A stretch of 64,000 nt of DNA, from positions 310,001-374,000 of the forward strand of contig NZ_MUXN01000027.1 in NCBI RefSeq assembly GCF_001995215.1, written 5' to 3'. This DNA is from Amycolatopsis azurea DSM 43854 (GTDB lineage Bacteria > Actinomycetota > Actinomycetes > Mycobacteriales > Pseudonocardiaceae). A program made the translations under genes and the position numbers. Positions 1 through 64,000 of this stretch are shown here, piece after piece (the first letter of the stretch is position 1; each line of letters begins with the position of its first letter). The notes beneath the pieces were generated by a model. The model did no database searches. It was given only the letters and a program-made list of their open reading frames with translations, and was not told where the DNA came from.

Positions 1-1083
1 CTCCACGGGGAACGGCGGCTTGGTCCTCGGCTCGCCGCGGAAACCTTCGATCGAGTTGAAGATCGCCGTTTCCTCACCGCAGATGTAGGCGCCCGCGCCC
101 CGCCTGATCTCGATGTCGAACGAGAAACCCTGGCGTCCCATGATGTTCTCGCCCAGAAACCCCCTTTCACGGGCGACCTCGATGGCGTTCCGGAGCACCT
201 TCAGTGCACGCGGGTACTCGCCACGCAGGTAGACGTAGCCCTTCTGGGCCCCGATGGCGAACGCGGCGATCGTCATCGCCTCGACGAGCGCGAACGGATC
301 CCCCTCGATCAGCACGCGATCCTTGAACGTGCCCGGCTCGCTCTCGTCGGCGTTGCAGACGAGGTAGCGCGTCCGCTCGGCCTGCCGCGCGGTGGCGTCC
401 CACTTCCGGCCGGTCGGGAACGCCGCCCCGCCCCGGCCCATCAGCCCCGACTCGGTCACCTCGCGGATGACCCCGGCCGGACCGAGCACCAACGCGTTCC
501 GCAAGGCCGCGTAGCCACCGGCGGCACGATAGGCGTCCAGGCTCCCCGGATCGACGACCCCGACCCGGCGCAACAGCCGCAGTCCCGGTTCCCCTTGTTG
601 CGGAACGGAAACCGGCGCTTCGTCCCCGTCAGGCGGATGAACGACCTCGCCCGGTGTGACCGGAGCGATCAGCCGTTCTTCGGCGGGGTCGCCCGCCTGG
701 AAGATCAGCGCAGCGGGGGCACGCTCACAGACACCCAGGCAAGGACTCCGGTGCCAAGTGACTCCCTCGACACCGGCCAGCGCATCGCACACCGCGTCCG
801 CGCCGTTCACCCGGCACGCCAGATCCGTGCAGACGTGGACCACGCGTGGCGGCCGCTCCTTGAGCGAGAACAGTGCGTAGAAGCTCGCCACCCCGTACGC
901 CTCGGCCGGTGGGACGTTCAGCCGACGGCAGATGTGGTTCAACGCTCCCTGGCTGATCCATCCAACCCGGTCGTTGACCGCGTGCAGGGCGGGCAAGAGC
1001 TGGTCGCGGCGGGTGGCACCGAGCGCGTCGACCGCGTCCCGTTCGATCTCCGCCGGTTCGGCGTTCAGGAAGCGCAGGTCCAT
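1..1083 (-). CDS. Formate dehydrogenase beta subunit, NuoE-NuoF fusion (3' end beyond the window)
   Basis: The first 361 codons are present and the gene runs off the left edge. The N-terminal ~150 residues are a NuoE-like thioredoxin-fold domain with the [2Fe-2S] pattern CTDLAC and CLGVC (C-x4-C and C-x3-C). The rest is NuoF-like: GLMGRGGAAFPTGRKW for FMN/NADH binding, CNADESEPGTFKDR, and GAGAYICGEET. Such fusions are NAD-reducing electron-transfer subunits of soluble formate dehydrogenases. The ATG at 1083 lies 10 bases after the stop of the catalytic-subunit gene, so the two are co-transcribed. The C-terminal [4Fe-4S] motif would lie outside the window. Family assignment is firm; the formate partner is inferred from the neighbour. 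Confidence 0.9.
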   Translation of the reverse strand, partial: MDLRFLNAEPAEIERDAVDALGATRRDQLLPALHAVNDRVGWISQGALNHICRRLNVPPAEAYGVASFYALFSLKERPPRVVHVCTDLACRVNGADAVCDALAGVEGVTWHRSPCLGVCERAPAALIFQAGDPAEERLIAPVTPGEVVHPPDGDEAPVSVPQQGEPGLRLLRRVGVVDPGSLDAYRAAGGYAALRNALVLGPAGVIREVTESGLMGRGGAAFPTGRKWDATARQAERTRYLVCNADESEPGTFKDRVLIEGDPFALVEAMTIAAFAIGAQKGYVYLRGEYPRALKVLRNAIEVARERGFLGENIMGRQGFSFDIEIRRGAGAYICGEETAIFNSIEGFRGEPRTKPPFPVE

Positions 1084-1093
1084 TCCGGACTCC

Positions 1094-3013
1094 TCACACG
1101 GCGGCGGGCAGCTTCTCGACCCGGATCGCGGCGGCCTTGTACTCGGCCGTCCCCGCGACCGGACAGGTCGCCTCGATGGTGATGACGTTGACGTCGATCT
1201 CGTCCGGGAAGTGGAAGGTCATGAACGCCAGGCCCGGACGCAGCCCCTCGTCGATCCGGACCGGCGCCTCGATCTCGCCCCGGCGGGACGAGATCCGCAC
1301 GACTTCGTCCTCGGTGACGCCGAGCTTCACCGCGTCGGCCGGGCAGAGGTCGAGGGTCTCCCCGCGACGCAACGGCGACGGGAAACCGCCGGACTGGACG
1401 CCGGTGTTGTAGGAGTCCAGCCGTCGTCCGGTGGTCAGCCGGATCGGGAAGTCCTCGGTGAGCAGGTCCACCGGCGGGCTGTGCGCGATCACCGTGAACG
1501 GCGCCGGGCGGCCGCGTTTCGCCGGGTCCTCCTCCCAGAGGCGGCCGTGCAGGAACGTCGGTTCGAGCTCGTCTTCGCGGTAGCAGGGCCATTGGATGCC
1601 ACAGAGTTCCTCCAGCCGCGCGTAGCTCATCCCGGCGTGCATCGGGGACAGCGTCCGGAGTTCGTCCCAGACGTCCTCCCCGCCCTGATAGTTCCAATCG
1701 TGGCCGAGACGCCGGGCGAGTTCGCACAGCAGCTGGATGTCGTCGCGCGCGCCGTCGGGCGGTTCGAGTGCCTTGCGGACCCGCTGGACCCGGCGTTCGC
1801 TGTTGGTGAAGGTGCCGTCGGATTCGCACCAGGCCGCGGATGCGGGCAGCACGACGTCGGCGAGCTGCGCGGTCTTGGTGAGAAAGATGTCCTGCACCAC
1901 CAGATGGTCCACATTGGACAGGCGTTTGATCGTGTGCTCGCAGTCCGCCTCCGACTGCACCGGGTTCTCCCCGATGATGTAGACGCAGGTCAGGTCGCCG
2001 CGTTCCATCGCGTCGAGCATCTGGGTGAGGTTGAGTCCCTTGTGCGGCGGGATGTTCGAGCCCCAAGCCGTGTCGAACTTCGCGCGGACGTCCGCGTCGA
2101 GGATGTTCTGGAATCCCGGCATCCGGTCCGGGATGGCGCCCATGTCCCCGCCGCCCTGGACGTTGTTCTGTCCGCGCAGGGGGTTGAGGCCAGCACCGTA
2201 CCGGCCGACGTGTCCGGCCAGGAGCGCGAGGTTGATCAGCGACAAGACGTTGTCGGTGCCGTTGTGATGTTCGGTGATCCCGAGCGTCCACGACAGCTGA
2301 CCGCGATCCGCGCGGGCGTAGGTGTGCGCGAGTTCGCGGATCAGCTCGGCCGGGACGCCCGTCGTCTCTTCGGCGACCTCGAGCGTCCACGGCTCGACCG
2401 AGGCCGCGAACTCGGCGAATCCTTCGGTGGCGCGTTCGATGAAGGCGGTGTTGGCCAGTCCCGAGTGGATGATCTCGCGGGCGATCGCGTGCGCCAGCGG
2501 GATGTCCGTGCCGACGTGCAACTGGAGCTGCCGGTGCGCCCAGCTCGCGGTGCTGGTGCGGCGCGGGTCGATGACGAACAGTTTCGCGCCGCGATGGACG
2601 GCCTTGAGCACGTGCTGGAAGAAGATCGGATGGGCTTCGCGCGGGTTCCCGCCCCAGACGACGATGACGTCGGCGTCCTCGATCTCCTGGTACGACGACG
2701 TCCCGCCACCGCTGTCGAACACCCGCGCCAGCCCGGCGACGCTCGGCGCGTGACAGGTGCGGTTGCACGAGTCGACGTTGTTGGTGCCGATCACCGAGCG
2801 CGTGAACTTCTGCGCGACGTAGTTCATCTCGTTGGTCGCCCTGGCACAGGAGAACATGCCGAACGCCTCGGGGCCCTTGGTGTCGAGTGTGCGCCGGAAT
2901 CCGGCGGCGGCGCGTTCCAGCGCCTCCTCCCAGGTCGCCGGGCGCAGCGTCCCCGAGTCGCGGACCAGTGGCTGGGTGAGCCGGACGTACGGCTCGGTGT
3001 TCTTGCGCTTCAT
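1094..3013 (-). CDS. fdhA: Formate dehydrogenase catalytic subunit, bis-MGD molybdoenzyme without N-terminal Fe-S domain
   Basis: A 639-residue molybdopterin oxidoreductase of the FdhF type. Residues 81-90 read DSCNRTCHAP, matching the loop that carries the metal-ligating Cys/Sec (Cys87) and the adjacent catalytic His (His88). The C-terminal ~110 residues form a molydop-binding barrel (FPIRLTTGRRLDSYNTG). The oddity is the N terminus: it starts at a position equivalent to just after the usual [4Fe-4S] Cys cluster, and only one cysteine (Cys56) precedes the active-site loop. The preceding panE-like gene ends 14 bases upstream, which leaves no room for an extension. It should oxidise formate to CO2 and pass electrons to the NuoE-NuoF subunit by an unclear route. 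Confidence 0.88.
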   Translation of the reverse strand: MKRKNTEPYVRLTQPLVRDSGTLRPATWEEALERAAAGFRRTLDTKGPEAFGMFSCARATNEMNYVAQKFTRSVIGTNNVDSCNRTCHAPSVAGLARVFDSGGGTSSYQEIEDADVIVVWGGNPREAHPIFFQHVLKAVHRGAKLFVIDPRRTSTASWAHRQLQLHVGTDIPLAHAIAREIIHSGLANTAFIERATEGFAEFAASVEPWTLEVAEETTGVPAELIRELAHTYARADRGQLSWTLGITEHHNGTDNVLSLINLALLAGHVGRYGAGLNPLRGQNNVQGGGDMGAIPDRMPGFQNILDADVRAKFDTAWGSNIPPHKGLNLTQMLDAMERGDLTCVYIIGENPVQSEADCEHTIKRLSNVDHLVVQDIFLTKTAQLADVVLPASAAWCESDGTFTNSERRVQRVRKALEPPDGARDDIQLLCELARRLGHDWNYQGGEDVWDELRTLSPMHAGMSYARLEELCGIQWPCYREDELEPTFLHGRLWEEDPAKRGRPAPFTVIAHSPPVDLLTEDFPIRLTTGRRLDSYNTGVQSGGFPSPLRRGETLDLCPADAVKLGVTEDEVVRISSRRGEIEAPVRIDEGLRPGLAFMTFHFPDEIDVNVITIEATCPVAGTAEYKAAAIRVEKLPAAV

Positions 3014-3027
3014 CGGGTTCCTCCGAT

Positions 3028-4020
3028 TCAGTGCGCTCCGACGGGAACGGCGTTCGCGGTCTGGTCCAGCAGGCCGATCGCGGCGTGGACGTGCCGCAGC
3101 GCGGGGGCGGGCACGCCGGTCAGTTCCGAGAGTTCGACGACGGCGCCGATGATCGCGTCGATCTCCAAGGGCTTGCCCGCTTCGAGGTCTTGCAGCATCG
3201 ACGTCTTGTGGTGGCCGACGCGCCAGGCGCCGTTGATGCGTTTCTCGACCGACACCCTGGGGTCGCCGCCCGCGGCGCGGGCGATCGCGAGGGTTTCGTT
3301 CATCATCGTCGTGACGAGCTCGCGGGTGTCCGGATGCTCGCACATCTGGACCATGGTCGCCCTGGTCAGCGCGCTGAGCGGGTTGAAGGCGACGTTGCCC
3401 ATGAGCTTGACCCAGATCTCGTCGCGCAGGTCGAGTTCGACCGGCGCCTTCAGCCCGCCCGCGATCATCGCGTCGGCGAGCGCCGCGCAACGCGACGTGA
3501 CGCCGCCCTTCGGCTCCCCCAAAGCGAATCGGGTCCCTTCGAGATGCCGGATCACGCCGGGTTCCTCGATCACCGTCGAACAGTAGACGACACAGCCGAT
3601 CGCGCGCCTCAGCTCCAGGACCCGGCTGACCGCGCCGCCGGGATCGACCGTCTCGACACGACGGTCTTCGAGCGGATGCCCGGTGAGACCGTGGAAGTAC
3701 CACCACGGGATCCCGTTCTGCGCGGCCACGATCGCGGTGTCCTCGCCCAGCAGCGGCGCGATCAGCGGACCGCAGGAGGCGTACGAATTCGCCTTCAGGC
3801 CGAGGAAGACGAAGTCGGCGGGACCGACTTGCGCCGGATCGTCGGTGACGTGCGGCCGGACGGTGAAGTTCCCGCGCGGGCTGAGCACCCGCACGCCGTG
3901 GGCGCGCATCGCCTCGCCGTGCGCCCGTCTCGCGATCAGGTGGACCTCCGCCCCGCCTCGGTGCAGCGCGGCCCCGACGTACGCGCCGATCGCCCCCGCT
4001 CCCAGAACAGCGACCTTCAT
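3028..4020 (-). CDS. Ketopantoate reductase (PanE/ApbA) family oxidoreductase
   Basis: A 330-residue NADP-dependent 2-ketoacid reductase of the PanE family. The N terminus has the Rossmann motif GAGAIG (residues 7-12). The C-terminal domain carries KLMGNVAFNPLSALT, with the presumed catalytic lysine, and the family signature TSMLQDLEAGKPLEIDAI. It is the first gene of the panE-fdhA-fdhB unit, with the regulator binding site 29 bases upstream of its ATG. True panE genes are rarely linked to formate dehydrogenase, so its substrate is probably a small 2-oxoacid or aldehyde formed in oxalate/glyoxylate metabolism rather than ketopantoate. That reassignment is an inference from context only. Confidence 0.82.
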   Translation of the reverse strand: MKVAVLGAGAIGAYVGAALHRGGAEVHLIARRAHGEAMRAHGVRVLSPRGNFTVRPHVTDDPAQVGPADFVFLGLKANSYASCGPLIAPLLGEDTAIVAAQNGIPWWYFHGLTGHPLEDRRVETVDPGGAVSRVLELRRAIGCVVYCSTVIEEPGVIRHLEGTRFALGEPKGGVTSRCAALADAMIAGGLKAPVELDLRDEIWVKLMGNVAFNPLSALTRATMVQMCEHPDTRELVTTMMNETLAIARAAGGDPRVSVEKRINGAWRVGHHKTSMLQDLEAGKPLEIDAIIGAVVELSELTGVPAPALRHVHAAIGLLDQTANAVPVGAH

Positions 4021-4048
4021 GACGTGCCTCCCGCTCTGCCGAAAGACC

Positions 4049-4064
4049 AGATTGCATACAGTAT
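4049..4064 (-). promoter_or_regulatory. Predicted GntR operator A, upstream of panE-fdhA-fdhB
   Basis: AGATTGCATACAGTAT, with the palindromic core ATACAGTAT, 29 bases upstream of the panE-like start. The same sequence occurs, differing at two positions, before two other minus-strand units of the island (11780-11795 and 14062-14077) in the same orientation relative to transcription. FadR/VanR-type GntR regulators bind short ATAC/GTAT dyads of this kind. On the coding strand the site carries a possible -10 (TATGCAAT), so binding would block transcription. Recognition by the adjacent GntR protein is inferred. Confidence 0.75.
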
Positions 4065-4094
4065 CCTGTCGACCGCGCCGACGCCAAGCACTCA

Positions 4095-4159
4095 CGCATT
4101 TCGTCCTCTGAATGCGGTAGTTCGCGCCCCGAACAACCGCACCCAGAGGACGAAATGCG
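4095..4159. repeat. 65-bp intergenic palindrome (GTCCTCTG/CAGAGGAC type)
   Basis: Perfect 16-bp arms (4095-4110 and 4144-4159, CGCATTTCGTCCTCTG and its complement) enclose a second, almost perfect 12-bp dyad around the centre (TGCGGTAGTTCG against CGAACAACCGCA). It lies between operator A and the split operator B in the divergent panE/gntR region. It has no terminator-like T tract and faces two promoters, so it is more likely a repeat element or a DNA-structure element than a terminator. I saw no second copy in this window. Confidence 0.75.
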
Positions 4160-4185
4160 AGATGAGGCGGTGAAATGTCGGGATT

Positions 4186-4208
4186 TTGCATACCAAAAGC
4201 TGTATCCT
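4186..4208 (+). promoter_or_regulatory. Split GntR operator B, upstream of gntR
   Basis: TTGCATAC and GTATCCTG are the two halves of operator A (TTGCATAC-A-GTATCCTG), here separated by eight bases (CAAAAGCT, 4194-4201) instead of one. The site lies 30-52 bases upstream of the regulator's GTG start, where autoregulation would act. Whether the widened site is still bound is unknown; the shared flank CCTG beyond the core argues that the resemblance is not accidental. Confidence 0.5.
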
Positions 4209-4237
4209 GGGACAGGAACAAGACATCCGGAGGTCCA

Positions 4238-4966
4238 GTGAGCCAGCCCGTTTCGCCCCTGCCCGACCGCGGCCCCACCGGCCGTCGCACCAAGGGCACG
4301 CTCAACCCGGCGACGGCCAAACGTGTCGAGCGGCCGGCACCGCTGCGCCAGGTCGTCTACGACGCGCTCGCGGAGCTGATCATCAACCGGACCCTCGAAC
4401 CCGGCCAGCACCTGGTCGAGGCGGACCTCGCCGAGTACCTGGGCGTCAGCAGGCAGCCGGTCCGCGAAGCATTGCAGCGCCTGCAAAGTGAAGGCTGGGT
4501 CGACCTCCGCCCCGCACAGGGCGCCTTCGTGCACATGCCCACCGACGAGGAAGCCGATCAACTCCTCAGCGTGCGCACCGTGCTGGAAGCGCACTCCGCC
4601 CGGCTCGCCGCCGACAAGGCCGGTGACGAGGACGTCGCACGCCTGTGGGAACTGCAGAAGGCCGGGCTGGAGGCGTTGGCCGCCGAGGACACCGAAGGCC
4701 TCGTCGCGGCCAACGCCGCGCTCCACGCGTTCATCACCGAACTGTCCGGGAACGCCGTCCTGGCCGAGATGATCGGCATGGTCGATCGCCGGGTCCGCTG
4801 GTACTACACGCCGATCGCCCGTCCTCGCAGCCACGACGCCTGGCAGGAGCACGAGGAACTGATCAACGCCATCGCCGCCGGTGACGCGCCCGCCGCCGAG
4901 CGGATCATGAACCAGCACACCGAGCGCACCAGGCAGGCCTTCCACGAACGTCCGAAGGAGGACTAG
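4238..4966 (+). CDS. GntR-family (FadR/FCD) transcriptional regulator of the oxalate/formate island
   Basis: 242 residues from the GTG at 4238, chosen because GGAGG sits just upstream (4229-4233) and because the extension before it would run through the split operator. After a basic 30-residue leader comes the winged helix-turn-helix (LAEYLGVSRQPVREALQRL), then an all-helical FCD ligand-binding domain with conserved histidines (HAFITELSGN, WQEHEELINA). The family responds to small carboxylates or acyl-CoAs and usually represses. The gene is divergent from panE-fdhA-fdhB, and copies of one operator precede three catabolic units, so it probably controls all of them. Oxalate, formate or a CoA ester are likely effectors (inference). 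Its TAG stop overlaps the end of the foldback element downstream. Confidence 0.9.
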   Translation: MSQPVSPLPDRGPTGRRTKGTLNPATAKRVERPAPLRQVVYDALAELIINRTLEPGQHLVEADLAEYLGVSRQPVREALQRLQSEGWVDLRPAQGAFVHMPTDEEADQLLSVRTVLEAHSARLAADKAGDEDVARLWELQKAGLEALAAEDTEGLVAANAALHAFITELSGNAVLAEMIGMVDRRVRWYYTPIARPRSHDAWQEHEELINAIAAGDAPAAERIMNQHTERTRQAFHERPKED

Positions 4967-5129
4967 GCGCTGTCCTGTAAGTCCGTTCAATGGGCTTCGT
5001 GATCCAGGTGGTTCCTGGCGGTGCGGGCGGATCGGCCTCGTACCGGGTCGTACTCGGCCGGGTCCGCCCGTGCCGTCAGGGACCGCCTGGGCGCGAAGAC
5101 CGCGAACATGACTTGCAGGACAGCGCCTA
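4964..5129. repeat. 162-bp TA-flanked foldback (MITE-like) element between convergent genes
   Basis: The element 4966-5127 starts GGCGCTGTCCTGTAAGTC and ends with its complement (17 of 18 matching), bordered on both sides by TA (4964-4965, 5128-5129). Inside it, 5004-5031 pairs with 5063-5090 over 28 positions. All departures from Watson-Crick pairing in these arms are G-U wobbles in a plus-strand transcript. It encodes no protein. TA duplication and terminal repeats suggest a miniature transposable element; the convergent setting also fits a bidirectional terminator. TA plus the terminal G forms the TAG stop of gntR on one side and of the antiporter gene on the other. Confidence 0.7.
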
Positions 5130-6515
5130 TGCGGGGTTCAGTTCCTGCTCGCGCCGGCGGGTCCGTGAACGCGAACGCCCCGGCTGGTGCAGCAGCAGGC
5201 TGAGTGCGGCCGCGAACAGGCTCGTCCCGCCCGCGAGGAAGAACGCGCCGCCGTAACCCCACGCCACCACGACCATCGCGCCGACACCCGAGCCGAGCAT
5301 GCCCGAGATCAGCTTCGAGCTGTAGACCAGGCCGTAGTTGCTGGCGTTGTTGTTCTCGCCGTAGAAGTCCGCCGTCATCGCCGCGAACAGCGGGAAGATC
5401 GCGCCGCCGCCGAAACCGGACACCATCGAGGCCAGCAGGAACAGCGGCATGCTGCCGATCGAACCGGACAGGTACACCGCGAACTGCGCGAGGCCGAGCA
5501 CCACGCAGACCATGAACAACGTCTGCCGACGGCCGTAGCGGTCGGAGATCCAGCCGATCACCCCGCGGCCGGTGCCGTTGATGATCGCCTTGAGGCTCAT
5601 CGCCAGCGCGACGATCCCGCCCGCGAAACCCATCTCGTTGCCGAACGGGACCTGCATCGCGATCCCGAAGATGTTCACCCCCGCCGTGCACAGCAGGCAG
5701 AACCACATCAGCGGCAACATCCCGGTCCTGAGCGCTTCCCGTGGCGTGTACTGCTTCACCGCCGGCGGGTTCTTCAGCAGGGACCGGCGTACACGCGGGT
5801 CGTCGGACACCTTGAGGGGATCGACGTGCGACGGCCACCAGTTCTTGGGCGGGTCCTGGAAGTAGAAGCCGCTGACCGCGAGCACCGCGGCCAGGAAGAA
5901 GCCGACCACGAGCAGGACGCCCGAAAAGTTGGAAAGGTCCATATAGGACGTGAAGAGGAAGATGAACGGCACCGAACCGTAGGCGAAGCCGCCGTTGACG
6001 AACCCGGTCTTGCCGCCACGCCGTTCCGGGTACCACTTCCCCACCATGTTGACGCAGGTCGCGTAGACCAGGCCCGCCCCGCCACCGCCGAAGAAGCCGA
6101 AGCCGAGGTAGGCCCAGAACGAGCTGGGCGCGTAGGCCAACGACAGGTAGGCGAGCAGGGTGCCGACGGCGCCGATCAGCATCGCCGCCTTGGCGGGCAG
6201 CTTGCCGTTCTCCCGCAGCTTCCCCGCCGGGAAGGCCACGATCGCCTGGAAGAACACCCAGACCCCGAGCAGCCAGAAAATGGTGGAACCGTGCCAGCCG
6301 TGCGCCGCCGACAGCGTTTCTTCCGCCGAGGTGAAGGCGTATTCCGAGGAGCTGATGGCCATCATGGCGACCCAGGGCAGGATCACCATCGTCCATCGTG
6401 GACGGCCCATGATGTCGCGATCGGTTTCGCCGACCCGGTAGATCCGGCCGTGGGAATCGGTTACTTCCTTGTATGTTCCGGGTGGTTGAGCCGCGGTCGA
6501 TGACGTCACTGTCAT
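5127..6515 (-). CDS. Oxalate/formate antiporter, MFS OFA family
   Basis: A 462-residue, 12-helix major facilitator of the oxalate:formate antiporter family. OxlT's substrate-binding pair appears conserved: Arg317 in NGTGRGVIG and Lys401 in YSSKLISG, the positions of OxlT Arg272 and Lys355 as judged by eye. The cytosolic N terminus carries HGRIYRVGETDRDIMGRPR, a motif shared with the second antiporter gene here. It is the last gene of the lyase-transferase-synthetase-antiporter unit, 27 bases after the synthetase stop. The ATG at 6515 is only one base from AAGGAG; the GTG at 6509 is better spaced and may be the true start. It should exchange oxalate for formate across the membrane. Confidence 0.88.
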   Translation of the reverse strand: MTVTSSTAAQPPGTYKEVTDSHGRIYRVGETDRDIMGRPRWTMVILPWVAMMAISSSEYAFTSAEETLSAAHGWHGSTIFWLLGVWVFFQAIVAFPAGKLRENGKLPAKAAMLIGAVGTLLAYLSLAYAPSSFWAYLGFGFFGGGGAGLVYATCVNMVGKWYPERRGGKTGFVNGGFAYGSVPFIFLFTSYMDLSNFSGVLLVVGFFLAAVLAVSGFYFQDPPKNWWPSHVDPLKVSDDPRVRRSLLKNPPAVKQYTPREALRTGMLPLMWFCLLCTAGVNIFGIAMQVPFGNEMGFAGGIVALAMSLKAIINGTGRGVIGWISDRYGRRQTLFMVCVVLGLAQFAVYLSGSIGSMPLFLLASMVSGFGGGAIFPLFAAMTADFYGENNNASNYGLVYSSKLISGMLGSGVGAMVVVAWGYGGAFFLAGGTSLFAAALSLLLHQPGRSRSRTRRREQELNPA

Positions 6516-6542
6516 TCTCCTTGGGTCGGTTGGGACCGGAAT

Positions 6543-8672
6543 TCAGCCGAGCAGCCCCGCCGAACGTGCCCAGCGATACTTCGCGCCGAGCACGGCCACC
6601 GGTTTCTCCGTCGTGTAGGGATAGGCCACGACGCCGTGCTCGTACAGGAAAGCGCTGGCCTCTTCGACCTCGACGTCGCCTGCCAGCGAAGCGACGACGG
6701 GCTTGTGGATCCCCTTTTCCCGGTATTCGGCGACGACTTCGGAAACCAGTTCCGCGAACACCATCGGCGGGGTGACGATGGTGTGCCAGTAGCCGAGGAT
6801 CAAAGCATGGATCCGCTCGTCCTCCAAGCCGAGCGCGATCGTGTTCCGGTAGGTGGCAGGTGGCTCCCCGCCGGTGATGTCGACGGGGTTGCCCGCGGCC
6901 CCGAACGGTGGGATGAACTTCCGGAACGCCGTGTCGAGATCGGGCGGGATCTCCATCAGATTGAGCCCGTTGTCCACGCAGGCGTCGGAAAGCAGGACAC
7001 CGGACCCGCCCGCGCCGGTGATGATCACGACGTTCTCGCCTCTCGGCGTCGGCAGCAAGGGGATGCCGCGTGCGTATTCGAGGAGGTCGTTGAGGCCGGG
7101 TGCCCGGATGACGCCGCTCTGCCGCAGGATGTCGTCGTAGACCTTGTCGTCGCCCGCCAGCGCGCCGGTGTGCGAGCTCGCCGCCTTCGCGCCTTGGGAG
7201 GTCCGGCCCGCTTTGAGCACGACGACCGGTTTCCGCACGGAGACCCGTTTCGCGGTTTCCGCGAACGACCGGCCGTCTTTCAGATCTTCCAAATGCATCG
7301 CGATGAGTTCGGTGTTTTCATCGTGTTCGAAGAACGTGAGCAGATCGTCCTCGTCGATATCGGCCTTGTTGCCGACACCGACGATCGAAGAGACACCCAT
7401 TTTCGCCGACCGGCTGAACCCGAGGATCGCCATCCCGATCCCGCCGCTCTGCGAGGAAAGCGCGACCCCGCCCTTGACGTCGTACGGCGTGCAGAACGTC
7501 GCCGACAGATTCTCGGGCGTGTAGTAGTAGCCGTAGATGTTGGGGCCGAGGATCCGGACGCCGTGCTCCCGCGCGATCGCGACGACCTGGTCCTGTAGCT
7601 CGATGTTCCCGGTCTCGCCGAACCCGGACGGGATCAGGATGGCGCCCGCCACCCCTTTCCGGCCCGCTTCCTCCAGCGCGGCGGGGACGAACTTGGCCGG
7701 GATGGCGAACACCGCGACGTCGACGTCGCCCGGCACGTCGGAAATGCTCGGGTAGGCCTTGCGGTCGAGGATCTCGGCGGCCTTGGGGTTGATGGGGTGG
7801 ATCTCCCCCGCGAACCCGCCGTTCACAAGGTTCTTCATCACCGAATTGCCGATCTTGCCCGCTTCCGCGGACGCGCCGATGACGGCGATCGAAGCCGGCT
7901 TCATGATCCGGGTCATCGACGCCAGGATCTCCTCCTGGCCGAACCGCACGGGCTCCCGCGCCGCTTCGGGGTCCACGAGGATCCGGACGTCGACGGCGGT
8001 GGCGCCGCCGGAGGTGGCCAGCACCGGGTTGAGGTCGACTTCGGCCAGTTGCGGGAAGTCGGTGACCAGGGCGCCGACGCGGGTGAGCACGTCGGCCAGC
8101 GCGTCCCTGCTCACCGGCTCCGCACCGCGCACCCCGCGCAGGATCTCGGCGGCCGCGATCCCGTCGATCATCGAAAACGCCTGGTCACGATCGAGCGGGG
8201 CGAGCCGGAACGTGACGTCCTTGAGCACTTCGACCAGCACCCCGCCGAGCCCGAAGGCGACGATCTTGCCGAAGGTGCGATCGGTGGTGGCGCCGACGAT
8301 CACCTCCTGCCCGCCGGTCAGCAGCTGCTGCACCTGGACACCGGTGATGTCGGCGCCGGCGTCGTACGCCCTGGCGTTGCCGATGATGGTGCGGAAGCCG
8401 TCCGCCACCGCGTCCGCCGTCGCGAGGCCGACCAGCACCCCGCCCGCCTCGGTCTTGTGGAGGATGTCCGGGGACACGATCTTCAGCACCACCGGAAGGC
8501 CGATCTCCTCCGCCTGCGCGACGGCTTCCTCGGCGGTGGTGGCGAGCCCTTCCCGCGGGGTCGGGATCCCGTAGGCCTCGCACACCTGGCGGCCTTCCGG
8601 CGCGGTCAGCGACGTCCGGCCTTCGGCGGCGACCTTCTCGAGGACCTTCTCGACGATCTCTTTGCCTGCCAT
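6543..8672 (-). CDS. NDP-forming acyl-CoA synthetase (acetate-CoA ligase ADP-forming type), fused subunits
   Basis: 709 residues with an unusual but known order: an ATP-grasp domain first (about 1-235, VVLKIVSPDILHKTEAGGV), then a CoA-binding Rossmann domain (about 250-390, SIAVIGASAEAGKIGNSV) and ligase domains with the phospho-accepting His501 in SSHTGALAGDD. Enzymes of this family interconvert acyl-CoA + ADP + Pi with acid + CoA + ATP through a phosphohistidine. The gene sits between the CoA-transferase (12-base gap) and the antiporter. It could prime the cycle by making oxalyl-CoA or formyl-CoA, or recover ATP from formyl-CoA; the direction cannot be told from sequence. Typical Frc-Oxc pathways do not need it, so it is a distinctive part of this island. 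Confidence 0.85.
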   Translation of the reverse strand: MAGKEIVEKVLEKVAAEGRTSLTAPEGRQVCEAYGIPTPREGLATTAEEAVAQAEEIGLPVVLKIVSPDILHKTEAGGVLVGLATADAVADGFRTIIGNARAYDAGADITGVQVQQLLTGGQEVIVGATTDRTFGKIVAFGLGGVLVEVLKDVTFRLAPLDRDQAFSMIDGIAAAEILRGVRGAEPVSRDALADVLTRVGALVTDFPQLAEVDLNPVLATSGGATAVDVRILVDPEAAREPVRFGQEEILASMTRIMKPASIAVIGASAEAGKIGNSVMKNLVNGGFAGEIHPINPKAAEILDRKAYPSISDVPGDVDVAVFAIPAKFVPAALEEAGRKGVAGAILIPSGFGETGNIELQDQVVAIAREHGVRILGPNIYGYYYTPENLSATFCTPYDVKGGVALSSQSGGIGMAILGFSRSAKMGVSSIVGVGNKADIDEDDLLTFFEHDENTELIAMHLEDLKDGRSFAETAKRVSVRKPVVVLKAGRTSQGAKAASSHTGALAGDDKVYDDILRQSGVIRAPGLNDLLEYARGIPLLPTPRGENVVIITGAGGSGVLLSDACVDNGLNLMEIPPDLDTAFRKFIPPFGAAGNPVDITGGEPPATYRNTIALGLEDERIHALILGYWHTIVTPPMVFAELVSEVVAEYREKGIHKPVVASLAGDVEVEEASAFLYEHGVVAYPYTTEKPVAVLGAKYRWARSAGLLG

Positions 8673-8683
8673 GCGGTCTCTCC

Positions 8684-9913
8684 TCAGATCACGCCGGCCG
8701 CGCGCAGCCGGTCCAGGTCGTCCGCGCCGTAGCCGAGTTCGCCGAACACCTCGGCGTTGTGCTCGCCGAGCAGCGGCGAGCGTTCGACGTCGACCGGCGA
8801 GTCGGAAAGTTTCAGCGGGCAGCCCACGGTCTTGAAGGCACCTCGTTCGGGGTGCTCGACCTCGACGACCGAGCCCAGCTCGGCCAGCGTGGCGTCTTCG
8901 GCGAGTTCCCTGGTGGACAGGATCGGCCCGCAGGGGATGTTGTGGGCGTTGAGCGCCTCCATCACCTCCCATTTGGTGTGCTGCTCGGTCCACTCCTCGA
9001 TCATCCCGAACGCCTTGTCCAGTTTGGACAGTCGAGCTTCCGGGGTGGCCCAGTCCGGATCCTCGGCGAGTTCGGGTTTCCCGATCAGGTCGGTGATGGG
9101 CTGCCAGCCGACCGGCTGGATGATCACGTAGATGTAGTCGTTCGGCCCGCCCGGCGCGCATTTCACCGCCCAGCCCGGTTGTCCGCCGCCGGACGCGTTG
9201 CCCGAACGCGGCACCTCGTCGCCGAAGACGTCGTTCGGGTACTCGTTGAGCGGACCGTGCGCGAGGCGTTGCTGGTCGCGGAGCTTGACGCGGCAAAGGT
9301 TGAGCACCGCGTCCTGCATCGCGACCTGGACCCGCTGCCCGCGACCGGAGTTCGTCCGCTGGTACAGCGCGGCCAGGATCGCGGCGACCAGGTGGATCCC
9401 GGTCCCCGAGTCGCCGATCTGCGCGCCGGTCGCGGTCGGCGGCCCGTCCTCGAAGCCGGTGGTGCTCATCGCGCCGCCCATCGCCTGCGCGATGACCTCG
9501 TAGGCCTTGAAGTCCGCGTACCGGCCGGGGCCGAACCCCTTGATGGACGCGTAGATCAGCCGCGGGTTCAGCTCGGCGAGCCGTTCCCACGGGTAGCCGA
9601 ACCGGTCGACCACGCCCGGTCCGAAGTTTTCGACCAGGACGTCCACACTGGACACGAGCTGTTCGAAGACCTGCTTGCCTTGCTCGCTTTTCATGTTCAG
9701 GGTGATGCTGCGCTTGTTGGCGTTGAGCATCGTGAAGTAGAGACTGTCCACTCCGGGCAGATCCCGCAGCTGGCCGCGCGTGATGTCACCGCGGCCCGGC
9801 GTCTCCAGTTTGATCACGTCCGCGCCGAGCCAGGCCAGGATCTGCGTGGACGAAGGTCCTGATTGGACATGCGTCATGTCGAGGACGCGGACGCCGTCGA
9901 GTGCCTTTCCCAT
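8684..9913 (-). CDS. frc: Formyl-CoA:oxalate CoA-transferase-like (CaiB-BaiF, class III)
   Basis: 409 residues, close to the ~428 of characterised Frc. The catalytic aspartate is Asp168 in [11 protein letters not shown], matching Asp169 of the Oxalobacter enzyme. The mobile glycine loop of Frc is represented by [13 protein letters not shown]. The N-terminal [23 protein letters not shown] is typical of class III transferases. It should move CoA from formyl-CoA (or another acyl-CoA) to oxalate. The start at 9913 has GGGAGGG a few bases upstream and lies 16 bases after the lyase gene stop. Other CaiB-BaiF substrates (succinate, 2-hydroxyacids) cannot be excluded, but the neighbours favour oxalate. 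Confidence 0.85.
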
Positions 9914-9929
9914 CGGTGATCCCTCCCGG

Positions 9930-11669
9930 CTACTTGTACATGGTCTGGTTCATGGTCCCGGGCGCGTACACGTCCGGGTCGATCCAAACGTTGACGAGCG
10001 AAGGCTTTCCGGACTCGCGGGCACGCAGCAGCGCCGGGCCGATGTCCGCGGGGTCGCGCACCGCCTCGCCGTGCCCGCCGAGCATCCGCGCGAACTCGTC
10101 GTACGGGACGTCGCCGAGCGTGTTGCCGACCCGCTGACGGCCCTGGCCGTACTTGGCCGCCTGGCCGTAGCGGATCTGGTTCATCGACGAGTTGTTGCCG
10201 ACGATCCCGACGAACGGGAGATCGAACCGCACCAGGGTTTCGAAGTCCCAGCCGGTGAGGCTGAACGCGCCGTCGCCGAACAGCGCGACGACCTCCTTGT
10301 CCGGCCGCGCGTGTTTCGCGGCGAGGACGAACGGGATCCCGACGCCGAGCGTGCCGAGCGGGCCGGGGTCCATCCAGTGCCCCGGCGCCTTCGGCTGGAC
10401 GACCTGCCCGGAGAACGTGACGATGTCGCCGCCGTCGCCGATGTAGAGCGAATCCTCGGTGAGGAACTCGTTGATCTCGTGCACCAGCCGGTACGGGTGG
10501 ATCGGGCTCGCGTCGGAATGCTGGAGCGGCAGGCGTTTCCGCTTCGCCTTCTCCTCGACGGCCTGGAGTTCCTCCAGCCAGGCCTTGCGCCCCACCGCGC
10601 CGTTGTCGACCCGGCCGGTGGCCGCCTCCGCGACCGCGGCGAGCACCTGCCCCGCGTCGCCGACGATGCCGAGGTCGACGTCCCGGTTCTTCCCGACCGT
10701 GCGGTAATCGAGGTCGATCTGCACCACCGTGGCGTCCGGCGAAAGCCGTTTGCCGTACCCCATGCGGAAGTCGAACGGGGTGCCGACGATGACGATCACG
10801 TCGGCGTTGTCGAAGGCGTACCGGCGCGAGAGCTGGAAATGGTGCGGGTCACCGGGCGGCAGGGTGCCGCGGCCCGCGCCGTTCATGTACGCGGGGATGT
10901 TCAGCCCGCGCACCAGTTCCGTGGCCGGCTCCGTGGCGCGTGTCGTCCACACCTGGCTGCCCAGCAGGATGGCCGGTTTCTTCGCGTGGACGAGGAGGTC
11001 CGCGAGCTTCTCGATGTCCGCCGGGTCGCCTGCGTTGCGGGTGGACGCCCGGTACCGGCCGGCCGACGGGACGCGCGCCTTGGCCACCGGGACCTTCGCG
11101 TCGAGCACGTCACGCGGGATTTCCAGGAAGGACGGCCCGGGCGCGCCGTGGTAGCACTCGCGGAAGGCCATCGACACCAGGTCCGCCACCCGCGCGGTGT
11201 CCGGGACGGTCGCAGAGAACTTGGTGATCGGCGCCATCATGTCGACGTGCGGGAGGTCCTGCAGCGACCCCATTTTGTGCTGGGTCAGCGCTCCCTGACC
11301 GCCGATGAGGAGCATCGGGCTTTCCGCGCGCAAGGCGTTCGCGACGCCGGTGACGGCGTCCGTCGTGCCCGGCCCCGCCGTGACGACCGCGCAGCCGGGA
11401 CGGCCGGTGATCCGCGCGTAGCCGTCGGCCGCGTGCGCCGCCACCTGTTCGTGCCGGACGTCGATGACCTCGATGCCCTCGTCGACACAGCCGTCGTAGA
11501 TGTCGATGATGTGCCCGCCGCACAACGTGAAGATCGTGTCGACGCCCTCCGCCTTGAGCGCCTTGGCCACCAGGTGGCCGCCGGAGATCAGGTCCTGGGC
11601 GGGTTCGGAACCGTTGGTGGTGGCCTTCGCCGTGGTGTCCCCCGCAGCGGTGCCGGTCGTTGGCGCCAT
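9930..11669 (-). CDS. oxc: ThDP-dependent oxalyl-CoA decarboxylase / 2-hydroxyacyl-CoA lyase-like enzyme
   Basis: 579 residues with the three-domain ThDP fold. The cofactor-activating glutamate is Glu74 in [16 protein letters not shown]. The diphosphate/Mg site is GDGAFS (465-470) followed after 22 residues by NN (492-493). A central Rossmann-like domain lies at about 215-355. Together with the CoA-transferase and antiporters this points to oxalyl-CoA decarboxylase (oxalyl-CoA to formyl-CoA + CO2). Some sequence features, such as [12 protein letters not shown], are closer to 2-hydroxyacyl-CoA lyases and acetolactate-synthase-like proteins, so a lyase that releases formyl-CoA from a 2-hydroxyacyl-CoA is the main alternative. 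It is the first gene of its unit; GAGGAG precedes the ATG. Confidence 0.78.
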
Positions 11670-11779
11670 CGTTCAACTCCTCTTTCTCGCACGCCGGACC
11701 TCTCTGATCCGTGCGCTCGTGTCCGGTTCTGCTCCGTCCGCCCGGCCCCTACGCGAAACCCCTGGTCGCGGCAGACTGT

Positions 11780-11795
11780 AGATTGCATACCGTAT
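11780..11795 (-). promoter_or_regulatory. Predicted GntR operator C, upstream of the oxc unit
   Basis: AGATTGCATACCGTAT, identical to operator A except for the central base (C for A). It lies 111 bases upstream of the oxc ATG, in the 212-base gap after fdhD, in the same orientation as sites A and D. On the coding strand the run ATACGGTATGCAATCT overlaps a plausible -10. A further GTCATACC half-site lies beside it (11802-11809). Confidence 0.75.
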
Positions 11796-11881
11796 GAGGT
11801 AGTCATACCTTTACTCTTCGGGAGCTCCGGTGTCCAGAGCCCCAAGCAGGTTTCTCCGCCCCCCGCCGAGGGCAGGCGCGG

Positions 11882-12709
11882 TCAGGCCAGACCGAGGCGA
11901 TCCGGACGGCTGTAGACGTTCATCGACGCACCCCGCAGGAACCCCACCAGCGTCAGGCCCAGCTCCGCGGCGAGGTCCACCGCCAGCGACGAGGGTGCGG
12001 AAACCGCTGCCAGCAAAGGAATCCCGGCCATGACGGCCTTCTGCACCAGTTCGAACGACGCCCGCCCGCTGACCATCAGCACCGTCCCGGTCAGCGGCAA
12101 CCGGCCGTCGCGCGCGGCCCAGCCGACGACCTTGTCGACGGCGTTGTGCCTGCCGACGTCCTCCCGCAGGCACAACAGTTCCCCGGACGCGCTGAACAAC
12201 CCGGCCGCGTGGAGTCCGCCGGTGCGGTCGAAGACCCGTTGCGCCGCACGGAGCCGATCCGGCAATCCGGACACCGTGGACGGTGTGATCGCCAGATCGT
12301 CGCCGTCCACCGGCCAGGTCACGGTGGTCCGCACGGCGTCGAGGCTCGCCTTCCCACACAGGCCGCACGACGACGTGGTGTAGAAATTGCGCTCCAGAGA
12401 AGCGTCGGGAGGATCGACGCCGTCGGCGAGGACGACGTCGAGCACGTTGTAGGTGTTCGACCCGTCGGCGGTCGCGCCCGCGCAGTAGCGGATCGAATGG
12501 ATGTCCTTGCTCGACCGGGAAACCCCTTCGCCGACAAGGAAACCCGCGGCGAGGTCGAAGTCGTGCCCCGGCGTGCGCATCGTGATCGTCAGCGGCTTCC
12601 CGCCGACGCGGATCTCCAAGGGTTCTTCGACGGTCAGCGTGTCCGGGCGGGCACCCGGCACGCCGTCGACGACACGGACCACGCGCCGCCTGCTCGTCAC
12701 GCGCCCCAT
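11882..12709 (-). CDS. fdhD: FdhD, sulfurtransferase for formate dehydrogenase maturation
   Basis: 275 residues. FdhD passes sulfur from a cysteine desulfurase to the Mo-bis-MGD cofactor, which is needed for formate dehydrogenase activity. The essential cysteine loop is present as SSCGLCGK (Cys115, Cys118). Other family signatures are VEEPLEIRV near the N terminus and EDVGRHNAVDKVVG with SGRASFELVQKA in the second half. Its ATG overlaps the stop of the preceding antiporter gene by one base (TGATG), so translation is probably coupled. This links transport and cofactor supply to the fdhA unit about 9 kb away under the same operator. Confidence 0.95.
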   Translation of the reverse strand: MGRVTSRRRVVRVVDGVPGARPDTLTVEEPLEIRVGGKPLTITMRTPGHDFDLAAGFLVGEGVSRSSKDIHSIRYCAGATADGSNTYNVLDVVLADGVDPPDASLERNFYTTSSCGLCGKASLDAVRTTVTWPVDGDDLAITPSTVSGLPDRLRAAQRVFDRTGGLHAAGLFSASGELLCLREDVGRHNAVDKVVGWAARDGRLPLTGTVLMVSGRASFELVQKAVMAGIPLLAAVSAPSSLAVDLAAELGLTLVGFLRGASMNVYSRPDRLGLA

Positions 12710-14040
12710 CAGCGGGCTATCGGCAACAGCGACTTCGGCCTTCCTGGCTGGGAAAGTCGTCCGCCGAGCGCCGCGCCGAGAACGCTGAGCGCGCCGGCCA
12801 CCGCGAACGCGCCGAGGTAGCCGTGAGTGGACACGACGAACGCGGCGAGCCCGACTCCGAGCACCGCCCCGACGGCCTTCGCGGTGTACAGCACCCCGAA
12901 GTTCGGCAGCGCGGACTCCTCGCCGAAGTAGTCGCGGACGAGCGGCACCAGCAGCGAGTAGCAGCTCCCGTTCCCGAGCCCGGCCAGCGCGGCACCGATG
13001 ACGAGCCCCACCGCGTGATCGCCCGAGTAGAGCAGGACGAACTGGGCGATCCCGCCCGCGGCCAGCGCGAGGCGCAGGATCCGGCGTCTGCCGAGCCAGT
13101 CCGAAAGCCTGCCGAGCAGCACGCGTCCGGCGCCGGTCACCCCGGCGAGCACGGCGAGCGCGACAGCGGCGAGTACCGGCCCGCCTCCTTGCGCGGCGAC
13201 GAAAGTCGCGAGATAGGCGACGTCGAAGAGCAGGACCGCGGCGGCCAGCACGACGATGAGATACATCGCCACCGCGGTGGGACAGCGGAGCACCTCCCCC
13301 GGCCGGTACTCGCGCAGCGCCGGCCGGTTCACCGCGATCGCGCGGTTGCGCACCTTGTCGGCCGCCCACACGCGGGGATCCGGCCGCTCCGGCCACCATT
13401 GGGGCGGCGGGTCGCGCAGGAGGATCGCGGTGCTCGCGATCATCATGAGGACGGCGACCGCGACGACGTCCAGCAGCGGCCCGCGGTTGCCCTCCGTCAG
13501 CCAGAATCCCGCCACCAGCACGAAAACCACGCTGCCGTAAGCGAAAGCGCCGCTGACGGCGCCCACCCGCGCCGGGACACGGTCGGGGAACCACGCCATC
13601 ACCGTGCCGACGCAGGTCGCGTAGACGACGCCGGTCCCGATCCCGCCGAGCACCGAGTAGCCGATGAACATCGCGAGGAGGGTGTTCGCGTGCCCCAAGG
13701 TGAACATCCCGGCCGAACAGAGCACGCCGCCGATGATCACCGCCACCGACGGCGGGAACATCCCGCGTTCGCGCAGCCGGGCGACCGGGTACACCGCGCA
13801 GGCCTGGCACACCGTCCAGAGCGCGAACGAGACGACCACTTCGGAAAAGGTCCAGCCGTAGGTGGTCATCAGGACCGGTGCGACGACACCGAAGCCGTAC
13901 TGCTGGATACCCGCCGCGAACATCGCCGACCAACTGAGCCACGAGATCCATGACCGGGGTTTACCGAGCAGGTCCACGTCGCTCTCGCCGACGCGATATC
14001 GGCGTCCGTAGTGGTCTCGCAGGATTCGAGGATCGGGCAT
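12709..14040 (-). CDS. Second oxalate/formate antiporter family (OFA) MFS transporter
   Basis: 443 residues from the ATG at 14040, which has GGTGGGA just upstream and follows the operator, so longer upstream starts are unlikely. It has 12 predicted helices. The OFA charged pair is kept: Arg306 in TGAGRVLLG and Lys388 in LYTAKAVGA. The N-terminal YGRRYRVGESDVDLLGKPR closely matches the first antiporter, although the membrane parts are clearly diverged. It forms a unit with fdhD. Pairing with fdhD rather than the CoA enzymes might mean a formate-directed role, such as export or uptake, but the sequence alone does not tell. Confidence 0.87.
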   Translation of the reverse strand: MPDPRILRDHYGRRYRVGESDVDLLGKPRSWISWLSWSAMFAAGIQQYGFGVVAPVLMTTYGWTFSEVVVSFALWTVCQACAVYPVARLRERGMFPPSVAVIIGGVLCSAGMFTLGHANTLLAMFIGYSVLGGIGTGVVYATCVGTVMAWFPDRVPARVGAVSGAFAYGSVVFVLVAGFWLTEGNRGPLLDVVAVAVLMMIASTAILLRDPPPQWWPERPDPRVWAADKVRNRAIAVNRPALREYRPGEVLRCPTAVAMYLIVVLAAAVLLFDVAYLATFVAAQGGGPVLAAVALAVLAGVTGAGRVLLGRLSDWLGRRRILRLALAAGGIAQFVLLYSGDHAVGLVIGAALAGLGNGSCYSLLVPLVRDYFGEESALPNFGVLYTAKAVGAVLGVGLAAFVVSTHGYLGAFAVAGALSVLGAALGGRLSQPGRPKSLLPIAR

Positions 14041-14061
14041 GGGTCCCACCCCGCTCACGGC

Positions 14062-14077
14062 AGATTGTATACAGTAT
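14062..14077 (-). promoter_or_regulatory. Predicted GntR operator D, upstream of the antiporter-fdhD unit
   Basis: AGATTGTATACAGTAT, one base different from operator A, only 22 bases upstream of the antiporter start. On the coding strand it reads ATACTGTATACAATCT, so TATACAAT can serve as the -10 hexamer region and operator and promoter would coincide. The close spacing predicts a very short leader. Confidence 0.75.
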
Positions 14078-14133
14078 GTAGTTTGGTTATAGCAGGCCTC
14101 GGCGCGGAAGTCCACGCGTCGCCGAGCCGGACG

Positions 14134-14778
14134 TCAGACGAGGCCCAGCACCGGGAGACACTCCTGAACGCCGGCCAGTTCGATGTCGTCGCGCCGCCGG
14201 CGATCCCAGATGTCCCTGGTCAACCGCCAGCACTGGATCAGCCCGACCTCTCCGCGCCGGGTGTCCCAAGTGGTGCCGTTCTTCTCGTAACCCAGCGCCC
14301 GCGACACCCGGTTGGACGCCTGGTTGTCGGCGAAGGCATCGCTCGATGCCTCCTTCGCGCCCAGCCCGGCGAACGCCAGATGCAGCACGGCCGCGCGCAT
14401 TTCCGCCCCGAGCCCGCGCCCGCGCAGTCCCGGCGCCAGCCACGAGAAGCTCGACACCGTGCCGAACTTGGCGAAATCGGTCCCGATCAGGTCCTGCATG
14501 CCGATCGGCTCGCCATCCAGCACCACGACGAAGTACAGCCGCCAGAAGCTCGGGTCCACGCGGGCGCGTCCCGCCCAGATCCCCCGCAGCCACCGCCATT
14601 CGCGGTCGGGATTGTCCGCGTACAACGAAATCGGGTCGTCGAACGGCCAGGGCGCGGTTTCCGCGACACCGGCCCGGACGGTCGGGACCAGTCGCTCCAG
14701 CAACTCGTCCGACGCCCCGGCCAAGGTCAGCCGCGGCGTCCGGACCTCGATGTTCAGCGGAGGGTAGGTGTGGCTCAC
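14134..14778 (-). CDS. GNAT-family N-acetyltransferase (RimJ/RimL-like)
   Basis: 214 residues from a GTG start. The acetyl-CoA-binding segment is LAPGLRGRGLGAEMRAAVL (the R/Q-x-x-G-x-G/A loop), followed by a conserved end resembling RimJ/RimL proteins (SDAFADNQASNRVSRALGYEKNG). These enzymes acetylate protein N termini or small amines; the substrate is not predictable. It lies just upstream of the antiporter-fdhD promoter, transcribed in the same direction, and is probably not part of the oxalate regulon. It is divergent from the epoxide hydrolase gene with a 75-base gap. Confidence 0.85.
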   Translation of the reverse strand: MSHTYPPLNIEVRTPRLTLAGASDELLERLVPTVRAGVAETAPWPFDDPISLYADNPDREWRWLRGIWAGRARVDPSFWRLYFVVVLDGEPIGMQDLIGTDFAKFGTVSSFSWLAPGLRGRGLGAEMRAAVLHLAFAGLGAKEASSDAFADNQASNRVSRALGYEKNGTTWDTRRGEVGLIQCWRLTRDIWDRRRRDDIELAGVQECLPVLGLV

Positions 14779-14853
14779 CCTCGGGACGGTAGGCGGACGG
14801 GAAGGCCCGGTGCATCGAATTTTTGTCGGACCCCCTCGTTAGCGTCGCCGGGC

Positions 14854-16008
14854 ATGGAGACCACTCCCTTCCGAGCCGGGGTCCCGGAGGCCGATCTCGA
14901 AGACCTCCGCGCCCGGCTCCGCCGCACCCGCTGGCCCGAGGGCGAGACCGTCGACGACTGGTCGCAAGGGGTACCCGCCGCGTACCTGCGCGAGCTCTGT
15001 TCGTACTGGGCGGAGTCCTACGACTGGCGTGCCGCGGAATCGCGGCTCAACGCCATCCCCCAGTTCAGGAGCGAGATCGACGGGCTCGGCATCCACTATC
15101 TGCACGCCCGTTCCCCGCATCCCGGCGCGCTGCCGCTGATCCTCAGCCACGGCTGGCCGGGTTCGATCTTCGAATTCCTCGACGTGATCGGCCCGCTCAC
15201 CGATCCGGTCGCCCACGGCGGCGACGCGGCCGACGCGTTCCATGTCGTCGTGCCGTCGCTGCCCGGGTACGGCTTCAGTGACAAACCCGAGAAGACGGGT
15301 TGGTCGATCCAGCGCATCGCCGACGCGTGGATCCACCTCATGGACGGCCTGGGCTACGAACGCTTCGGCGCCCAAGGCGGCGATTGGGGCACGAACATCA
15401 CCACGCTCATGGGACGGACGGCGCCCGAGCGCCTGGTGGGAATCCACCTCAACCCGCCGCTGGCGGCACCGGATCCGGCGACGTTCGGCGACCTCACCGA
15501 AGCCGAGCGGAAATCGCTCGACGATCTCGAACGCGGGAACGCGGACGGTTCGGGTTACGCGAACTTGCAGCGGACGAGGCCTCAGACGATCGGCTACGCG
15601 CTGAGCGACTCACCGGCCGCGCTGTGCGCTTGGATCGTCGAGAAGTTCCAGGCGTGGACGGACTGCGACGGCCGTCCGGAGAACGCGCTGAGCCGGGACG
15701 CGATGCTCGACGACGTCACGCTCTACTGGCTGACCGGCACCGGCGCCTCGTCGGCCCGGTTGTACTGGGAGAGTTTCGCCGAGGTGTCGAGCTGGTTCAC
15801 CGAATCCACTGTGGACACGATCGGCGTGCCGGCGGGCTGCTCGATCTTCCCGCGCGAGTCGCCGCGGCCGTCCCGTCGCTGGGCCGAGCGCCGGTTCACC
15901 GACATTCGGTACTGGAACGAACTGGAGCGGGGCGGCCACTTCGCGGCCTTCGAGCAGCCGGCCGTGTTCACCGAGGAGGTGCGGTCGTTCTTCCGGCTCG
16001 TGCGGTGA
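14854..16008 (+). CDS. Epoxide hydrolase (EphN-type alpha/beta hydrolase)
   Basis: 384 residues. The N-terminal ~110 residues form the EHN cap found in microsomal-type epoxide hydrolases (DLEDLRARLRRTRWPEG). The hydrolase core has HGWPGS (99-104, oxyanion hole), the nucleophile Asp177 in GAQGGDWGTNI, and the catalytic His362 in ERGGHFAAFEQP. The acid may come from FPRESPRP. It opens epoxides to diols, in detoxification or secondary metabolism. The ATG at 14854 fits the usual start of the EHN domain. It is a single gene, followed directly by a MerR regulator on the same strand, which may sense a related compound. Confidence 0.88.
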   Translation: METTPFRAGVPEADLEDLRARLRRTRWPEGETVDDWSQGVPAAYLRELCSYWAESYDWRAAESRLNAIPQFRSEIDGLGIHYLHARSPHPGALPLILSHGWPGSIFEFLDVIGPLTDPVAHGGDAADAFHVVVPSLPGYGFSDKPEKTGWSIQRIADAWIHLMDGLGYERFGAQGGDWGTNITTLMGRTAPERLVGIHLNPPLAAPDPATFGDLTEAERKSLDDLERGNADGSGYANLQRTRPQTIGYALSDSPAALCAWIVEKFQAWTDCDGRPENALSRDAMLDDVTLYWLTGTGASSARLYWESFAEVSSWFTESTVDTIGVPAGCSIFPRESPRPSRRWAERRFTDIRYWNELERGGHFAAFEQPAVFTEEVRSFFRLVR

Positions 16009-16012
16009 CCGC

Positions 16013-16032
16013 TTGACTGTGACACCGTGTCA
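16013..16032 (+). promoter_or_regulatory. MerR-type promoter with central dyad
   Basis: TTGACT (16013-16018) is followed at once by the perfect 13-base dyad TGACACCGTGTCA (16020-16032), then the ribosome site and ATG of the MerR gene. MerR proteins bind dyads placed between the -35 and -10 boxes, so this is the likely autoregulatory operator. The -10 box is not clear. Confidence 0.55.
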
Positions 16033-16053
16033 GGCTGTCGGCTGGGAGGCGTC

Positions 16054-16869
16054 ATGTTCAGTATCGGAGATTTCGCCAAGCACGGCCGGGTGTCGGTCCG
16101 GATGCTGCGTCACTACGACGCCATCGGGCTGCTGCGGCCCGCCCACGTCGACCCGTTCAGCGGGTACCGGTCCTACACCGGCGACCAGCTGGCCCGGCTC
16201 AACCGGGTGATCGCGCTCAAGGATCTCGGCTTCACACTCACCCAGGTGCAGGAGATCCTCGACGCGGAGATCGGCGCCGACGAGCTGCGCGGGATGCTGC
16301 GGCTCCGCCGGGCCGAACTCGAAGCGGCCATCGCGGCCGACGAGGCACGGCTCAAAGCCGTCGAAGCGAGGCTCCGGTCGATCGAAAGCGAGGGAAGCAT
16401 GCCTACCGAAGACGTCGTCGTCAAAAGCCTGCCCGCGGTGCGCGTCGCCGAGCTGACCGGGACGGCGAGCGGATACGTGAACGAGGAGATCGGGCCGGTC
16501 GTGCAGGGGTTGTACCAGGAACTGTTCGGCGCGCTCGGCCCGATCACTCCGTCGGGTCCGCTCATCGCCTACTACGAGGACGACACCGACGGCGAACGGG
16601 TGCTCATCCACGCCGCCGTCCCGATCGCGGCCGAAACCGACGGCTCCGAAGGATTCTCGACGGTGCGCCTCGCCGAAGTGCCGGCCGCGGCGACGATCCT
16701 GCACCGCGGCTCGATGGAGACCGTGCTCTCCAGCTACCAGGCGCTGGCGAAATGGGTCGACTCGCACGGGTACCGCGCGAACGGTCCGGCGCGGGAGTTC
16801 TACCTCGAATGCCCGGACGACGGGGACAAGTGGATCACCGAGCTGCAGCAGCCGATCACCAAGGCCTGA
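16054..16869 (+). CDS. MerR-family regulator with GyrI-like ligand domain
   Basis: 271 residues from the ATG at 16054, preceded by GGGAGG. The N-terminal winged helix is typical of MerR (IGDFAKHGRVSVRMLRHYDAIGLLRP), followed by the dimerisation helix (about 75-120). The C-terminal ~155 residues form a BmrR/GyrI-like SHV2 domain that binds drugs or other small hydrophobic ligands. The proteins act by untwisting a 19-bp-spaced promoter. Its 3' end overlaps the convergent hydrolase gene by 14 bases. The target beyond its own promoter is unknown. Confidence 0.9.
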   Translation: MFSIGDFAKHGRVSVRMLRHYDAIGLLRPAHVDPFSGYRSYTGDQLARLNRVIALKDLGFTLTQVQEILDAEIGADELRGMLRLRRAELEAAIAADEARLKAVEARLRSIESEGSMPTEDVVVKSLPAVRVAELTGTASGYVNEEIGPVVQGLYQELFGALGPITPSGPLIAYYEDDTDGERVLIHAAVPIAAETDGSEGFSTVRLAEVPAAATILHRGSMETVLSSYQALAKWVDSHGYRANGPAREFYLECPDDGDKWITELQQPITKA

Positions 16870-17677
16870 CGTACCGCTCCAGGAAGTCGGTCACGGCGCC
16901 GCGGAACGCGTCCGGCGCCTCCAGCCACGGCACGTGACCGACACCGGGCAGCCGCACCCGGGTCACCGACGGCAGGGCCTGCTCCAGCGAGTCGACCGCC
17001 CAGCGAGGCCGGGTGTCCGCCATCCCGTCCACGATCAGCGTCGGTACCCTCAGCGACCGGCAAGCCTCGACGAGTTCCGGCTCCGGCGCCGCCCGCATCT
17101 CCTTGCCCAGCGCGACGTTCGCCTCGTAGTTGATCGGGAACCAGGGCGTCGCCATCGCCTCGGCGTGGCGTGCACCGTCGGCCACGAAGTCGGCCGTCCA
17201 CTGGAGCACCGCGAGTTCACGCTCTTCGGCCTCATCGCGGTCCTTCGCGCGAAGCTCGGCCCACCGCGGATGCCGATCCCCCAGCGCCCGCTCGAAGTTC
17301 TGCTCGAACTCCGCATGCCAGTCGTATCCGAGCCCGACCCCCGACACGTAGACGAGCGCGCTCACCCGCTCCGGATGCGCGAGGGCGTAGAGGAGCCCGA
17401 GATGCGCACCCCACGAATGCCCGAGCACCGGGACGCGGTCGAGCCCGTGCCACTCACGGACGGCGTCGACGTCGGCCACCATCCGCTCGAGCGTGTACGG
17501 TCCCCGCGGATCCGAGCGGCCGGCACCGCGCTGATCCCACCGGATCAGCCGGAATCCCGGGCCGGGATCGAGCGTGCCGAACATGTCCCACAGGCCAGGG
17601 CCGCCGTGGCAGCACAGGATCGGTTCGCCCCGGCCGGTCGCCGAGGTCCACAGTTCGCGGCCGTCGTCGGTGATCAC
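16856..17677 (-). CDS. Alpha/beta hydrolase, proline iminopeptidase-like
   Basis: 273 residues from a GTG start. HGGPG near residues 24-28 is the signature of prolyl aminopeptidases (family S33). The catalytic triad can be read as Ser88 in LGHSWGAHLG, an aspartate in IVDGMADTRP, and a histidine in LPGVGHVPWLEAP. No signal peptide is present. The protein probably hydrolyses small peptides, amides or esters in the cytosol; S33 members include many non-peptidase hydrolases, so the substrate is uncertain. It is convergent with the MerR gene and divergent from the GNAT-LysE pair. Confidence 0.85.
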   Translation of the reverse strand: MITDDGRELWTSATGRGEPILCCHGGPGLWDMFGTLDPGPGFRLIRWDQRGAGRSDPRGPYTLERMVADVDAVREWHGLDRVPVLGHSWGAHLGLLYALAHPERVSALVYVSGVGLGYDWHAEFEQNFERALGDRHPRWAELRAKDRDEAEERELAVLQWTADFVADGARHAEAMATPWFPINYEANVALGKEMRAAPEPELVEACRSLRVPTLIVDGMADTRPRWAVDSLEQALPSVTRVRLPGVGHVPWLEAPDAFRGAVTDFLERYVRPW

Positions 17678-17728
17678 CCCACGATTATCCGGTAGGCGCG
17701 GTCGCCGCCGTCGGCTATTTTCCGCGAC

Positions 17729-18295
17729 ATGACGACGTACACACCGCCGCAGCGGACGGCCACCCTCGCCGACGCGCCGGCCATCGCGGCGCTGATGCGG
17801 GCGTCGGTGCTGGAGTTGTTCCCCCGGTTCCACGACGAGCGGCAGACCGCGAGCGCGGCCGAGCACATCGCGGCCATCGATCTGCGGCTGATCGAAGACG
17901 GCACCTACTTCGTGCACGAGGCCGACGGCGAGATCGTCGCCTGCGGAGGCTGGAGCAGGCGCAACAAGACCCACGCCGGCGCGGGCGACGCGGAGGACGA
18001 CGACCGTCCGCTCGACCCGGCCACCGAGCCGGCGCGGGTGCGCGCCATGTTCGTCCGCGGCGACTGGACCCGGCGCGGTCTCGGGCGCGCGATCCTCGAG
18101 TCGTGCCGTCTCGCGGCGAAAGCCGAGGGGTTCACGTCGCTGACGCTGACCGCGACCATGCCCGGGGTCCCGCTGTACCTGTCGTTCGGCTTCACCGAGG
18201 TCGAACGGGTGACGGTGACGACGCCCGACGGCGTCGATCTTCCGGGCGCGGTCATGGCCCGGGACGTCGAACAGCCGGATAGGATCGAAGAATGA
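17729..18295 (+). CDS. GNAT-family N-acetyltransferase
   Basis: 188 residues. The acetyl-CoA loop is VRGDWTRRGLGRAILESCR, with the preceding strand ARVRAMF. The C-terminal part LYLSFGFTEVERV is the usual GNAT ending. Its stop overlaps the start of the LysE exporter gene (ATGA), so the two are translationally coupled. The pairing suggests acetylation of an amino-acid-like compound combined with its export, which is an inference from gene order. Confidence 0.86.
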   Translation: MTTYTPPQRTATLADAPAIAALMRASVLELFPRFHDERQTASAAEHIAAIDLRLIEDGTYFVHEADGEIVACGGWSRRNKTHAGAGDAEDDDRPLDPATEPARVRAMFVRGDWTRRGLGRAILESCRLAAKAEGFTSLTLTATMPGVPLYLSFGFTEVERVTVTTPDGVDLPGAVMARDVEQPDRIEE

Positions 18296-18918
18296 TTTCC
18301 GGGGGCACCGCACTTTCGTTCGTCCTGGTCTGCCTGCTCGGCGCGATGGCGCCCGGCCCGGATTTCCTGGTGGTGACCCGCAGCGCGATCCTCGGCGGGC
18401 GCAAGGCCGGGATCGCCGCGGGGCTCGGCATCGCGCTCGGCGTGTTCGTCTGGGTGGTCGCGATCGCGCTCGGCGTCGGGGCGATCCTCACCGTGTCGGC
18501 GGTCGCCTTCACCGTGGTCAAACTGATCGGTGCCGCGTACCTGATCTTCCTCGGCGTCAAGGCCTGGCTGGCAGTACGCCGCGGCGACTACAGCGAACTC
18601 AAGGACAAGGTGACGCCCGTCGTCGAGCCGAGGGAGGCGTTCCGGCAGGGACTGTTCACCAACCTGCTCAACCCGAAGGTCGCGGTCTTCTTTCTCGCGC
18701 TGATCCCCCAGTTCCTCCCGCATTCGGCCTCGACCGGCCAGACCCTGCAACTGGCGGTGCTGGCCACGACCGTGGCCGTGGTGTGGACTTTCGTCCTGGC
18801 GACCCTGGTCGGTTCGCTGCGGCGGTTCTTCGCCTCCGGCCGGGTGCGTCGCGCGATGGACGCGGTGATGGGCACCTTGCTCGTCGGGCTCGGCATCCGC
18901 GTCGCCGTCCAGAACTGA
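18292..18918 (+). CDS. LysE/RhtB-family amino acid exporter
   Basis: 208 residues with six hydrophobic segments. The N terminus has the family signature LLGAMAPGPDFLVVTRSAILGGRKAG, and the central cytosolic loop leads to FRQGLFTNLLNPKVAVFFLALIPQF, both diagnostic for LysE/RhtB carriers. Members export lysine, threonine, homoserine lactones or similar compounds. It overlaps the upstream GNAT gene by four bases. Confidence 0.92.
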   Translation: MISGGTALSFVLVCLLGAMAPGPDFLVVTRSAILGGRKAGIAAGLGIALGVFVWVVAIALGVGAILTVSAVAFTVVKLIGAAYLIFLGVKAWLAVRRGDYSELKDKVTPVVEPREAFRQGLFTNLLNPKVAVFFLALIPQFLPHSASTGQTLQLAVLATTVAVVWTFVLATLVGSLRRFFASGRVRRAMDAVMGTLLVGLGIRVAVQN

Positions 18919-18940
18919 GCAAGGCGCCCATCACACGACG

Positions 18941-20008
18941 TCAGCCGAGGCCGAGGGCTTCGGCGGCGAGACGCGTGCCTTCGACACGGGCGGAGATCTT
19001 GGCGAACGCGGTCTCCCGCGACGTCGAGGTGTCGTCGGCAAACGGCGAGAACCCGCAGTCGTCACAGGTGCCCAGCCGGTCCGGCGGGATGAACTGGGCC
19101 GCCCGGAGAACCCTGTCCCGGACCTCCTCGGCGGTCTCGACGCGCGGGTCGATCGGGTCGGTGACGCCGACGAAGATCCGCTGTTCCGGGCCTGCGTGCT
19201 CGGCGATCACCCGCAGCGCCCGCTCGGGATCCGCCTCGCTGGCCATCTGGACGTAGACGTTGCCCACCTTCAGCTTGAACAACGTCGGCAGGAGCTCGGC
19301 GTAGTCGACGTCGAGACTGTGCACGGAGTCCTGGTCACCACCCGGGCAGGTGTGCACGCCGATCCTCTTCCGCTCCTCCTCGGAGAACCGGTCCAGCACG
19401 GCGTTGTTCAATTCCACAAAGGACTGAAGAAGCCCGCCGGACGGATCGAGCTTCAGCGACAACCGGCCTTCGGTGAAGTCGATCTGAACACTGTCCGCTC
19501 CGGCGTCGAGGCTGCGGCGGATATCGGTTTCCGCCTCATTCACGAGGTCGGCGATGAACTGTTCTTTGTCATATCCGGACAATTCTTCACCTGGATAGAC
19601 GAGCCCGATCGCCGAAGCGGCGATCACCGCCTGCTTCACGGGTTTGGTCGCGTGCTTCTTGGCTTCGCGCAGATAAGTGTCGGCGTAGGTCTGGTAGCGG
19701 AAAGGGCCGGCGGTCAGCTTCGGCAGCTGCCTGGTGTGCCCGTCGGCGAACGGGATCACGACGCCGTCCGGCGCCAGGGAAGCGAGGCCGGCCAAGGGAT
19801 AGGTGGCGAAGCTCGGTTTGCCCTGCTCGCCGTCGGTGATGACGGGCGAACCGGTCTCCTCCAGACGTTTGATGGTTTCCACTAGAGCTTTTTCCTGCAA
19901 CTCTCCGAGACCGTCGGCGTCGAGCCGCCCGGCCGCGTACTCGCCGAGCGCTTCGACGAGGTAGCCCGGACGGGGAATGCTGCCGATCGGTTCGGTGGGT
20001 ATGGTCAT
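18941..20008 (-). CDS. MetE C-terminal-domain (UROD/MetE-like) protein, core methionine synthase type
   Basis: 355 residues from the ATG at 20008, preceded by GGGAGGA. It matches the zinc-dependent C-terminal barrel of cobalamin-independent methionine synthase (EPIGSIPRPGYLVEAL at the start). Likely zinc ligands lie in VHTCPGGDQDS and the C-terminal GTCDDCGFSPFADD. It lacks the N-terminal MetE half that binds folylpolyglutamate. Such core-MetE proteins may take methyl groups from other donors or act in organosulfur metabolism. ahcY, the other methyl-cycle gene here, is 2.5 kb away and on the other strand. The methyl donor is unknown. Confidence 0.8.
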   Translation of the reverse strand: MTIPTEPIGSIPRPGYLVEALGEYAAGRLDADGLGELQEKALVETIKRLEETGSPVITDGEQGKPSFATYPLAGLASLAPDGVVIPFADGHTRQLPKLTAGPFRYQTYADTYLREAKKHATKPVKQAVIAASAIGLVYPGEELSGYDKEQFIADLVNEAETDIRRSLDAGADSVQIDFTEGRLSLKLDPSGGLLQSFVELNNAVLDRFSEEERKRIGVHTCPGGDQDSVHSLDVDYAELLPTLFKLKVGNVYVQMASEADPERALRVIAEHAGPEQRIFVGVTDPIDPRVETAEEVRDRVLRAAQFIPPDRLGTCDDCGFSPFADDTSTSRETAFAKISARVEGTRLAAEALGLG

Positions 20009-20160
20009 CGCTCGCGTCCTCCCAGATGAAGCTGCTTGCGGCCGCCATGGCCACAAGCGCAGAAACTACCGATCACTCCCCTCCTTGACGATCTTTCCGC
20101 GGACCGAAACCACTAATGGCGCAACCATTCGGCCCAGAAGAGATGTGCCATTCGCCGAGA

Positions 20161-20178
20161 CGTATAGGCCGTTATACG
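20161..20178. promoter_or_regulatory. 18-bp dyad, operator-like
   Basis: CGTATA and TATACG flank a six-base spacer, giving a perfect inverted repeat in the 257-base gap between the divergent MetE-core and DUF3040 genes. It is followed directly by two tandem copies of CGAAATTC (from 20176). The size and position fit a regulator site; the binding protein is unknown. Confidence 0.4.
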
Positions 20179-20265
20179 AAATTCCTCGAAATTCGATGCT
20201 TACCCTCCTCCACACCTGGGTATTCCGTGGATGTCGACGGGCGGGGCGCGCCGAAGGAGAAACCG

Positions 20266-20532
20266 ATGCTGAGCCATCACGATCGGCAAGAGCTGGAGAA
20301 GATCGAGCGCTGGTTCGAGCTCACCGAGCCGGCGCTGGCCGCCCGGCTCCGCTCCGGCAAACCCGCGCAACCGCCACTGCTCCGGCTGGCGGTCGTTCTG
20401 ACTCTCGACATCATCGCGGGTCTGCTCATGTTGCTGGGCGTCGTACTGAACAGCCCCGCTCTCCTGTTGACCGGGATGATCACCGTGACCACGGCGGTGA
20501 TCGTGCACCTGTCCCGGTTCGGCCGGGACTGA
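20266..20532 (+). CDS. DUF3040 small membrane protein
   Basis: 88 residues from the ATG at 20266, with AAGGAG just upstream. The N-terminal LSHHDRQELEKIERWFE is the conserved DUF3040 opening, followed by two hydrophobic helices (about 42-62 and 66-84). This family is widespread in actinobacteria and has no established function. In the reading frame before this start there is no ribosome site, so the shorter form is preferred. It precedes the YCII-domain gene by 64 bases on the same strand. Confidence 0.85.
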   Translation: MLSHHDRQELEKIERWFELTEPALAARLRSGKPAQPPLLRLAVVLTLDIIAGLLMLLGVVLNSPALLLTGMITVTTAVIVHLSRFGRD

Positions 20533-20596
20533 TCACCTTCCTCCCGCACGCCGGTAGAGTCCGGGCGATACGTCCGGTTCACTGGGAGGAAGACGC

Positions 20597-21022
20597 ATGC
20601 GGTTCATGATCATCATCAAGGCGGACGAGGATTCCGAAGCCGGGAAGATGCCGCCGATGGAGGCCCTGACCGCCATGGCGAAGTTCAACCAGGACATGCT
20701 CGACGCCGGGATCCTCGTGGGCGGCGAAGGCCTCCAGGAGAGTTCGAAGGGTGCGCGGGTCACGATCGGCGCCGCCGGGACCACGGTCACCGACGGCCCG
20801 TTCACCGAAGCCAAGGAACTCGTCGGCGGCTTCTGGATCGTCGATGTCCCGTCGCGCGCCGAAGCGATCGAGTGGGCGAAGCGCTGTCCCACTCCCCCGA
20901 ACAGCGACACCGTGCTCGAGGTTCGCAAGATCCTCGAAGCCGAGGACTTCGGCGAGGCCTTCACGCCGGAGCTGCAGGAGAACGAGCAGCGGATGCGCGA
21001 CGAGGTCGCCGAACGGTCTTGA
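20597..21022 (+). CDS. YCII/DGPF-domain protein
   Basis: 141 residues of the YCII-related DGPF subgroup: MRFMIIIKADEDSEAG at the start, DGPFTEAKELVGGFWIVD in the middle, and a helical tail (EVRKILEAEDFGEAF). DGPF proteins are often found beside ECF sigma factors in actinobacteria, but none is adjacent here. Their biochemical role is not established. A GGGAGG site lies upstream of the ATG. Confidence 0.88.
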   Translation: MRFMIIIKADEDSEAGKMPPMEALTAMAKFNQDMLDAGILVGGEGLQESSKGARVTIGAAGTTVTDGPFTEAKELVGGFWIVDVPSRAEAIEWAKRCPTPPNSDTVLEVRKILEAEDFGEAFTPELQENEQRMRDEVAERS

Positions 21023-21059
21023 CGATAAGCACTGGATTCTGGCTGCGGTTGTTCCGTCC

Positions 21060-21106
21060 GTGAAGGCCCCCTTAACGCGGCTCAGCCGAGGAAACTAGAC
21101 CTTCAC
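21060..21106. repeat. Half-copy of the AAGG/CCTT composite palindrome family
   Basis: GTGAAGGCCCCCTTAACGCG is followed by GCTCAGCCGAGGAAACTAGACCTTCAC (split here for length). It matches, in reverse orientation, the second half of the composite repeat at 39220-39337, including CGGCTCAGCCGAGGAAACT. It fills the gap between the YCII gene and dinB. Confidence 0.65.
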
Positions 21107-21179
21107 ACCCCGCCGGCACCGGTGGTCGTCCCAGTGCGAGCATGACGCCCTTCGCCGTGCCCCTCAGTAAGCTCGCCTC

Positions 21180-22232
21180 ATGGCCGACCGGGAGTGGGTA
21201 CTTCACGTCGACCTCGACCAGTTCATCGCGGCGGTCGAGGTCGCCCGGCGGCCCGAGCTGCGCGGCATGCCCGTTGTCGTCGGCGGCACCGGCGACCCGA
21301 CCGAACGGGCCGTCGTGGCGACGGCTTCGTACGAGGCGCGGGAATTCGGCATCCAGTCCGGGATGCCGTTGCGAACCGCCGCGAAACGCTGTCCTGACGC
21401 GATCTTCCTGGCGACCGACGCGCCCGCGTACCAAGAAGTCTCCGATCGGGTGATGGCGACGCTGCGGGAATTCCCGGTGGTGGTCGAGGTGCTCGGCTGG
21501 GACGAAGCGTTCCTCGGCGCCACCACCGACGATCCCGAAGCGCTCGCCGCCGACATCCGGCGAGTGGTGGCCGAGGAGACCGGACTGTCCTGCTCGGTCG
21601 GTATCGGGGACAACAAGCTGCGCGCCAAACTCGCCACCGGATTCGCCAAACCGGCCGGGATCTTCCGTCTCGTCCAGGACAACTGGTGGGACGTCATGGC
21701 CGGGAAGCCGACGGACGCGCTTTGGGGCATCGGCGCCAAGACCACGAAGAAGCTCGCCGAAGCCGGTTACCACACCGTGCTGGAGCTGGCGGGCGCCGAT
21801 CCGGCGGACCTCGCCGCGCGGTTCGGTCCGAAGCTCGGCCCGTGGTACCGGATCCTCGCCGGTGGCATCGGCGACGCCGAAGTCAGCGCGACGCCTTACG
21901 TGGCGCGATCACGCAGCCGCGAGACGACCTTCCAGCAGAACCTGACCGACCCCGGCGCCATGACCGCCGAGATCGTCGCGCTGGCGAAACGCGTTTCCCA
22001 GGACGTCGCCGAGGAAGGCAGGCCCGCCGCGCGGGTCGCGGTCAAGGTCCGGTTCGCTCCGTTCCTGACCCATACGCACAGCGTGACACTGCCCGCACCG
22101 ACCGCGGATCCGGCCGAGATAGAGAAGGCCGCGCTGGCCGTCCTCGACCTGTTCGACCTCGGCAGACCGGTCCGCCTGCTGGGTGTCCGGGCCGAATTCC
22201 CCTCGACGGCGGCGCGATCCGCGTCGCCTTGA
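21180..22232 (+). CDS. dinB: Y-family DNA polymerase IV
   Basis: 350 residues. The palm domain has the catalytic carboxylates in [12 protein letters not shown] (near residue 10, with Phe as the steric gate) and in [11 protein letters not shown], a divergent form of the usual SIDE motif that keeps Asp-Glu. The thumb helix-hairpin-helix is [19 protein letters not shown], and the little-finger domain ends with [12 protein letters not shown]. No beta-clamp-binding motif is visible at the C terminus, which recalls the clamp-independent DinB2 class of mycobacteria. It carries out translesion synthesis. No LexA box was recognised upstream. Confidence 0.93.
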
Positions 22233-22260
22233 CAGCGCTCGCGGCGCTTTGCCATCCTGG

Positions 22261-22335
22261 TCACGGGCCGAGAGGCGCTGCGACGGAATTCTTCCGCCAC
22301 GCTCGGCCCGCTGCGACAGACGTAAGGGCGCCTCC
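22261..22335 (+). promoter_or_regulatory. S-adenosylhomocysteine (SAH) riboswitch
   Basis: P1 is GGGCCGAG (22265-22272) with CTCGGCCC (22302-22309). The joining region GGCGCTGCGACGG and the strand CCACGCTCGG match the SAH aptamer consensus (GCGCUGCRACGG, CCAGGCUCGG). P2 is CGGAA/TTCCG (22284-22288, 22292-22296). The pseudoknot P4 is AGGCGC (22273-22278) with GCGCCT (22328-22333), a changed but still complementary version of the known GAGCGC/GCGCUC pair. The gene downstream is ahcY, the classical target. SAH riboswitches raise expression when SAH accumulates. Confidence 0.87.
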
Positions 22336-22356
22336 CACTGTGGAGGTGCCTTTCTT
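22326..22356 (+). terminator. Riboswitch-controlled intrinsic terminator of ahcY
   Basis: GGCGCCTCC (22327-22335) pairs with GGAGGTGCC (22342-22350), with one G-U pair and a short loop, followed by TTTCTT. Its 5' arm contains GCGCCT, the 3' strand of the riboswitch pseudoknot. Pseudoknot and terminator therefore exclude each other, which makes this the expression platform. Confidence 0.82.
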
Positions 22357-22482
22357 GCGTCAGAACCCTTTTCCGGCCGTCGTCGAGGCCGTGCGCTGAA
22401 CGACCCCCGCACTGACACCGTCCTTCCCTCCACCGGCGAGAAGGACCGCTCCGCCCTGCCTTCCTTCATGATTGGAGAACCA

Positions 22483-23958
22483 GTGAGCCCCACCCTGTCC
22501 AAGGTCAACGGGATCGAATTCGCCGTCGCCGATCTCTCCCTCGCCGAGGCCGGCCGCAAGCAGCTGCGCCTCGCCGAGGTCGAGATGCCCGGCTTGATGG
22601 CGCTGCGCCGCGAATACGCCGACTCGCAGCCGCTGAAGGGCGCACGGGTCGCGGGTTCGCTGCACATGACCGTCCAGACCGCCGTGCTGATCGAGACGCT
22701 CGTCGCGCTGGGCGCCGAGGTGCGCTGGGTGTCCTGCAACATCTTCTCCACGCAGGACGAGGCGGCCGCGGCCGTCGTCGTCGGCCCGAACGGCACCGTC
22801 GAGGAGCCCTCGGGCTCGGCGGTGTTCGCGTGGAAGGGCGAGACGCTCGCCGAGTACTGGTGGTGCACCGACCAGCTCTTCGACTTCGGTGACGGCCGCC
22901 TGCCGAACATGGTCCTGGACGACGGCGGCGACGCGACCCTGCTGATCCACAAGGGTGTCGAGTTCGAGGCCGCCGGCGCCGTGCCGCAGGCGACCGAGGA
23001 AGACGGCGAGGAGTACGGCCTCGTGCTGGAGACCCTGCGCGAAAGCCTCGGCCGCGACACCGGCCGGTTCACCCGCATCGCCAAGGAGGTCCGCGGGGTC
23101 ACCGAGGAGACCACCAACGGCGTCAAGCGGCTCTACAAGCTCGCCAAGGAAGGCGAGCTGCTCTTCCCGGCGATGAACGTGAACGACTCGGTGACGAAGT
23201 CGAAGTTCGACAACAAGTACGGCATCCGCCACTCGCTCATCGACGGTCTGAACCGCGGCACCGACGTGATGATCGCGGGCAAGGTCGCGGTCATCTGCGG
23301 TTACGGCGACGTCGGCAAGGGCGCGGTGGAATCGCTGCGCGGCCAGGGCGCCCGCGTGGTCGTCACCGAGATCGACCCGATCTGCGCGCTCCAGGCCGCG
23401 ATGGAGGGCCTCGACGTCGTGGAACTCGACGACGTCGTCGAGCGCGGTGACATCTTCATCACCACCACCGGCAACTTCGACATCATCATGGCCGACCAGA
23501 TGGCCAAGATGAAGCACAACGCGATCGTCGCGAACGTCGGGCACTTCGACAACGAGATCGACATGGCCGGGCTCGCGAAGATCCCGGGCATCCAGAAGAT
23601 CGAGGTCAAGCCGCAGGTGCACGAGTGGGTCTTCCCCGCGACGGCCGACCGCGAGGCGCACTCGATCATCGTGCTGTCCGAGGGCAGGCTGATGAACCTC
23701 GGGAACGCCACCGGCCACCCGAGCTTCGTGATGTCGAACTCCTTCACCAACCAGACGATCGCGCAGATCGAGCTGTTCACGAAGCAGGGCGAGTACGCCA
23801 CCGACGTCCACGTGCTGCCGAAGCACCTCGACGAGAAGGTGGCGCGCCTGCACCTCGACGCGCTGGGCGTCCGGCTGACGAAGCTGACCAAGCGCCAGGC
23901 CGAGTACATCGGCGTGGACGTCGAGGGTCCGTACAAGCTGGACCACTACCGCTACTGA
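22483..23958 (+). CDS. ahcY: S-adenosylhomocysteine hydrolase
   Basis: 491 residues from the GTG at 22483, which follows GGAG by five bases; an ATG 15 bases earlier is less well placed. The enzyme splits SAH, the toxic by-product of methylation, into homocysteine and adenosine. The NAD site is GYGDVGKG. The lysine/aspartate region [20 protein letters not shown] and the C-terminal LDHYRY are strictly conserved in the family. The insert-bearing length is normal for actinobacteria. Expression is expected to be controlled by the SAH riboswitch and terminator just upstream. Confidence 0.98.
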
Positions 23959-23976
23959 CCCACGAGTGTTTGATGT

Positions 23977-24025
23977 CGCGAGCGCCACGTTTGAGACGGT
24001 GAACGTCCCGGGCGTGGCGCTCGCG
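23977..24025. repeat. GAGACGGT-core palindrome, copy 1 (GAGCGCCACG arms)
   Basis: Perfect 13-bp arms CGCGAGCGCCACG (23977-23989) and their complement (24013-24025) enclose a 23-base core that begins TTTGAGACGGTGAACGT. The same core, in reverse orientation and matching at 20 of 23 positions, lies between matching arms at 50488-50540, and the same orientation with different arms is at 50595-50661. It lies in the gap downstream of ahcY. Confidence 0.8.
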
Positions 24026-24160
24026 GCGTCCACCGCTGGGCCGAATGCCTGAAAACTACGGCCGGATGGACCTGTTTCCCGCGGAACGCAGCGGGAACCC
24101 CCTGAGTAGCACACCCCGGCGGCAACTAGGCCGGGCGACTACGAAGGAGAAGGTGCCCCC

Positions 24161-24316
24161 GTGATCATTCTCGGCGTCATCCTGATTGTCATCGGTGTCA
24201 TCGCCAGCATCCCCGTCCTGTACTCGATCGGGATCGCGCTCGCGGTCATCGGCATCATCCTGGCCGTGCTCGGGAACACCGGGAAGGCCATCGGCGGTCG
24301 CGCACACTGGTACTGA
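24161..24316 (+). CDS. DUF6131 small membrane protein
   Basis: 51 residues from the GTG at 24161, preceded by GAAGGAGAAGG. Two hydrophobic helices (about 2-20 and 22-42) are followed by the short polar end GNTGKAIGGRAHWY, which is characteristic of the DUF6131 family of actinobacteria. No function is known. A strong terminator follows 29 bases after the stop. Confidence 0.82.
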   Translation: MIILGVILIVIGVIASIPVLYSIGIALAVIGIILAVLGNTGKAIGGRAHWY

Positions 24317-24345
24317 GCACCTACCCGTAACCGGTACCAGCGCTG

Positions 24346-24384
24346 AAACGGGCCGGGCCCCCACGATGGGGGTCCGGCCCGTTT
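24346..24384 (+). terminator. Strong intrinsic terminator after the DUF6131 gene
   Basis: AAACGGGCCGGGCCCCC (24346-24362) pairs with GGGGGTCCGGCCCGTTT (24368-24384), with a single G-U pair and a five-base loop; it ends in TTT. A weaker CCGGCTC/GAGCCGG hairpin follows at about 24407-24433. Confidence 0.85.
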
Positions 24385-24546
24385 CCGTGACGTGAAGGGG
24401 CCCCCGGCTCCGAGGGGGAGGGAGAGCCGGAGGACCCCGTCATAGTTAACACATTCCCGGCCACGATGTACACGAATGCATACACCTTCGAGTGGCAATC
24501 GGTCCCGATCACCCGAATCAGGCCGGACTGGTGTATTGGCCGCCGG

Positions 24547-24759
24547 TCAAGAAGCTCGCAGCAGCAGCTCGACCCGCACCTCCGCGCACGAGCAGCCGCC
24601 ATCGACGTCGAGGCAGTCGATCGTCAGCGTGTGCCGGGCGAAGTCGAGGTCCACGCAGCCGTCTTCGCTGCATTCGGTGAAACCACCCTCGAGGTGGACC
24701 ACCAGGGTTCCGTGGCAGTGGTCGAGTCCACCGTCGCAGAACGCGCACTCCATGCTCAT
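24547..24759 (-). CDS. Small cysteine-rich protein, probable metal binder
   Basis: 70 residues from the ATG at 24759, which follows GGGAGG. It has nine cysteines and several histidines in pairs: MECAFCDGGLDHCHGTLVVH, then TECSEDGCVDLDF and CLDVDGGCSCAEV. The Cys-x2-Cys and His-Cys-His arrangement suggests zinc binding. Codon use is that of a real gene, although the overlapping plus-strand frame is also open. I recall similar unnamed proteins in actinobacteria; no function is known. It lies upstream of nothing obvious and downstream of ku on the same strand. Confidence 0.7.
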   Translation of the reverse strand: MSMECAFCDGGLDHCHGTLVVHLEGGFTECSEDGCVDLDFARHTLTIDCLDVDGGCSCAEVRVELLLRAS

Positions 24760-24909
24760 GCCGCCTCCCGCGATCTCGTCGAAGATCGCTTCGGAAAAGT
24801 TCTCCTCGATTGCCTTACTACCACCGAGGGACGACAGATCCTGGCATACGCGCGGCGTGTCGCATGACCCGGTAGGGTGACACCGGGCACGGCAGTCCAC
24901 AAAGGACAG

Positions 24910-25764
24910 TCAGGCGCTCTTCGGGGTCCGCTTGCCGGAGGCGGGCTTCTTGGCGGCGGTGGCCTTCTTGGCCGTCGACGGTTTCCGGGTCTTCTTCGCC
25001 TCGCTCACGCTGGCCTGCAGGGCCTCCATGAGGTCGACGACGTCGGCCTTCGCCCCGACGGCCTTCGGTTTCGCCGTCTCGTTCCCCGCTGCCTTGGCCT
25101 CGATCATGGCCTCCAGCGCCTCGCGGTAGGAGTCGGTGTACTTCTCCTGCTCGAACACCGGCTCCGAGAGCGAGTCGATCAGCGAACCCGCCATCGTCAG
25201 CTCCTGTGGCCGCACCTGCGGCGGATCCTCGTGCAGGAAACCGAAGTCCGGGACGCGGACCTCGTCGGGCCACAGCATCGTCGTCATCATCAGGACGTCG
25301 CTGTGCACCCGCAGGATCGCGAGCGTCTCGCGCTGCCGGATGGCGACCTTCGCGATCGCCACGTGACTCGCCTTCTGGAGCGCGTCACGCAGGACCACGT
25401 ACGGCTTGACGGCGTTCTTCTGCGGTTCGAGGTAGTAGGTCTTGTCGAAGTGGATCGGGTCGATGGACTCCAGCGGCACGAACTCGAGCACGTCGATCGC
25501 CCGCGACGACGCCAGCGGCAGCTCGGACATGTCCTCGTCGGTGAGCACGACCATCTCGCCGTCGGGCAGTTCGTAGCCTTTGGCGATCTCGGCGTAGGGC
25601 ACTTCCTCGCCGTCGATCGTGCAGAACCGCTTGTACTGGATACGGCCGCCGTCGGCCTCGTGCACCTGGCGCAGCGAGACGTTCTTGTTCTCGGTGGCCG
25701 CGTAGAGCTGGATCGGGATGCTCACCAGCCCGAAGGACACCGAGCCCTTCCACATCGAACGCAT
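24910..25764 (-). CDS. ku: Ku protein, non-homologous end joining
   Basis: 284 residues. It opens with the canonical bacterial Ku sequence MWKGSVSFGLVSIPIQLYAAT and carries the ring-forming core (TYYLEPQKNAVKPYVVLRDAL, KVAIRQRETLAILRV). The last ~40 residues are a Lys/Ala/Pro-rich tail (KKTRKPSTAKKATAAKKPASGK) like the DNA-binding tails of mycobacterial and Streptomyces Ku. It forms a homodimer that threads onto DNA ends and recruits LigD. No functional ligase gene is adjacent; the phosphoesterase-ligase gene at 34.6 kb looks catalytically dead as a ligase. Confidence 0.96.
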   Translation of the reverse strand: MRSMWKGSVSFGLVSIPIQLYAATENKNVSLRQVHEADGGRIQYKRFCTIDGEEVPYAEIAKGYELPDGEMVVLTDEDMSELPLASSRAIDVLEFVPLESIDPIHFDKTYYLEPQKNAVKPYVVLRDALQKASHVAIAKVAIRQRETLAILRVHSDVLMMTTMLWPDEVRVPDFGFLHEDPPQVRPQELTMAGSLIDSLSEPVFEQEKYTDSYREALEAMIEAKAAGNETAKPKAVGAKADVVDLMEALQASVSEAKKTRKPSTAKKATAAKKPASGKRTPKSA

Positions 25765-25840
25765 CGAGCCGCACCTCCACCGCCGTCACCGACCGTACTT
25801 ACGCTCGGTAACAACGGTAGCCCGAAAAGGCGCAGCGCGA

Positions 25841-25868
25841 CAGTCCCGCGAACCCGATCGCGGGACTG
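25841..25868 (-). terminator. Hairpin downstream of the StyA-like gene
   Basis: CAGTCCCGCG (25841-25850) and CGCGGGACTG (25859-25868) form a perfect 10-bp stem with an eight-base loop, 15 bases past the stop of the monooxygenase gene and upstream of ku. There is no clear T tract in the direction of transcription. Confidence 0.6.
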
Positions 25869-25882
25869 CCGCGGTTCCCGAA

Positions 25883-27109
25883 TCAGGCCTCGGCCAGGTA
25901 CTTCTCCGCCTTGGCTGGATCGAAGAACCAGTGCTGGAAGTCGGTCGGATCGGAGAAACCGTTCGCGAACCGCGTCGCCACGGCGGGCTTCTCCCCCGCC
26001 GCGCCGATGATCTGGAGCACGTGCGGGGGCGGCGGCTGCAGCATCGCGTTGGTCCAGGTCGTCACGTGCTGGGCGTACTCCCAGTACTTGTCGAACGCCC
26101 CGGTCATCCACGCCTCGTCGAAGGGCTTGTCCCCGTGTTCGAGGATCGAGTCCAGATAGGACGCCGCGCAGTGGCTCGCGTTGTTGGAGCCCTGGCCGGT
26201 GATCGGATCGTTGGCCACGACGACGTCGGCCATGCCGAGCACCGCGGTCCCGGACGGCAGCTTGCCGACCGCGCTCCGCACGACCGGGGTGTACCCGCCG
26301 GCCAGCGTCGCCTTCTCGTCGGTCAGCACGGCGTTCCTCGAACGGTCGTACTCCCACGGGAGGAACTGCTTCATCAGCGACAGGATCCGGTCGAGATGCT
26401 GCTGCGGCGAAGGCCGGTCACCCCAGCAGTCGAGCGGGCCACCGGGGATGCCCTCGAAGAAGAGGATGTCGCAGTTCCCGCTCAGCGTGTACGCGGGGAT
26501 CATGAACAGCTCGCCGACGCCGGGGATGATGTTGAAGCGCACCGCGGCCTTGTCCGAATGCTCGGGCCGGGGCTCGAGGCCGTGCACGTAGGCCAGCGAA
26601 AGCGCGCGCTGGGGCTCGGTGTACGGCGAGCGTTCCGGGATCCGGTCGAACAGCTGGACCAGCTCACCCTTGCCCGCCGCGACGACGACGAGGTCGTAGA
26701 GCTTCGCCAGCGGCGCGAGATCCGAGGTGGTGACGCCGTGGATGACGACCTTGCCGCCGCGGTCCTCCACCAGCTCCAGCCAGGCCGCCATCTTCACCCG
26801 CTGGTCCACCGACTGCGCGTAGTGCTCCAGCGGCGCGAACCAGTCCAGCACGCGGCTGGAGTCCGGTCCCGCGATGGACACGCCGAGTCCTTCGACCCGG
26901 ACGGTCTCTTCCTCCCACAGGTTCAGCTTGTGGTCCCGCTCGTGCTGCAGGGCGGAGTGGAACATGCACTGGGTCGACATCACCTTGCCGGACCGGATCT
27001 CGTCCGGCGTCCGCGCCGACATCACCGTGACGTCGTAGTCGTGGTCCAGCAGGCTCAAGGCGAGTTGCAACCCCGACTGCCCGGCACCGACGATCAGAAC
27101 CTTGCGCAT
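25883..27109 (-). CDS. StyA-type FAD-dependent monooxygenase (styrene/indole monooxygenase family)
   Basis: 408 residues, the size of StyA. The start at 27109 is preferred because GGGAGG lies 10 bases upstream; the ATG at 27118 touches the ribosome site. The FAD site is VLIVGAGQSGLQLALSL, and the family regions MSARTPDEIRSGKVMSTQ and NDPITGQGSNNASHCAASY are present. Two-component members epoxidise alkenes or oxidise indole and need a separate flavin reductase (StyB), which is absent here. The gene is 24 bases after the conservon GTPase in the same direction, the position that a cytochrome P450 gene takes in some Streptomyces conservons. Confidence 0.85.
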   Translation of the reverse strand: MRKVLIVGAGQSGLQLALSLLDHDYDVTVMSARTPDEIRSGKVMSTQCMFHSALQHERDHKLNLWEEETVRVEGLGVSIAGPDSSRVLDWFAPLEHYAQSVDQRVKMAAWLELVEDRGGKVVIHGVTTSDLAPLAKLYDLVVVAAGKGELVQLFDRIPERSPYTEPQRALSLAYVHGLEPRPEHSDKAAVRFNIIPGVGELFMIPAYTLSGNCDILFFEGIPGGPLDCWGDRPSPQQHLDRILSLMKQFLPWEYDRSRNAVLTDEKATLAGGYTPVVRSAVGKLPSGTAVLGMADVVVANDPITGQGSNNASHCAASYLDSILEHGDKPFDEAWMTGAFDKYWEYAQHVTTWTNAMLQPPPPHVLQIIGAAGEKPAVATRFANGFSDPTDFQHWFFDPAKAEKYLAEA

Positions 27110-27133
27110 GCTCGACATTCCTCCCGGAACTGG

Positions 27134-27748
27134 TCAGCTGAGGGCGAATTCGCGGCCGGGCCCGGAGACCACCGCGAGGGACAACGTGTGGGACACCAGT
27201 TCCTGCAGCGTCTCGACCGCCGATTTCGGGTCGCGGGCGTCACAGGTGACCAGCGGGATGTCCGGGGACAGCGCCAGCGCGTCGCGCACCTCTTCGAGGT
27301 CGTGCACCGGCATCCCCTCGAACTGGTTGACCGCGACGATGAACGGCAGCTCGGAGTCGTTCTCGAAGTAGTTGATCGCGGCGAACGACTGGTCGATCCG
27401 GCTGGTGTCGACCAGCACGACAGCGCCGAGCGCGCCGCGCGAGAGGTCGTCCCAGAGGAACCAGAACCGGGCCTGCCCGGGCGTGCCGAACAGGTACAGG
27501 AGCAGGTCTTCGCGCAGGGTGATGCGGCCGAAGTCCATCGCGACCGTGGTGGTGGATTTGGTCCCCGGCGGCACGAGCTCGTCGACCCCGGCACCCGCCT
27601 CGGTCATCCAGGCCTCGTTGCTCAGGGGCGGGACCTCGGAGACGGAGCCGACGAACGTCGTCTTGCCAACGCCGAATCCACCGGCGACCACGATCTTGGC
27701 GGAGATGGCGAGAAGATCGGCGTCAGACCGGGAGGCGCTTGAGTCCAT
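27134..27748 (-). CDS. cvnD: Conservon GTPase (CvnD-type)
   Basis: 204 residues with the P-loop GGFGVGKTT (23-31), a switch II region LFGTPGQARFWF and VNQFEG in place of the standard NKxD. This matches the Ras/Arf-like GTPases encoded in Streptomyces conservons, which sit at the membrane with the kinase-like and Roadblock partners in a eukaryote-like G-protein complex. The ATG at 27748 lies inside the 3' end of the DUF742 gene (26-base overlap), which is typical of this operon. Confidence 0.92.
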   Translation of the reverse strand: MDSSASRSDADLLAISAKIVVAGGFGVGKTTFVGSVSEVPPLSNEAWMTEAGAGVDELVPPGTKSTTTVAMDFGRITLREDLLLYLFGTPGQARFWFLWDDLSRGALGAVVLVDTSRIDQSFAAINYFENDSELPFIVAVNQFEGMPVHDLEEVRDALALSPDIPLVTCDARDPKSAVETLQELVSHTLSLAVVSGPGREFALS

Positions 27749-28106
27749 CGAGGATCCTCTCGAGCACATTCGTATCGTGGTTGTAAGCGTGGGCCGTCGG
27801 ATGCACGAAGACGGCACCCTGGGTGGCGAGGTCGCCGATGAGCACGCGGACCACGCCCAAAGGCAGGTCCAGTCCCACCGAAAGCTCGGCGATCGACGAG
27901 CGTTCGCGGGCGCGCTCGTACAGCGAGCGCGATTCGGGCATCAGCGCCTCGGCCAGCGATGGGTCGTAGCGCGGAACCGAGATCAGGGTCTCCACCAGGA
28001 GCAGCTGGCTGCTCTTGGTGCGGCCGCCGGTCAGCGCGTACGGCCGGATTCTGCGGCTGCGCATCTTGACCGGCCGGTCCGGAGCTTGATCGCTGGACAC
28101 GGTCAT
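27723..28106 (-). CDS. cvnC: DUF742 protein (CvnC-type)
   Basis: 127 residues of the DUF742 family: RRIRPYALTGGRTKSSQLLLVETLISV, then a winged-helix-like part (SSIAELSVGLDLPLGVVRVLIGDLATQGAVFVH) and a short C-terminal helix. In conservons it accompanies the Roadblock and GTPase proteins. It lies 19 bases after the Roadblock gene and overlaps the GTPase gene. Confidence 0.93.
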   Translation of the reverse strand: MTVSSDQAPDRPVKMRSRRIRPYALTGGRTKSSQLLLVETLISVPRYDPSLAEALMPESRSLYERARERSSIAELSVGLDLPLGVVRVLIGDLATQGAVFVHPTAHAYNHDTNVLERILDGLKRLPV

Positions 28107-28125
28107 CCCTTCCTTCTCCGGATTC

Positions 28126-28560
28126 TCAGGCCTGCGGCCGTCGGGCGGTCAGGACCTGCCGGAGTCCCGCTCGCACCTCGGGGGTGAGGGCGTGACCGGC
28201 GTTGGTGATGAACTGGGTCATCTCGTAGGCGACGACCTTCATGTCGCAGTCCGGCTCGGTGAGCACCGCGAGCCCGGCCTCGGCGCCGATCCCCATGAAC
28301 AGGAAGTACCCGCGGGTGAGCCGGATGATGATCTGCTCGCAGTTGCCCTTGCCGAACAGCGCGGCGCTGTTGCCCGCGAGGCTGAGCAGGCCGCTCGCGA
28401 TGGCGGCGAGCTGCTCGGCGTCGTCACTGGACACCGATTCCGAAGCAGTCAAAGGGAAACCGTCGACGGACATGATCAGCGCGTGACTGGCACCGTGCAC
28501 CTTGCGCACGAAGTCGTCGAGCAGCCACGTGAAATCCGTGGTCGCGTCCTGGGCGGTCAC
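28126..28560 (-). CDS. cvnB: Roadblock/LC7-domain protein (CvnB-type)
   Basis: 144 residues. A single Roadblock/LC7 fold covers most of the protein (FTWLLDDFVRKVHGASHALI, VSSDDAEQLAAIASGLLSLA, IIRLTRGYFLFMGIGAEAGL). These proteins act as regulators or GTPase-activating partners of the conservon GTPase. The start overlaps the kinase gene stop by four bases (ATGA). Confidence 0.94.
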   Translation of the reverse strand: MTAQDATTDFTWLLDDFVRKVHGASHALIMSVDGFPLTASESVSSDDAEQLAAIASGLLSLAGNSAALFGKGNCEQIIIRLTRGYFLFMGIGAEAGLAVLTEPDCDMKVVAYEMTQFITNAGHALTPEVRAGLRQVLTARRPQA

Positions 28561-29786
28561 TGGGTGTTTCCTCCGGTCTCACGCTCGTGCCGGTCATCGA
28601 GGGCGGCACGCTCGCCGTCGCTGAAGGCGTCGAGGTCGGCCAGCAGCGCCTCGTGCCCGTCCGCCGCGTCGGCGGGCGGGATGGTCGGCGGGGCCGGTTC
28701 GTCGGGCAAAGTCCTGATACTGCGGGAAACCCGGCGCGGGAGGCCGCTCGCCGTGGTGCCGCCGTCGGCGGGCGGCTGGAAGGCCGTGCGCGGACGCGGG
28801 CTGGGCTTGCGTTCCGGTTCCGGCGCGGGTTCCGTCGTGGCCGGGCGGCGCCTGGGCAGCCCGGACGGCGTCGCGACGGGGTTTCCCACGGGCGCTCCGT
28901 TGGTGATCCTGGTCTGCGGCAGCACCACGGTCTGCGAACCGGACCACTGCTTCTCGGCCAGTTCCGAGACCACCGGGACCGGCAGCAGCACGGTGGCGAC
29001 CGTGCCGTGCGGGGTACGGCGGTCGAGTTTGACGGTGATCTCGTGCCGGTCGGCGAGCCTGCCGACGACGGCGAGTCCCATGTGCCGCACCGAATCGTCG
29101 TCGAGCACCGGACCGGCGGCCAGGCGCTCGTTCAGTGCCGCGAGGCGATCCGGCGGCATGCCGATGCCCTCGTCCTCGATGCGGATCAGCACGCTCCCCT
29201 GTTCGGTGAGATGCGCGCTGACACTGACCGGGGAACTCGGCGACGACTGGTTCGCCGCGTTGTCGAACAGTTCCGCGAGGATCCGGCTGACGTCCTCGGC
29301 GGCGAAACCGACGACGCCGAGCGAAACGACACGGCCGATCGTGATCCGCGAGTAGTGGTCGATCGACGACATCGCGGCCCGCATCACGTCGAGCACGGAC
29401 GAGATCCCGGCGGTCGTGTCGTCGGCGTCCCGGCCGGCGAGCACGCGCAGGTTCTCGGCGTTGCGCCGCAAGCGGGTCGCCAGGTGGTCGAGCCGGTAGA
29501 GCTCGGCGAGACGGTCGGAGTTGTCCTCCCCCGCCTCCATCGTCTCCAGCTGCGCGAGCAGCTGGTCGAGCAGGTTGAGGTCGCGCAGCGCGACATTGGA
29601 ACAGACGCCGGCGAGCGCGCCCGCGTCCGGCGCTTCCACGGCAGGCCGCTGTTCCACCACCGGTTCGGCGGGCGGAGCCGACGGAGCGTGCCGGGGCGGG
29701 GCGGCGAGGAACTGCGCCGCGGCGACCCTGGAACGGTCCAGAAGAACCCGTGAGCGGTCAAGCAAGCCTCGAGCCCGCGTCACCAT
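28557..29786 (-). CDS. cvnA: Sensor-like histidine kinase of the conservon (CvnA-type)
   Basis: 409 residues from the ATG preceding VTRARGLLDRSRV. There is no obvious sensor or transmembrane domain. A helical part (RLDHLATRLRRNAENLRVLAG) resembles nitrate-sensor-type kinases, followed by a HATPase_c domain with the N box (LAELFDNAANQS), G1 box (DEGIGMP) and GLAVV. The last ~140 residues are a Pro/Arg-rich disordered tail. Conservon kinases of Streptomyces control development and secondary metabolism with CvnB-D. Here the N-terminal extracytoplasmic part of many CvnA proteins is missing, leaving a soluble form. Confidence 0.88.
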   Translation of the reverse strand: MVTRARGLLDRSRVLLDRSRVAAAQFLAAPPRHAPSAPPAEPVVEQRPAVEAPDAGALAGVCSNVALRDLNLLDQLLAQLETMEAGEDNSDRLAELYRLDHLATRLRRNAENLRVLAGRDADDTTAGISSVLDVMRAAMSSIDHYSRITIGRVVSLGVVGFAAEDVSRILAELFDNAANQSSPSSPVSVSAHLTEQGSVLIRIEDEGIGMPPDRLAALNERLAAGPVLDDDSVRHMGLAVVGRLADRHEITVKLDRRTPHGTVATVLLPVPVVSELAEKQWSGSQTVVLPQTRITNGAPVGNPVATPSGLPRRRPATTEPAPEPERKPSPRPRTAFQPPADGGTTASGLPRRVSRSIRTLPDEPAPPTIPPADAADGHEALLADLDAFSDGERAALDDRHERETGGNTQ

Positions 29787-30022
29787 GTGCTTCCACTTCT
29801 TTCTCTTCGCATACCCGGACCCGTGTCGCACTCCCCAGCACAACGACGGCCATGCAAGCAGAAGTAACTATCCGTGTCCACAGCCGGTTTCTGTTCAACA
29901 GCTGGCTGTGACGTGGACACGAAAGCGTTACGGCAGGTGAGCGGTGTGCACTAGGCCATTCGGCTCATCTTGAGTGTCCTGCACCACGGGGGATGTCCGA
30001 AAAGTGCGGAGTGCGCATAAAT

Positions 30023-30037
30023 TTGCGTGCCCCGCAA
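30023..30037. promoter_or_regulatory. Putative TetR operator
   Basis: TTGCG-TGCCC-CGCAA, a perfect 15-bp dyad centred 29 bases upstream of the TetR gene's GTG, in an AT-richer stretch (GCATAAATTTGCG) suited to a promoter. Position and symmetry fit autoregulation by the TetR protein and control of the ABC exporter behind it. Confidence 0.55.
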
Positions 30038-30058
30038 CTTTTGCCTATCCTCTCGGTC

Positions 30059-30706
30059 GTGCCACCCGACTCCACCGCCCCTCTCGGACTGCGCGAACGC
30101 AAGAAACGCGCGGCCCGTCGAGCCATGAGCGAGGCAGCGCTCAAACTCGCCGCCGAGAAGGGCGTCGAACAGGTCCGCGTCGAGGACATCGCCAACGCCG
30201 TCGGCGTCTCCCCTCGCACGTTCAACAACTACTTCTCCAGCAAGGAGGAGGCGATCTGCTCGTTCATCGTCGAACGGCAGGAACGGGTGCTGGAGGCGCT
30301 GCGCGAACGGCCGCCCGAAGAGCCGCTGTGGGAAGCGGTCAGCGCGGCGACGCTGGAGACCTACGGCCGTGACGGCGAGCCGAACCGCGACACGGTGCAG
30401 GTCGCGCGATCGATGATCCTGCACCCGTCGGTGCACGGCGAGTTCCTCAAGGCGCACGCCACCGTCGAGCGGGTACTGGCCGAGGGAATCCTGGAGCGGG
30501 CGGGCGCCGGTGCGGAAAACGCGTTGAACGCGAGACTGATGGCGGCCATCGTGGAGTCTGCGGTGAAGACGGCGTTCTTCAACTGGCTGATGCACGAGGG
30601 TGCCGAGCCCTTCCTGGAAACCGTCGAGGCCCTCCTGCGCGAGGCCTCGCAGGGCATCCCGTCGCTCACCCGACCCGAACCGGTGAAAAAACCGAAGAAG
30701 CAGTAA
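30059..30706 (+). CDS. TetR-family regulator of the ABC exporter
   Basis: 215 residues from the GTG at 30059; earlier starts would translate through the operator. The N-terminal helix-turn-helix is EDIANAVGVSPRTFNNYFSSKEEAI, typical of TetR, and the rest is an all-helical ligand domain with a Lys-rich end. A 31-base gap separates it from the two ABC exporter genes on the same strand, which it most likely represses until an exported compound binds. Confidence 0.92.
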   Translation: MPPDSTAPLGLRERKKRAARRAMSEAALKLAAEKGVEQVRVEDIANAVGVSPRTFNNYFSSKEEAICSFIVERQERVLEALRERPPEEPLWEAVSAATLETYGRDGEPNRDTVQVARSMILHPSVHGEFLKAHATVERVLAEGILERAGAGAENALNARLMAAIVESAVKTAFFNWLMHEGAEPFLETVEALLREASQGIPSLTRPEPVKKPKKQ

Positions 30707-30737
30707 CACCCTACCCACCACTGGGGGAGAAACCGTT

Positions 30738-32471
30738 GTGCTGACGAAGCTGTTGCGCATTCACCTGCGCCCGTACCGGCGAGAACTGTGGCTGATCGTG
30801 CTGCTGCAGTTCGTCCAGACCCTCGCCGGGCTCTACTTGCCCACGCTGAACGCCGACATCATCGATCACGGCGTGGTCAAGGGCGACATGGAGTACATCC
30901 TCGGCGTCGGCGGCGTCATGCTGCTGGTGTCGCTGGTGCAGATCGCGTGCTCGATCGGCGCCGTCTACTTCGGCGCCCGCACCGCGATGGCGGTCGGCCG
31001 CGACGTCCGCGGCGCGATCTTCCACCGGGTCCAGGACTTCTCCGCCCGCGAGGTCGGCCACTTCGGGACGCCGTCGCTGATCACCCGCACCACCAACGAC
31101 GTCCAGCAGGTGCAGATGCTGACGTTGATGTCCTTCACCCTCGTGGTGTCCGCGCCGATCATGTGTTTCGGCGGCATCATCATGGCGCTGAACCAGGACG
31201 TCACCCTCTCCTGGCTGCTCGTGGTCGTGGTGCCGATCCTCGGTGCCGCGGTCGGGATCATCATCGCGAAGATGCGGCCGGCGTTCCGGCTGATGCAGGA
31301 GCGCATCGACAAGATCAACCAGATCCTGCGCGAGCAGATCATGGGCATCCGGGTGATCCGGGCCTTCGTCAAGGACACCCACGAGCGGCGCCGGTTCACC
31401 AAGGCGAACACCGAACTGCTGGACGTCTCCCTGATCGTCGGCAGGCTCATGGCGCTGATGTTCCCCATCGTCATGCTCGTGATGAACGCCTCCAGCGTCG
31501 CCGTGTTGTGGTTCGGCGGGCTGCGCATCGAAGACGGCAGCATGCAGATCGGCGCGCTCACCGCGTTCCTGTCCTATCTGATGCAGATCCTGATGGCGGT
31601 CATGATGGCCACCTTCATGTTCATGATGGTGCCGCGCGCCGAGGTCAGCGCCGAGCGCATCACCGAGGTGCTCGACACGCACACCAGCGTCGTCCTCCCG
31701 GCGAACCCGGTCAGCCCCGGCGAGGTGCACGGACGGCTCGAACTGTCCGATGTGGAATTCCGCTACCCCGGCGCCGAGAAGCCGGTGCTGCAGGAGATCT
31801 CGCTGCTGGCCAGGCCCGGTGAGACGACCGCGATCATCGGCAGCACGGGCAGCGGGAAGACCACGCTGCTGAACCTGATCCCCCGGCTGATGGACGCCAC
31901 CGACGGCTCGGTGCGCGTCGACGACGTCGACGTCCGGGAGCTGGATCCGGCCGTGCTGTCCGACGCCGTCGGGCTGGTGCCGCAGAAGCCGTACCTGTTC
32001 GCCGGGACGGTCGCGAGCAACCTCCGCTACGGCAAGACCGACGCCACCGACGAGGAACTGTGGCACGCCCTGGAAGTGGCCCAGGGCAAGGACTTCGTCG
32101 AGCAGATGCCCGAGGGCCTGAACGCCCCCATCGCCCAGGGCGGGACCAACGTCTCGGGCGGACAGCGGCAGCGGCTCGCCATCGCGCGGATGCTGGTGCG
32201 GCGCCCCGAGATCTACCTCTTCGACGACTCCTTCTCCGCACTCGACTACGCGACCGACGCCGCGCTGCGGCGGGCGCTGGTGGCCGAGACCGCCGAGGCG
32301 ACCGTGGTGATCGTCGCGCAGCGGGTCAGCACGATCCGCCACGCGGACCGCATCGTCGTGCTCGACGAAGGCCGTGTCGTCGGCAGCGGAACGCACACCG
32401 AACTCATGGACGGCAACGAAACCTATCGGGAGATCGTGCTGTCCCAGCTGACCGAGCAGGAGGCCGCCTGA
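30738..32471 (+). CDS. Heterodimeric ABC exporter, subunit with non-catalytic Walker B
   Basis: 577 residues from a GTG after GGGGGAG: six transmembrane helices (about 15-290) and a nucleotide-binding domain with Walker A GSTGSGKTT (368-376) and canonical signature VSGGQ (472-476). The Walker B end reads FDDSF, with Asp497 replacing the catalytic glutamate, and the H-loop reads AQRVST, with Gln528 replacing histidine. This is the degenerate half of BmrCD/LmrCD/TM287-288-type exporters. Its stop overlaps the next ATG (TGATG), so the two subunits are made in equal amounts. The likely role is multidrug or lipid/peptide export. Confidence 0.93.
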   Translation: MLTKLLRIHLRPYRRELWLIVLLQFVQTLAGLYLPTLNADIIDHGVVKGDMEYILGVGGVMLLVSLVQIACSIGAVYFGARTAMAVGRDVRGAIFHRVQDFSAREVGHFGTPSLITRTTNDVQQVQMLTLMSFTLVVSAPIMCFGGIIMALNQDVTLSWLLVVVVPILGAAVGIIIAKMRPAFRLMQERIDKINQILREQIMGIRVIRAFVKDTHERRRFTKANTELLDVSLIVGRLMALMFPIVMLVMNASSVAVLWFGGLRIEDGSMQIGALTAFLSYLMQILMAVMMATFMFMMVPRAEVSAERITEVLDTHTSVVLPANPVSPGEVHGRLELSDVEFRYPGAEKPVLQEISLLARPGETTAIIGSTGSGKTTLLNLIPRLMDATDGSVRVDDVDVRELDPAVLSDAVGLVPQKPYLFAGTVASNLRYGKTDATDEELWHALEVAQGKDFVEQMPEGLNAPIAQGGTNVSGGQRQRLAIARMLVRRPEIYLFDDSFSALDYATDAALRRALVAETAEATVVIVAQRVSTIRHADRIVVLDEGRVVGSGTHTELMDGNETYREIVLSQLTEQEAA

Positions 32472-34495
32472 TGAGCGCGCCCGAATCCACGACGGAACCC
32501 GCGAGCGCTCCGGCCAAACCGGTGGGTGAGCGCGCGAGCGCGGCACGAGGGCCCGGCCCCGGCGGAGGCGGCTTCGCCCGCGGGCCCGCCGCCTTCATGG
32601 GCGGGCAGTCCAGCGAGAAGGCCCTGGACTTCAAGGGCTCACTGAAACGCCTGCTGCGCCTGCTGAAACCGCAGCGCGCCATGCTGTACGGGGTTCTACT
32701 CTTCGGCATCGCCAGCGTCACGCTGAGTGTCATCGGCCCGAAGATCCTCGGCATGGCGACGGACCTGATCTTCGCGGGCGTCGTCGCGAAGGACATGCCG
32801 CCGACGGTGAGCAAGGATCAGGTCATCGCCGGGCTGCGGGCGGAGGGCAACACCACCCTCGCCGACCTGTACTCCGGGATCGACTTCGTGCCGGGCCAGC
32901 GGATCGACATCGACGCCGTCGGCCAGGTCCTGATGTGGGTCCTGCTGCTCTACATCGTGGCGTCGTTCTTCTCGCTGCTGCAAGCCCGGCTGACCACGAA
33001 CCTGGTCCAGCGGGCCGTGTTCGAGCTGCGGGAACGGATCGAGGAGAAGTTCGCCAAGCTCCCGCTCAGCTACTTCGACCGCCAGCCGCGCGGCGAGGTG
33101 CTGAGCCGGGCGACCAACGACATCGACAACCTCGCGCTGTCCCTGCAGCAGACCCTCGCGCAGATCGTGTCGTCGGTGCTGATGGTCGTCGGCGTGCTCG
33201 TGATGATGTTCGTCATCTCGCCGGTGCTGGCGCTGGTCGCGCTGCTTTCGGTGCCGGCTTCGGTGATCGTCGCGGCCAAGATCGGCAAGAAGGCGCAGCC
33301 GCAGTTCATCAAGCAGTGGTCCACCACCGGGCGGCTCAACGCGCATATCGAGGAGATGTACACCGGACACTCGCTGGTCAAGGTGTTCGGCCGCCGAGAG
33401 GAAGCCGAGGAGGTCTTCCGCGAGCACAACGACACGCTGTACAACGCGAGCTTCAAGGCGCAGTTCATCTCGGGCACCATCCAGCCCGCGATGATGTTCA
33501 TCGGCAACCTGAGCTACGTGCTGGTGGCCGTGATCGGCGCGCTGCGGGTGGCGTCGGGGACGCTGTCGCTCGGCGACGTCCAGGCGTTCATCCAGTACTC
33601 GCGGCAGTTCAGCCAGCCGGTCACGCAGATCGCCAGCATGGCGAACCTGCTGCAGTCCGGGATCGCGTCCGCTGAGCGGGTCTTCGCGTTGCTCGACGCG
33701 GACGAGCAGGAGCCGGAGCCCGCCGAACCCGCGCGGGTCGCGAACGTGCGCGGCCAGGTCGAGTTCGAGCACGTGTCGTTCCGGTACACCGAGGACACGC
33801 CGCTCATCGAGGACCTGTCGCTCACCGTCGAACCGGGGCACACGGTGGCCATCGTCGGCCCGACCGGCGCGGGGAAGACCACGCTGGTCAACCTGCTCAT
33901 GCGGTTCTACGAACTCGACGGCGGCCGGATCACCCTCGATGGTGTCGACATCGCCGAGATGGATCGCGAGGACCTGCGGTCCAAGACCGGCATGGTGCTG
34001 CAGGACGCGTGGCTGTTCGGCGGCACGATCGCGGAGAACATCGCCTACGGTTCCGCGGGGGCCACGCAGGAGGAGATCGTCGCGGCGGCGAAGGCGACCC
34101 ACGTCGACCGGTTCGTCCGCACCCTGCCCGACGGCTACGACACCGTCATCGACGACGAGGGCGGCACGGTCAGCGCCGGTGAGAAACAGCTGATCACCGT
34201 CGCGCGGGCGTTCCTGGCGAAGCCCGCGATCCTCATCCTCGACGAGGCCACCAGTTCGGTCGACACGCGGACCGAGGTGCTGATCCAGCGGGCGATGAAT
34301 TCGCTGCGCGAGGGACGGACGAGTTTCGTCATCGCGCACCGGCTCTCGACCATCCGGGACGCGGACGTCATCCTCGTCATGGAGAACGGTTCGATCGTCG
34401 AGCAGGGCGATCACGAAACACTGCTGCTCACCGGTGGTGCGTACTCGCGGCTGTACGCGGCCCAGTTCGCCGAGGCGCTGGCCGAAACCGACTGA
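32471..34495 (+). CDS. Heterodimeric ABC exporter, catalytic subunit with degenerate signature
   Basis: 674 residues. A Gly/Pro-rich cytosolic leader of about 60 residues precedes six helices and a nucleotide-binding domain. Walker A (GPTGAGKTT), Walker B (ILILDEATSSVD, with Glu) and H-loop (IAHRLSTIR) are canonical, but the signature reads VSAGEKQ instead of LSGGQ. It complements the preceding subunit exactly: the pair forms one complete and one degenerate ATP site. An extra segment between helices 1 and 2 (about 100-145) is probably extracellular. A strong terminator follows. Confidence 0.93.
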   Translation: MSAPESTTEPASAPAKPVGERASAARGPGPGGGGFARGPAAFMGGQSSEKALDFKGSLKRLLRLLKPQRAMLYGVLLFGIASVTLSVIGPKILGMATDLIFAGVVAKDMPPTVSKDQVIAGLRAEGNTTLADLYSGIDFVPGQRIDIDAVGQVLMWVLLLYIVASFFSLLQARLTTNLVQRAVFELRERIEEKFAKLPLSYFDRQPRGEVLSRATNDIDNLALSLQQTLAQIVSSVLMVVGVLVMMFVISPVLALVALLSVPASVIVAAKIGKKAQPQFIKQWSTTGRLNAHIEEMYTGHSLVKVFGRREEAEEVFREHNDTLYNASFKAQFISGTIQPAMMFIGNLSYVLVAVIGALRVASGTLSLGDVQAFIQYSRQFSQPVTQIASMANLLQSGIASAERVFALLDADEQEPEPAEPARVANVRGQVEFEHVSFRYTEDTPLIEDLSLTVEPGHTVAIVGPTGAGKTTLVNLLMRFYELDGGRITLDGVDIAEMDREDLRSKTGMVLQDAWLFGGTIAENIAYGSAGATQEEIVAAAKATHVDRFVRTLPDGYDTVIDDEGGTVSAGEKQLITVARAFLAKPAILILDEATSSVDTRTEVLIQRAMNSLREGRTSFVIAHRLSTIRDADVILVMENGSIVEQGDHETLLLTGGAYSRLYAAQFAEALAETD

Positions 34496-34517
34496 ACTCC
34501 TGTCGGAACTGTCGGCA

Positions 34518-34562
34518 CGAAGGCCCCTTTTCCCACTTTCACGGTGGGAAAAGGGGCCTTCG
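34518..34562 (+). terminator. Terminator of the TetR-ABC operon
   Basis: CGAAGGCCCCTTTTCCCAC (34518-34536) and its exact complement (34544-34562) form a 19-bp stem with a seven-base loop. The AAGGCCCCTT element links it to the AAGG/CCTT palindrome family seen at 39.2 and 63.1 kb. Confidence 0.85.
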
Positions 34563-34632
34563 TCGCCCGTGTGGACCGTGAACGGCGCTAGGCTTGCGTG
34601 ACCGGATCCGGAGAGGGGTGCGCTGGCCGACC

Positions 34633-36072
34633 ATGGCGGAGAAACTCGGCGACTACCGCCGTAAGCGCAGACCGGGGCGGACTCCCGAACCCCTTCCTGA
34701 GCGCGACGGGGAGACCGGGTCCGACGATCTCTTCGTCATCCAGGAACACCACGCGAGCAGCCTGCACTGGGACGTCAGGCTCGAACGGGACGGCGTGCTG
34801 GTCTCCTGGGCGGTGCCCAAGGGCCTGCCGATGTCGCCGGATCTCGAACGCCTCGCCGTGCACACCGAAGACCACCCGATGGAATACCTCACCTTCGAAG
34901 GCGAAATACCCGCCGGCGAATACGGCGGTGGCACCATGACGATCTGGGACACCGGCCGGTACGAAACACTGCACTTCAACAACCACAAGGTCGAGGTCGT
35001 CTTCCACGGGAAACGGGCTCGCGGGAAATACCTGTTCCTCAATGTGAAGAAGGACGACAACGATCGCGGCTGGCTGCTGAAACGGCTCGATCCCGCCGAA
35101 CCGGGGCGCGTGGAACTCCCCTCGTTCATCGCTCCGATGCTGACCAAACCGGGACGTCTCCCCTCCACCGGCGAAGACGCGCAATGGGCCTACGAATTCG
35201 ACTGGTCCGGGCGCCGCACCCTGATCCGCGTGTCCGGCGGCCGGATCACCGCGTACGACGATTCGGGGGACGACGTCACCGGCCTGTACCCCGAGTTCCG
35301 CGGGCTGGGCGAGCAGCTCGGTGCCACGGAAGTCTTCCTCGACGGAGAAATCGTCGTCTTCGACGGCGGGAAGCCGAGTCCGGAAGGGCTCGGGCACCGC
35401 GCCCGGGCGACGAAGACCTCCGCGAAGCGGCTCACCGCCCGGTATCCGGCGTTCTACCTGGTCGACGATCTTCTGCATCTCGACGGTCGTTCCTGTGTCG
35501 ACTCGTCCTACGTCGAACGGCGGGAGCTGCTCGACGAAATCGGTCTCGCCGGGCCGCACTGGCAGGTCCCCCGGTACTACCTCGGGGACGGCGGTGCGGT
35601 CGCGCGGGCGGCCCGCGAACACGGGCTCGCCGGCATCGTCGCCAAACGGGCCGACTCCGCCTACCACCCGGGAAAACGGACCGGGGACTGGCTTTCCATC
35701 ACCGGGACCAGGGTCCAGCAGGTGGTGCTGGGCGGCTGGCGGCCGGGTGGCGGCAGCCGGGCGCGCACGTTCAGTTCGCTGTTACTCGGCGTCCCGCACG
35801 AGGACGGCTTGCGGTACATCGGAAACGTCGGCGTCGGCTTCGCCGCCGACGAGTTGGAGGAACTGTCCCGGCGGCTGTTCCGCTTGGAGCGCAAGACATC
35901 CCCGTTCGACTCCGTGCCGGACAAACAGGCACGAGACGCACACTGGTCGCGGCCGACCATCGTCGGTGAGGTCGTCTTCGGCGGCTGGACCGAGGCGGGC
36001 TGCCTGCGCAACCCACGCTGGCGTGGTCTGCTGCCGGAAGTCAGCGCGGAAGACGTCGAACCGAACGGCTAG
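34633..36072 (+). CDS. Phosphoesterase-ligase protein with catalytically degenerate ATP-ligase domain (LigD PE-Lig-like)
   Basis: 479 residues from the ATG at 34633 (a GTG at 34618 touches its ribosome site). Residues ~30-150 are a LigD-type 3'-phosphoesterase with its key residues: QEHHASSLHWDVRLE, HTEDHPMEY, PAGEYGGGTM. Residues ~165-475 follow the LigD ligase fold plus OB domain, but motif I reads YEFDWSGRR (187-195), with Asp190 in place of the AMP-accepting lysine and Ser192 in place of aspartate. Motif IV has Ala333 where glutamate is expected, and the motif V lysine is Ser355. DNA sealing is therefore unlikely; a 3'-end-cleaning enzyme with a DNA-binding pseudoligase is more plausible. 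ku is in the same window at 24.9 kb. Confidence 0.85.
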   Translation: MAEKLGDYRRKRRPGRTPEPLPERDGETGSDDLFVIQEHHASSLHWDVRLERDGVLVSWAVPKGLPMSPDLERLAVHTEDHPMEYLTFEGEIPAGEYGGGTMTIWDTGRYETLHFNNHKVEVVFHGKRARGKYLFLNVKKDDNDRGWLLKRLDPAEPGRVELPSFIAPMLTKPGRLPSTGEDAQWAYEFDWSGRRTLIRVSGGRITAYDDSGDDVTGLYPEFRGLGEQLGATEVFLDGEIVVFDGGKPSPEGLGHRARATKTSAKRLTARYPAFYLVDDLLHLDGRSCVDSSYVERRELLDEIGLAGPHWQVPRYYLGDGGAVARAAREHGLAGIVAKRADSAYHPGKRTGDWLSITGTRVQQVVLGGWRPGGGSRARTFSSLLLGVPHEDGLRYIGNVGVGFAADELEELSRRLFRLERKTSPFDSVPDKQARDAHWSRPTIVGEVVFGGWTEAGCLRNPRWRGLLPEVSAEDVEPNG

Positions 36073-36091
36073 ACTTACAGGACACGGCCTA
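36070..36091. repeat. Solo end of the TA-flanked foldback element
   Basis: Between two TA dinucleotides lies GACTTACAGGACACGGCC (36072-36089), matching 15 of 18 bases of the right end of the 4966-5127 element. As there, it separates convergent genes, and TA plus the terminal base forms the TAG stop of both (36070-36072 on plus, 36091-36089 on minus). Confidence 0.55.
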
Positions 36092-36442
36092 GAGCCGCAC
36101 GTCCTCGACGTCCCACCGGACATCGAGGTCGGCTCCTACCCCGCTGACATCCAGGATCCTTGACACCAAAGCGGTTTTGACGATCACCGAGAACCGCAGT
36201 GCCGCGGCGTTGGCCTCCTCGAGCGCGTGCAGTCCGGCGCAACTGAGGAAGCCGACGCCGGAGAGATCGAGGATCACTTGCCTACCCGTGCCACACGCAC
36301 CGGTGAGTTCGGTGCGGAACCGCCCGATCGTGGCCGCGTCGATCTCCCCCACCGCGGTGAGGACGATGACGCCGTCATCGCGGCGGCTGGTGGTCACGGC
36401 CAGGGGCGGCGGTTCGCCGGGTACGCGCTGGCCAGGCAACAT
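36089..36442 (-). CDS. STAS-domain protein (anti-sigma factor antagonist-like)
   Basis: 117 residues from the ATG at 36442, placed after GGAGAGAGG. A single STAS fold is visible (VIVLTAVGEIDAATIGRF, VILDLSGVGFLSCAGLHAL). In SpoIIAA-type antagonists the phosphorylated serine lies in F-x-D-S-S-G-L; here the sequence is FLSCAGL, so the phospho-acceptor position is Cys68. The protein may therefore be a constitutive or non-phosphorylated partner of an anti-sigma kinase. No kinase gene is adjacent. Confidence 0.85.
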   Translation of the reverse strand: MLPGQRVPGEPPPLAVTTSRRDDGVIVLTAVGEIDAATIGRFRTELTGACGTGRQVILDLSGVGFLSCAGLHALEEANAAALRFSVIVKTALVSRILDVSGVGADLDVRWDVEDVRL

Positions 36443-36517
36443 TGGGGGCGCCTCTCTCCAGACCACCAAGTCCTCCCGACGGTACTCACCAGAGGCGGGA
36501 GGTCAACCCGGGCTACC

Positions 36518-38029
36518 TCATTTGAGCCATTTCGGTCGAGAACCTTTACTCAGCCCTTGCCATTCCCCGGTGAAGCGCCGGTGCGCCGCCTCCGCGGCGG
36601 CGACGGAACGACCGTGCAGGAGGCCGTAGGTGAAAGCGTTTTCGGCCTCGGCGTAGGCGCGGAGACCGAGAAGCCGCAGCGCCTCCCGGGTCACCACGAC
36701 GTCGTGATGCGTACCGAGGGTGGTCTGCACGGCCTTGACGTTCTTTCGCCATTTTCGAAGCTTCTTGCCGGTCACCGGGCGGACCGTGTCCGCGGCGTAC
36801 CGGGCACGCTTCGCCTTCTTGCGCACCTCGTGCAGCGCGGCGTCCTGCTCCGGGCCGGGCTCGAGTCCGCTCGCCGCCGCGACCGCCTCTCGCAGCTTCC
36901 GCTCCGAACGCGCGACCGCCTTGCGCAGCTCTTTCTTGCCGTCCTTGATCTTCCGCGGCTTGGCGACGAGCTTTTCCAGTGATCGCAACAGGTCCGTGTA
37001 TCGCTCGCTGTCGAGCGCCCGGACGGCCCGTGCCTTGGCTTCTTCGGCCTCGCGGGCGAAGTGCCGCGTCATCAACTGCTCGACGTTGCCCAGCACCAGT
37101 TCGGCAGGAAGCGCCGTGACCTCTTCGTGCAACCGCGCGGCCATCACCTCGGTGTCCCGTGCCGGTCCGAGTTCGCCACCGAGCCAGCGGAGTTCGACGG
37201 CGAGCCCGTTCGCGACGTCGGCGTCCAGGGAGCGGCGGAACGTTTTCAAGCCGCTCCTCAGCCGCCTGCTCGCGACCCGCATCTGGTGCACCGCGTCTTC
37301 GACGTCCCGGCGGACCCCGACGTCGTTGCGGCGCAGCGCGTCCAGCTGTTCAGCGAAGTAGTCCACCAGTACCGAGCCGGACGCTCCCCCGGACGACGGC
37401 ACGAGGTCGTCGGTCAGCCGCCGGAGCTTCGACGGCCACCGCGACCGCTCCGCACCTGCCTTCACGACAGCCCTGTCCAGACTGTCGAGCACTTTCGGAT
37501 CGGTGCCGGGTGTGAGTTCGATTTCGAGCTCCCGCCAGCGGTCGAGGTGCGCCTTCTCCCCGCCCGCCTCGCCGGTGACGACGTCGTCGGTCAGCGTCGC
37601 GACCTCGCGCCCTTTCGCGTCGAGCAGGGCATACGACGTGCGTTCGGTGCGCAGGTGCGCGGCCTGGACGAGTTTGGCGCCGAGGGTGTGCGCCCGGACC
37701 AGTTTCGCCAGCGCGCCGGGCACCTTGTCCGGCTTGCCCGACAGCGGGAGCCGGAGTTCCTCGCGTTTGTCCGCGCTGACGGGCAGTTTGAGATGCCAGC
37801 CCTCGTCGCTTCCGCCGAGCCTGCGCCGCAGCGTGATGCCCGCCTGCGCGAGCCGGAAGTCGGCGGTGTCGAAGTACGTGGCGTCGAGGACGTCGACCCT
37901 CGGATCGGCCTGGTTCGTCACGGGACCGGCCGGGACCAGCGGCGGGATGGGCCTGTCCGCCGCCAGGTCGTACTTCCGCTCGATCTCCGCCTCGGCGACC
38001 AGGGCACCGTCCTGCGTCTTCGTCACCAC
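36518..38029 (-). CDS. CYTH-CHAD domain protein
   Basis: 503 residues from a GTG after AAGGAGG. The N-terminal CYTH domain (about 1-205) has the metal-binding EAEIERKYDL (ExExK) and the basic strand ITLRRRLGG expected for triphosphate binding. The C-terminal CHAD domain (about 220-500) is helical with conserved histidines (DVEDAVHQMRVASRRLRSGLK, ALHEVRKKAKRARYAADTV, TLGTHHDVVV). CHAD domains bind inorganic polyphosphate, so this is probably a short-chain triphosphatase-type enzyme attached to polyphosphate. No polyphosphate kinase gene is nearby. Confidence 0.93.
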   Translation of the reverse strand: MVTKTQDGALVAEAEIERKYDLAADRPIPPLVPAGPVTNQADPRVDVLDATYFDTADFRLAQAGITLRRRLGGSDEGWHLKLPVSADKREELRLPLSGKPDKVPGALAKLVRAHTLGAKLVQAAHLRTERTSYALLDAKGREVATLTDDVVTGEAGGEKAHLDRWRELEIELTPGTDPKVLDSLDRAVVKAGAERSRWPSKLRRLTDDLVPSSGGASGSVLVDYFAEQLDALRRNDVGVRRDVEDAVHQMRVASRRLRSGLKTFRRSLDADVANGLAVELRWLGGELGPARDTEVMAARLHEEVTALPAELVLGNVEQLMTRHFAREAEEAKARAVRALDSERYTDLLRSLEKLVAKPRKIKDGKKELRKAVARSERKLREAVAAASGLEPGPEQDAALHEVRKKAKRARYAADTVRPVTGKKLRKWRKNVKAVQTTLGTHHDVVVTREALRLLGLRAYAEAENAFTYGLLHGRSVAAAEAAHRRFTGEWQGLSKGSRPKWLK

Positions 38030-38097
38030 GTCCTCCTTCTCCTCGGCTACCCGGAACGATTACCCCAGGAAGAGGCGACGGGAAACCCCGGATCGGG

Positions 38098-38955
38098 TCA
38101 CTCGTCCATCCGGTCGTACCGGTCCGCCCATTCGGCGAGGACCTGACGGGACCTTTCTTCGGTCAGGGTATCGCTTTCCAGGCGCGCGACAAGCGAATAA
38201 TACGCTTCGACAGCCACCCTGTCGTCGATGAACATTCCGGCCGCGTAGGAATCCGTGTACACCACCGCCGGATGCTCCGTGAATTCCATGATGGTGAAAG
38301 AATTCTCGATGGTTCTGCCGACTTCGTTGCTTTCCGGGACGATCCGGATGGAGCAATAGGGCAGGTTCGCCGACAGGACCAGGTGGAGCAGCTGCTCGTG
38401 CATGATCCGGGGACCGCCGACGACGGACCGCAACGCGCGTTCGTGGATGTGGAACCGGCACCGCGGCGGACGATCCTGTCGCAGCAGCCGCTGCCGGTCC
38501 ATCCGGGCGTTCACGGCCTGGTCCAGTTGAGCCTGGCCGCGGTTGCCGATCAGCTCGTAGGCGGTGCGGGCGTACGGTTCGGTCTGCAGCAGCCCGGGGA
38601 GCGTCAGCGACTCGTAGCGCACGATGGTGTGCGCGAGATTCTCCTGTATCGCCAAGGATTGTGTCGGTTCGACGAGCTCGTCGAAGTACGGCCGTACCCA
38701 GTACAGGTCTCCGCCGGGCTGCGTCAGTTCCAGCAACAGGTCGCGCTCGGGCTCCGCCTCGCCGCAGCTCGCGAGGTACAGCGCCGCGTCCACCACGGAC
38801 AGCTCGCGCAGTCCTTGTTCCCACCTCGTGACCTTGCTCTGCAACCAGCCGTTACGGCGGCTGACGTCGGCTCCGCTGAAGTGCCTGCGCTGCCGGAACG
38901 CCTTCATGCGGTGGCCCAGTTCCCGGGTCCGCGCCGTCGAATCCTTCTCAACCAT
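38098..38955 (-). CDS. XRE-family regulator with DUF5753
   Basis: 285 residues from the ATG at 38955. The N-terminal Cro/C1 helix-turn-helix covers about 10-70 (SGADVSRRNGWLQSKVTRWEQGLREL), followed by the DUF5753 domain (about 95-275; YESLTLPGLLQTEPYARTAYE, HERALRSVVGG). This class is expanded in Streptomyces and relatives and usually works with a small DUF397 protein encoded next to it; none was found here. A CAAGT-N7-ACTTG dyad lies 60 bases upstream (39015-39031) and could be its operator. Confidence 0.9.
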   Translation of the reverse strand: MVEKDSTARTRELGHRMKAFRQRRHFSGADVSRRNGWLQSKVTRWEQGLRELSVVDAALYLASCGEAEPERDLLLELTQPGGDLYWVRPYFDELVEPTQSLAIQENLAHTIVRYESLTLPGLLQTEPYARTAYELIGNRGQAQLDQAVNARMDRQRLLRQDRPPRCRFHIHERALRSVVGGPRIMHEQLLHLVLSANLPYCSIRIVPESNEVGRTIENSFTIMEFTEHPAVVYTDSYAAGMFIDDRVAVEAYYSLVARLESDTLTEERSRQVLAEWADRYDRMDE

Positions 38956-39219
38956 GCGGAACAAAGTAGAGCGGAACTCCGGCCGCGCAGTGATTGCCAC
39001 GCGGTAATTCACCTCAAGTGTTGATAACTTGCGCTCGCGCATTCCCGCGAAGCGCTGCTTCGCGGGCGAAGCACCTTCGCGCGCGAAGGGTTCTTTAAGT
39101 TTATAGCGGAAGAATGAATGGGGAGCCAGCTATTCGAAAGTGGATTTATTGCGCCACCGGGAGAACCACCCCGCTCGCCTCGCCCCTCGCGACGAGTGGT
39201 CCGGGGGCAGACCTTTGCT
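38956..39219. other. Non-coding, hairpin-rich region upstream of the DUF5753 regulator
   Basis: No supported gene. It holds the CAAGT-N7-ACTTG dyad (39015-39031), a 10-bp hairpin CCCGCGAAGC/GCTTCGCGGG with a three-base loop (39044-39066), the perfect 16-base palindrome CCTTCGCGCGCGAAGG (39074-39089), and then an unusually AT-rich stretch (39090-39150) that could contain a promoter. Confidence 0.5.
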
Positions 39220-39337
39220 GTACATGAAGGCCCCTTCCTTGCGCTAGGCGCAGTGAAGGGGGCCTTCATGTACTTCGGGGTGGCGTGAAGGTCGAGTTTC
39301 CTCGGCTGAGCCGCGTGAAGGAGGCCTTCACGCGCGA
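39220..39337. repeat. Composite AAGG/CCTT palindromic repeat, locus 1
   Basis: The first module is GTACATGAAGG...CCTTCATGTAC (39220-39273) with GCGCTAGGCGC at its centre. The second (39285-39337) is GTGAAGGTCGAGTTTCC, then TCGGCTGAGCCG, then GTGAAGGAGGCCTTCACGCG. The same two modules in the same order occur at 63131-63247, and the second alone, reversed, at 21060-21106. Stem positions that differ between the loci change in pairs, so pairing is kept. Confidence 0.75.
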
Positions 39338-39445
39338 CACGACCACCCAGCCCACACCTAACCCACGTTTGAAGCTTCCCGGCACCCCAACACCCGAAAC
39401 ACGATTAAAGTTTCAACCGCGACATCAACGATACGCTTGAACCTC

Positions 39446-40576
39446 ATGAGTCAAGACATCCGAGACTTCGTGACCCCTTCCTGCGACCTGCTCGGCCTGG
39501 GCGAGCCGACGCACGCGACGCCGGTCTTCGCCGAGGTCCGCAACGCACTGTTCGCCCAGCTCGTCGACCGCGGCTTCCGCTCGATCGCCCTCGAAACCGA
39601 TCGTGTCGCCGCGCTCGTCGCGAACGACTACGTCCAGGACGGGACCGGAACGCTCGACCTCGCGATGAGCGAGGGCTTCACCCACGTCTTCGGCACGGTG
39701 GAGGCGAACCGGCGGCTGATCGCGTGGATGCGCGAGTACAACGACGGCCGCACTCCCGCGGAACGCCTTTCCTTCCACGGCTTCGACACCCAGACCGAGA
39801 ACACCTCCGCGCCCAGCCCGCGGCGCTACCTCGAGTACGCCCGCGACTTCCTCGGACTCGACGTCGACATCGCGGGTCCGGCGGGCGACGACGAACGCTG
39901 GAGCCGCACCGAAGCCGTCATGGACGCGGCTTCGTCGGTCGGCGCAACGGCGGACGCCTATCGGCTGCGCGCGATCGCGGCCGACCTGCTCGCCACGCTC
40001 CGTTCGCGGAAACCGGAACCGACCACGGACGCGTGGTCGCGGGCGGAACTCCACCTCATGGCGGGGATCGATCTGCTGCGCTACCACAGGCAATGCGCCG
40101 AACCCCTGGAGCCGAGCGAGCGGTACATGCCCCTGGTCGCGACCCGGGACGCCATCATGGCGCGGAATCTGCTGGAGATCCGCGCCGCCGAATCCGGACG
40201 TGGCAGGACGCTGGTCTTCGCCCACAACCTCCACCTGCGCCGCCAGTCGAGCACGATGCGCATGGCCGGAACGGACGTCACCTGGTTCCCCGCCGGCGCA
40301 TTGGTGGCTCCGCTGCTCGGCGATCGCTACACCTTCGTGGCGACCAGCCTGGGCAGTTGCGAGCCCATAGCGCTTCACGAACCCGAAGCCGAGACCTACG
40401 AAGGGTTTCTGCAGAAACACGTCACCACGCCTTGGGCCCTGCTCCCCGCGTCCGATGTCCCGCCCGCGAGCGTCCGGACCGACCCTGTTCAGCGGCAGGG
40501 CTACTTCCCGCTCGACCAAGAGATCCTCGCCGACGCGGACGCGCTTCTGCACGTCCGTGACCAGGACGCGGCCTAA
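39446..40576 (+). CDS. Erythromycin esterase family protein
   Basis: 376 residues from the ATG at 39446. The family's conserved Glu and His lie in LLGLGEPTHATPVF, followed by IALETDRVAALVANDYV, and a second catalytic histidine in VFAHNLHLRR. These correspond to the EreA/EreB active-site elements. Many actinobacterial homologues are not proven macrolide esterases, and some may act on other lactones, so resistance should not be assumed. The gene stands alone, with a terminator downstream. Confidence 0.87.
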   Translation: MSQDIRDFVTPSCDLLGLGEPTHATPVFAEVRNALFAQLVDRGFRSIALETDRVAALVANDYVQDGTGTLDLAMSEGFTHVFGTVEANRRLIAWMREYNDGRTPAERLSFHGFDTQTENTSAPSPRRYLEYARDFLGLDVDIAGPAGDDERWSRTEAVMDAASSVGATADAYRLRAIAADLLATLRSRKPEPTTDAWSRAELHLMAGIDLLRYHRQCAEPLEPSERYMPLVATRDAIMARNLLEIRAAESGRGRTLVFAHNLHLRRQSSTMRMAGTDVTWFPAGALVAPLLGDRYTFVATSLGSCEPIALHEPEAETYEGFLQKHVTTPWALLPASDVPPASVRTDPVQRQGYFPLDQEILADADALLHVRDQDAA

Positions 40577-40584
40577 CCGGCGAA

Positions 40585-40622
40585 CCGGGTGACGCCTCCT
40601 GCCCTCGGAAGGCGTCACCCGG
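40585..40622 (+). terminator. Terminator after the Ere-like gene
   Basis: CCGGGTGACGCC (40585-40596) and GGCGTCACCCGG (40611-40622) form a perfect 12-bp stem with a 14-base loop, eight bases after the stop codon. There is no T tract, as is common in high-GC actinobacteria. Confidence 0.75.
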
Positions 40623-40751
40623 CCACGAGCACGCGCCGCCACCCCCAGTTCCGCGATTTCGCGGCGGCGCGAAGTCCGCTCACCTGAGCGAGAGTCAACA
40701 CACCGGGGCCATAACTTCGCCAAACTCGGCGGCCTGTGGTCCCTCGCCGGG

Positions 40752-43718
40752 CTATGCCGGGGTCACGCCGAAGCGGATCTTCGTCAAGGCTTCACGAGCC
40801 CGATCCCGCTGGCGTCCGCCCGTGTCGACGGCGGAAAGGTCCTTGAGCGCGCGCAATTCCCACACCGGGAATCCCAGTTCACGGAACAGCCCCGCGGCGG
40901 TACGAAGCCCTTCGGCGGCTTCGGTCGCGACGCCTTCGTCCGCCCGTAGACGCCCGAAGCTGAGCAAGGCGTATCCGCCGCCCCGGCGGTCACCGAGCTC
41001 GCGGAAGGTGCTCATCGCGAGTCCCAGATGCTCCGCCGACCGGGCGTGCTCGCCCGCAAGCCGCAGAGACTCGCCGAAACTCCGATGCGTGTACGCGGCG
41101 GCGTGCCGATGCCCGACGTCCTCGAACAGCTCCAGCGAACGCGAAAGACAGCGTTCGCTCTCCCCCGCGTCGCCCGCCTTCGCGTGGAGATCACCGAGAC
41201 TGCGCAGGACGTGCGCCTCCCAGTGGCGTTCACGCGAGCTGCGGGTGCCGCTCAGCGCGCTCGTCAGCAGATCACCGGCCTCGTCCAGGCGATCGTGCCG
41301 CCGGAGGACGTCGGCGTACCGCTTGGCGGATCGGTCGTGCTGCTGCCTGTCCTCGCAATGCAGCGAAAGGAGCAGACTCGCGTCGAAGCATTCCTTCGCC
41401 AGCCGGAAGTCGCCGAGGTCGTCCCAGAGCGACCCGAACTGGGACGACGCCATCGCCTGCCCGGCGAGGTCACCGCAATCCCGCAACAGGTCCAGCGCCT
41501 CCCGCAGCGCGCCGACCGCCGAGTGGGTCCGGCCGGAATCAGCGTCGACGTCGGCGAGCGCGACGAGCGCGGCCCCGGTCCCCCGCGGATCGCCCGAGGA
41601 GCGGAACCGGGCCTCGGCCAGTGAGAAACACGTCCTCGCCCGTGCCAGATCCCCCGCGTCGGCGTGGGAATGCCCGAGCTTCAAGAGTTTCTCGGCCTCG
41701 GCGGGAAGGTCGAGACGAGCGCGCACGATGTCGAAGCCGAGCCAGGCGGGCGAACCCCCGTTCCGGGGACCGACGAGGTCGCTGTAGGCGTCGGCCAGCC
41801 GCGCGGTCAGCTCGGTCCAGCCGTGGTTCTTCGCGGTCCGGACGGCGAGCGCGAGGTTCGCGGACTCCGTGGCGCGCCAGCCGATCGGATCGGCCGCGAC
41901 CCGATCCGAAGCCACCGCCGGCGCGTCGAAGGGCCGGGGCGGCGGGTACTCGGCGCCGAGTACGGCGGACGCGTGTTCGGCCAAAGCCGCCATGACCGTC
42001 AGCGCACGCCGGAGCGCTACGGGATCCGGCGGTTCCCGGTGCGCGAGCCGGACCAGTCCCGGCAGCCGGTACCGGAGGAAACCGGCCTGATCCGGCTCGG
42101 CCCGCAGCAGATGATCGTCCGCCAGTTCGTCGAGCAGATCGGCCGCCTGCCGAGACGAACAGCCCAGCAGAGCCGTCGCGAACCAGTCGGCGGCCTCGGT
42201 CGCGCCGGGAAAAGTGAGCAATCGCAAGGAGTTTCGCTGCCCCGGCGAAAGCTCGGCGAGGGCTTCGGCGAGCACCGGGCGGACCGCCAGGTCTCCGACG
42301 GCGAGTTCGTCGAGGCGCAGGCGCTCGTTCTCCAGCCGCGTCGCGAACTCGGCGACCCGCAGTCTCGGCCGCTGCACCAGCTTCATCCCCGCCACCCGCA
42401 CGGCCAGCGCGAGCCCGTCGCAGCAGGCCAGCACCCGGCGGACGGCGTCGGGTTCGGCGGACAGCCGCTCCTCCCCGGCGATCGCACCGAGCAGTGCGCG
42501 CGCTTCGGCGTAGGACAGCGGACCGGCCTCGACCGGCTTCGCGCCGACGAGCCCGGCCAGCCGTCGTCGCGTCGTGACGATCGTCGCGCAACCGGGACCG
42601 CTCGGCAGCAACGGCCGAACCTCGGCCTCGGACCGGCAGTTCTCGAGGACCACCAGCAGTCGCCGGTCCGCGGTGTGGCTCTGCCACAACGAAATCAACC
42701 CGGCCCGGTCGGCGGGGAGTTCCGTGTCCGCGAGGCCGAGCGCGCGAAGGAATCCCGCGAGCACGTCGCCGGTCTCCCGCAGGTCGGCGACGAGCTGACC
42801 GTCCGGGAACCGCTTGCGCATCCGCCAGGCGGCTTGGACGGCCAGCGCGCTCTTGCCCGCTCCCGCCGCGCCGTGCACGACGACCGGCGCGGGAGTCCGC
42901 AGTGCGCGGACGACGTCCGCGAGTTCGTCCGCCCTGCCGGTGAAATCCGGTGTCGCCAGGGGAAGACGGCACGGTGGGCCGCCCGCCGACCAGCCCGTTC
43001 CGGCGATCCGGCGGTGGATCGCGAGCAGGCCCTCCCCCGGTGAGACACCGGCTTGCTCCCACAGCGCCTGACGGCACCTGTCGAGGACGGCCAGTGCGGC
43101 GTCCCGCCGTCCGAGTCCGTGCAGCGCCTCGGCGAGCCACCCGGACAGGCGCTCGTCACCCGGCCGAGTGGCCAGCTCCGGTCCCAACCGGTCGGCGACC
43201 GCTTTGTGGTCTCCGGCCGCCAACTCCAGCTCCACGAGTTTGCCCAGTACGGAACACCGCTGGTCTTCGAGCCACAGCCGGTGCGCCTCCACCAGCGGAC
43301 CGGCCGGGACGTCGGCGAACGCCCGGCCGCGCCACAACCCCAGTGCCCGTTCGAGCAGCGCCCTGCGTTCGGCGCCGGTCGCGGTCGCGGCAGCGGCGGC
43401 CAGTCCGGAGAAACCGGTGACGTCCAGCTCCCCTTCCGACACCGTCAGCCGGTACCCGCCACGGCCCGCCCGCAGCCGCTGCCGGACGTCGTCCACCGGC
43501 ACTCCGGGTGACAACGCCTTGCGCAGCTTGGAAATCGCCATCTGCACGACCGCGGCGGCGCTCGACGGCGGGTCCCGCGGCCAGAGTTCGTCCACGAGGG
43601 TGTCCCGGTGGACGAACTCGTTCGGCCTGGTCAGGAGCACGGCGAGCACCCGCCGGGGCTGAGCCGCCGACGGGAGCGGGACGGAGGCCCCGAGCGGGCC
43701 GAGCACCTGGAACTCCAC
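40752..43718 (-). CDS. AfsR/SARP-family regulator with NB-ARC and TPR domains
   Basis: 988 residues. The N-terminal winged-helix DNA-binding domain (1-~95, VQMAISKLRKALSPG) is followed by the BTAD domain (~100-245), a STAND/NB-ARC ATPase (~255-540; P-loop GAAGAGKSA at 283-291, Walker B-like RRLLVVLENC, with Glu-Asn instead of Asp-Asp), and about eight TPR repeats to the C terminus. This is the AfsR/RedD architecture that controls secondary metabolism, with the TPRs as sensor. No biosynthetic cluster is in the window, so the target is elsewhere or global. The DJ-1 gene is transcribed into it from 85 bases upstream. Confidence 0.94.
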   Translation of the reverse strand: MEFQVLGPLGASVPLPSAAQPRRVLAVLLTRPNEFVHRDTLVDELWPRDPPSSAAAVVQMAISKLRKALSPGVPVDDVRQRLRAGRGGYRLTVSEGELDVTGFSGLAAAAATATGAERRALLERALGLWRGRAFADVPAGPLVEAHRLWLEDQRCSVLGKLVELELAAGDHKAVADRLGPELATRPGDERLSGWLAEALHGLGRRDAALAVLDRCRQALWEQAGVSPGEGLLAIHRRIAGTGWSAGGPPCRLPLATPDFTGRADELADVVRALRTPAPVVVHGAAGAGKSALAVQAAWRMRKRFPDGQLVADLRETGDVLAGFLRALGLADTELPADRAGLISLWQSHTADRRLLVVLENCRSEAEVRPLLPSGPGCATIVTTRRRLAGLVGAKPVEAGPLSYAEARALLGAIAGEERLSAEPDAVRRVLACCDGLALAVRVAGMKLVQRPRLRVAEFATRLENERLRLDELAVGDLAVRPVLAEALAELSPGQRNSLRLLTFPGATEAADWFATALLGCSSRQAADLLDELADDHLLRAEPDQAGFLRYRLPGLVRLAHREPPDPVALRRALTVMAALAEHASAVLGAEYPPPRPFDAPAVASDRVAADPIGWRATESANLALAVRTAKNHGWTELTARLADAYSDLVGPRNGGSPAWLGFDIVRARLDLPAEAEKLLKLGHSHADAGDLARARTCFSLAEARFRSSGDPRGTGAALVALADVDADSGRTHSAVGALREALDLLRDCGDLAGQAMASSQFGSLWDDLGDFRLAKECFDASLLLSLHCEDRQQHDRSAKRYADVLRRHDRLDEAGDLLTSALSGTRSSRERHWEAHVLRSLGDLHAKAGDAGESERCLSRSLELFEDVGHRHAAAYTHRSFGESLRLAGEHARSAEHLGLAMSTFRELGDRRGGGYALLSFGRLRADEGVATEAAEGLRTAAGLFRELGFPVWELRALKDLSAVDTGGRQRDRAREALTKIRFGVTPA

Positions 43719-43803
43719 GGACCACCTATCACCTGGACGGATGACCAGAATGTAACCCGGCGCTGTCCCCGTTTCGGCGGTTTCTCACCCGGATGGCCGC
43801 CCC

Positions 43804-44514
43804 TCACTGCCCGGTGTGCGCGAGCAGCTTGTCCCTCAGGGCGGGTTCGTCCGCGAGCGCGTCGTTCAGTGTGTGTTCCAGCAACGGCTTGAGGTCCCCG
43901 TACGGCCGCTTCGACCAGTCGAGCGGGCCCTGCGGCGGCTCCGGGTCGTACTCGATGACGAACTGGATCGTCCGCGCGATCTCGGCGCCGACGAGCCGCT
44001 CGACCAGGTGCAGCGCGAGGTCGATCCCCGCCGACACCCCGGCGGCGGTGATCACGTTCCCGTCCTCGACCCAGCGCTCGGCGACCGGCTCCGCCCCGAA
44101 CGCGCGCAGGAACTCCCGGAACATCCAGTGCGTCGCGGCCTTGCGGCCCTCCAGCAGGCCTGCCTGCCCCAGCAACAGCGATCCGGTGCACACCGAGGTC
44201 ACGAGTTCCGCGTTCGCCCCGGCGGTCCGCAGGTAGCCGACCAGCTTCTCGTCGGCGAGCGCCTTCAGCGTCGGCGCGGCGCCGCCGGGCACGAGCAGCG
44301 CGTACGGCGACGGGACCTCGTCGTAGGTGTGGGTCGCCACGAGCTTCAGCGGGTTGTCGGTGGTGACCGGTTCCTTCGTCTCGCCGACCACGACCGTCCG
44401 GTACTCCTGCGCCGAACTCGCCATCCCGTCCAGCACGGTCAGCGGTCCGACCATGTCGAGCGGCGTCATCCCCGGGTACACCACGAACGCGATGATCTTC
44501 TTGTCGTCTGTCAT
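43804..44514 (-). CDS. DJ-1/PfpI-family protein (isonitrile hydratase-like)
   Basis: 236 residues. The nucleophile-elbow cysteine is in LVTSVCTGSLLLGQAGLL, the acidic partner probably in the N-terminal VVYPGMTPLDMVGPLTVLD, and the signature ATHWMFREFL is present. This is the subgroup that includes Pseudomonas isonitrile hydratase (InhA), but substrates in the group vary. It is divergent from a GlxA-type regulator whose ligand domain has the same fold and the same SVCTG elbow, with 98 bases between the starts. Confidence 0.88.
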   Translation of the reverse strand: MTDDKKIIAFVVYPGMTPLDMVGPLTVLDGMASSAQEYRTVVVGETKEPVTTDNPLKLVATHTYDEVPSPYALLVPGGAAPTLKALADEKLVGYLRTAGANAELVTSVCTGSLLLGQAGLLEGRKAATHWMFREFLRAFGAEPVAERWVEDGNVITAAGVSAGIDLALHLVERLVGAEIARTIQFVIEYDPEPPQGPLDWSKRPYGDLKPLLEHTLNDALADEPALRDKLLAHTGQ

Positions 44515-44612
44515 GGGACAACGGTGTCGCAGGGACGCCGCCGAGGCGGGCCGGATGTCCGGATTCCTGCGAACTACGTCCGACGGCCGGGCGCTACTGC
44601 TAGCGTTCGATC

Positions 44613-45590
44613 ATGCCGGGTTCACCCAGAAGAGTGTTGATCGTCGGCTACAGCAATGCCGAGATGCTCGATATCGCCGGTCCGGCCGACGTTCTGGACG
44701 CCGCGACCAAACTCGGCGGCAAGCCGGGCTACGAGATCATGCTCGCCAGCGTCGACGGCCGCGGCATCCGCTGTGAGTCCGGGCTGACGCTGCAGGCACA
44801 GCACCGGCTCGACCAGGTGACCGGCGAACTGGACACGCTGATCGTCGCGGGCGGCACCGGGCACGAGGCCGCCGCCGCCGATCCGCGGTTCGTCACCCAC
44901 ATCCGCAGGCTCACGCAGCACAGCCGTCGCGTCGCCTCGGTGTGCACCGGCGCCACCGTGCTCGCCGCGTGCGGGCTGCTCAACGGGCGCCGCGCCACCA
45001 CCCATTGGCGGTTCGCGAACCGGCTCGCCACGAACTATCCGCAGGTCAACGTCGACCCGGTGCCGCTGTACGTGCGCGACGGGAACGTCTACACGGCCGC
45101 GGGCGTCACCAGCGGGATCGACCTCGCCCTCGCGTTCGTCGAAGACGATCACGGCCCCAGCCTCGCCAGGGAGGTCGCCCGCATGCTGGTCACCTATCTG
45201 CAGCGACCGGGCAATCAGGCGCAGGTGAGCATGTTCCTGTCCGGTCCGCCGCCGGAGAACCGGCTGGTCCGCGACATCACCGCGTACGTCGCCGAGCACC
45301 TGGCGGGTGATCTCGGCACCACTGTCCTCGCCGAGCGGGCGGGCATCAGCACCCGGCAGCTGACCCGGTTGTTCGACGCGCATCTGAGCACCACGCCCAG
45401 CAGGTACGTGCGGGCGGCGAGGACCGAGAACGCGGCGAAACTGTTGTGCGGCACCGAACTCCCGCTCACGTCGATCGCGCGGCGGTGCGGCTTCGGGTCG
45501 ACCGAAACCCTGCGCCAAGCGTTCCTCGACCACTTCGACACCCCGCCTTCGGCCTATCGCCGGGTCCACCTCAGGCAGGCGTTCGGCTAG
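44613..45590 (+). CDS. GlxA-family regulator: DJ-1-like domain plus AraC DNA-binding domain
   Basis: 325 residues. Residues ~5-195 are a DJ-1/PfpI-like domain (LDIAGPADVLDAATKL, VASVCTGATVLAACGLLNGRRATTHW), and residues ~215-320 carry two AraC helix-turn-helix motifs (TVLAERAGISTRQLTRLFDAHL, LTSIARRCGFGSTETLRQAFLDHF). GlxA-type proteins respond to small metabolites, for instance arginine, choline derivatives or development signals. Being divergent from the DJ-1 enzyme gene, it is the likely regulator of that gene. Confidence 0.93.
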   Translation: MPGSPRRVLIVGYSNAEMLDIAGPADVLDAATKLGGKPGYEIMLASVDGRGIRCESGLTLQAQHRLDQVTGELDTLIVAGGTGHEAAAADPRFVTHIRRLTQHSRRVASVCTGATVLAACGLLNGRRATTHWRFANRLATNYPQVNVDPVPLYVRDGNVYTAAGVTSGIDLALAFVEDDHGPSLAREVARMLVTYLQRPGNQAQVSMFLSGPPPENRLVRDITAYVAEHLAGDLGTTVLAERAGISTRQLTRLFDAHLSTTPSRYVRAARTENAAKLLCGTELPLTSIARRCGFGSTETLRQAFLDHFDTPPSAYRRVHLRQAFG

Positions 45591-45631
45591 GCCGTGTGCG
45601 GCACGCGGCACGGACTGTGGAGGATGTGCGA

Positions 45632-47068
45632 GTGAACCGCCGCGACATCTCCGACGACGACACCGGCCCGATTCGCCGGGTAACGGACACCCCGTCCGAT
45701 CGTTCGCCCGGAACGTCCCGTTCGCCGCGCCGGACCCCGCCGCCGGAGGGCACGCGACGTCCCCGGCCGCCGGGCCAGCGGCCCCGATCGGCCGAACCGG
45801 GCAAGCGACGCGCGCCCGAGCCGAAACCGGAACCGAAGCCCGAGCCCAAAGCCGAGCCGGTCGGACACGGTCACGGGCACTCGCACGGTCACGGTCCCGC
45901 CGCGCCCGCGTCGCGCCGGGTCCGGCTGCTGCTGATGTGGCTCCTGGTCCCGCTCGCCGTCGCGACCGTCGCCGGCATGATCCTGCTCTACCCGTGGGGC
46001 AAGGATCCGGCGAAAAGCGTGTTCCCCCAGGGGACCCCGGTGAGCGCCACGGTCACCGCGACGATCACCGGACCGTGCCTCGCCGAAGGCCAGGTCCAGG
46101 TCGGCGAACCGCCGCCGGACGCGAAACCGTGTCTCACCAGCGAAGTGACGATGACCGACGGCCCCGGGGCCGGGAAGCCGCTGAAGCTGACGCTCCCGAT
46201 CGAGCCGAGCACGCCGCGGTTCGCCGCGGGCGACAAGGTGGTGCTGTCCTACAACGGCGGCGACGTCGCGAATCCCGCGTCGTTCCAGATCGTCGACTTC
46301 CAGCGTGGCACGCCGTTGCTGCTGCTCGCCGGGCTGTTCGCGCTCGCGGTGATCGTGCTGGGCCGCTGGCAGGGGCTCGCCGCGCTGATCGCGCTGGGGC
46401 TGAGCTTCCTGGTGCTGGCGCTGTTCGTGCTGCCGTCGATCCTCGCCGGGGAAAGCCCGTTGCTGGTGGCGATCGCGGGCGCGGGGGCGATCATGTTCGT
46501 CGCGCTGTACCTGACGCACGGGCTGTCCGCGAGAACCTCGGTGGCGGTGCTGGGCACGCTGGTGAGCCTGATCCTGATCGGTGTCCTGTCGGCGATCTTC
46601 TCGGCCGCGGCGTCGCTGACCGGGCTCGACGACAGCACCTCGCAGCTGATCGGCTCGCTCGGGCACGGGATCGACGCGCGGGGGCTGCTTCTGGCGGGTG
46701 TCGTGATCGGCGCGCTCGGTGTGCTGGACGACGTCACGGTGACGCAGACGAGCGCGGTGTGGGAACTGCGGCGGGCGAACCCGTCGCTCGGTTGGCGCGA
46801 GCTCTACGGCGCGGGCCTGCGGATCGGCCGTGACCACGTCGGCTCGGCGGTCAACACCCTCGTGATGGCGTACGCGGGGGCGGCGTTGCCGGTGCTGCTG
46901 TACACGTCGCTATCGGGGGTCGGTCTCGGCTCGATCCTCGGCGCGGAGGACATCGCGCAGGAGATCGTGCGGACGCTGGCCGGCAGCGTCGGCATCGTCG
47001 CGGCGGTCCCGGTCACCACCGTGCTGGCCGCGCTGATCGCCTCGCGGGAGCCTCAAGAGTCCCTGTAG
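45632..47068 (+). CDS. YibE/F-family membrane protein with His-rich N terminus
   Basis: 478 residues from the GTG at 45632, eight bases after GGAGG. A long disordered leader contains RRAPEPKPEPKPEPKAEP and then HGHGHSHGHGP, a metal-binding-like histidine run. A first membrane helix (~105-125) leads to an extracytoplasmic beta domain (~130-220), then seven or eight helices in the YibE/F domain (VIGALGVLDDVTVTQTSAVWELRR is the diagnostic segment). The transported compound is unknown. It lies 41 bases after the GlxA gene on the same strand. Confidence 0.9.
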   Translation: MNRRDISDDDTGPIRRVTDTPSDRSPGTSRSPRRTPPPEGTRRPRPPGQRPRSAEPGKRRAPEPKPEPKPEPKAEPVGHGHGHSHGHGPAAPASRRVRLLLMWLLVPLAVATVAGMILLYPWGKDPAKSVFPQGTPVSATVTATITGPCLAEGQVQVGEPPPDAKPCLTSEVTMTDGPGAGKPLKLTLPIEPSTPRFAAGDKVVLSYNGGDVANPASFQIVDFQRGTPLLLLAGLFALAVIVLGRWQGLAALIALGLSFLVLALFVLPSILAGESPLLVAIAGAGAIMFVALYLTHGLSARTSVAVLGTLVSLILIGVLSAIFSAAASLTGLDDSTSQLIGSLGHGIDARGLLLAGVVIGALGVLDDVTVTQTSAVWELRRANPSLGWRELYGAGLRIGRDHVGSAVNTLVMAYAGAALPVLLYTSLSGVGLGSILGAEDIAQEIVRTLAGSVGIVAAVPVTTVLAALIASREPQESL

Positions 47069-47166
47069 TCACAGGCACCCCAAAGGGCGAGTCCCCCTCG
47101 CGATCACGGGCCGGAGTCGGGTACGAAGAGGCCGCACCCGAGGTTCGCCGCGTGATCGGAGGGGCC

Positions 47167-47424
47167 ATGTTCGACGCCGTTTTCGCCGTCCCGAGGCAGC
47201 TGACCGCCGTCGCGCGGCGCGTACTCGTCTCGACGCTGCAAGCCGTCGAGGCGGTCCCGAAGATCGCCGCCGCGGTCGACGACGTGCGGGCGACGCTCAA
47301 GCACTCCGAGCGGCTGGCCACCTTCGCCGCGGGCGAGCTGCCGGAGATCGTCTACCAGCTCGAAGAGATCAAGGCGCGGCTGGAGAAGCTGGAAGCTAGT
47401 CGAGTGTCGCCACGAAACGGCTGA
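47167..47424 (+). CDS. Small helical protein of unknown function
   Basis: 85 residues from the ATG at 47167, preceded by GGAGGGG. An amphipathic N-terminal part (MFDAVFAVPRQLTAVARRVL) is followed by a heptad-like helix ending IVYQLEEIKARLEKLEASR, which looks like a coiled coil. I recognise no family. Its last 29 bases overlap the convergent membrane-protein gene. GC bias at third positions supports coding. Confidence 0.6.
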   Translation: MFDAVFAVPRQLTAVARRVLVSTLQAVEAVPKIAAAVDDVRATLKHSERLATFAAGELPEIVYQLEEIKARLEKLEASRVSPRNG

Positions 47425-48052
47425 CGGCCTCCATCGTGAACCGCTGGATGTACTTCCCGCCGGGTGCCGCCGAGGCCAGCCGGTAGAGCGGCCGTTCCGC
47501 CGCCGCGTCCCCGCGCGCCTCCGACTTCAGCTGCGCCACCAGCAGTTCCGAGAACACCAGGCCGTTCGCGTCGGTGTTGTTCAGCAGCGCGTTCGCCAGT
47601 TTGCGCAGCTGCAGGATGCCGAGTTCGCGGCCGCCCGCGCCGGAATACACGGCCAGGTCGACCTTCGCCACCTTGCGGCGTTTGCCCGCGTTGACCAGCA
47701 GGCTGACCGTCCGGGTGCCGCGCACGTCGCTGATCACCAGGTCGATGCGCTCGGCCGCGGTCAGGTCGATCCGCCGGACACCCCACGTCCGCACGATGAG
47801 CGTTTCGCCTTCGAGCCAGATCCGGCGGCGCAGGTTGTACAGCATGATGTAGACCAGCGGCACCGCGATCACCCCGGCGACCACGAGCCCGGCGATCTCG
47901 CCGCCGATCAGCCCGGCGATCCCGCCGAACGCGGCCGCGAAGATCACCACGCCCGCGATGCTGGAGCAGCCGCGCCTGCGGCGCAGTTTGGGGTCGTCGT
48001 GGAACAGCGGGAGACGCTCAGGGGTCTCGGGCGTCCCGGTCGGCTCTGTCAT
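47396..48052 (-). CDS. Membrane protein of unknown function with PH-like C-terminal domain
   Basis: 218 residues. After a Pro/Thr-rich leader, two hydrophobic helices (about 32-52 and 54-72) are followed by a soluble region of alternating strands (RRRIWLEGETLIVRTWGVRRIDLTAAERIDLVI) similar to bacterial PH-like domains, then a helical end. The start ATG overlaps the stop of the upstream metallo-hydrolase gene (TGATG), so they form one unit. No function can be given. Confidence 0.75.
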   Translation of the reverse strand: MTEPTGTPETPERLPLFHDDPKLRRRRGCSSIAGVVIFAAAFGGIAGLIGGEIAGLVVAGVIAVPLVYIMLYNLRRRIWLEGETLIVRTWGVRRIDLTAAERIDLVISDVRGTRTVSLLVNAGKRRKVAKVDLAVYSGAGGRELGILQLRKLANALLNNTDANGLVFSELLVAQLKSEARGDAAAERPLYRLASAAPGGKYIQRFTMEAVSRFVATLD

Positions 48053-48660
48053 CACGCGCCCGTCCCGGCCAGGAACGGGTTGCCCGCCCGCTCCTGCCCG
48101 ATCGTCGTGGCCGGGCCGTGCCCCGGCAGGACCACCGTGTCGTCCGGCAGGGTCATCACCTTGGTGTCCAGTGACCGCACGAGTTCGCCGCCGTCGTCGT
48201 CGGACCGGCCGATCGAACCGGCGAACAGGCTGTCCCCGGTGAGCACGATCCGGCCGCCTTCGGCCGAGGTCAGCCCGAAGACCACCGAACCGGCCGTGTG
48301 TCCCGGTGTGCGGGACACCGTGATCTCCAGCCCGGCCAGCCTGAGCGGGCCATCGACGAGTGGCACGATCCCGTCCTTCCGTTCCCCGGCGCCCGGCTCC
48401 AGGAGCGGCCGGTCCGCCTCGTGCAGATAGAGAGGTATCCCGTGGCGCGCGCCGACCTCGTCCGCCGAGGCGACGTGGTCCGGGTGGCCGTGGGTGGCGA
48501 GCATCGCGACCGGCGTCAGGCCGTGTCCGGAAAGTGCGGCTTCGAGCGGTTCGCCGACGTCCTCGCCGGGATCGACGATCACGCACTCCTTGCCGCCGTC
48601 CGCGGCGAGCAGGTAGCAGTTGGCTTCGAGGGGGCCTGTCGGAAATCCGACAACCAGCAC
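48052..48660 (-). CDS. Metallo-beta-lactamase-fold hydrolase (glyoxalase II-like)
   Basis: 202 residues from the GTG at 48660, chosen because GAGGAGG lies just upstream and because VLVVGFPTGPLEANCYLL is the usual N terminus. The zinc motif is THGHPDH (HxHxDH), with further ligands at PGHTAGS, GDSLF and the C-terminal PGHGPATTIG. The closest group is the hydroxyacylglutathione hydrolase-like proteins of actinobacteria, which lack glutathione, so the thiol substrate is uncertain (mycothiol is possible). Confidence 0.9.
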   Translation of the reverse strand: MLVVGFPTGPLEANCYLLAADGGKECVIVDPGEDVGEPLEAALSGHGLTPVAMLATHGHPDHVASADEVGARHGIPLYLHEADRPLLEPGAGERKDGIVPLVDGPLRLAGLEITVSRTPGHTAGSVVFGLTSAEGGRIVLTGDSLFAGSIGRSDDDGGELVRSLDTKVMTLPDDTVVLPGHGPATTIGQERAGNPFLAGTGA

Positions 48661-48816
48661 GAAACGCCTCCTCAGATCTTCCGCCGAACAGGTGACAGGA
48701 TGGCCCTGATCACGATCAAGTAAGCCTAGCGGCCCCTCTACGGGGGCCTCACAGGCTGTGCCCATAGACTTCCGCTACCTCAGACGTGTGACATCGAGTG
48801 GAAACCGGGAGGGCGG

Positions 48817-49674
48817 GTGCCGACCAACCAGCAGCGCCGCGAAGCCGCGAAGCGCAAGCTCGAGCGACAGATCGTGCATCGGGCCGAGAGGGCCAAGCGA
48901 CGCAAGATCGTCGGCTCGGTGGCGGTCGTCGGCGTCGTCGCGATCGTGGCAGGCGCGGTGTGGTGGATCGTCAGCAGTAGCAGTGGTGACGACGCCGCCT
49001 CCGACGCTTCCCCGAGCTCGGCTCCTCCGACCCCCGAGGTCACCATCCCCACGGAGCGCACTCCGATGCCGAAGCGGCCGACGCCGCTGGCAAACCCGGT
49101 GACCTGCGACTACAAGGACGACGCCAGCAAGCAGGCGTCGAAGAAGGTCAACAAGCCGGAGGGCGCGGGCGTCTCCTCGAACGGCACCGTGAACGTCGTG
49201 CTGAAGAGCACCGCGGGCGACATCCCGCTGACGCTGGACCGGGGGCTCGCGCCGTGTGCCGTCCAGAGCTTCATCAGCCTCTCGCAGCAGGGCTACTTCA
49301 ACGACACCAAGTGCCACCGGCTCGGCACCACCGGCCTGCAGATGCTGCAGTGCGGTGACCCCGAGGCCAGCGGCATGGGCGGCCCGGGCTACACGATGCC
49401 GGACGAGGCGTTCAAGGAGATCAAGTACGGCCGCGGCATCCTCGCGATGGCGAAGACGCAGCAGCCGAACTCCGGCGGAAGCCAGTTCTTCATGGTCTAC
49501 GGCGAGGCCGAACTGCCCGCGGACTACTCGGTCTTCGGCAGCATCTCCGACGAGGGCCTGAAGGTGCTCGACAAGGTCGCCAAGGCGGGCGCCAACGCGC
49601 AGGCCGGCAACGGCGACGGGACCGGCCCGCCCAACACCGAGGTCAAGTTCACCGGCGTCACGGTCAACGGCTGA
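48817..49674 (+). CDS. Membrane-anchored cyclophilin-type peptidyl-prolyl isomerase
   Basis: 285 residues from a GTG. A basic N terminus (RREAAKRKLERQIVHRAERAKRRK) precedes one transmembrane helix (about 32-53) and a Ser/Pro-rich linker, so the enzyme domain (~120-285) is outside the cell. The cyclophilin core is readable (GDIPLTLDRGLAPCAVQSFISL, QPNSGGSQFFMVYG, LPADYSVFGSI). Two substitutions in the usual FHR region (KCHRLG) suggest altered catalysis. It is followed at once by the aminotransferase gene. Next to sec genes a role in folding exported proteins is likely. Confidence 0.92.
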   Translation: MPTNQQRREAAKRKLERQIVHRAERAKRRKIVGSVAVVGVVAIVAGAVWWIVSSSSGDDAASDASPSSAPPTPEVTIPTERTPMPKRPTPLANPVTCDYKDDASKQASKKVNKPEGAGVSSNGTVNVVLKSTAGDIPLTLDRGLAPCAVQSFISLSQQGYFNDTKCHRLGTTGLQMLQCGDPEASGMGGPGYTMPDEAFKEIKYGRGILAMAKTQQPNSGGSQFFMVYGEAELPADYSVFGSISDEGLKVLDKVAKAGANAQAGNGDGTGPPNTEVKFTGVTVNG

Positions 49675-49675
49675 C

Positions 49676-50461
49676 GTGAAGTTGGAGATCAACGGCGCGC
49701 CCGCCCGGTCGGAAGACCTGGCGGGCGCGTTCGGTTATGCCCACTTCACCGCGATGCAGGTCCGCGACGGCAAGGTCCGCGGTCTGGACGTCCATCTGGA
49801 CCGGCTCGTGACGAGCACGCGGCGGCTGTTCGCGAGCGACCTCGACACCGAGGCGGTGCGCGGATACGTCCGGCAGGCGATCCAGGGCGAGGACGCGCTG
49901 TCCGTGCGGGTGCTGATCTTCTCGCGCGCGATGGACTGGTCCGATCCCGGCGCGCCCGCCGCCCCGGACGTCCTCGTCCGGACCGCACCGCCGAAGGACC
50001 ACGAGCTGACACCGCTGCGCCTGCGCTCGGTGCGCTACGAACGGGTGCTGCCGGAGGTCAAGCACGTCGGCGGGTTCGGCCTGGTCCACCACTCGCGCGA
50101 GGCGATGATGGCGGGCTACGACGACGCGGTGTTCGTCGACTACCAGGGCCGGATCAGCGAGGCGTCGATCTGGAACGTCGGCTTCCTCGACGGCGGCACG
50201 GTGGTCTGGCCGCAGGCCCCCGTACTCGACGGGATCACGCAGCAGCTGATCCGTCGCGGCTTGACGCGTCACGGGGTCCCGCAGGAGACCCGCGATGTCC
50301 GTCCGGCGGATCTGCCGGGATTCGACGCCATGTTCCTGACGAACTCGGAGTCGGTCGGCTGGCCGGTGGCGTCCGTGGACGACGTCGTACTGCCGTTCGC
50401 GCCGGAGGCTCAGCGGATCCTGACCGAGGCGTACGAGAGCAACCCCTGGGACGAGATCTAG
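49676..50461 (+). CDS. Class IV aminotransferase (BCAT/ADC-lyase fold)
   Basis: 261 residues from a GTG two bases after the cyclophilin stop. Fold-type IV PLP enzyme: the lysine is in VLPEVKHVGGFGLVHHSREA, the cofactor pocket in YQGRISEASIWNVGFLDGG, and the C-terminal FDAMFLTNSESVGWPV is typical. The group includes branched-chain aminotransferase, D-amino-acid aminotransferase and aminodeoxychorismate lyase. The short length and the reduced motif around the lysine fit none exactly, so the substrate is unassigned. Confidence 0.85.
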   Translation: MKLEINGAPARSEDLAGAFGYAHFTAMQVRDGKVRGLDVHLDRLVTSTRRLFASDLDTEAVRGYVRQAIQGEDALSVRVLIFSRAMDWSDPGAPAAPDVLVRTAPPKDHELTPLRLRSVRYERVLPEVKHVGGFGLVHHSREAMMAGYDDAVFVDYQGRISEASIWNVGFLDGGTVVWPQAPVLDGITQQLIRRGLTRHGVPQETRDVRPADLPGFDAMFLTNSESVGWPVASVDDVVLPFAPEAQRILTEAYESNPWDEI

Positions 50462-50487
50462 CCGGCTCGCTCTGGGTCGGTGAGTAT

Positions 50488-50540
50488 GTCCCGAGCGCCA
50501 CGCCTGGGACGCTCACCGTCTCGAACGTGGCGCTCGGGAC
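50488..50540. repeat. GAGACGGT-core palindrome, copy 2 (GAGCGCCACG arms, reversed)
   Basis: Perfect 15-bp arms GTCCCGAGCGCCACG (50488-50502) and complement (50526-50540) enclose a 23-base core with GGGACGCTCACCGTCTC, the reverse complement of the core in copy 1 at 20 of 23 positions. It lies 26 bases after the aminotransferase stop. Confidence 0.8.
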
Positions 50541-50594
50541 CGTACTGCCTGGCGCTCGGTACGGCAAATACGAGGGCGAGCTCGCGATCTCGGC

Positions 50595-50661
50595 GGTGGA
50601 GGTTCCCAATGTCGCATTTGAGACGGTCAGCGTTTCAAATGCGACATTGGGAACCTCCACC
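50595..50661. repeat. GAGACGGT-core palindrome, copy 3 (CCCAATGTCGCA arms)
   Basis: A perfect 26-bp inverted repeat (50595-50620 with 50636-50661; arm GGTGGAGGTTCCCAATGTCG and on) around AGACGGTCAGCGTTT. The core TTTGAGACGGT matches copies 1 and 2, but the arms are unrelated to theirs. The 319-base gap 50462-50780 holds copies 2 and 3, and no gene is supported in it; a minus-strand reading frame through it only translates the repeats. Confidence 0.82.
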
Positions 50662-50780
50662 CATGCGGACCCATTCAGGCTGCGCCACGAAGACCCTGCC
50701 CTGAAGCCAACGTAGAAGACCTGCTCGACAAGAGACTCGATCACGCCATATTTGGCTTGTCCCTGACTAAATGCGCGGCC

Positions 50781-51560
50781 TCAGCGGTAGGTGAACTTCG
50801 GCGGCCTCCGCGCGAGGAAGGCGGCCACACCCTCGGCGTAGTCCTCGCCGTGCAGGGCGCCGAGCCGGATCTCGTCCACCTCGGCGTCGGATTCCTGTTG
50901 TCCCGCGACGATCTTCTCGATGATCCGGTTCATCCCGCGCACCGACGCCTGCGACCGCGAAACCAACGTCTCGACGAACTTCGCCGTCGACGCCTCCAGC
51001 TCGCCGGCCGGGAAGACTTCGTTGAGCAGGCCGATCTCCCGCGCCCGCCGCGCGTCGACGAGTTCGCCCGAGAGCAAGAAGTACTTCGCGTGCGCGGGGC
51101 CGACCAGTGAGACCAGCCGCCGGGTCGAGTCGAAGTGGTAGACGATGCCGAGCTTCGCCGGCGTGATGCCGAACCGCGAGCCCTCCGCGGCGAACCGGAA
51201 GTCGCAGGCGACCGAGATCTGGCAACCGCCACCGATGCAGTTCCCCTGGATCATCGCGACCGTCGGCTTCCGCGACGCCGTCAGCGCCGCCACCGCGCTG
51301 TCGACGGCCTTGTCGTAGGTCTCGGCCGCGTCGGCGGTGGACCGCAGGTCACGGAACTCGCTGATGTCCGCGCCCGCCGAGAAATGCGCGCCCGCGCCGG
51401 TCAGGACCAGGACCTTGATCGCCGGGTCCGCCTCCACCCGCGCCACCACGTCCGGGATCGCCGACCACATCCCGTAGGTGATCGCGTTCATCTTCTCCGG
51501 CCTGGTGAACGTCAGCCGCGCGACCTCGCCGTCGCGAGTGAAATCGAACCCGTCAGTCAT
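50781..51560 (-). CDS. Enoyl-CoA hydratase/isomerase family protein
   Basis: 259 residues. The crotonase oxyanion-hole loops are present: GAGAHFSAGADISEF and IQGNCIGGGCQISVACDFRFA. Position equivalents of the catalytic glutamates of ECH-1 are not obvious (FGITPAKLGIVYHFD), so isomerase or other crotonase chemistry is possible. The gene stands alone between the repeat gap and a divergent secreted protease gene. A role in fatty-acid or amino-acid breakdown is likely. Confidence 0.88.
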   Translation of the reverse strand: MTDGFDFTRDGEVARLTFTRPEKMNAITYGMWSAIPDVVARVEADPAIKVLVLTGAGAHFSAGADISEFRDLRSTADAAETYDKAVDSAVAALTASRKPTVAMIQGNCIGGGCQISVACDFRFAAEGSRFGITPAKLGIVYHFDSTRRLVSLVGPAHAKYFLLSGELVDARRAREIGLLNEVFPAGELEASTAKFVETLVSRSQASVRGMNRIIEKIVAGQQESDAEVDEIRLGALHGEDYAEGVAAFLARRPPKFTYR

Positions 51561-51686
51561 GTTCCGCACCCTAAGTGCGCGCCTCCACCCGAACCAGCCG
51601 GATGTGGCCAACAAGCCTCCGAAAGGCGGCTTGCAGCGCGTTCCCCCTGTGGTTTTCTGGTCGTCCAACGAGCTAGGGGGAACTCG

Positions 51687-53525
51687 ATGGCCGGACGCGT
51701 GCTCGGAATTCTCACGACCGTCTTGCTCACTTCGGCCCTGCTGAGCGGCCAGTCCGCGGCGGAGCCCGGACGGATCCAGCCCGACCCGCTGCTGATGTTC
51801 CCGTATCGCCCGGTGACGGCGGACTGGGCCGCCGTCCTCCGCGACCGAGCGGCGAAGACCCAAGCGCGATCCCAGGCATCGGCTCAGAACCCGTTGCCTT
51901 ACAAAGAAAAAGAACCACCCGGAACCAGCGGCGCCAACGATTCCCTCGCCAAAGCCGAACACATCACCGGATTCGGTACCCGGCGCACCGAGAACTCCAA
52001 GGTCCGGCTGACCGGCGACCTCAAGCCGGACGCCTCGATCCCCACGCTTCCGCCTGCCGCCGAGCCCAGCGACGCGGTGGGTCTCGCGAGCGAAACCGGG
52101 GTCGGCGTCACCCGCCGGGCCGTCCGCACGACCGGCATCATCGGCGACGGGCCCTACGGCAGCGCCGGTGACGGCACGGGTGACTTCGACTTCTACCGCT
52201 TGAGTGCGGGAGCCGCCCCGGTGACGTTCACGGCGCGGACCCTCACACCGACCGGCGATCTCGACACGCTCCTGGCGCTGTACGACAAAGACGGCCTGTG
52301 GGCGATCAACGACAACGCCGGCGGGTCCACCGACTCGGCGCTTTCGTTCACCATCCCGCCGGGCCGGGAGTTCTTCCTCATGGTGGGCTCCGGTCTCCCC
52401 GCCGACCCGAAGAAGCCGGGCACCGGCGCCGGTGTCCGGACCGAGGGGCCGTACGACCTGACGATCACCAGCGGCCTCAGCGGTGGCGACCTCGACTACT
52501 ACTCGTTCGACCTGCGTGCCGGGGACGTGCTGGGCGCGTCGGTGGCGGGCGGCGGGACACGGCTGGTGGTGTACGACCCGGCCGGGCGAGAGGTCTTCGG
52601 TTCCTCGCAGGACGCCACCTCGATCTTCTCGACGGCCTCTCCGATGCCCGGCGGCGGCAACGCCGTCGTGGACTTCGTGGCGCCGAAAGAGGGCCGCTAC
52701 CGGCTCGGCGTCGAAGCGGGCGAAGGCGCGTACGACATCAAACTAGAAGCGTTCCGTCCCGGCACGGAGACCGCTCCGCGCGGCAGCGTGCACACGATCT
52801 TCCTCGACTTCGACGGCGCCAGGGTCAACACCTCGATCTTCGGCACCGGTGGCGGTATCCGCGATCTCTCACCGCTCTCGGCCTTCCTGCCGCGTTGGGG
52901 TCTCACCGCCCGCGACGAACGCGCGCTGACGGACGCGATCGTCGCCACCGTCAAGGAGAACCTCGAACGCGACCTCGTCGCCAAGGGCACCAACCCGAGG
53001 TTCGCGCTGCGTGTCCTCAACAGCCGGGACCACGCGGATCCCTGGGGACAGCCGAACGTGAGCCGGGTGGTCGTCGGCGGCACCACGGTCGAGTCCGGTA
53101 TCCAGACCATCGGCATCGCGCAGTCCATCGACGCGGGCAACTTCGGCAAGGAGGAGACGGCGCTGGTCCTGCTCGACGAGATCAGCACGCCGCCGGGGCC
53201 AGCCTGGTCGCTCAACACCTACGTCGGGCCGGGCAGCGACAAGATCGCGTTCGTCGGCCGCGCCGTCGGCAACATCACCAGTCACGAGGTGGGGCACATG
53301 TCGGGCAGCTGGCACACCGACCCGGCCAACGCCGTACCCGGGATCATGGACCCCGGCGGGAACCCGGCGGTGATGTTCGCCGTCGGCCCCGACGGGATCG
53401 GCGGCACGGCCGACGATCCGGACCTCGACCTGGTCGAGGAAGGGATCAGTCCGGCCGAAGGCTTCACCGGGATCGAGGACACCCTCAACCGCAGCGCCTG
53501 GGCCTTCGTCCGGGGAACCGGCTAG
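51687..53525 (+). CDS. Secreted metzincin-like zinc metalloprotease with two PPC domains
   Basis: 612 residues from the ATG at 51687 after AGGGGG. A signal peptide (1-~25, ending GQSAAEP) is followed by a Pro-rich propeptide-like region and two beta-rich PPC-type domains ([38 protein letters not shown]). The catalytic domain carries [11 protein letters not shown] (533-543), an exact HExxHxxGxxH metzincin zinc motif, followed by GIMDPGG (552-558), which could be the Met-turn. The end is rich in aspartate ([14 protein letters not shown]), which suggests calcium binding. It is probably exported by Sec. The stop overlaps that of rel (CTAG). Confidence 0.85.
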
Positions 53526-55852
53526 GACGCCGAGGTCACCCGATAGACGTCGTAGACACCTTCGACGCCTCGGACCACCTTCAGCACGTGTCCGAGGTGC
53601 TTCGGGTCGCCCATCTCGAACGAGAACCGGCTGACCGCGACCCTGTCGCGTGACGTCGTCACCGACGCGGACAGGATATTGACCTTCTCGTCCGCGAGGA
53701 CCTTGGTGACGTCCGAAAGCAGGCGGTGCCGATCCAGCGCCTCGACCTGGATCGCGACGAGGAACACCGACGATGCCGACGGCGCCCATTCGACCTCGAC
53801 CAGCCGCTCGGGCTGCGCCGTCAGATCGTCGGCGTTGGTGCAGTCCGTCCGGTGCACGCTGACACCGCCGCCACGGGTGACGAAACCGAGGATCTCGTCG
53901 CCTGGGACCGGCGTGCAGCAGCGGGCGAGCTTGGCCCAGACGTCGCTGGCGCCCTTCACCACGACACCGACGTCGTTCGAACCACGCCGCCGGGTGACCG
54001 TGGACGGTGTCGCGCGCTCGGCGAGTTCTTCTTCCGCCTCGTCGACGCCGCCGATGAGCGCGACCAGCCGTTGCACGACGTGCTTCGCGCTGGTGTGGCC
54101 CTCGCCGACGGCCGCGTACAGCGAGCTGATGTCCGGGTGCCGCAGTTCGGTGGCGACCGCGCCCATCGATTCGGCGGAGACCAGCCGCTGGATCGGGAGG
54201 CCGACCTTGCGGACCTCCTTGGTGATGGCCTCCTTGCCGCCTTCGATCGCCTCGTCGCGGCGTTCCTTGGCGAACCACTGCCGGATCTTCGCGCGGGCCT
54301 TGGGCGAACCGGCGAACTGCAGCCAGTCGCGGCTCGGGCCCGCCGTCTCGGCCTTCGAGGTGAAGATCTCGATGACCTCGCCGTTCTCCAGCTTGCGCTC
54401 GAGCGCGACGAGCCTGCCGTTGACGCGGGCGCCGATGCAGCGGTGCCCGACCTCGGTGTGCACGGCGTAGGCGAAGTCGACCGGGGTCGAATCGACCGGC
54501 AGCGTGATCACGTCGCCCTTGGGCGTGAACACGAAGATCTCGCGCGAGGCGAGTTCGTAGCGCAGGGACTCCAGGAAGTCGCCCGGGTCCGCGGCTTCAC
54601 GCTGCCAGTCGAGGAGCTGGCGCATCCACGCCATCTCGTCGACGTCCATGGCGTTCCCGTTGTGGGTGCCCTTGGTCTCCTTGTACCGCCAATGCGCGGC
54701 GATGCCGTACTCGGCGGTGCGGTGCATCTCGTAGGTACGGATCTGCACTTCCAGCGGCTTGCCGTCCGGGCCGATCACCGTGGTGTGCAACGACTGGTAG
54801 ACGCCGAACCGGGGCTGCGCGATGTAGTCCTTGAACCGGCCGGGGACCGGCTGCCACAGCGCGTGGACGACACCCATCGCGGCGTAGCAGTCGCGGACGT
54901 CCTCGACCAGGATCCGCACGCCCACCAGGTCGTGGATGTCGTCGAGGTCGCGCCCGCGGACGATCATCTTCTGGTGGATCGAGTAGTAGTGCTTCGGCCT
55001 GCCCTCGACCTTGGCGGTGATCCGCGAGCCTTCGAGGTTGCCGGTCAGCTCCGTGATCACGGACCGCAGGTACGTGTCGCGCGAAGGCGCGCGATCGGCG
55101 ACCAGGCGGACGATCTCGTCGTACTTCTTCGGCTGCAGGATGGCGAACGCCAGGTCCTCCAGCTCCCATTTGACCGTCGCCATGCCGAGCCGGTGCGCCA
55201 GCGGGGCGAGGACTTCCAGGGTCTCGCGCGCCTTGCGGGCCTGCTTCTCCGGCGGCAGGAAGCGCATCGTGCGCATGTTGTGCAGCCGGTCGGCCAGCTT
55301 GATGACCAGCACCCGCGGGTCGCGCGCCATCGCGATGACCATCTTGCGGATGGTCTCGGCCTCCGCGGCCGTGCCGAGTTTGACCTTGTCCAGCTTGGTG
55401 ACGCCGTCGACGAGCTCGCCGACCTTCTCCCCGAAGTCGGCCTTCAGGCTCTCCAGCGAGTAGCCGGTGTCCTCGACGGTGTCGTGCAGCAGCGCCGCGA
55501 CCAGCGTCGTGGTGTCCATGCCGAGTTCGGCGAGGATGGTCGCGACCGCGAGCGGGTGCGTGATGTACGGGTCGCCGGACTTGCGCCGCTGCTCCCGGTG
55601 AAGCTCCTCGGCGACGTCGTAGGCGCGCTGGAGCTGCGCGAGGTCCGCGTTGGGATGCAGCTCGCGGTGGATGACGGCGAGCGGTTCGAGGACCTGCTTG
55701 ACCGGCGCGGCGCGCTGCGCGGTGATCCGGCGGGCGAGACGGGCACGGACCCGGCGCGTCGCGGACGGCGTCGGCGCGGCCCCCTGTCGCCCCGCACCGT
55801 TCTGCTCGGTGCCGTCCTTCGAGGACACCGCGGCATCGAGCTCTTGGCTCAC
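53522..55852 (-). CDS. rel: Bifunctional (p)ppGpp synthetase/hydrolase
   Basis: 776 residues from the GTG at 55852, five bases after GGAGG. The hydrolase HD domain (about 70-230) has HDTVEDT, the synthetase domain (about 280-400) has [21 protein letters not shown], then come the TGS domain ([13 protein letters not shown]), the Zn-finger/helical part with [12 protein letters not shown], and a C-terminal ACT domain. It makes and degrades the stringent-response alarmone. The intact HD motif indicates active hydrolysis. apt lies 78 bases upstream, the usual actinobacterial order. Confidence 0.98.
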
Positions 55853-55930
55853 CCGCACCTCCTGCGCTTCGTGCGGCCTTCGGACGTCAAGGGTAACCGC
55901 TCCCCCTCGCGGCTCACTTGGTACGCCCGT

Positions 55931-56449
55931 TCAACACACCCGGAGGGCCTCCACACGACGCCCTTCAAGCACGGAACGACCACCGAGCGCGCCGAGTTCC
56001 ATGACCACTGAAACACCGGTGACCTGCACCTTCGCGTCCTCCAGCAGCTTGCAGGTGGCCGCGACCGTGCCGCCGGTGGCGAGAACGTCGTCGAGGACCG
56101 CGACACGCTGGCCCGGTCGGACCACGCCTTCGGGCAGTTCGACGGTCGCGGTGCCGTATTCCAGCGTGTACCCGACCCTGCCCGCGACCCGGGGCAGCTT
56201 TCCGGGCTTACGGATCAGCGCCACACCGAGACCACGGGCGTAGCCGACGGCGGCGGCCAGCAGGAACCCGCGCGCTTCCACACCGGCCAGCAGGTCGGCG
56301 TCGGGATCGACGGTGGCGGCCAGACCGTCGGTGACGGCCTTGAAGCCCGCCGCGTCGGCGAACAACGGGCTCAGATCCCGGAACAGCACGCCGGGTTCCG
56401 GAAAGTCCGGCACGTCGGCGATGAGGTCGAGTGCCTTGTCCAGCTCCAT
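55931..56449 (-). CDS. apt: Adenine phosphoribosyltransferase
   Basis: 172 residues. The PRPP-binding motif is VAVLDDVLATGGTVAA, and the adenine pocket loop is GVEARGFLLAAAVGYARG. It salvages adenine to AMP. The N-terminal DKALDLIADVPDFPEPGVLFRDL is typical. It lies between secF and rel in the conserved order. A strong hairpin separates it from secF, so it may have its own promoter. Confidence 0.97.
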   Translation of the reverse strand: MELDKALDLIADVPDFPEPGVLFRDLSPLFADAAGFKAVTDGLAATVDPDADLLAGVEARGFLLAAAVGYARGLGVALIRKPGKLPRVAGRVGYTLEYGTATVELPEGVVRPGQRVAVLDDVLATGGTVAATCKLLEDAKVQVTGVSVVMELGALGGRSVLEGRRVEALRVC

Positions 56450-56471
56450 GTACTTCCTGCTCTCCTGAACA

Positions 56472-56522
56472 CCAGGAAAGGTCCTTTCCTCACGGAGTTC
56501 GCGAGGAAAGGACCTTTCCTGG
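56472..56522 (-). terminator. 20-bp perfect hairpin between secF and apt
   Basis: CCAGGAAAGGTCCTTTCCTC (56472-56491) and its exact complement (56503-56522) with an 11-base loop. Each arm is itself nearly palindromic (AGGAAAGG-TCCTTTCCT), like the AAGGNCCTT repeats elsewhere. It should stop transcription from secF 13 bases after the stop codon. Confidence 0.8.
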
Positions 56523-56534
56523 TTTCGAAACCGG

Positions 56535-57740
56535 TTACTTCTTGCGCTTGCCCGACGGACGGCCCTTGTGGGCCTTCTGGGTCCGCGCCGGGACGCTCGC
56601 CGCGGCGGCGTACGCCTTCTCCTTGCGGAGTTCGGCGGCCAGGGCGTCCTCGTCGTTCGGATCGAAGTCGTCGTCCTCGCGCTCGGCGGCCTTACGGGCC
56701 TGGTTCGCGCGCCGCGCGTGGACCCGGTCGGCCTGCTGGCGGAACTTCGGGTCGCGCATCTTGAGGTCCACCAGCAGCGGGGTGGCCAGCGCGACCGAGG
56801 ACAGCACGCCGACCACGGTGCCGGTGAGCTGCACCAGCGCGAGGTCCTGCAGCGTGCCGGAGCCGAGCAGGATGTACCCGACGACGAGCAGCCCGAGGAT
56901 CGGCAGCATCGCGATCAGCGCGGTGTTGAACGACCGCATCAGCGTCTGGTTCAGCGCCAGGTTGGCCGCCTCACCGAACGTGCGGCGGGTGAGCCCGAGC
57001 AGGCCCCGCGTGTTCTCGCGGACCTTGTCGAACACCACCACCGTGTCGTACAGCGAGAACCCGAGGATCGTCAGCAGACCGACCACCGTCGCCGGCGTGA
57101 CCTCGAAGCCGACCAGCGAGTACACACCCGCCGTCACCACGATGTCGTGCAACAGCGAGATCAGCGCCGCCGCGGCCATCCTGGTGTCGAAGTACAACGC
57201 CAGGAACAGGGTGACCGCGAGCAGGAACACGCCGAGCGCGATCAACGCCTGACGCGAGATCTCCCCGCCCCAGGACGCGCTCACCGCGCTGTCACTGATC
57301 GCCTGGACACTCGGCTGCCCGGTGGACCCGATCGGGCCCAGTTTCTCGAACAGCGCCTCTTTCAGCTTGTTGACCTCGGACGTCTCCAGCGTCTCCGAAC
57401 GAAGCTGGATCGTCGAGGAACCGCCGGTTCCGACCTTCTGCGCCTCGTCGGCGGGACGGCCCAGCGCCTCGGCGTAGACGTCCTTGGCCTGTTGCTCGGT
57501 GATCTGCCCGTTCTTGCCGTTGGCCGGCATCTGGAGCTGGGTGCCGCCTTCGAAGTCGATCCCGAAGTTGAACCCCTTGATCCCCATCGACGCGACGCAG
57601 ACCAGGACCAGCGCGCCGAAGAAGAGGTACCAGCGCTTGCGCTTGCCGACCACGTCGAACGCGCCCGTGCCCACATAGAGGCGACGGAAGATGCTCTCCC
57701 GCTTTCCCGCCGTTGTGGTGTTCTCGTCGACCACGGTCAC
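56535..57740 (-). CDS. secF: Protein translocase subunit SecF
   Basis: 401 residues, six helices. The family signature FNFGIDFEGGTQLQM follows the first helix, and the membrane core holds TILGFSLYDTVVVFDKVREN. A long basic C-terminal tail (about 325-401, ending GRPSGKRKK) is typical of actinobacterial SecF. With SecD and YajC it uses the proton gradient to help late steps of Sec export. The ATG overlaps the secD stop by four bases. Confidence 0.97.
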   Translation of the reverse strand: MTVVDENTTTAGKRESIFRRLYVGTGAFDVVGKRKRWYLFFGALVLVCVASMGIKGFNFGIDFEGGTQLQMPANGKNGQITEQQAKDVYAEALGRPADEAQKVGTGGSSTIQLRSETLETSEVNKLKEALFEKLGPIGSTGQPSVQAISDSAVSASWGGEISRQALIALGVFLLAVTLFLALYFDTRMAAAALISLLHDIVVTAGVYSLVGFEVTPATVVGLLTILGFSLYDTVVVFDKVRENTRGLLGLTRRTFGEAANLALNQTLMRSFNTALIAMLPILGLLVVGYILLGSGTLQDLALVQLTGTVVGVLSSVALATPLLVDLKMRDPKFRQQADRVHARRANQARKAAEREDDDFDPNDEDALAAELRKEKAYAAAASVPARTQKAHKGRPSGKRKK

Positions 57741-59482
57741 GCCTCCTTGACGTTCGGGCGGCCGGCGGCCGGACGGGCCGCCTTGCGCTCCGAGCCCACC
57801 TGCTGCACGGCACCGAGGCCGAGGTTCTTCGGGTTGGACAGGACCTTCGACTTCGACCGCGAGATCAAGGCGACCAGCGGGTGCGTCACGAGGTAGACCA
57901 CGACGAGGTCGAGCACCGTCGACATGCCGAGGGTGAACGCGAAGCCCTTGACCTCACCGACCGCCAGCCAGTACAGGATGGCCGCGGCGAGGAAGCTGAC
58001 CGCGTCCGACGCCAGAATCGTGCGCTGGGCACGGGACCAGCCGCGCGGCACCGCGGAACGGAATGTCCTGCCTTCGCGGATTTCGTCCTTTAGTCGTTCG
58101 AAGTAGATGACGAACGAGTCGGCGGTGATACCGATCGCGATGATCAAGCCCGCCACGCCGGCGAGGTCGAGGGTGTACCCGATCCACCGCCCCAGCAGCA
58201 CCAACACCGCGTAGACGAGCGAGAACGACAAGGCGAGCGACAGGATAGTCAGCACACCGAGAAGCCGGTAATAGAACAAGCAGTAGATGAAGACGATCAG
58301 CAGGCCGATACCGCCCGCGATCAGGCCCGCCTGAAGTGAGGCGAGACCCAGCGTCGCGGACACCGTCGTCGCGTCCGAGGACTCGAACGACAGCGGCAGC
58401 GAGCCGTACTTCAGCACGTCCGCCAGGTCCTTCGCTTCGGACTGGCTGAACCGGCCGGTGATCTGGGTCTGGCCGCCCAGGATCGCGGACTGGATGGTCG
58501 GCGCGGAGACGACCTGCGTGTCGAGGACGAACGCCGCCTGCTTCTGGACGTTCTTCGAGGTGAAGTCGCCCCAGATCCGGGAGCCCTCACCCTTGAAGTT
58601 CAGGTTGACGACCCACTGGGAGTTCTGGGTGTCGTAGCCCGAAGAGGCGTCGGAGATCTCCGTTCCGGGAAGGAACTCCGGCTCCAGCAGGTACTTCGCG
58701 GTGTTCTTGTCACCGCAGGCGACCAGCGGCTTGTCGGTGAGGTCGTTGCCGACCAGCGGGTCCGTCACCTTGGGGTCGCAGTTGAGGGCCGCGAAGGCCT
58801 TCTCGGCGGCCGCGGCCTGCTTCGCCTGGTCCGTCGAAAGCAGATCGGGGTTCTGCCGGAGACTCCGGGCTTCCTCGATCTCCTTCTTGGTCTGCTCGTC
58901 GGAGTCGCCGCCGGGCTGCTGCTGCGGCGCACCGGCGGCGCTGCCGCCACCGTTGGCCGGGCTGCTCGGCGGGGCGCTCGCACCCGGAGCACCCGAGGAC
59001 GACGGCGGCGCCGACGAAGGCGCGCCCGAGGTCGGCGGGGTCGACGGCTGCGGAACCGGGGTCACCGGCTGCGACGTCACGACCTTCCGGAAGCCCAGCT
59101 TCGCGGTCTTGCCCAGGGTCTTGGCCTGGTCGCCCTGTTCGCCGGGGACGGTGATGACGACGTTGCTGCCGTCGAGGACGACCTCGGTGCCGCCGACGCC
59201 GATACCGTTGACCCGGCGCTCGATGATCGAGCGGGCCTGTTCGAGGGACTCTCGCGGAGGGTCGCCGCCGTCGGGATTACGGGCGGACAGGGTGACCCTC
59301 GTGCCGCCTTGCAGATCGATGCCGAGTTTCGGCGTCGGCTTGCCGCTACCGGTGAAGAACACCAGGGCGTACAGCGCCACCACGATCAGGGCGAAGAAGG
59401 CGAGATAGCGTCCCGGGCGGAGATGCCCGGCCGGTGCGGCCACTGTGCTTCGGTCTCCTCGGACGGACTGGGTTTTCCCCAA
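57737..59482 (-). CDS. secD: Protein translocase subunit SecD
   Basis: 581 residues, six helices. LGIDLQGGTRVTL follows helix 1, and the proton-path segment LDLAGVAGLIIAIGITADSFVIYFERLKDEIREG is intact. A low-complexity Pro/Ser/Gly/Ala insert (about 140-195) lies in the periplasmic-side P1 region, as in other actinobacteria. It is in an operon with secF (four-base overlap); yajC is 193 bases upstream. Confidence 0.97.
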   Translation of the reverse strand: MGKTQSVRGDRSTVAAPAGHLRPGRYLAFFALIVVALYALVFFTGSGKPTPKLGIDLQGGTRVTLSARNPDGGDPPRESLEQARSIIERRVNGIGVGGTEVVLDGSNVVITVPGEQGDQAKTLGKTAKLGFRKVVTSQPVTPVPQPSTPPTSGAPSSAPPSSSGAPGASAPPSSPANGGGSAAGAPQQQPGGDSDEQTKKEIEEARSLRQNPDLLSTDQAKQAAAAEKAFAALNCDPKVTDPLVGNDLTDKPLVACGDKNTAKYLLEPEFLPGTEISDASSGYDTQNSQWVVNLNFKGEGSRIWGDFTSKNVQKQAAFVLDTQVVSAPTIQSAILGGQTQITGRFSQSEAKDLADVLKYGSLPLSFESSDATTVSATLGLASLQAGLIAGGIGLLIVFIYCLFYYRLLGVLTILSLALSFSLVYAVLVLLGRWIGYTLDLAGVAGLIIAIGITADSFVIYFERLKDEIREGRTFRSAVPRGWSRAQRTILASDAVSFLAAAILYWLAVGEVKGFAFTLGMSTVLDLVVVYLVTHPLVALISRSKSKVLSNPKNLGLGAVQQVGSERKAARPAAGRPNVKEA

Positions 59483-59583
59483 TGGACTTGGCTGTTCACT
59501 CGCCGGACGGGAGTCCGGTGGTACCGCGAACCTGCCTCGATGACGATGCCCGGTGAACGGGCACGACTATGACGACGGACACG

Positions 59584-59617
59584 CACGCAGCACCGAGACA
59601 CTACTCGGTGCTGCGTG
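59584..59617 (-). promoter_or_regulatory. Strong hairpin in the yajC-secD leader
   Basis: CACGCAGCACCGAG (59584-59597) and its exact complement (59604-59617) form a 14-bp stem with a six-base loop between yajC and secD. No T tract follows. It could partly terminate after yajC, act as an mRNA processing site, or protect the secDF transcript. Confidence 0.5.
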
Positions 59618-59675
59618 AGCCCGGCGTTGGCCCCGCACCTACGAAAGTCGGGTGTCGGGGATGGCCTTACAACCG

Positions 59676-60074
59676 CTACTTCTTGCCGTGCTCCAGCGGA
59701 GGAGCGATCTGCGCGCCCGTCTTCTCTTCGACGCGCTCGTCGTCCTTCGACTCGACGACCGGCGCCTCGACGACGGCCTCGTCGTCGAGGATGTCCTCGT
59801 CGGTCTCGACGACCGGCTCGACCTTCTCGCGGACGGCCTGGCGCAGCCAGGTGGTCACGACGCCGGGAGCGATCTCGAGGTCGATCGTGGTGTCGGCGGA
59901 GGCGTCGGCGACAGACGCGTAGAGACCGGAGGTGGTCATCACCCGGTCACCGGGAGCGAGGCTCGAGAGCAGCTCCTGCTGCGCTGCCGCCGCCTTCTTC
60001 TGCTTACGGGTGCCCATGACGAGCGGAATCGCCACAACGAGCATCAGGAGCAGCGGCAGCAATAACTGGTTCAT
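59676..60074 (-). CDS. yajC: Preprotein translocase accessory subunit YajC
   Basis: 132 residues: one N-terminal helix (LLLPLLLMLVVAIPLVMG), then the conserved QQELLSSLAPGDRVMTTSGLYASV, and a long acidic tail rich in Glu, Asp and Val (about 85-125). The tail is longer and more acidic than in most YajC proteins. It interacts with SecDF. The gene lies between ruvB and secD in the standard order. Confidence 0.95.
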   Translation of the reverse strand: MNQLLLPLLLMLVVAIPLVMGTRKQKKAAAAQQELLSSLAPGDRVMTTSGLYASVADASADTTIDLEIAPGVVTTWLRQAVREKVEPVVETDEDILDDEAVVEAPVVESKDDERVEEKTGAQIAPPLEHGKK

Positions 60075-60219
60075 GATTCTCCATTTCGAGCGGACGCCGC
60101 GCGGTGCGCTGTTTTGTCCGGTTTGGCGGGGTGTGCTCTACCCGAGTGTGCCAGGTGCCAGCGGAAACTCCACCACCACCCGTCGCCACCACGGGCCCCG
60201 GACCTCGTGAACGGTCCGG

Positions 60220-61296
60220 TCAGTCCTGGTCGAACAGGTTCGGGCCGCCCTGCTCGCTCCGGGTGGCACCGGCCGGAGCCGGCAGGCCGAGATGTTCCCA
60301 CGCGGCCGCCGTGGCGACCCGGCCGCGAGGAGTGCGCGCGAGCATACCGGCGCGGACCAGGTAAGGCTCGCACACCTCTTCCACCGTAGTCGGTTCCTCC
60401 CCCACCGCGACGGCCAGCGTCGACACGCCGACGGGGCCGCCGCCGAACGACCGGACCAGTGCCGTCAGCACCGCGCGGTCGAGCCTGTCGAGGCCGAGTT
60501 CGTCGACGTCGTAGACCTCCAGCGCGGCGCGCGCGATCTTGCGCGTGACCTTGCCGTCGGCCCGGACCTCGGCGTAGTCGCGTACCCGGCGCAGGAGCCG
60601 GTTCGCGATCCGGGGTGTGCCGCGGGACCGGCGGGCGATCTCCGCACAGCCGTCCCGGTCGATGTCGACGTCGAGGATCGTGGCGGCGCGACGGGCGACG
60701 AGCTCCAGTTCGCTGTCGGTGTAGAACTCCATCTGCCCGGTGAAACCGAACCGGTCACGCAGCGGACCGGTCAGCGAGCCGGACCGCGTCGTGGCTCCGA
60801 CCAGCGTGAACGGCGCGATCTCCAGCGGGATGCTGGTGGCGCCGGGGCCCTTTCCGACGACGACATCGACGCGGAAGTCCTCCATCGCGAGGTACAGCAT
60901 CTCCTCGGCGGGACGGGCGATGCGGTGGATCTCGTCGATGAACAGGACGTCGCCCGGCGCGAGGTTGGACAGCATCGCGGCCAGGTCGCCCGCGCGTTCG
61001 AGCGCCGGTCCGGAGGTGATCCGGATGGCGGCGTTGAGTTCGGCGGCGACGATCATCGCCATACTCGTCTTGCCCAGTCCCGGCGGGCCGGAGAGCAGGA
61101 CGTGATCCGGCGGGACACCCCGGCGTCGCGCGCTCTCCAGGACGAGTTCGAGCTGTTCACGCACCCGCGGCTGACCGACGAACTCGTCCAGCTTGCGCGG
61201 GCGCAGCGTGGTCTCGACCTCGCGTTCGCCTGTCTGCGGCAGCGCCGAAAGCGTCTCGTCGTCCGCCTCGAATTCCGTCACGGCCTCATAGTCCAT
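60220..61296 (-). CDS. ruvB: Holliday junction branch-migration ATPase RuvB
   Basis: 358 residues. Walker [10 protein letters not shown], Walker B LFIDEIHR and sensor 1 GATTRSG are all standard, with the N-terminal [18 protein letters not shown] and the C-terminal winged helix ([36 protein letters not shown]). Two hexamers of this motor, loaded by RuvA, drive branch migration. It starts eight bases after ruvA ends. Confidence 0.98.
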
Positions 61297-61304
61297 GTGA
61301 CGGG

Positions 61305-61904
61305 TTACCGCTTACGCCCGAGGGTGGCCAACGCGGCGCGCAGCACGGACGACGTCGTGTGGCCTTCGCCCTCGCTGAGCACCTTGTCGACGGACTGCTC
61401 GGCCTGTTTGGCCGGGAAGCCGAGACCCGCGAGCGCCTCGACGACCTCGTTCCGCAGCGCGCCGGGCGCGACGACGGCCGGGGAGCCGTCGGTCGGGCCC
61501 GCGAGCGCGGTGACCTTGTCGCGCAGTTCGAGGGTGAGCCGCTCGGCGCCCTTGCGGCCGATGCCGGGCACCTGGGTGAGCACGGTGATGTTGCCTTCGA
61601 CCAGCGCGGATCGCAGCTTGTCGGGGTCGAGGACGGCCAGCGTCGCCAGCGCGAGCCGAGGGCCGATCCCGGAGACCGTCTGCAGCAGGCCGAACAGTTC
61701 GCGGGCGTCGGCGTCGGCGAAACCGAACAGCGTCAGGGAATCCTCGCGGACCACGAGCGCGGTGTGCAGCATCGCCTGTTCACCGCGGCGAAGCGTCGCG
61801 AGGGTGGCTGGGGTGGCCTGCACGGCGAAGCCCACTCCCCCGACCTCGATCACGACGTGGTCGAGACCGATGGAGAGGATTTCTCCGCGTACCGAGGAGA
61901 TCAT
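61305..61904 (-). CDS. ruvA: Holliday junction DNA-binding protein RuvA
   Basis: 199 residues from the ATG at 61904, which overlaps the ruvC stop by four bases. Domain I ([26 protein letters not shown]), the tandem helix-hairpin-helix domain ([39 protein letters not shown]) and the C-terminal RuvB-binding domain ([20 protein letters not shown]) are all present. Confidence 0.98.
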
Positions 61905-62485
61905 CGAGCCGCTCCCTGCGTTTTGGCTGCTTTGGCCGCGGCGGCGAGCCGGGCCTTGTGGTTCTTGGCGATCTCGGCCGCCCTGGCTTCGGCTTCGGCG
62001 AGCCGGACGCGCATCGGTTCGCGCCACAGATGGCAGATGGCGAGCGCGAGCGCGTCTGCGGCGTCCGCCGGATGCGGTTTGACCTCGAGACCGAGAAGTC
62101 GCATGACCATACCGGTGACCTGGGCCTTGTCCGCACGGCCGGAGCCGGTGACGGCGGCCTTGACCTCACTCGGCGTATGGAACACGACCGGCAGCCCGCG
62201 TTTGGCGGCCGCGAGCGCGACGACGCCGCCCGCCTGCGCCGTGCCCATCGCGGTGCGCACGTTGTGCTGCGCGAAGACCCGCTCCACGGCGACGGCCTCG
62301 GGCTTGTAGCGATCCATCCACCGCTCGGCGGCGTCGGAGATCCCCAGCAGGCGCACGGAAAGATCGGCGTCCGGCGGGGTCCGCACGACGTCGACGGCCA
62401 CGGCGCGGACGGTGCGGCCCGTGCCGCCGTCGACCACTCCGAGCCCGCACCTGGTCAGACCGGGGTCGACCCCGAGTACCCGCAC
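61901..62485 (-). CDS. ruvC: Holliday junction resolvase RuvC
   Basis: 194 residues. The catalytic carboxylates are in [11 protein letters not shown] (Asp7), AVERVF (Glu) and [14 protein letters not shown] (two Asp). The C-terminal 30 residues form an Ala/Lys-rich helix that is longer than in E. coli. It cuts Holliday junctions moved by RuvAB. It is the first gene of the ruvCAB unit, with a divergent cupin gene upstream. Confidence 0.98.
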
Positions 62486-62560
62486 GCTTTCCTCCGCTCC
62501 CGGCGAACATCAGTTCGAGATCCGAGGCTACCCGGAGGTGCCGCCGGGCAAGATGAGGAC

Positions 62561-63007
62561 ATGCCGAGCCCCGACGACTTCACCCTTCATCTGGGTCTTC
62601 AGCCGCTGCCCGTGGAGGGCGGCCGCTGGGCACAGAGCTGGCGTGACGACACTGCTTCTTCGATCTACTACTTGCTCGTCCCGCCGGAGACCTCGGCGCC
62701 GCATCGGCTGGACCGGCTGGAGATCTACGCCCACCACGCCGGAGCGCCGGTGCGGATGCTGCTGCTGTACCCGGACGGCCGGATCTCACGGCCGGTGCTG
62801 GGTCCGGACGTCGCGGCGGGCCAGCGTCCGCAGGTGGCGGTGCCGGCCGGGGTCTGGCAGGCGTCGGTGAGTACCGGTGAGTGGAGCCTGCTCGGGACCG
62901 TGGTGGTGCCGCCCTACACGGACGACTGCGTGGAGTTCCGCTCCGCGGCGGCTTTGGCGGCGGAATGGCCGGACGCGACTGAGGATCTGGCGCCCTGGCT
63001 GGCGTGA
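62561..63007 (+). CDS. Cupin DUF985 family protein
   Basis: 148 residues from the ATG at 62561. The sequence follows the DUF985 (cupin_5) pattern: an N-terminal LGLQPLPVEGGRWAQSWRDD, SSIYYLLVPPETSAPHRLDRLEIYAHHAG in the first cupin half, and GVWQASVSTGEWSLLGTVVVPPY followed by FRSAA in the second. Members are small sugar-binding-like cupins of unknown reaction. It is divergent from ruvC. A gap filled with palindromes follows. Confidence 0.88.
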   Translation: MPSPDDFTLHLGLQPLPVEGGRWAQSWRDDTASSIYYLLVPPETSAPHRLDRLEIYAHHAGAPVRMLLLYPDGRISRPVLGPDVAAGQRPQVAVPAGVWQASVSTGEWSLLGTVVVPPYTDDCVEFRSAAALAAEWPDATEDLAPWLA

Positions 63008-63037
63008 GTGGTGCCGGGTGCGTCTCCTTGCGCCGAA

Positions 63038-63092
63038 GTCCGTGAAGGCCTCCTTCACTACCTTCAGGGTAGGCAAGGAGGCCTTCACGGAC
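63038..63092. repeat. AAGG/CCTT palindrome, 18-bp arms
   Basis: GTCCGTGAAGGCCTCCTT (63038-63055) and its exact complement (63075-63092) enclose CACTACCTTCAGGGTAGGC, which contains its own CTACC/GGTAG stem. It lies 30 bases after the cupin stop and could end that transcript. It is the first of three palindromes in the 375-base gap 63008-63382, in which no gene is supported. Confidence 0.8.
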
Positions 63093-63130
63093 CGGGCCAG
63101 CAGTCAGCCGACGCCAGCTGCGCCCTTGCA

Positions 63131-63247
63131 GTACATGAAGGACCCCTTCCTTGCGCCTAGCGCCGTGAAGGGGTCCTTCATGTACTTGGACAGGTGCGAA
63201 AGCCGAGTTCCTCCGGCTGAGCCGAGGGAAGGGGTCCTTCACGCGCA
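63131..63247. repeat. Composite AAGG/CCTT palindromic repeat, locus 2
   Basis: The same two modules as at 39220-39337: a first hairpin with perfect arms GTACATGAAGGACCCCTTC and complement, around GCGCCTAGCG, then CGAAAGCCGAGTTCCTC, CGGCTGAGCCG and GGGTCCTTCACGCG. Compared with locus 1 a C-G pair of the first stem has become A-T, and the loop CTAG is kept. Confidence 0.75.
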
Positions 63248-63293
63248 ACCGTTGTGACTGATGGTGCTGCCGAGGCTGATGGTGACGTTCCCG

Positions 63294-63350
63294 AGTCCGT
63301 GAAGGCCTCCTTGAGGGACTCTGGGTCCCTCAAGGAGGCCTTCACGGACT
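63294..63350. repeat. AAGG/CCTT palindrome, 26-bp perfect arms
   Basis: AGTCCGTGAAGGCCTCCTTG (start of the left arm, 63294-63319) pairs perfectly with 63325-63350, leaving only a five-base loop (TCTGG). It shares GTCCGTGAAGGCCTCCTT with the palindrome at 63038. It lies 33 bases beyond the stop of the convergent DUF4262 gene and could terminate it. Confidence 0.82.
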
Positions 63351-63382
63351 TACGACTCGTACGACGAGACCCCGGCCAAGAC

Positions 63383-63913
63383 TCAGGGGCCGTCGACGCC
63401 CGGCGTCCAGCTCTCCGGGTCACCGGATTCGGTCAGCACCGGCTGGTACAGCGCGAAGCCTTCCGGCGCGTCCGGATGCCACGGGAAGTGCCCGTCCGGT
63501 GTGGCGACGATCAGCTGCAACGCCGGGAAGTCCCCGTCCGGGTAGATCAGGAACGCGCTCCCGAAGTACTCGGGATAGTGCCCCTTCGCGACCCGCTCGA
63601 AGACCACCGGCGCGCCCTCGAAGAAATCGTCGTAGCGCTTGCCGACCTCGAAGATCTCGCCGGCGGCCGCGCGGTCGACGTAGGCGTCGAGCAGGACCGG
63701 CCCCATCTGCCCGGGCAGTCCGATGACGACCGCTTCCGCCACGTTGTGCAGCGCCCAGGCGCACGCGGTGAAACAGAAGGGCGCGTCGTTCTCGTCGCCC
63801 TCGACCGCGATGACCGCGTTCCCTCTCGCCTGAGCCTGCGACTCGATCCACTGGACGAGTTCGGTTTCTTCGGCGGTGAGGGCATCGGCTTCGGAGGTCG
63901 TCACGCGCGACAT
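63383..63913 (-). CDS. DUF4262-like protein
   Basis: 176 residues from the ATG at 63913. The sequence fits the DUF4262 pattern: NAPFCFT-like NDAPFCFTACAWALHNVAEAVVIGLP near the N terminus, a central acidic helix, and FGSAFLIYPDGDFPALQLIVATPDGHFPWHPD near the end. The family is common in actinobacteria, has no known reaction, and is sometimes found with toxin or mobile genes, which are not seen here. It is convergent with the cupin gene across the repeat-filled gap. Confidence 0.75.
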   Translation of the reverse strand: MSRVTTSEADALTAEETELVQWIESQAQARGNAVIAVEGDENDAPFCFTACAWALHNVAEAVVIGLPGQMGPVLLDAYVDRAAAGEIFEVGKRYDDFFEGAPVVFERVAKGHYPEYFGSAFLIYPDGDFPALQLIVATPDGHFPWHPDAPEGFALYQPVLTESGDPESWTPGVDGP

Positions 63914-64000
63914 TCTGCCCCACGCGAGCGCCCGCACCTAGTCCCGGGACCGATTTTCCGCGGCATGGCGGGAAAAACGATCAGCCGACCTCGGCCATGA

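Follow-up and report, generated by a model that had tools for sequence, protein, structure and literature searches.

A conservon type with a putative flavin monooxygenase as its fifth component in actinobacteria

In Amycolatopsis azurea DSM 43854, a conservon is directly followed by a gene for a flavin monooxygenase (MO), and this five-gene pairing is conserved over several actinobacterial families, old and widespread. Judged from sequence, the MO is a third accessory class of conservons, beside the P450 and GAF classes. No description of a conservon-MO pairing was found in the searched literature, which leaves out most subscription papers, including the original conservon papers. The explanation that we favour, albeit tentatively, is that these arrays represent a distinct and old type of conservon, whose fifth component, an indole-monooxygenase-like FADH2-dependent oxygenase, would serve the GTPase as its output partner. 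Conservon signalling, which is poorly understood, is probably coupled with the oxidation of a small molecule. For conservons, whose inputs and outputs stay mostly unknown, the MO is a concrete and testable partner, with a predicted chemistry, kept active-site residues, stop/start coupling and presence in 112 of the 121 Streptomyces genomes sampled.

The five-gene array and its oxygenase

The window, that is, the whole stretch of 64,000 nt that was analysed, contains the four core genes of a conservon (AGPS) in the standard order on one strand. The open reading frames and Pfam give the order kinase, Roadblock, DUF742, GTPase and MO, all on the minus strand (Table 1), and their coordinates confirm the sequence-only reading of a four-gene conservon with a flavin monooxygenase 24 nt after the GTPase. 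The Roadblock and kinase genes overlap by 4 nt, the Roadblock and DUF742 genes are separated by 19 nt, and the GTPase and DUF742 genes overlap by 26 nt. The 24-nt gap holds for the MO start codon ATG at 27109 (MRKV..), which is preceded at suitable spacing by GGAGG and agrees with the start of its relatives, while an alternative upstream ATG at 27118 would give 411 aa and a 15-nt gap. The hairpin behind the MO gene (positions 25815-25890) has a folding energy of -48.7 kcal/mol (z -5.1; 0/200 shuffles as low), and is the probable end of the transcription unit, ahead of the Ku gene.

Table 1. Features of the five-gene array, in positions of the window
Feature	Positions	Strand	Size	Evidence
CvnA-like histidine kinase	28557..29786	-	409 aa	HATPase_c 5.5e-15 (Pfam)
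CvnB-like Roadblock/LC7 protein	28126..28560	-	144 aa	Robl_LC7 1.6e-18 (Pfam)
CvnC-like DUF742 protein	27723..28106	-	127 aa	DUF742 4e-27 (Pfam)
CvnD-like Ras-type GTPase	27134..27748	-	204 aa	P-loop GGFGVGKTT; ATP_bind_1 1.1e-30 on longer frame
Group E (StyA/indole-monooxygenase-like) flavin monooxygenase (MO)	25883..27109	-	408 aa	Smoa_sbd 1.3e-44 (Pfam)
Strong hairpin directly 3' of the MO stop	25815..25882	-	16-bp stem	Folding energy vs shuffles

The C-terminal extension of the window kinase carries GLPRR twice, that is, the LPxR motif described for conservon kinases in the available part of PMC4316618. The Roadblock protein has the PDB relatives 9hef (Rv3364c) and 3leq (cvnB5), and no PDB relative of the GTPase was found at E 0.001.

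The MO is homologous over its full length to the PDB entries 9lrq (5.8e-142) and 7z4x (4.2e-139), the latter of which we take to be VpIndA1 of Variovorax. Pfam assigns Smoa_sbd and FAD/NAD-binding families to it and finds neither a p450 nor a GAF domain; consequently, it is neither a cvnE-type nor a cvnF-type fifth gene. The earlier label of "StyA-type" is right as far as Smoa_sbd and group E are concerned, but too broad otherwise, since the protein's score of 230.9 bits with NF045732, the NCBIfam model of the StyA equivalog, is below the cut-off of 550, and it carries mostly the fingerprint of indole monooxygenases (S46-Q48-M50-V/I73-I76-A96), not that of styrene monooxygenases (N46-V48-H50-Y73-H76-S96). 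The residues at these positions are S, Q, M, V, L and A. The styrene-monooxygenase set is not matched, whereas five of the six indole-monooxygenase positions are, I76 being Leu and the A96 column being our own alignment choice. In most conservon-linked MOs one pocket position has Leu or Gln instead of Ile. Because it keeps the residues that bind FAD and most of the fingerprint in the substrate pocket, the MO is probably a working enzyme rather than a degenerate relic, and for the same reason a decayed sensor is disfavoured. Many "styrene monooxygenase" annotations, forming a large clade, thereby gain a likely physiological home, with probably no link to styrene.

As had been noted from the sequence, no StyB reductase is adjacent: no flavin reductase gene adjoins the array, and of the seven PF01613 genes of the genome even the nearest is about 75 kb distant. 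It should be noted that StyB need not adjoin the oxygenase in all group E systems.

Distribution and phylogeny

Of 80 genomes in the window's genus, 60 have orthologs of both the MO and the Roadblock protein, and each of the 61 MO copies in them is adjacent to the Roadblock ortholog, at 965-1282 bp. The remaining 20 genomes have neither ortholog, except for an MO fragment in one of them (G010). Such genus-wide adjacency and co-occurrence indicate that the pairing is not due to chance. With a Streptomyces query, the MO was linked to a conservon in 80/80 named loci retrieved, among which S. coelicolor is absent. Therefore, a linkage confined to this strain, which the sequence-only reading had named as grounds for rejection, is contradicted genus-wide, in Streptomyces and across families. 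The Streptomyces array had been guessed to be cvn5 of S. coelicolor from its distance to a tandem conservon pair; this was rejected, as the Streptomyces Roadblock protein is just distantly like the cvnB5 chain in PDB. Tandem, diverged MO copies are present at some loci.

In 7 of 18 loci inspected, belonging to some of the families, the start of the MO gene and the end of the GTPase gene share 8 nt. This overlap and the 24-nt gap in the window leave little room for a private MO promoter; a promoter of its own, as considered earlier, could lie inside the GTPase gene, but there is almost no room for one between the genes.

Could the MO be a catabolic or detoxifying enzyme that simply shares the operon and is functionally unrelated to the switch? 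A tie is predicted here from genomic data, and 39 of the 100 MO relatives retrieved are apart from any conservon. However, the adjacency across several families, the co-occurrence in the genus and the stop/start overlap all speak against a mere passenger, as does the neighbourhood in the window, where Pfam identifies a Ku gene and a TetR-type regulator and no degradation genes beside the array. We regard this explanation as very improbable.

In the MO tree, from which 18 near-identical loci of the genus (L010-L027) were left out, the conservon-linked MOs group in one clade, with 7z4x and 9lrq outside; unlinked rows within the clade amount to 16/100, with L161 a true unlinked row. In the tree of Roadblock, DUF742 and GTPase (the duplicate L001/L003 and 18 other near-copies being dropped), the complete MO-conservons likewise form one conservon clade, and the two clades agree. 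Streptomyces joins the other MO-conservons there with support 87/98, and L111/L121 are apart. In the GTPase-only tree, whose labels mean just "MO" or "not MO", the MO-linked GTPases split into three groups, with one GTPase counted twice, as L001 and L003 are overlapping stretches. L055 is labelled "other" in both conservon trees because of an extra GTPase-like gene in between, though its MO is present.

It had been suggested that the oxygenase replaced the P450 (cvnE) of other conservons. This simple account is not supported, as the MO-conservons are nearer to NIT-type conservons, and the P450-followed conservons L158 and L168, which were identified by Pfam after a motif search for P450 had detected none, are located far away in another part of the three-gene tree. 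Consequently, the oxygenase seems to have joined the conservon independently.

Kinase type and possible role of the oxygenase

According to the favoured explanation, whether the GTPase carries GTP or GDP would be determined by the kinase together with the GAP-like Roadblock and GEF-like DUF742 proteins, and one nucleotide form of the GTPase would bind or gate the oxygenase. As its output, the switch would then bring about the oxidation of a small aromatic molecule, which may be indole-like, with reduced FAD supplied by a reductase encoded elsewhere. The input would come through a NIT receptor in the membrane in Streptomyces and, for soluble kinases such as that of the window, from a cytosolic signal. 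A precedent is MfpA, which in the available parts of PMC4316618 and PMC13015309 is the fifth-gene partner of GTP-bound MfpB in mycobacteria.

The MO also follows a CvnD-like GTPase of an orphan lineage, with no adjacent CvnA-C genes, in 6 of 30 loci inspected, and is thus paired with a second GTPase line. The other 24 orphan loci have no MO, which together with the unlinked rows of the MO tree indicates that the MO can exist without either partner. Over the 56 complete loci, the partial correlations of MO distances are 0.44 with CvnC, 0.30 with CvnD and -0.07 with CvnA, and negative with CvnB, although they range widely on subsampling (-0.03 to 0.50 for CvnD). Output from the GTPase is favoured because of the conserved order, the stop/start overlap, the agreeing clades, the orphan-GTPase pairing, the CvnC and CvnD correlations, the NIT sensor kept by the Streptomyces kinase, the MfpA/MfpB precedent and the kept MO residues; it is weakened by the wide subsampling ranges, the negative CvnB correlation and the MOs that are sometimes unlinked.

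Alternatively, the MO may act on the input side, as a cytosolic sensor or modulator of a soluble kinase, like CvnF8 for CvnA8, with its FAD/substrate pocket reading flavin redox, oxygen or an aromatic ligand and setting the kinase activity. CvnF8 binds and stimulates CvnA8, and the published accessory genes, of P450 or GAF type, go with sensor-less kinases (PMC13343842). The window kinase is soluble and its orthologs have no TM-like window, nor do the kinases in 50/50 linked loci outside Streptomyces, among which no NIT domain was found in the six scanned; these sensor-less kinases fit such an input role equally well. In Streptomyces, however, the MO-linked kinase is a NIT/HAMP receptor in 4/4 scanned, with at least two TM-like windows in 6/7 and 71/77 loci, which counts against the MO as a substitute sensor. 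The sensor-less-kinase rule agrees with the window and the 50 loci outside Streptomyces but not with Streptomyces, and MO-conservons break the generalisation, also as to the type of accessory gene. Two further points argue against an input role, which we consider somewhat unlikely: the MO also pairs with orphan GTPases that have no adjacent kinase gene, and it retains the FAD-binding and most pocket residues.

The MO might also make or destroy the molecule that is sensed or sent, leaving the other proteins untouched, with co-transcription serving as a feedback loop. This would agree with the conserved active site, with relatives that oxidise indole, styrene and aryl sulfides (in the accessible portions of PMC6017014 and PMC13101512) and with the diverged tandem copies, which would fit substrate diversification. 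By itself, however, it leaves the strict GTPase adjacency, the stop/start overlap and the orphan-GTPase pairing unexplained, and appears quite unlikely. Returning to output from the GTPase, a bolder form would be that the MO-conservons are a third, old AGPS class, nearly universal in Streptomyces, whose Ras-like GTPase would exert direct gating on an FADH2-dependent oxygenase and thereby, as a bacterial small GTPase, switch the oxidation of a small molecule; this oxygenase could also pair with orphan GTPases of an independent lineage that lack adjacent kinase, GAP and GEF genes. Taken as a whole, this is fairly unlikely.

Comparison with known systems

The conservons with CvnE (P450) or CvnF (GAF), cvn7-cvn12 of S. 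coelicolor, likewise have four ordered core genes and a downstream fifth, and the window kinase is sensor-less as theirs are. However, the fifth gene here encodes an unrelated flavoprotein, the MO-linked kinase of Streptomyces bears NIT, contrary to the published rule, and the P450-conservons are placed apart from the MO-conservons on the three-gene tree. The group E indole and styrene monooxygenases (7z4x, 9lrq and StyA 3ihm) share full-length homology, FAD motifs and most of the indole-monooxygenase fingerprint with the MO, whereas 7z4x and 9lrq are outside the conservon-linked clade, the linked MOs mostly have Leu or Gln instead of Ile at one pocket position, and the MO of the window has no adjacent StyB. 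The mycobacterial mfp conservon (MfpE-D-C-B and MfpA), as far as the accessible portions of its sources go, also has its fifth gene directly after the GTPase. There, MfpA works with GTP-bound MfpB, while binding between MO and GTPase is a proposal here; and MfpA is a pentapeptide-repeat DNA mimic and not an enzyme, whereas the MO is a predicted enzyme.

The five-gene array and its oxygenase

The sequence-only reading described a conservon in standard order with a StyA-type flavin monooxygenase (MO) 24 bases behind the GTPase gene, and both coordinates and domain searches confirm this order. Transcription runs from the kinase through the Roadblock, DUF742 and GTPase genes to the MO, with a 4-nt overlap between kinase and Roadblock and a 26-nt overlap between DUF742 and GTPase. 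The 24-nt gap before the MO is counted from the ATG at 27109, which has GGAGG ten bases ahead; with the alternative ATG at 27118 the gap is 15 nt and GGAGG is too near. Downstream of the MO stop is a hairpin (16-bp stem, -48.7 kcal/mol, z -5.1), with a Ku gene beyond it, and the whole looks like a transcription unit of five genes and an end. On the other side of the kinase gene, some 200 bp from its start, a TetR-type regulator gene (window 29993-30703) is transcribed divergently; its product has an MftR-type C-terminal domain.

Coordinates of the five-gene array in the window
Gene	Position	Strand	Basis
Kinase-like	29786-28557	-	domain search
Roadblock/LC7	28560-28126	-	domain search
DUF742	28106-27723	-	domain search
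Ras-like GTPase	27748-27134	-	domain search
Flavin monooxygenase (MO)	27109-25883	-	domain search

All 84 MO sequences encoded beside conservon genes ("linked") keep the three glycines of GxGxxG, the Q and first N of DPITGQGSNN, and both D and R in SVDQR. Residues of the indole-monooxygenase fingerprint, taken from the accessible part of PMC13101512, are largely retained (S 82/84, Q 84/84, M 75/84, V/I 75/84, A 72/84), while position 76, Ile in indole monooxygenases, is Leu in 56/84 and Gln in 14/84. From these residues we read the MO as a group E oxygenase that is probably active and has a pocket of its own. The label "StyA-type" calls for a narrower reading: the window's MO misses the StyA equivalog cut-off (230.9 vs 550 bits). 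As the earlier reading had noted, no StyB reductase gene is adjacent; none of the seven flavin reductase candidates in the genome is close, all being elsewhere, so the reductase would come from another locus. The same genome encodes a second StyA-like oxygenase (contig C21:268218-269432, L079), 44% identical and with no conservon beside it. The closest solved relative, PDB 9lrq, is titled "Alanine-phosphoribitol ligase", which looks like a misannotation, its sequence being that of a StyA-family flavoprotein.

Distribution and history of the pairing

The pairing extends well beyond one strain, as a search across actinobacteria found it in the genus, in wider samples and in Streptomyces. MO orthologs (at least 75% identity) and Roadblock orthologs share the same 60 of 80 genomes of the genus and are both absent from the other 20, except for a 70%-identical MO fragment in G010; the MO-Roadblock distance is 965-1282 bp for all 61 MO copies. 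Among 100 regions around MO relatives, sampled from genus, family, order and class for spread and non-randomly, the array is complete in 57, partial in four (L056, L073, L111, L121) and absent in 39. Where the MO is at least 60% identical to the window's, 51 of 52 regions are linked (49 complete, 2 partial; exception L063), and below 60%, 10 of 48 (8 complete, 2 partial). A contig scan with a Streptomyces MO gave more than 585 named relatives, of which the best 80 (79 titled Streptomyces, one "Actinobacteria bacterium OV320") are all linked; 77 have the full set of five, and three are cut by contig ends. An MO ortholog (E up to 1e-150) occurs in 112 of 121 Streptomyces genomes. Among the 57 complete loci, tandem MO pairs occur in L039, L041, L042, L044, L046, L047, L049 and L071, and a triple MO in L135. 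Genome G893, which contains L112, has a second, more divergent MO-conservon at L152 (C34, ~115 kb).

In the 129-row MO tree, built by a quick method and carrying long-branch warnings, one 100-row clade (SH-aLRT 96) holds all 84 linked and 16 unlinked rows; none of the 26 genome rows outside it is linked, and the solved relatives 9lrq and 7z4x also fall outside. The linkage label needs eight changes on this tree. In the Roadblock+DUF742+GTPase tree, complete MO-conservons form one 54-row clade (87/98), in which Streptomyces is sister to all others; the exceptions are L161, truly unlinked, and L055, whose MO lies behind an extra GTPase gene. Judged from these trees, the simplest history would be that one conservon type recruited the oxygenase a single time, with later losses. 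The proposal that the oxygenase replaced a P450 was rejected as the simple explanation, since the two P450-followed conservons identified, L158 and L168, are placed elsewhere on the conservon tree.

Two group g3 genomes carry an extra CvnD-like gene in pieces by the MO (L055:3353-3943, L059:7053-7493), perhaps a decaying duplicate. In the window's own genome, a further Roadblock-DUF742 pair comes within 1 kb behind a conservon (L001/L003, contig C1, ~337-341 kb). Oxygenases may recur at position five: a different flavoprotein (FAD_binding_3) follows a conservon of Streptomyces genome G881 after 71 nt (L163:266-1390), and an MPAB/Lcp-type oxygenase-like gene follows a conservon of G893 after 138 nt (L169:2221-3174).

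A possible partner of the GTPase or of the kinase

Does the MO act downstream of the GTPase or upstream of the kinase? The evidence is mixed. An orphan CvnD-like GTPase lineage (group f31, L251-L280; e.g., L111:4528-6500, L121:4389-7621) has no CvnA-C genes within 1.5 kb in 30 of 30 loci inspected, and in six of these an MO follows directly; the MO has therefore also joined another line of GTPases. At 7 of 18 loci inspected, the end of the GTPase gene and the beginning of the MO gene share 8 nt. Partial correlations of MO distances over 56 complete loci, with wide subsampling ranges, are 0.44 for CvnC, 0.30 for CvnD, -0.07 for CvnA and -0.31 for CvnB.

Alternatively, the MO could act on or for the kinase. 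Outside Streptomyces, TM-like windows are missing from the kinase at 50 of 50 linked loci, NIT was found in none of six scanned there, and published accessory proteins accompany sensor-less kinases, with CvnF8 binding and stimulating its own kinase (accessible part of PMC13343842). However, in Streptomyces this array has a NIT/HAMP receptor as its kinase (4/4 scanned), with at least two TM-like windows in 6 of 7 loci in one set and 71 of 77 in the other; such windows are absent in 4 of the 77, at least one being a cut frame. We consider this alternative unlikely. That the MO makes or destroys a signal molecule seems more doubtful still, and that it rides in the operon functionally unconnected, very improbable. 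Weighing the orphan-GTPase pairing, the stop/start overlap and the CvnC/CvnD correlations with the mixed kinase evidence, we tentatively prefer the MO as a partner that would act downstream of the CvnD GTPase.

Comparison with known accessory proteins

The four-gene core is an ordinary conservon. According to the accessible part of PMC13343842, accessory proteins are P450 (CvnE) or GAF (CvnF) proteins paired with kinases without a sensory domain; it names only these, and the words flavin, oxygenase and styrene are absent from its main text. In S. coelicolor, conservons 7-8 have GAF and 9-12 P450 proteins (PMC8510531, in part). The MO as fifth gene is thus an accessory class without mention in the accessible literature, subscription papers lying mostly outside this coverage. 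MO-conservons are widespread, run against a recent generalisation on accessory genes, and are easy to test. In CvnE and CvnF conservons the accessory is a P450 or GAF protein, whereas in the window it is a flavin oxygenase; in the mycobacterial mfp system, MfpA, encoded by the fifth gene, is partnered with the GTPase MfpB in its GTP-bound form (PMC4316618, PMC13015309, both in part), unlike the kinase-binding CvnF8.

Follow-up and report, generated by a model that had tools for sequence, protein, structure and literature searches.

Why would a bacterium keep, fused to an end-processing domain, a DNA ligase domain whose catalytic residues have been replaced? This question is raised by a gene of the soil bacterium Amycolatopsis azurea DSM 43854, found in a 64,000-nucleotide stretch of its genome (the window). 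The gene lies on the plus strand as a single open frame of 479 amino acids, running from an ATG at 34633 to a stop codon ending at 36072, just as the first-pass annotation had placed it, and the N-terminus of its product, MA(E/D)KL, is conserved in orthologues. This protein, referred to here as the PE-pseudoligase, begins with a 3'-phosphoesterase (PE) domain (residues 1-150; 34633-35082, plus strand), delimited by Pfam, TIGR02777 and active-site alignment. It is followed by a degenerate nucleotidyltransferase (NTase) subdomain (residues 166-357; 35128-35703, plus strand), placed by Pfam, alignment and an AF2 model, and by an OB-fold subdomain (residues 372-468; 35746-36036, plus strand). The corresponding Pfam matches are LigD_N (residues 37-135, E 4e-38), DNA_ligase_A_M (residues 182-354, E 7e-19) and DNA_ligase_A_C (residues 376-466, E 4e-23). 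A POL domain is absent, so the protein is not a complete LigD, in which PE, POL and LIG are joined in one polypeptide.

The PE domain scores above the curated cut-offs of both models that describe it, with 130 bits for PF13298 (cut-off 31.1) and 168.4 bits for TIGR02777 (cut-off 144). Its metal/phosphate site contains the His, His, Asp, Arg, His and Tyr of a LigD 3'-phosphoesterase (H39, H45, D47, R49, H81 and Y85). More broadly, Q37, H39, H45, D47, R49, S58, E79, H81 and Y85 are all present, matching Q40, H42, H48, D50, R52, S61, E82, H84 and Y88 of P. aeruginosa LigD. The first reading of this sequence had described the phosphoesterase residues as intact, which holds for these nine positions and fails at one, the equivalent of P. 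aeruginosa D15 being R13, a sole and minor exception. On this residue pattern, the PE domain is predicted to be active.

The ligase domain falls under the curated cut-off for NHEJ ligases (TIGR02779, 208.3 bits against 227.75), and alignment to its motif reference, the ligase domain of M. tuberculosis LigD (1VS0), reveals lesions at seven motif positions. Motif I reads E-F-D-W-S-G-R-R (residues 188-195; 35194-35217, plus strand), in which the nucleophilic, AMP-accepting Lys is replaced (K481 to D190) together with the motif Asp (D483 to S192). Motif IV, L-A-G-I-V-A-K (residues 332-338; 35626-35646, plus strand), has exchanged its metal-binding Glu for Ala (E613 to A333) and retains Lys 338, and motif V, W-L-S-I-T (residues 353-357; 35689-35703, plus strand), contains neither of its Lys residues (K635 to S355, K637 to T357). 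The first-pass annotation had recognized the changes in motifs I, IV and V, and had missed the loss of the motif Ia Arg (R501 to D210) and of the motif IIIa Phe (F559 to D278). The residues expected of an NHEJ ligase, namely the motif I Lys nucleophile, the motif IV Glu and the motif V Lys, are thus occupied by D190, A333, S355 and T357. Other positions are kept, including E479 (E188), W482, G484, R486 (R195), E530 (E239), K618 (K338) and the motif V Trp (W353). In B. subtilis LigD (BsuLigD), Ala mutants at the equivalents of K481, K618, K635, K637 and E613 are each ligation-deficient (PMC4770248), and four of these five residues are missing from the window protein. Since Ala mutation at these four positions abolishes BsuLigD ligation, nick sealing by the window protein has almost certainly been lost. 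In dead relatives the Lys site is occupied by A, D, R, W, T or S without a shared substitute, which indicates that no replacement nucleophile has been conserved.

The distribution of these lesions was followed in a homologue set of 184 distinct proteins, 103 with the Lys and 81 without, and in a tree of 85 rows built from PE and NTase with the motif I columns removed. All sampled orthologues of the PE-pseudoligase within the genus lack the Lys and form a single clade (support 100/100), and Lys-bearing homologues occur only in genera other than Amycolatopsis. The motif I Asp, the motif IV Glu and the first motif V Lys are retained in 103 of 103 Lys-bearing homologues and have disappeared jointly with the Lys in the Amycolatopsis relatives. 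The first-pass annotation had asked whether the substitutions are conserved in homologues or mark a recent mutant copy; within the genus, the latter outcome did not occur. A recent mutation or sequencing error was ruled out, the loss of Lys being genus-wide across independent assemblies. The dead PE-ligases descend from Lys-bearing PE-ligases of operons that combine Ku, PE-ligase and POL.

Loss of the Lys has been a recurrent event in actinobacteria, with at least five occurrences forced by well-supported branches and eight by parsimony. Dead versions of independent origin come from Actinoplanes (L100) as well as from genera belonging to other family groups (L175, L176/177, L178, L179, L180 and L185-190). 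The OB subdomain has been lost at least nine times on well-supported branches and 12 times by parsimony, six of the latter inside the genus, and is missing from about half of the congeneric orthologues. OB-less proteins terminate at motif V or just past it, which is the NTase/OB boundary, and those not clipped by a contig edge all lack the Lys. Unlike the OB subdomain, the degenerate NTase was never seen missing in this lineage. A frameshift or stop artefact behind the OB-less genes was also considered; up to 1.2 kb downstream of 50 such genes no convincing OB remnant was found, with weak matches only (E 0.002-0.06), the best of which, at L170, falls in a separate ligase-like gene.

Several related proteins depart from this pattern. 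In the Amycolatopsis clade L027/L029/L030/L171/L173, and in L028, PE residues are also changed (H81Q/Y), with H39Q and D47N in addition in L171 and L173; both enzyme domains of these six proteins look dead, and their frames are kept. Another congener (L172:5004-5906, minus strand) has a frame for the degenerate NTase and OB parts, with YELDWGG, in which a PE domain was not detected. Taken together, these cases make a structural function of the ligase-like part more likely than that of a pure PE accessory, or else they mark decay in those species. Congeneric proteins with higher PE scores were mostly PE-POL fusions or split PE/LIG pairs outside the pseudoligase lineage. The PE-POL fusion (about 530 aa, no ligase domain) is found in many Amycolatopsis (L194, L199 and similar loci) as another way of splitting LigD and is absent from the window genome. 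Many congeners also have short PE-domain proteins of a divergent kind, about 125 aa long and matching PF13298 with E about 1e-17 (L210:4768-5079 and similar).

The dead domain is predicted to fold. The AF2 model of the full-length window protein has a pLDDT of 93.7 and a pTM of 0.87, and that of an OB-less relative 94.4 and 0.89. The modelled window protein contains NTase and OB folds, with 6NHX and 1VS0 as the best Foldseek matches, and the modelled NTase of the OB-less relative superposes on that of M. tuberculosis LigD (MtLigD) at 2.2 A. Selection was estimated from 19 close orthologues, with the stand-alone active LigD-type ligase from 17 of the same genomes as the comparison. The dN/dS values are 0.115 for PE, 0.122 for the degenerate NTase and 0.133 for the OB part, against 0.132 and 0.151 for the NTase and OB of the active ligase; in the OB-less clades they are 0.21 and 0.29 for the NTase, and 0.19 and 0.23 for PE. 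Purifying selection acts on the degenerate NTase as strongly as on PE and on the active ligase that these genomes encode, and this low dN/dS means that the ligase domain is not free to decay. The earlier view that this is not simple decay is borne out by the value of 0.12 for the dead NTase and by the lesions shared jointly across the genus. Lesions, genus-wide clade and selection together point to a phosphoesterase joined to a ligase domain that has lost sealing and has been kept, not left to decay. With catalytic residues gone, the predicted fold kept and purifying selection in place, the domain qualifies as a pseudoenzyme, its inactivity being deduced from the BsuLigD mutants (PMC4770248).

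The genomic surroundings indicate which partners are available. The window genome (9.2 Mb, 54 contigs; its close relatives are Amycolatopsis species) encodes three Ku genes, five POL-type genes and one PE domain, that of the PE-pseudoligase. In the window, this gene is not operonic with Ku or POL: the Ku gene (284 aa; 24910-25764, minus strand) lies about 9 kb away on the opposite strand, in a spacing and synteny conserved across the window clade within the genus, and another part of this contig carries a POL gene (C20:292839). The genome also has an intact LigD-type ligase that stands alone (C21:51955), with the motif YKWDGYR and a POL gene beside it. In other Pseudonocardiaceae and further actinobacteria, Ku, a Lys-bearing PE-ligase and the LigD polymerase follow one another on one strand, or Ku is a divergent neighbour. 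At five Amycolatopsis loci (L023, L025, L026, L169 and L215), POL directly follows the dead PE-ligase with overlapping stop and start codons. Between ABC transporter genes and the PE-pseudoligase lies a perfect 17-bp inverted repeat (AAGGCCCCTTTTCCCAC/GTGGGAAAAGGGGCCTT; 34520-34560), present in a single copy in the genome. It looks like the terminator of the ABC transporter operon, which suggests that the PE-pseudoligase is transcribed separately.

A second ligase accompanies the dead versions beyond this genome. All 14 non-genus genomes with a version dead at several motifs carry a second LigD-type ligase, compared with four of 34 genomes of the Lys-bearing type (Fisher p 6e-9, a statistic that ignores phylogeny). 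A smaller sample had given 13 of 13 against 0 of 25; the present counts, and an exception in Crossiella, came with the addition of named genomes. The stand-alone ligases examined retain KWDG. Among the Lys-bearing type, the second ligase is clear in Saccharothrix, Lentzea and Gandjariella and weaker in Prauserella. Since some genomes with the Lys-bearing type also have it, a second ligase looks necessary, and not sufficient, for the death of the ligase domain. In the PE-ligase of Crossiella sp. S99.2 (L050:9989-11413, plus strand), motif I reads EFNWDGVR, with Lys changed to Asn alone and the remaining motifs intact. No second LigD-type ligase was found in this genome despite the change; the case does not fit the pattern and could reflect a point mutation, an error or special circumstances.

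The explanation that best accommodates these data, and that is probably though by no means securely correct, is an NHEJ end-healing enzyme in which the labour of LigD has been divided, the dead ligase domain providing PE with a platform, structural or for docking, and the break being sealed by a different ligase. PE would trim 3'-ribonucleotides and/or 3'-phosphates at broken ends in a Mn-dependent reaction. The ligase domain would be unable to adenylate itself from ATP or to seal nicks, surviving as a folded, non-catalytic module. Its NTase part may dock or position PE on a Ku-DNA end, on POL or on a separate ligase, so that PE would be delivered to broken ends first and the separate ligase would seal afterwards. 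Docking or positioning is the most likely function of the degenerate NTase because the OB subdomain is dispensable and the NTase is not. A non-catalytic role is also plausible given that vertebrate ligase IV still supports synapsis when it is catalytically inactive (PMC10858965). Several findings count against the platform: the missing Ku/POL operon at the window locus, the L172 protein that keeps its ligase-like part without a detectable PE, and the second-ligase association, with its disregard of phylogeny and its Crossiella exception. In addition, not every member can serve to deliver an active PE, as the PE site is damaged in the L027/L029/L030/L171/L173 clade and in L028. A broader proposition, held more tentatively and rated somewhat below an even chance, is that these proteins represent a recurrent class of bacterial NHEJ pseudo-ligases. 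In this class, the presence of a second ligase would have been followed by the loss of catalysis on five or more separate occasions, leaving non-catalytic platforms (for Ku, POL, the DNA end or an active ligase) that remain attached to PE and are in part reduced to PE plus NTase.

Among the alternatives, the one that survives best, though it is unlikely, is the DNA-end clamp proposed in the first-pass annotation, in which the DNA-binding face of the ligase would grip nicked or broken DNA and hold it for PE. In LigD ligases, the OB subdomain helps to hold and encircle nicked DNA. This subdomain has been lost at least nine times, and the mean net charge of the NTase is -5.8 in OB-less members compared with +0.9 in Lys-bearing homologues, neither of which favours a plain clamp; the charge argument is not decisive, the NTase of the window genome's own active ligase being also acidic (net -9). 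A clamp would be consistent with the fold retained in the models, with the near-invariance of E188, W191, G193, R195, D237-G-E239, K338 and W353, and, by analogy, with the structural action of dead ligase IV in NHEJ (PMC10858965). Docking or scaffolding, or some other activity that was kept, accounts for the data at least equally well.

Slightly less probable is that the NTase was kept for a ligation-independent 5'-dRP (AP) lyase, with the protein cleaning 3'-blocked as well as 5'-dRP ends and the sealing left to another ligase. A Schiff-base lyase requires an amine. The sole conserved Lys of the degenerate NTase is K338 (99%), whose BsuLigD equivalent is dispensable for lyase activity, and in 12 of the 81 dead proteins this subdomain contains one Lys or none; these observations speak against a precedent that is otherwise attractive, as the BsuLigD mutants K24A, K189A, K206A, K208A and E184A lose ligation and keep wild-type 5'-dRP lyase, which maps to the ligase domain, and PaeLigD has this activity too (PMC4770248). 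Less probable again is slow decay, in which the ligase domain became redundant on the arrival of a second ligase and is kept only because truncation destabilizes PE. The presence of a second ligase in all 14 non-genus multi-motif dead genomes, the stepwise loss of first Lys and then OB, and PE damage in a few members would agree with such a course. It is opposed by purifying selection that matches the active ligase's in strength, by a genus-wide clade with long branches, by the many losses of OB where none of the NTase was seen, and by the retention of the ligase-like part without PE in L172. A non-canonical but active ligase, using another residue or transferring AMP differently, is highly improbable despite the retained adenosine-pocket residues E188 and E239 and K338, given the six alternative residues at the Lys site, none of them common to all, and the loss of the motif IV Glu and motif V Lys, each needed in BsuLigD (PMC4770248).

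The pseudo-ligase reading, if correct, has consequences for how bacterial end joining is annotated. Homology annotation labels this domain a DNA ligase, with Pfam ligase models above cut-off, and surveys of LIG domains would count it as sealing activity. If the pseudo-ligase is conserved, NHEJ in Amycolatopsis and several other actinobacteria would be a split system with healing and sealing on different proteins, and the independent losses would represent natural experiments on the roles of ligase domains in end joining apart from ligation. The components are known individually. No account of their combination, in which a LigD PE enzyme carries a pseudo-ligase that evolved repeatedly and became fixed in nature, turned up in the open-access journal papers searched.

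With LigD of Mycobacterium and Pseudomonas, the window protein shares the PE domain, the NTase and OB folds (about 37% identity to the MtLigD LIG domain by structural alignment) and a genomic tie to Ku and POL; it differs in lacking POL, in the loss of the ligase catalytic residues and in leaving sealing presumably to another protein. The PE-ligases encoded in operons of the order Ku, PE-LIG, POL (Lentzea, Saccharothrix, Streptoalloteichus, Allokutzneria and Gandjariella) are direct orthologues with the same domain order and 53-57% identity, and in them, unlike in the window protein, ExKWDGxR is kept, as are the Glu of motif IV and the first Lys of motif V. Archaeal LigD-type PE enzymes that stand alone (3P43, 3P4H and 5DMP) have the same PE fold and active site, with the modelled PE domain within 0.9-3 A of theirs, but carry no attached ligase-like domain. 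Inactive DNA ligase IV of vertebrate NHEJ offers a functional analogy only, that of a ligase acting non-catalytically in end synapsis; there it is an engineered mutant of an active enzyme (PMC10858965), whereas here the dead domain has been fixed naturally. Should the wider class prove real, it would be the bacterial counterpart of this non-catalytic role of ligase IV in synapsis.
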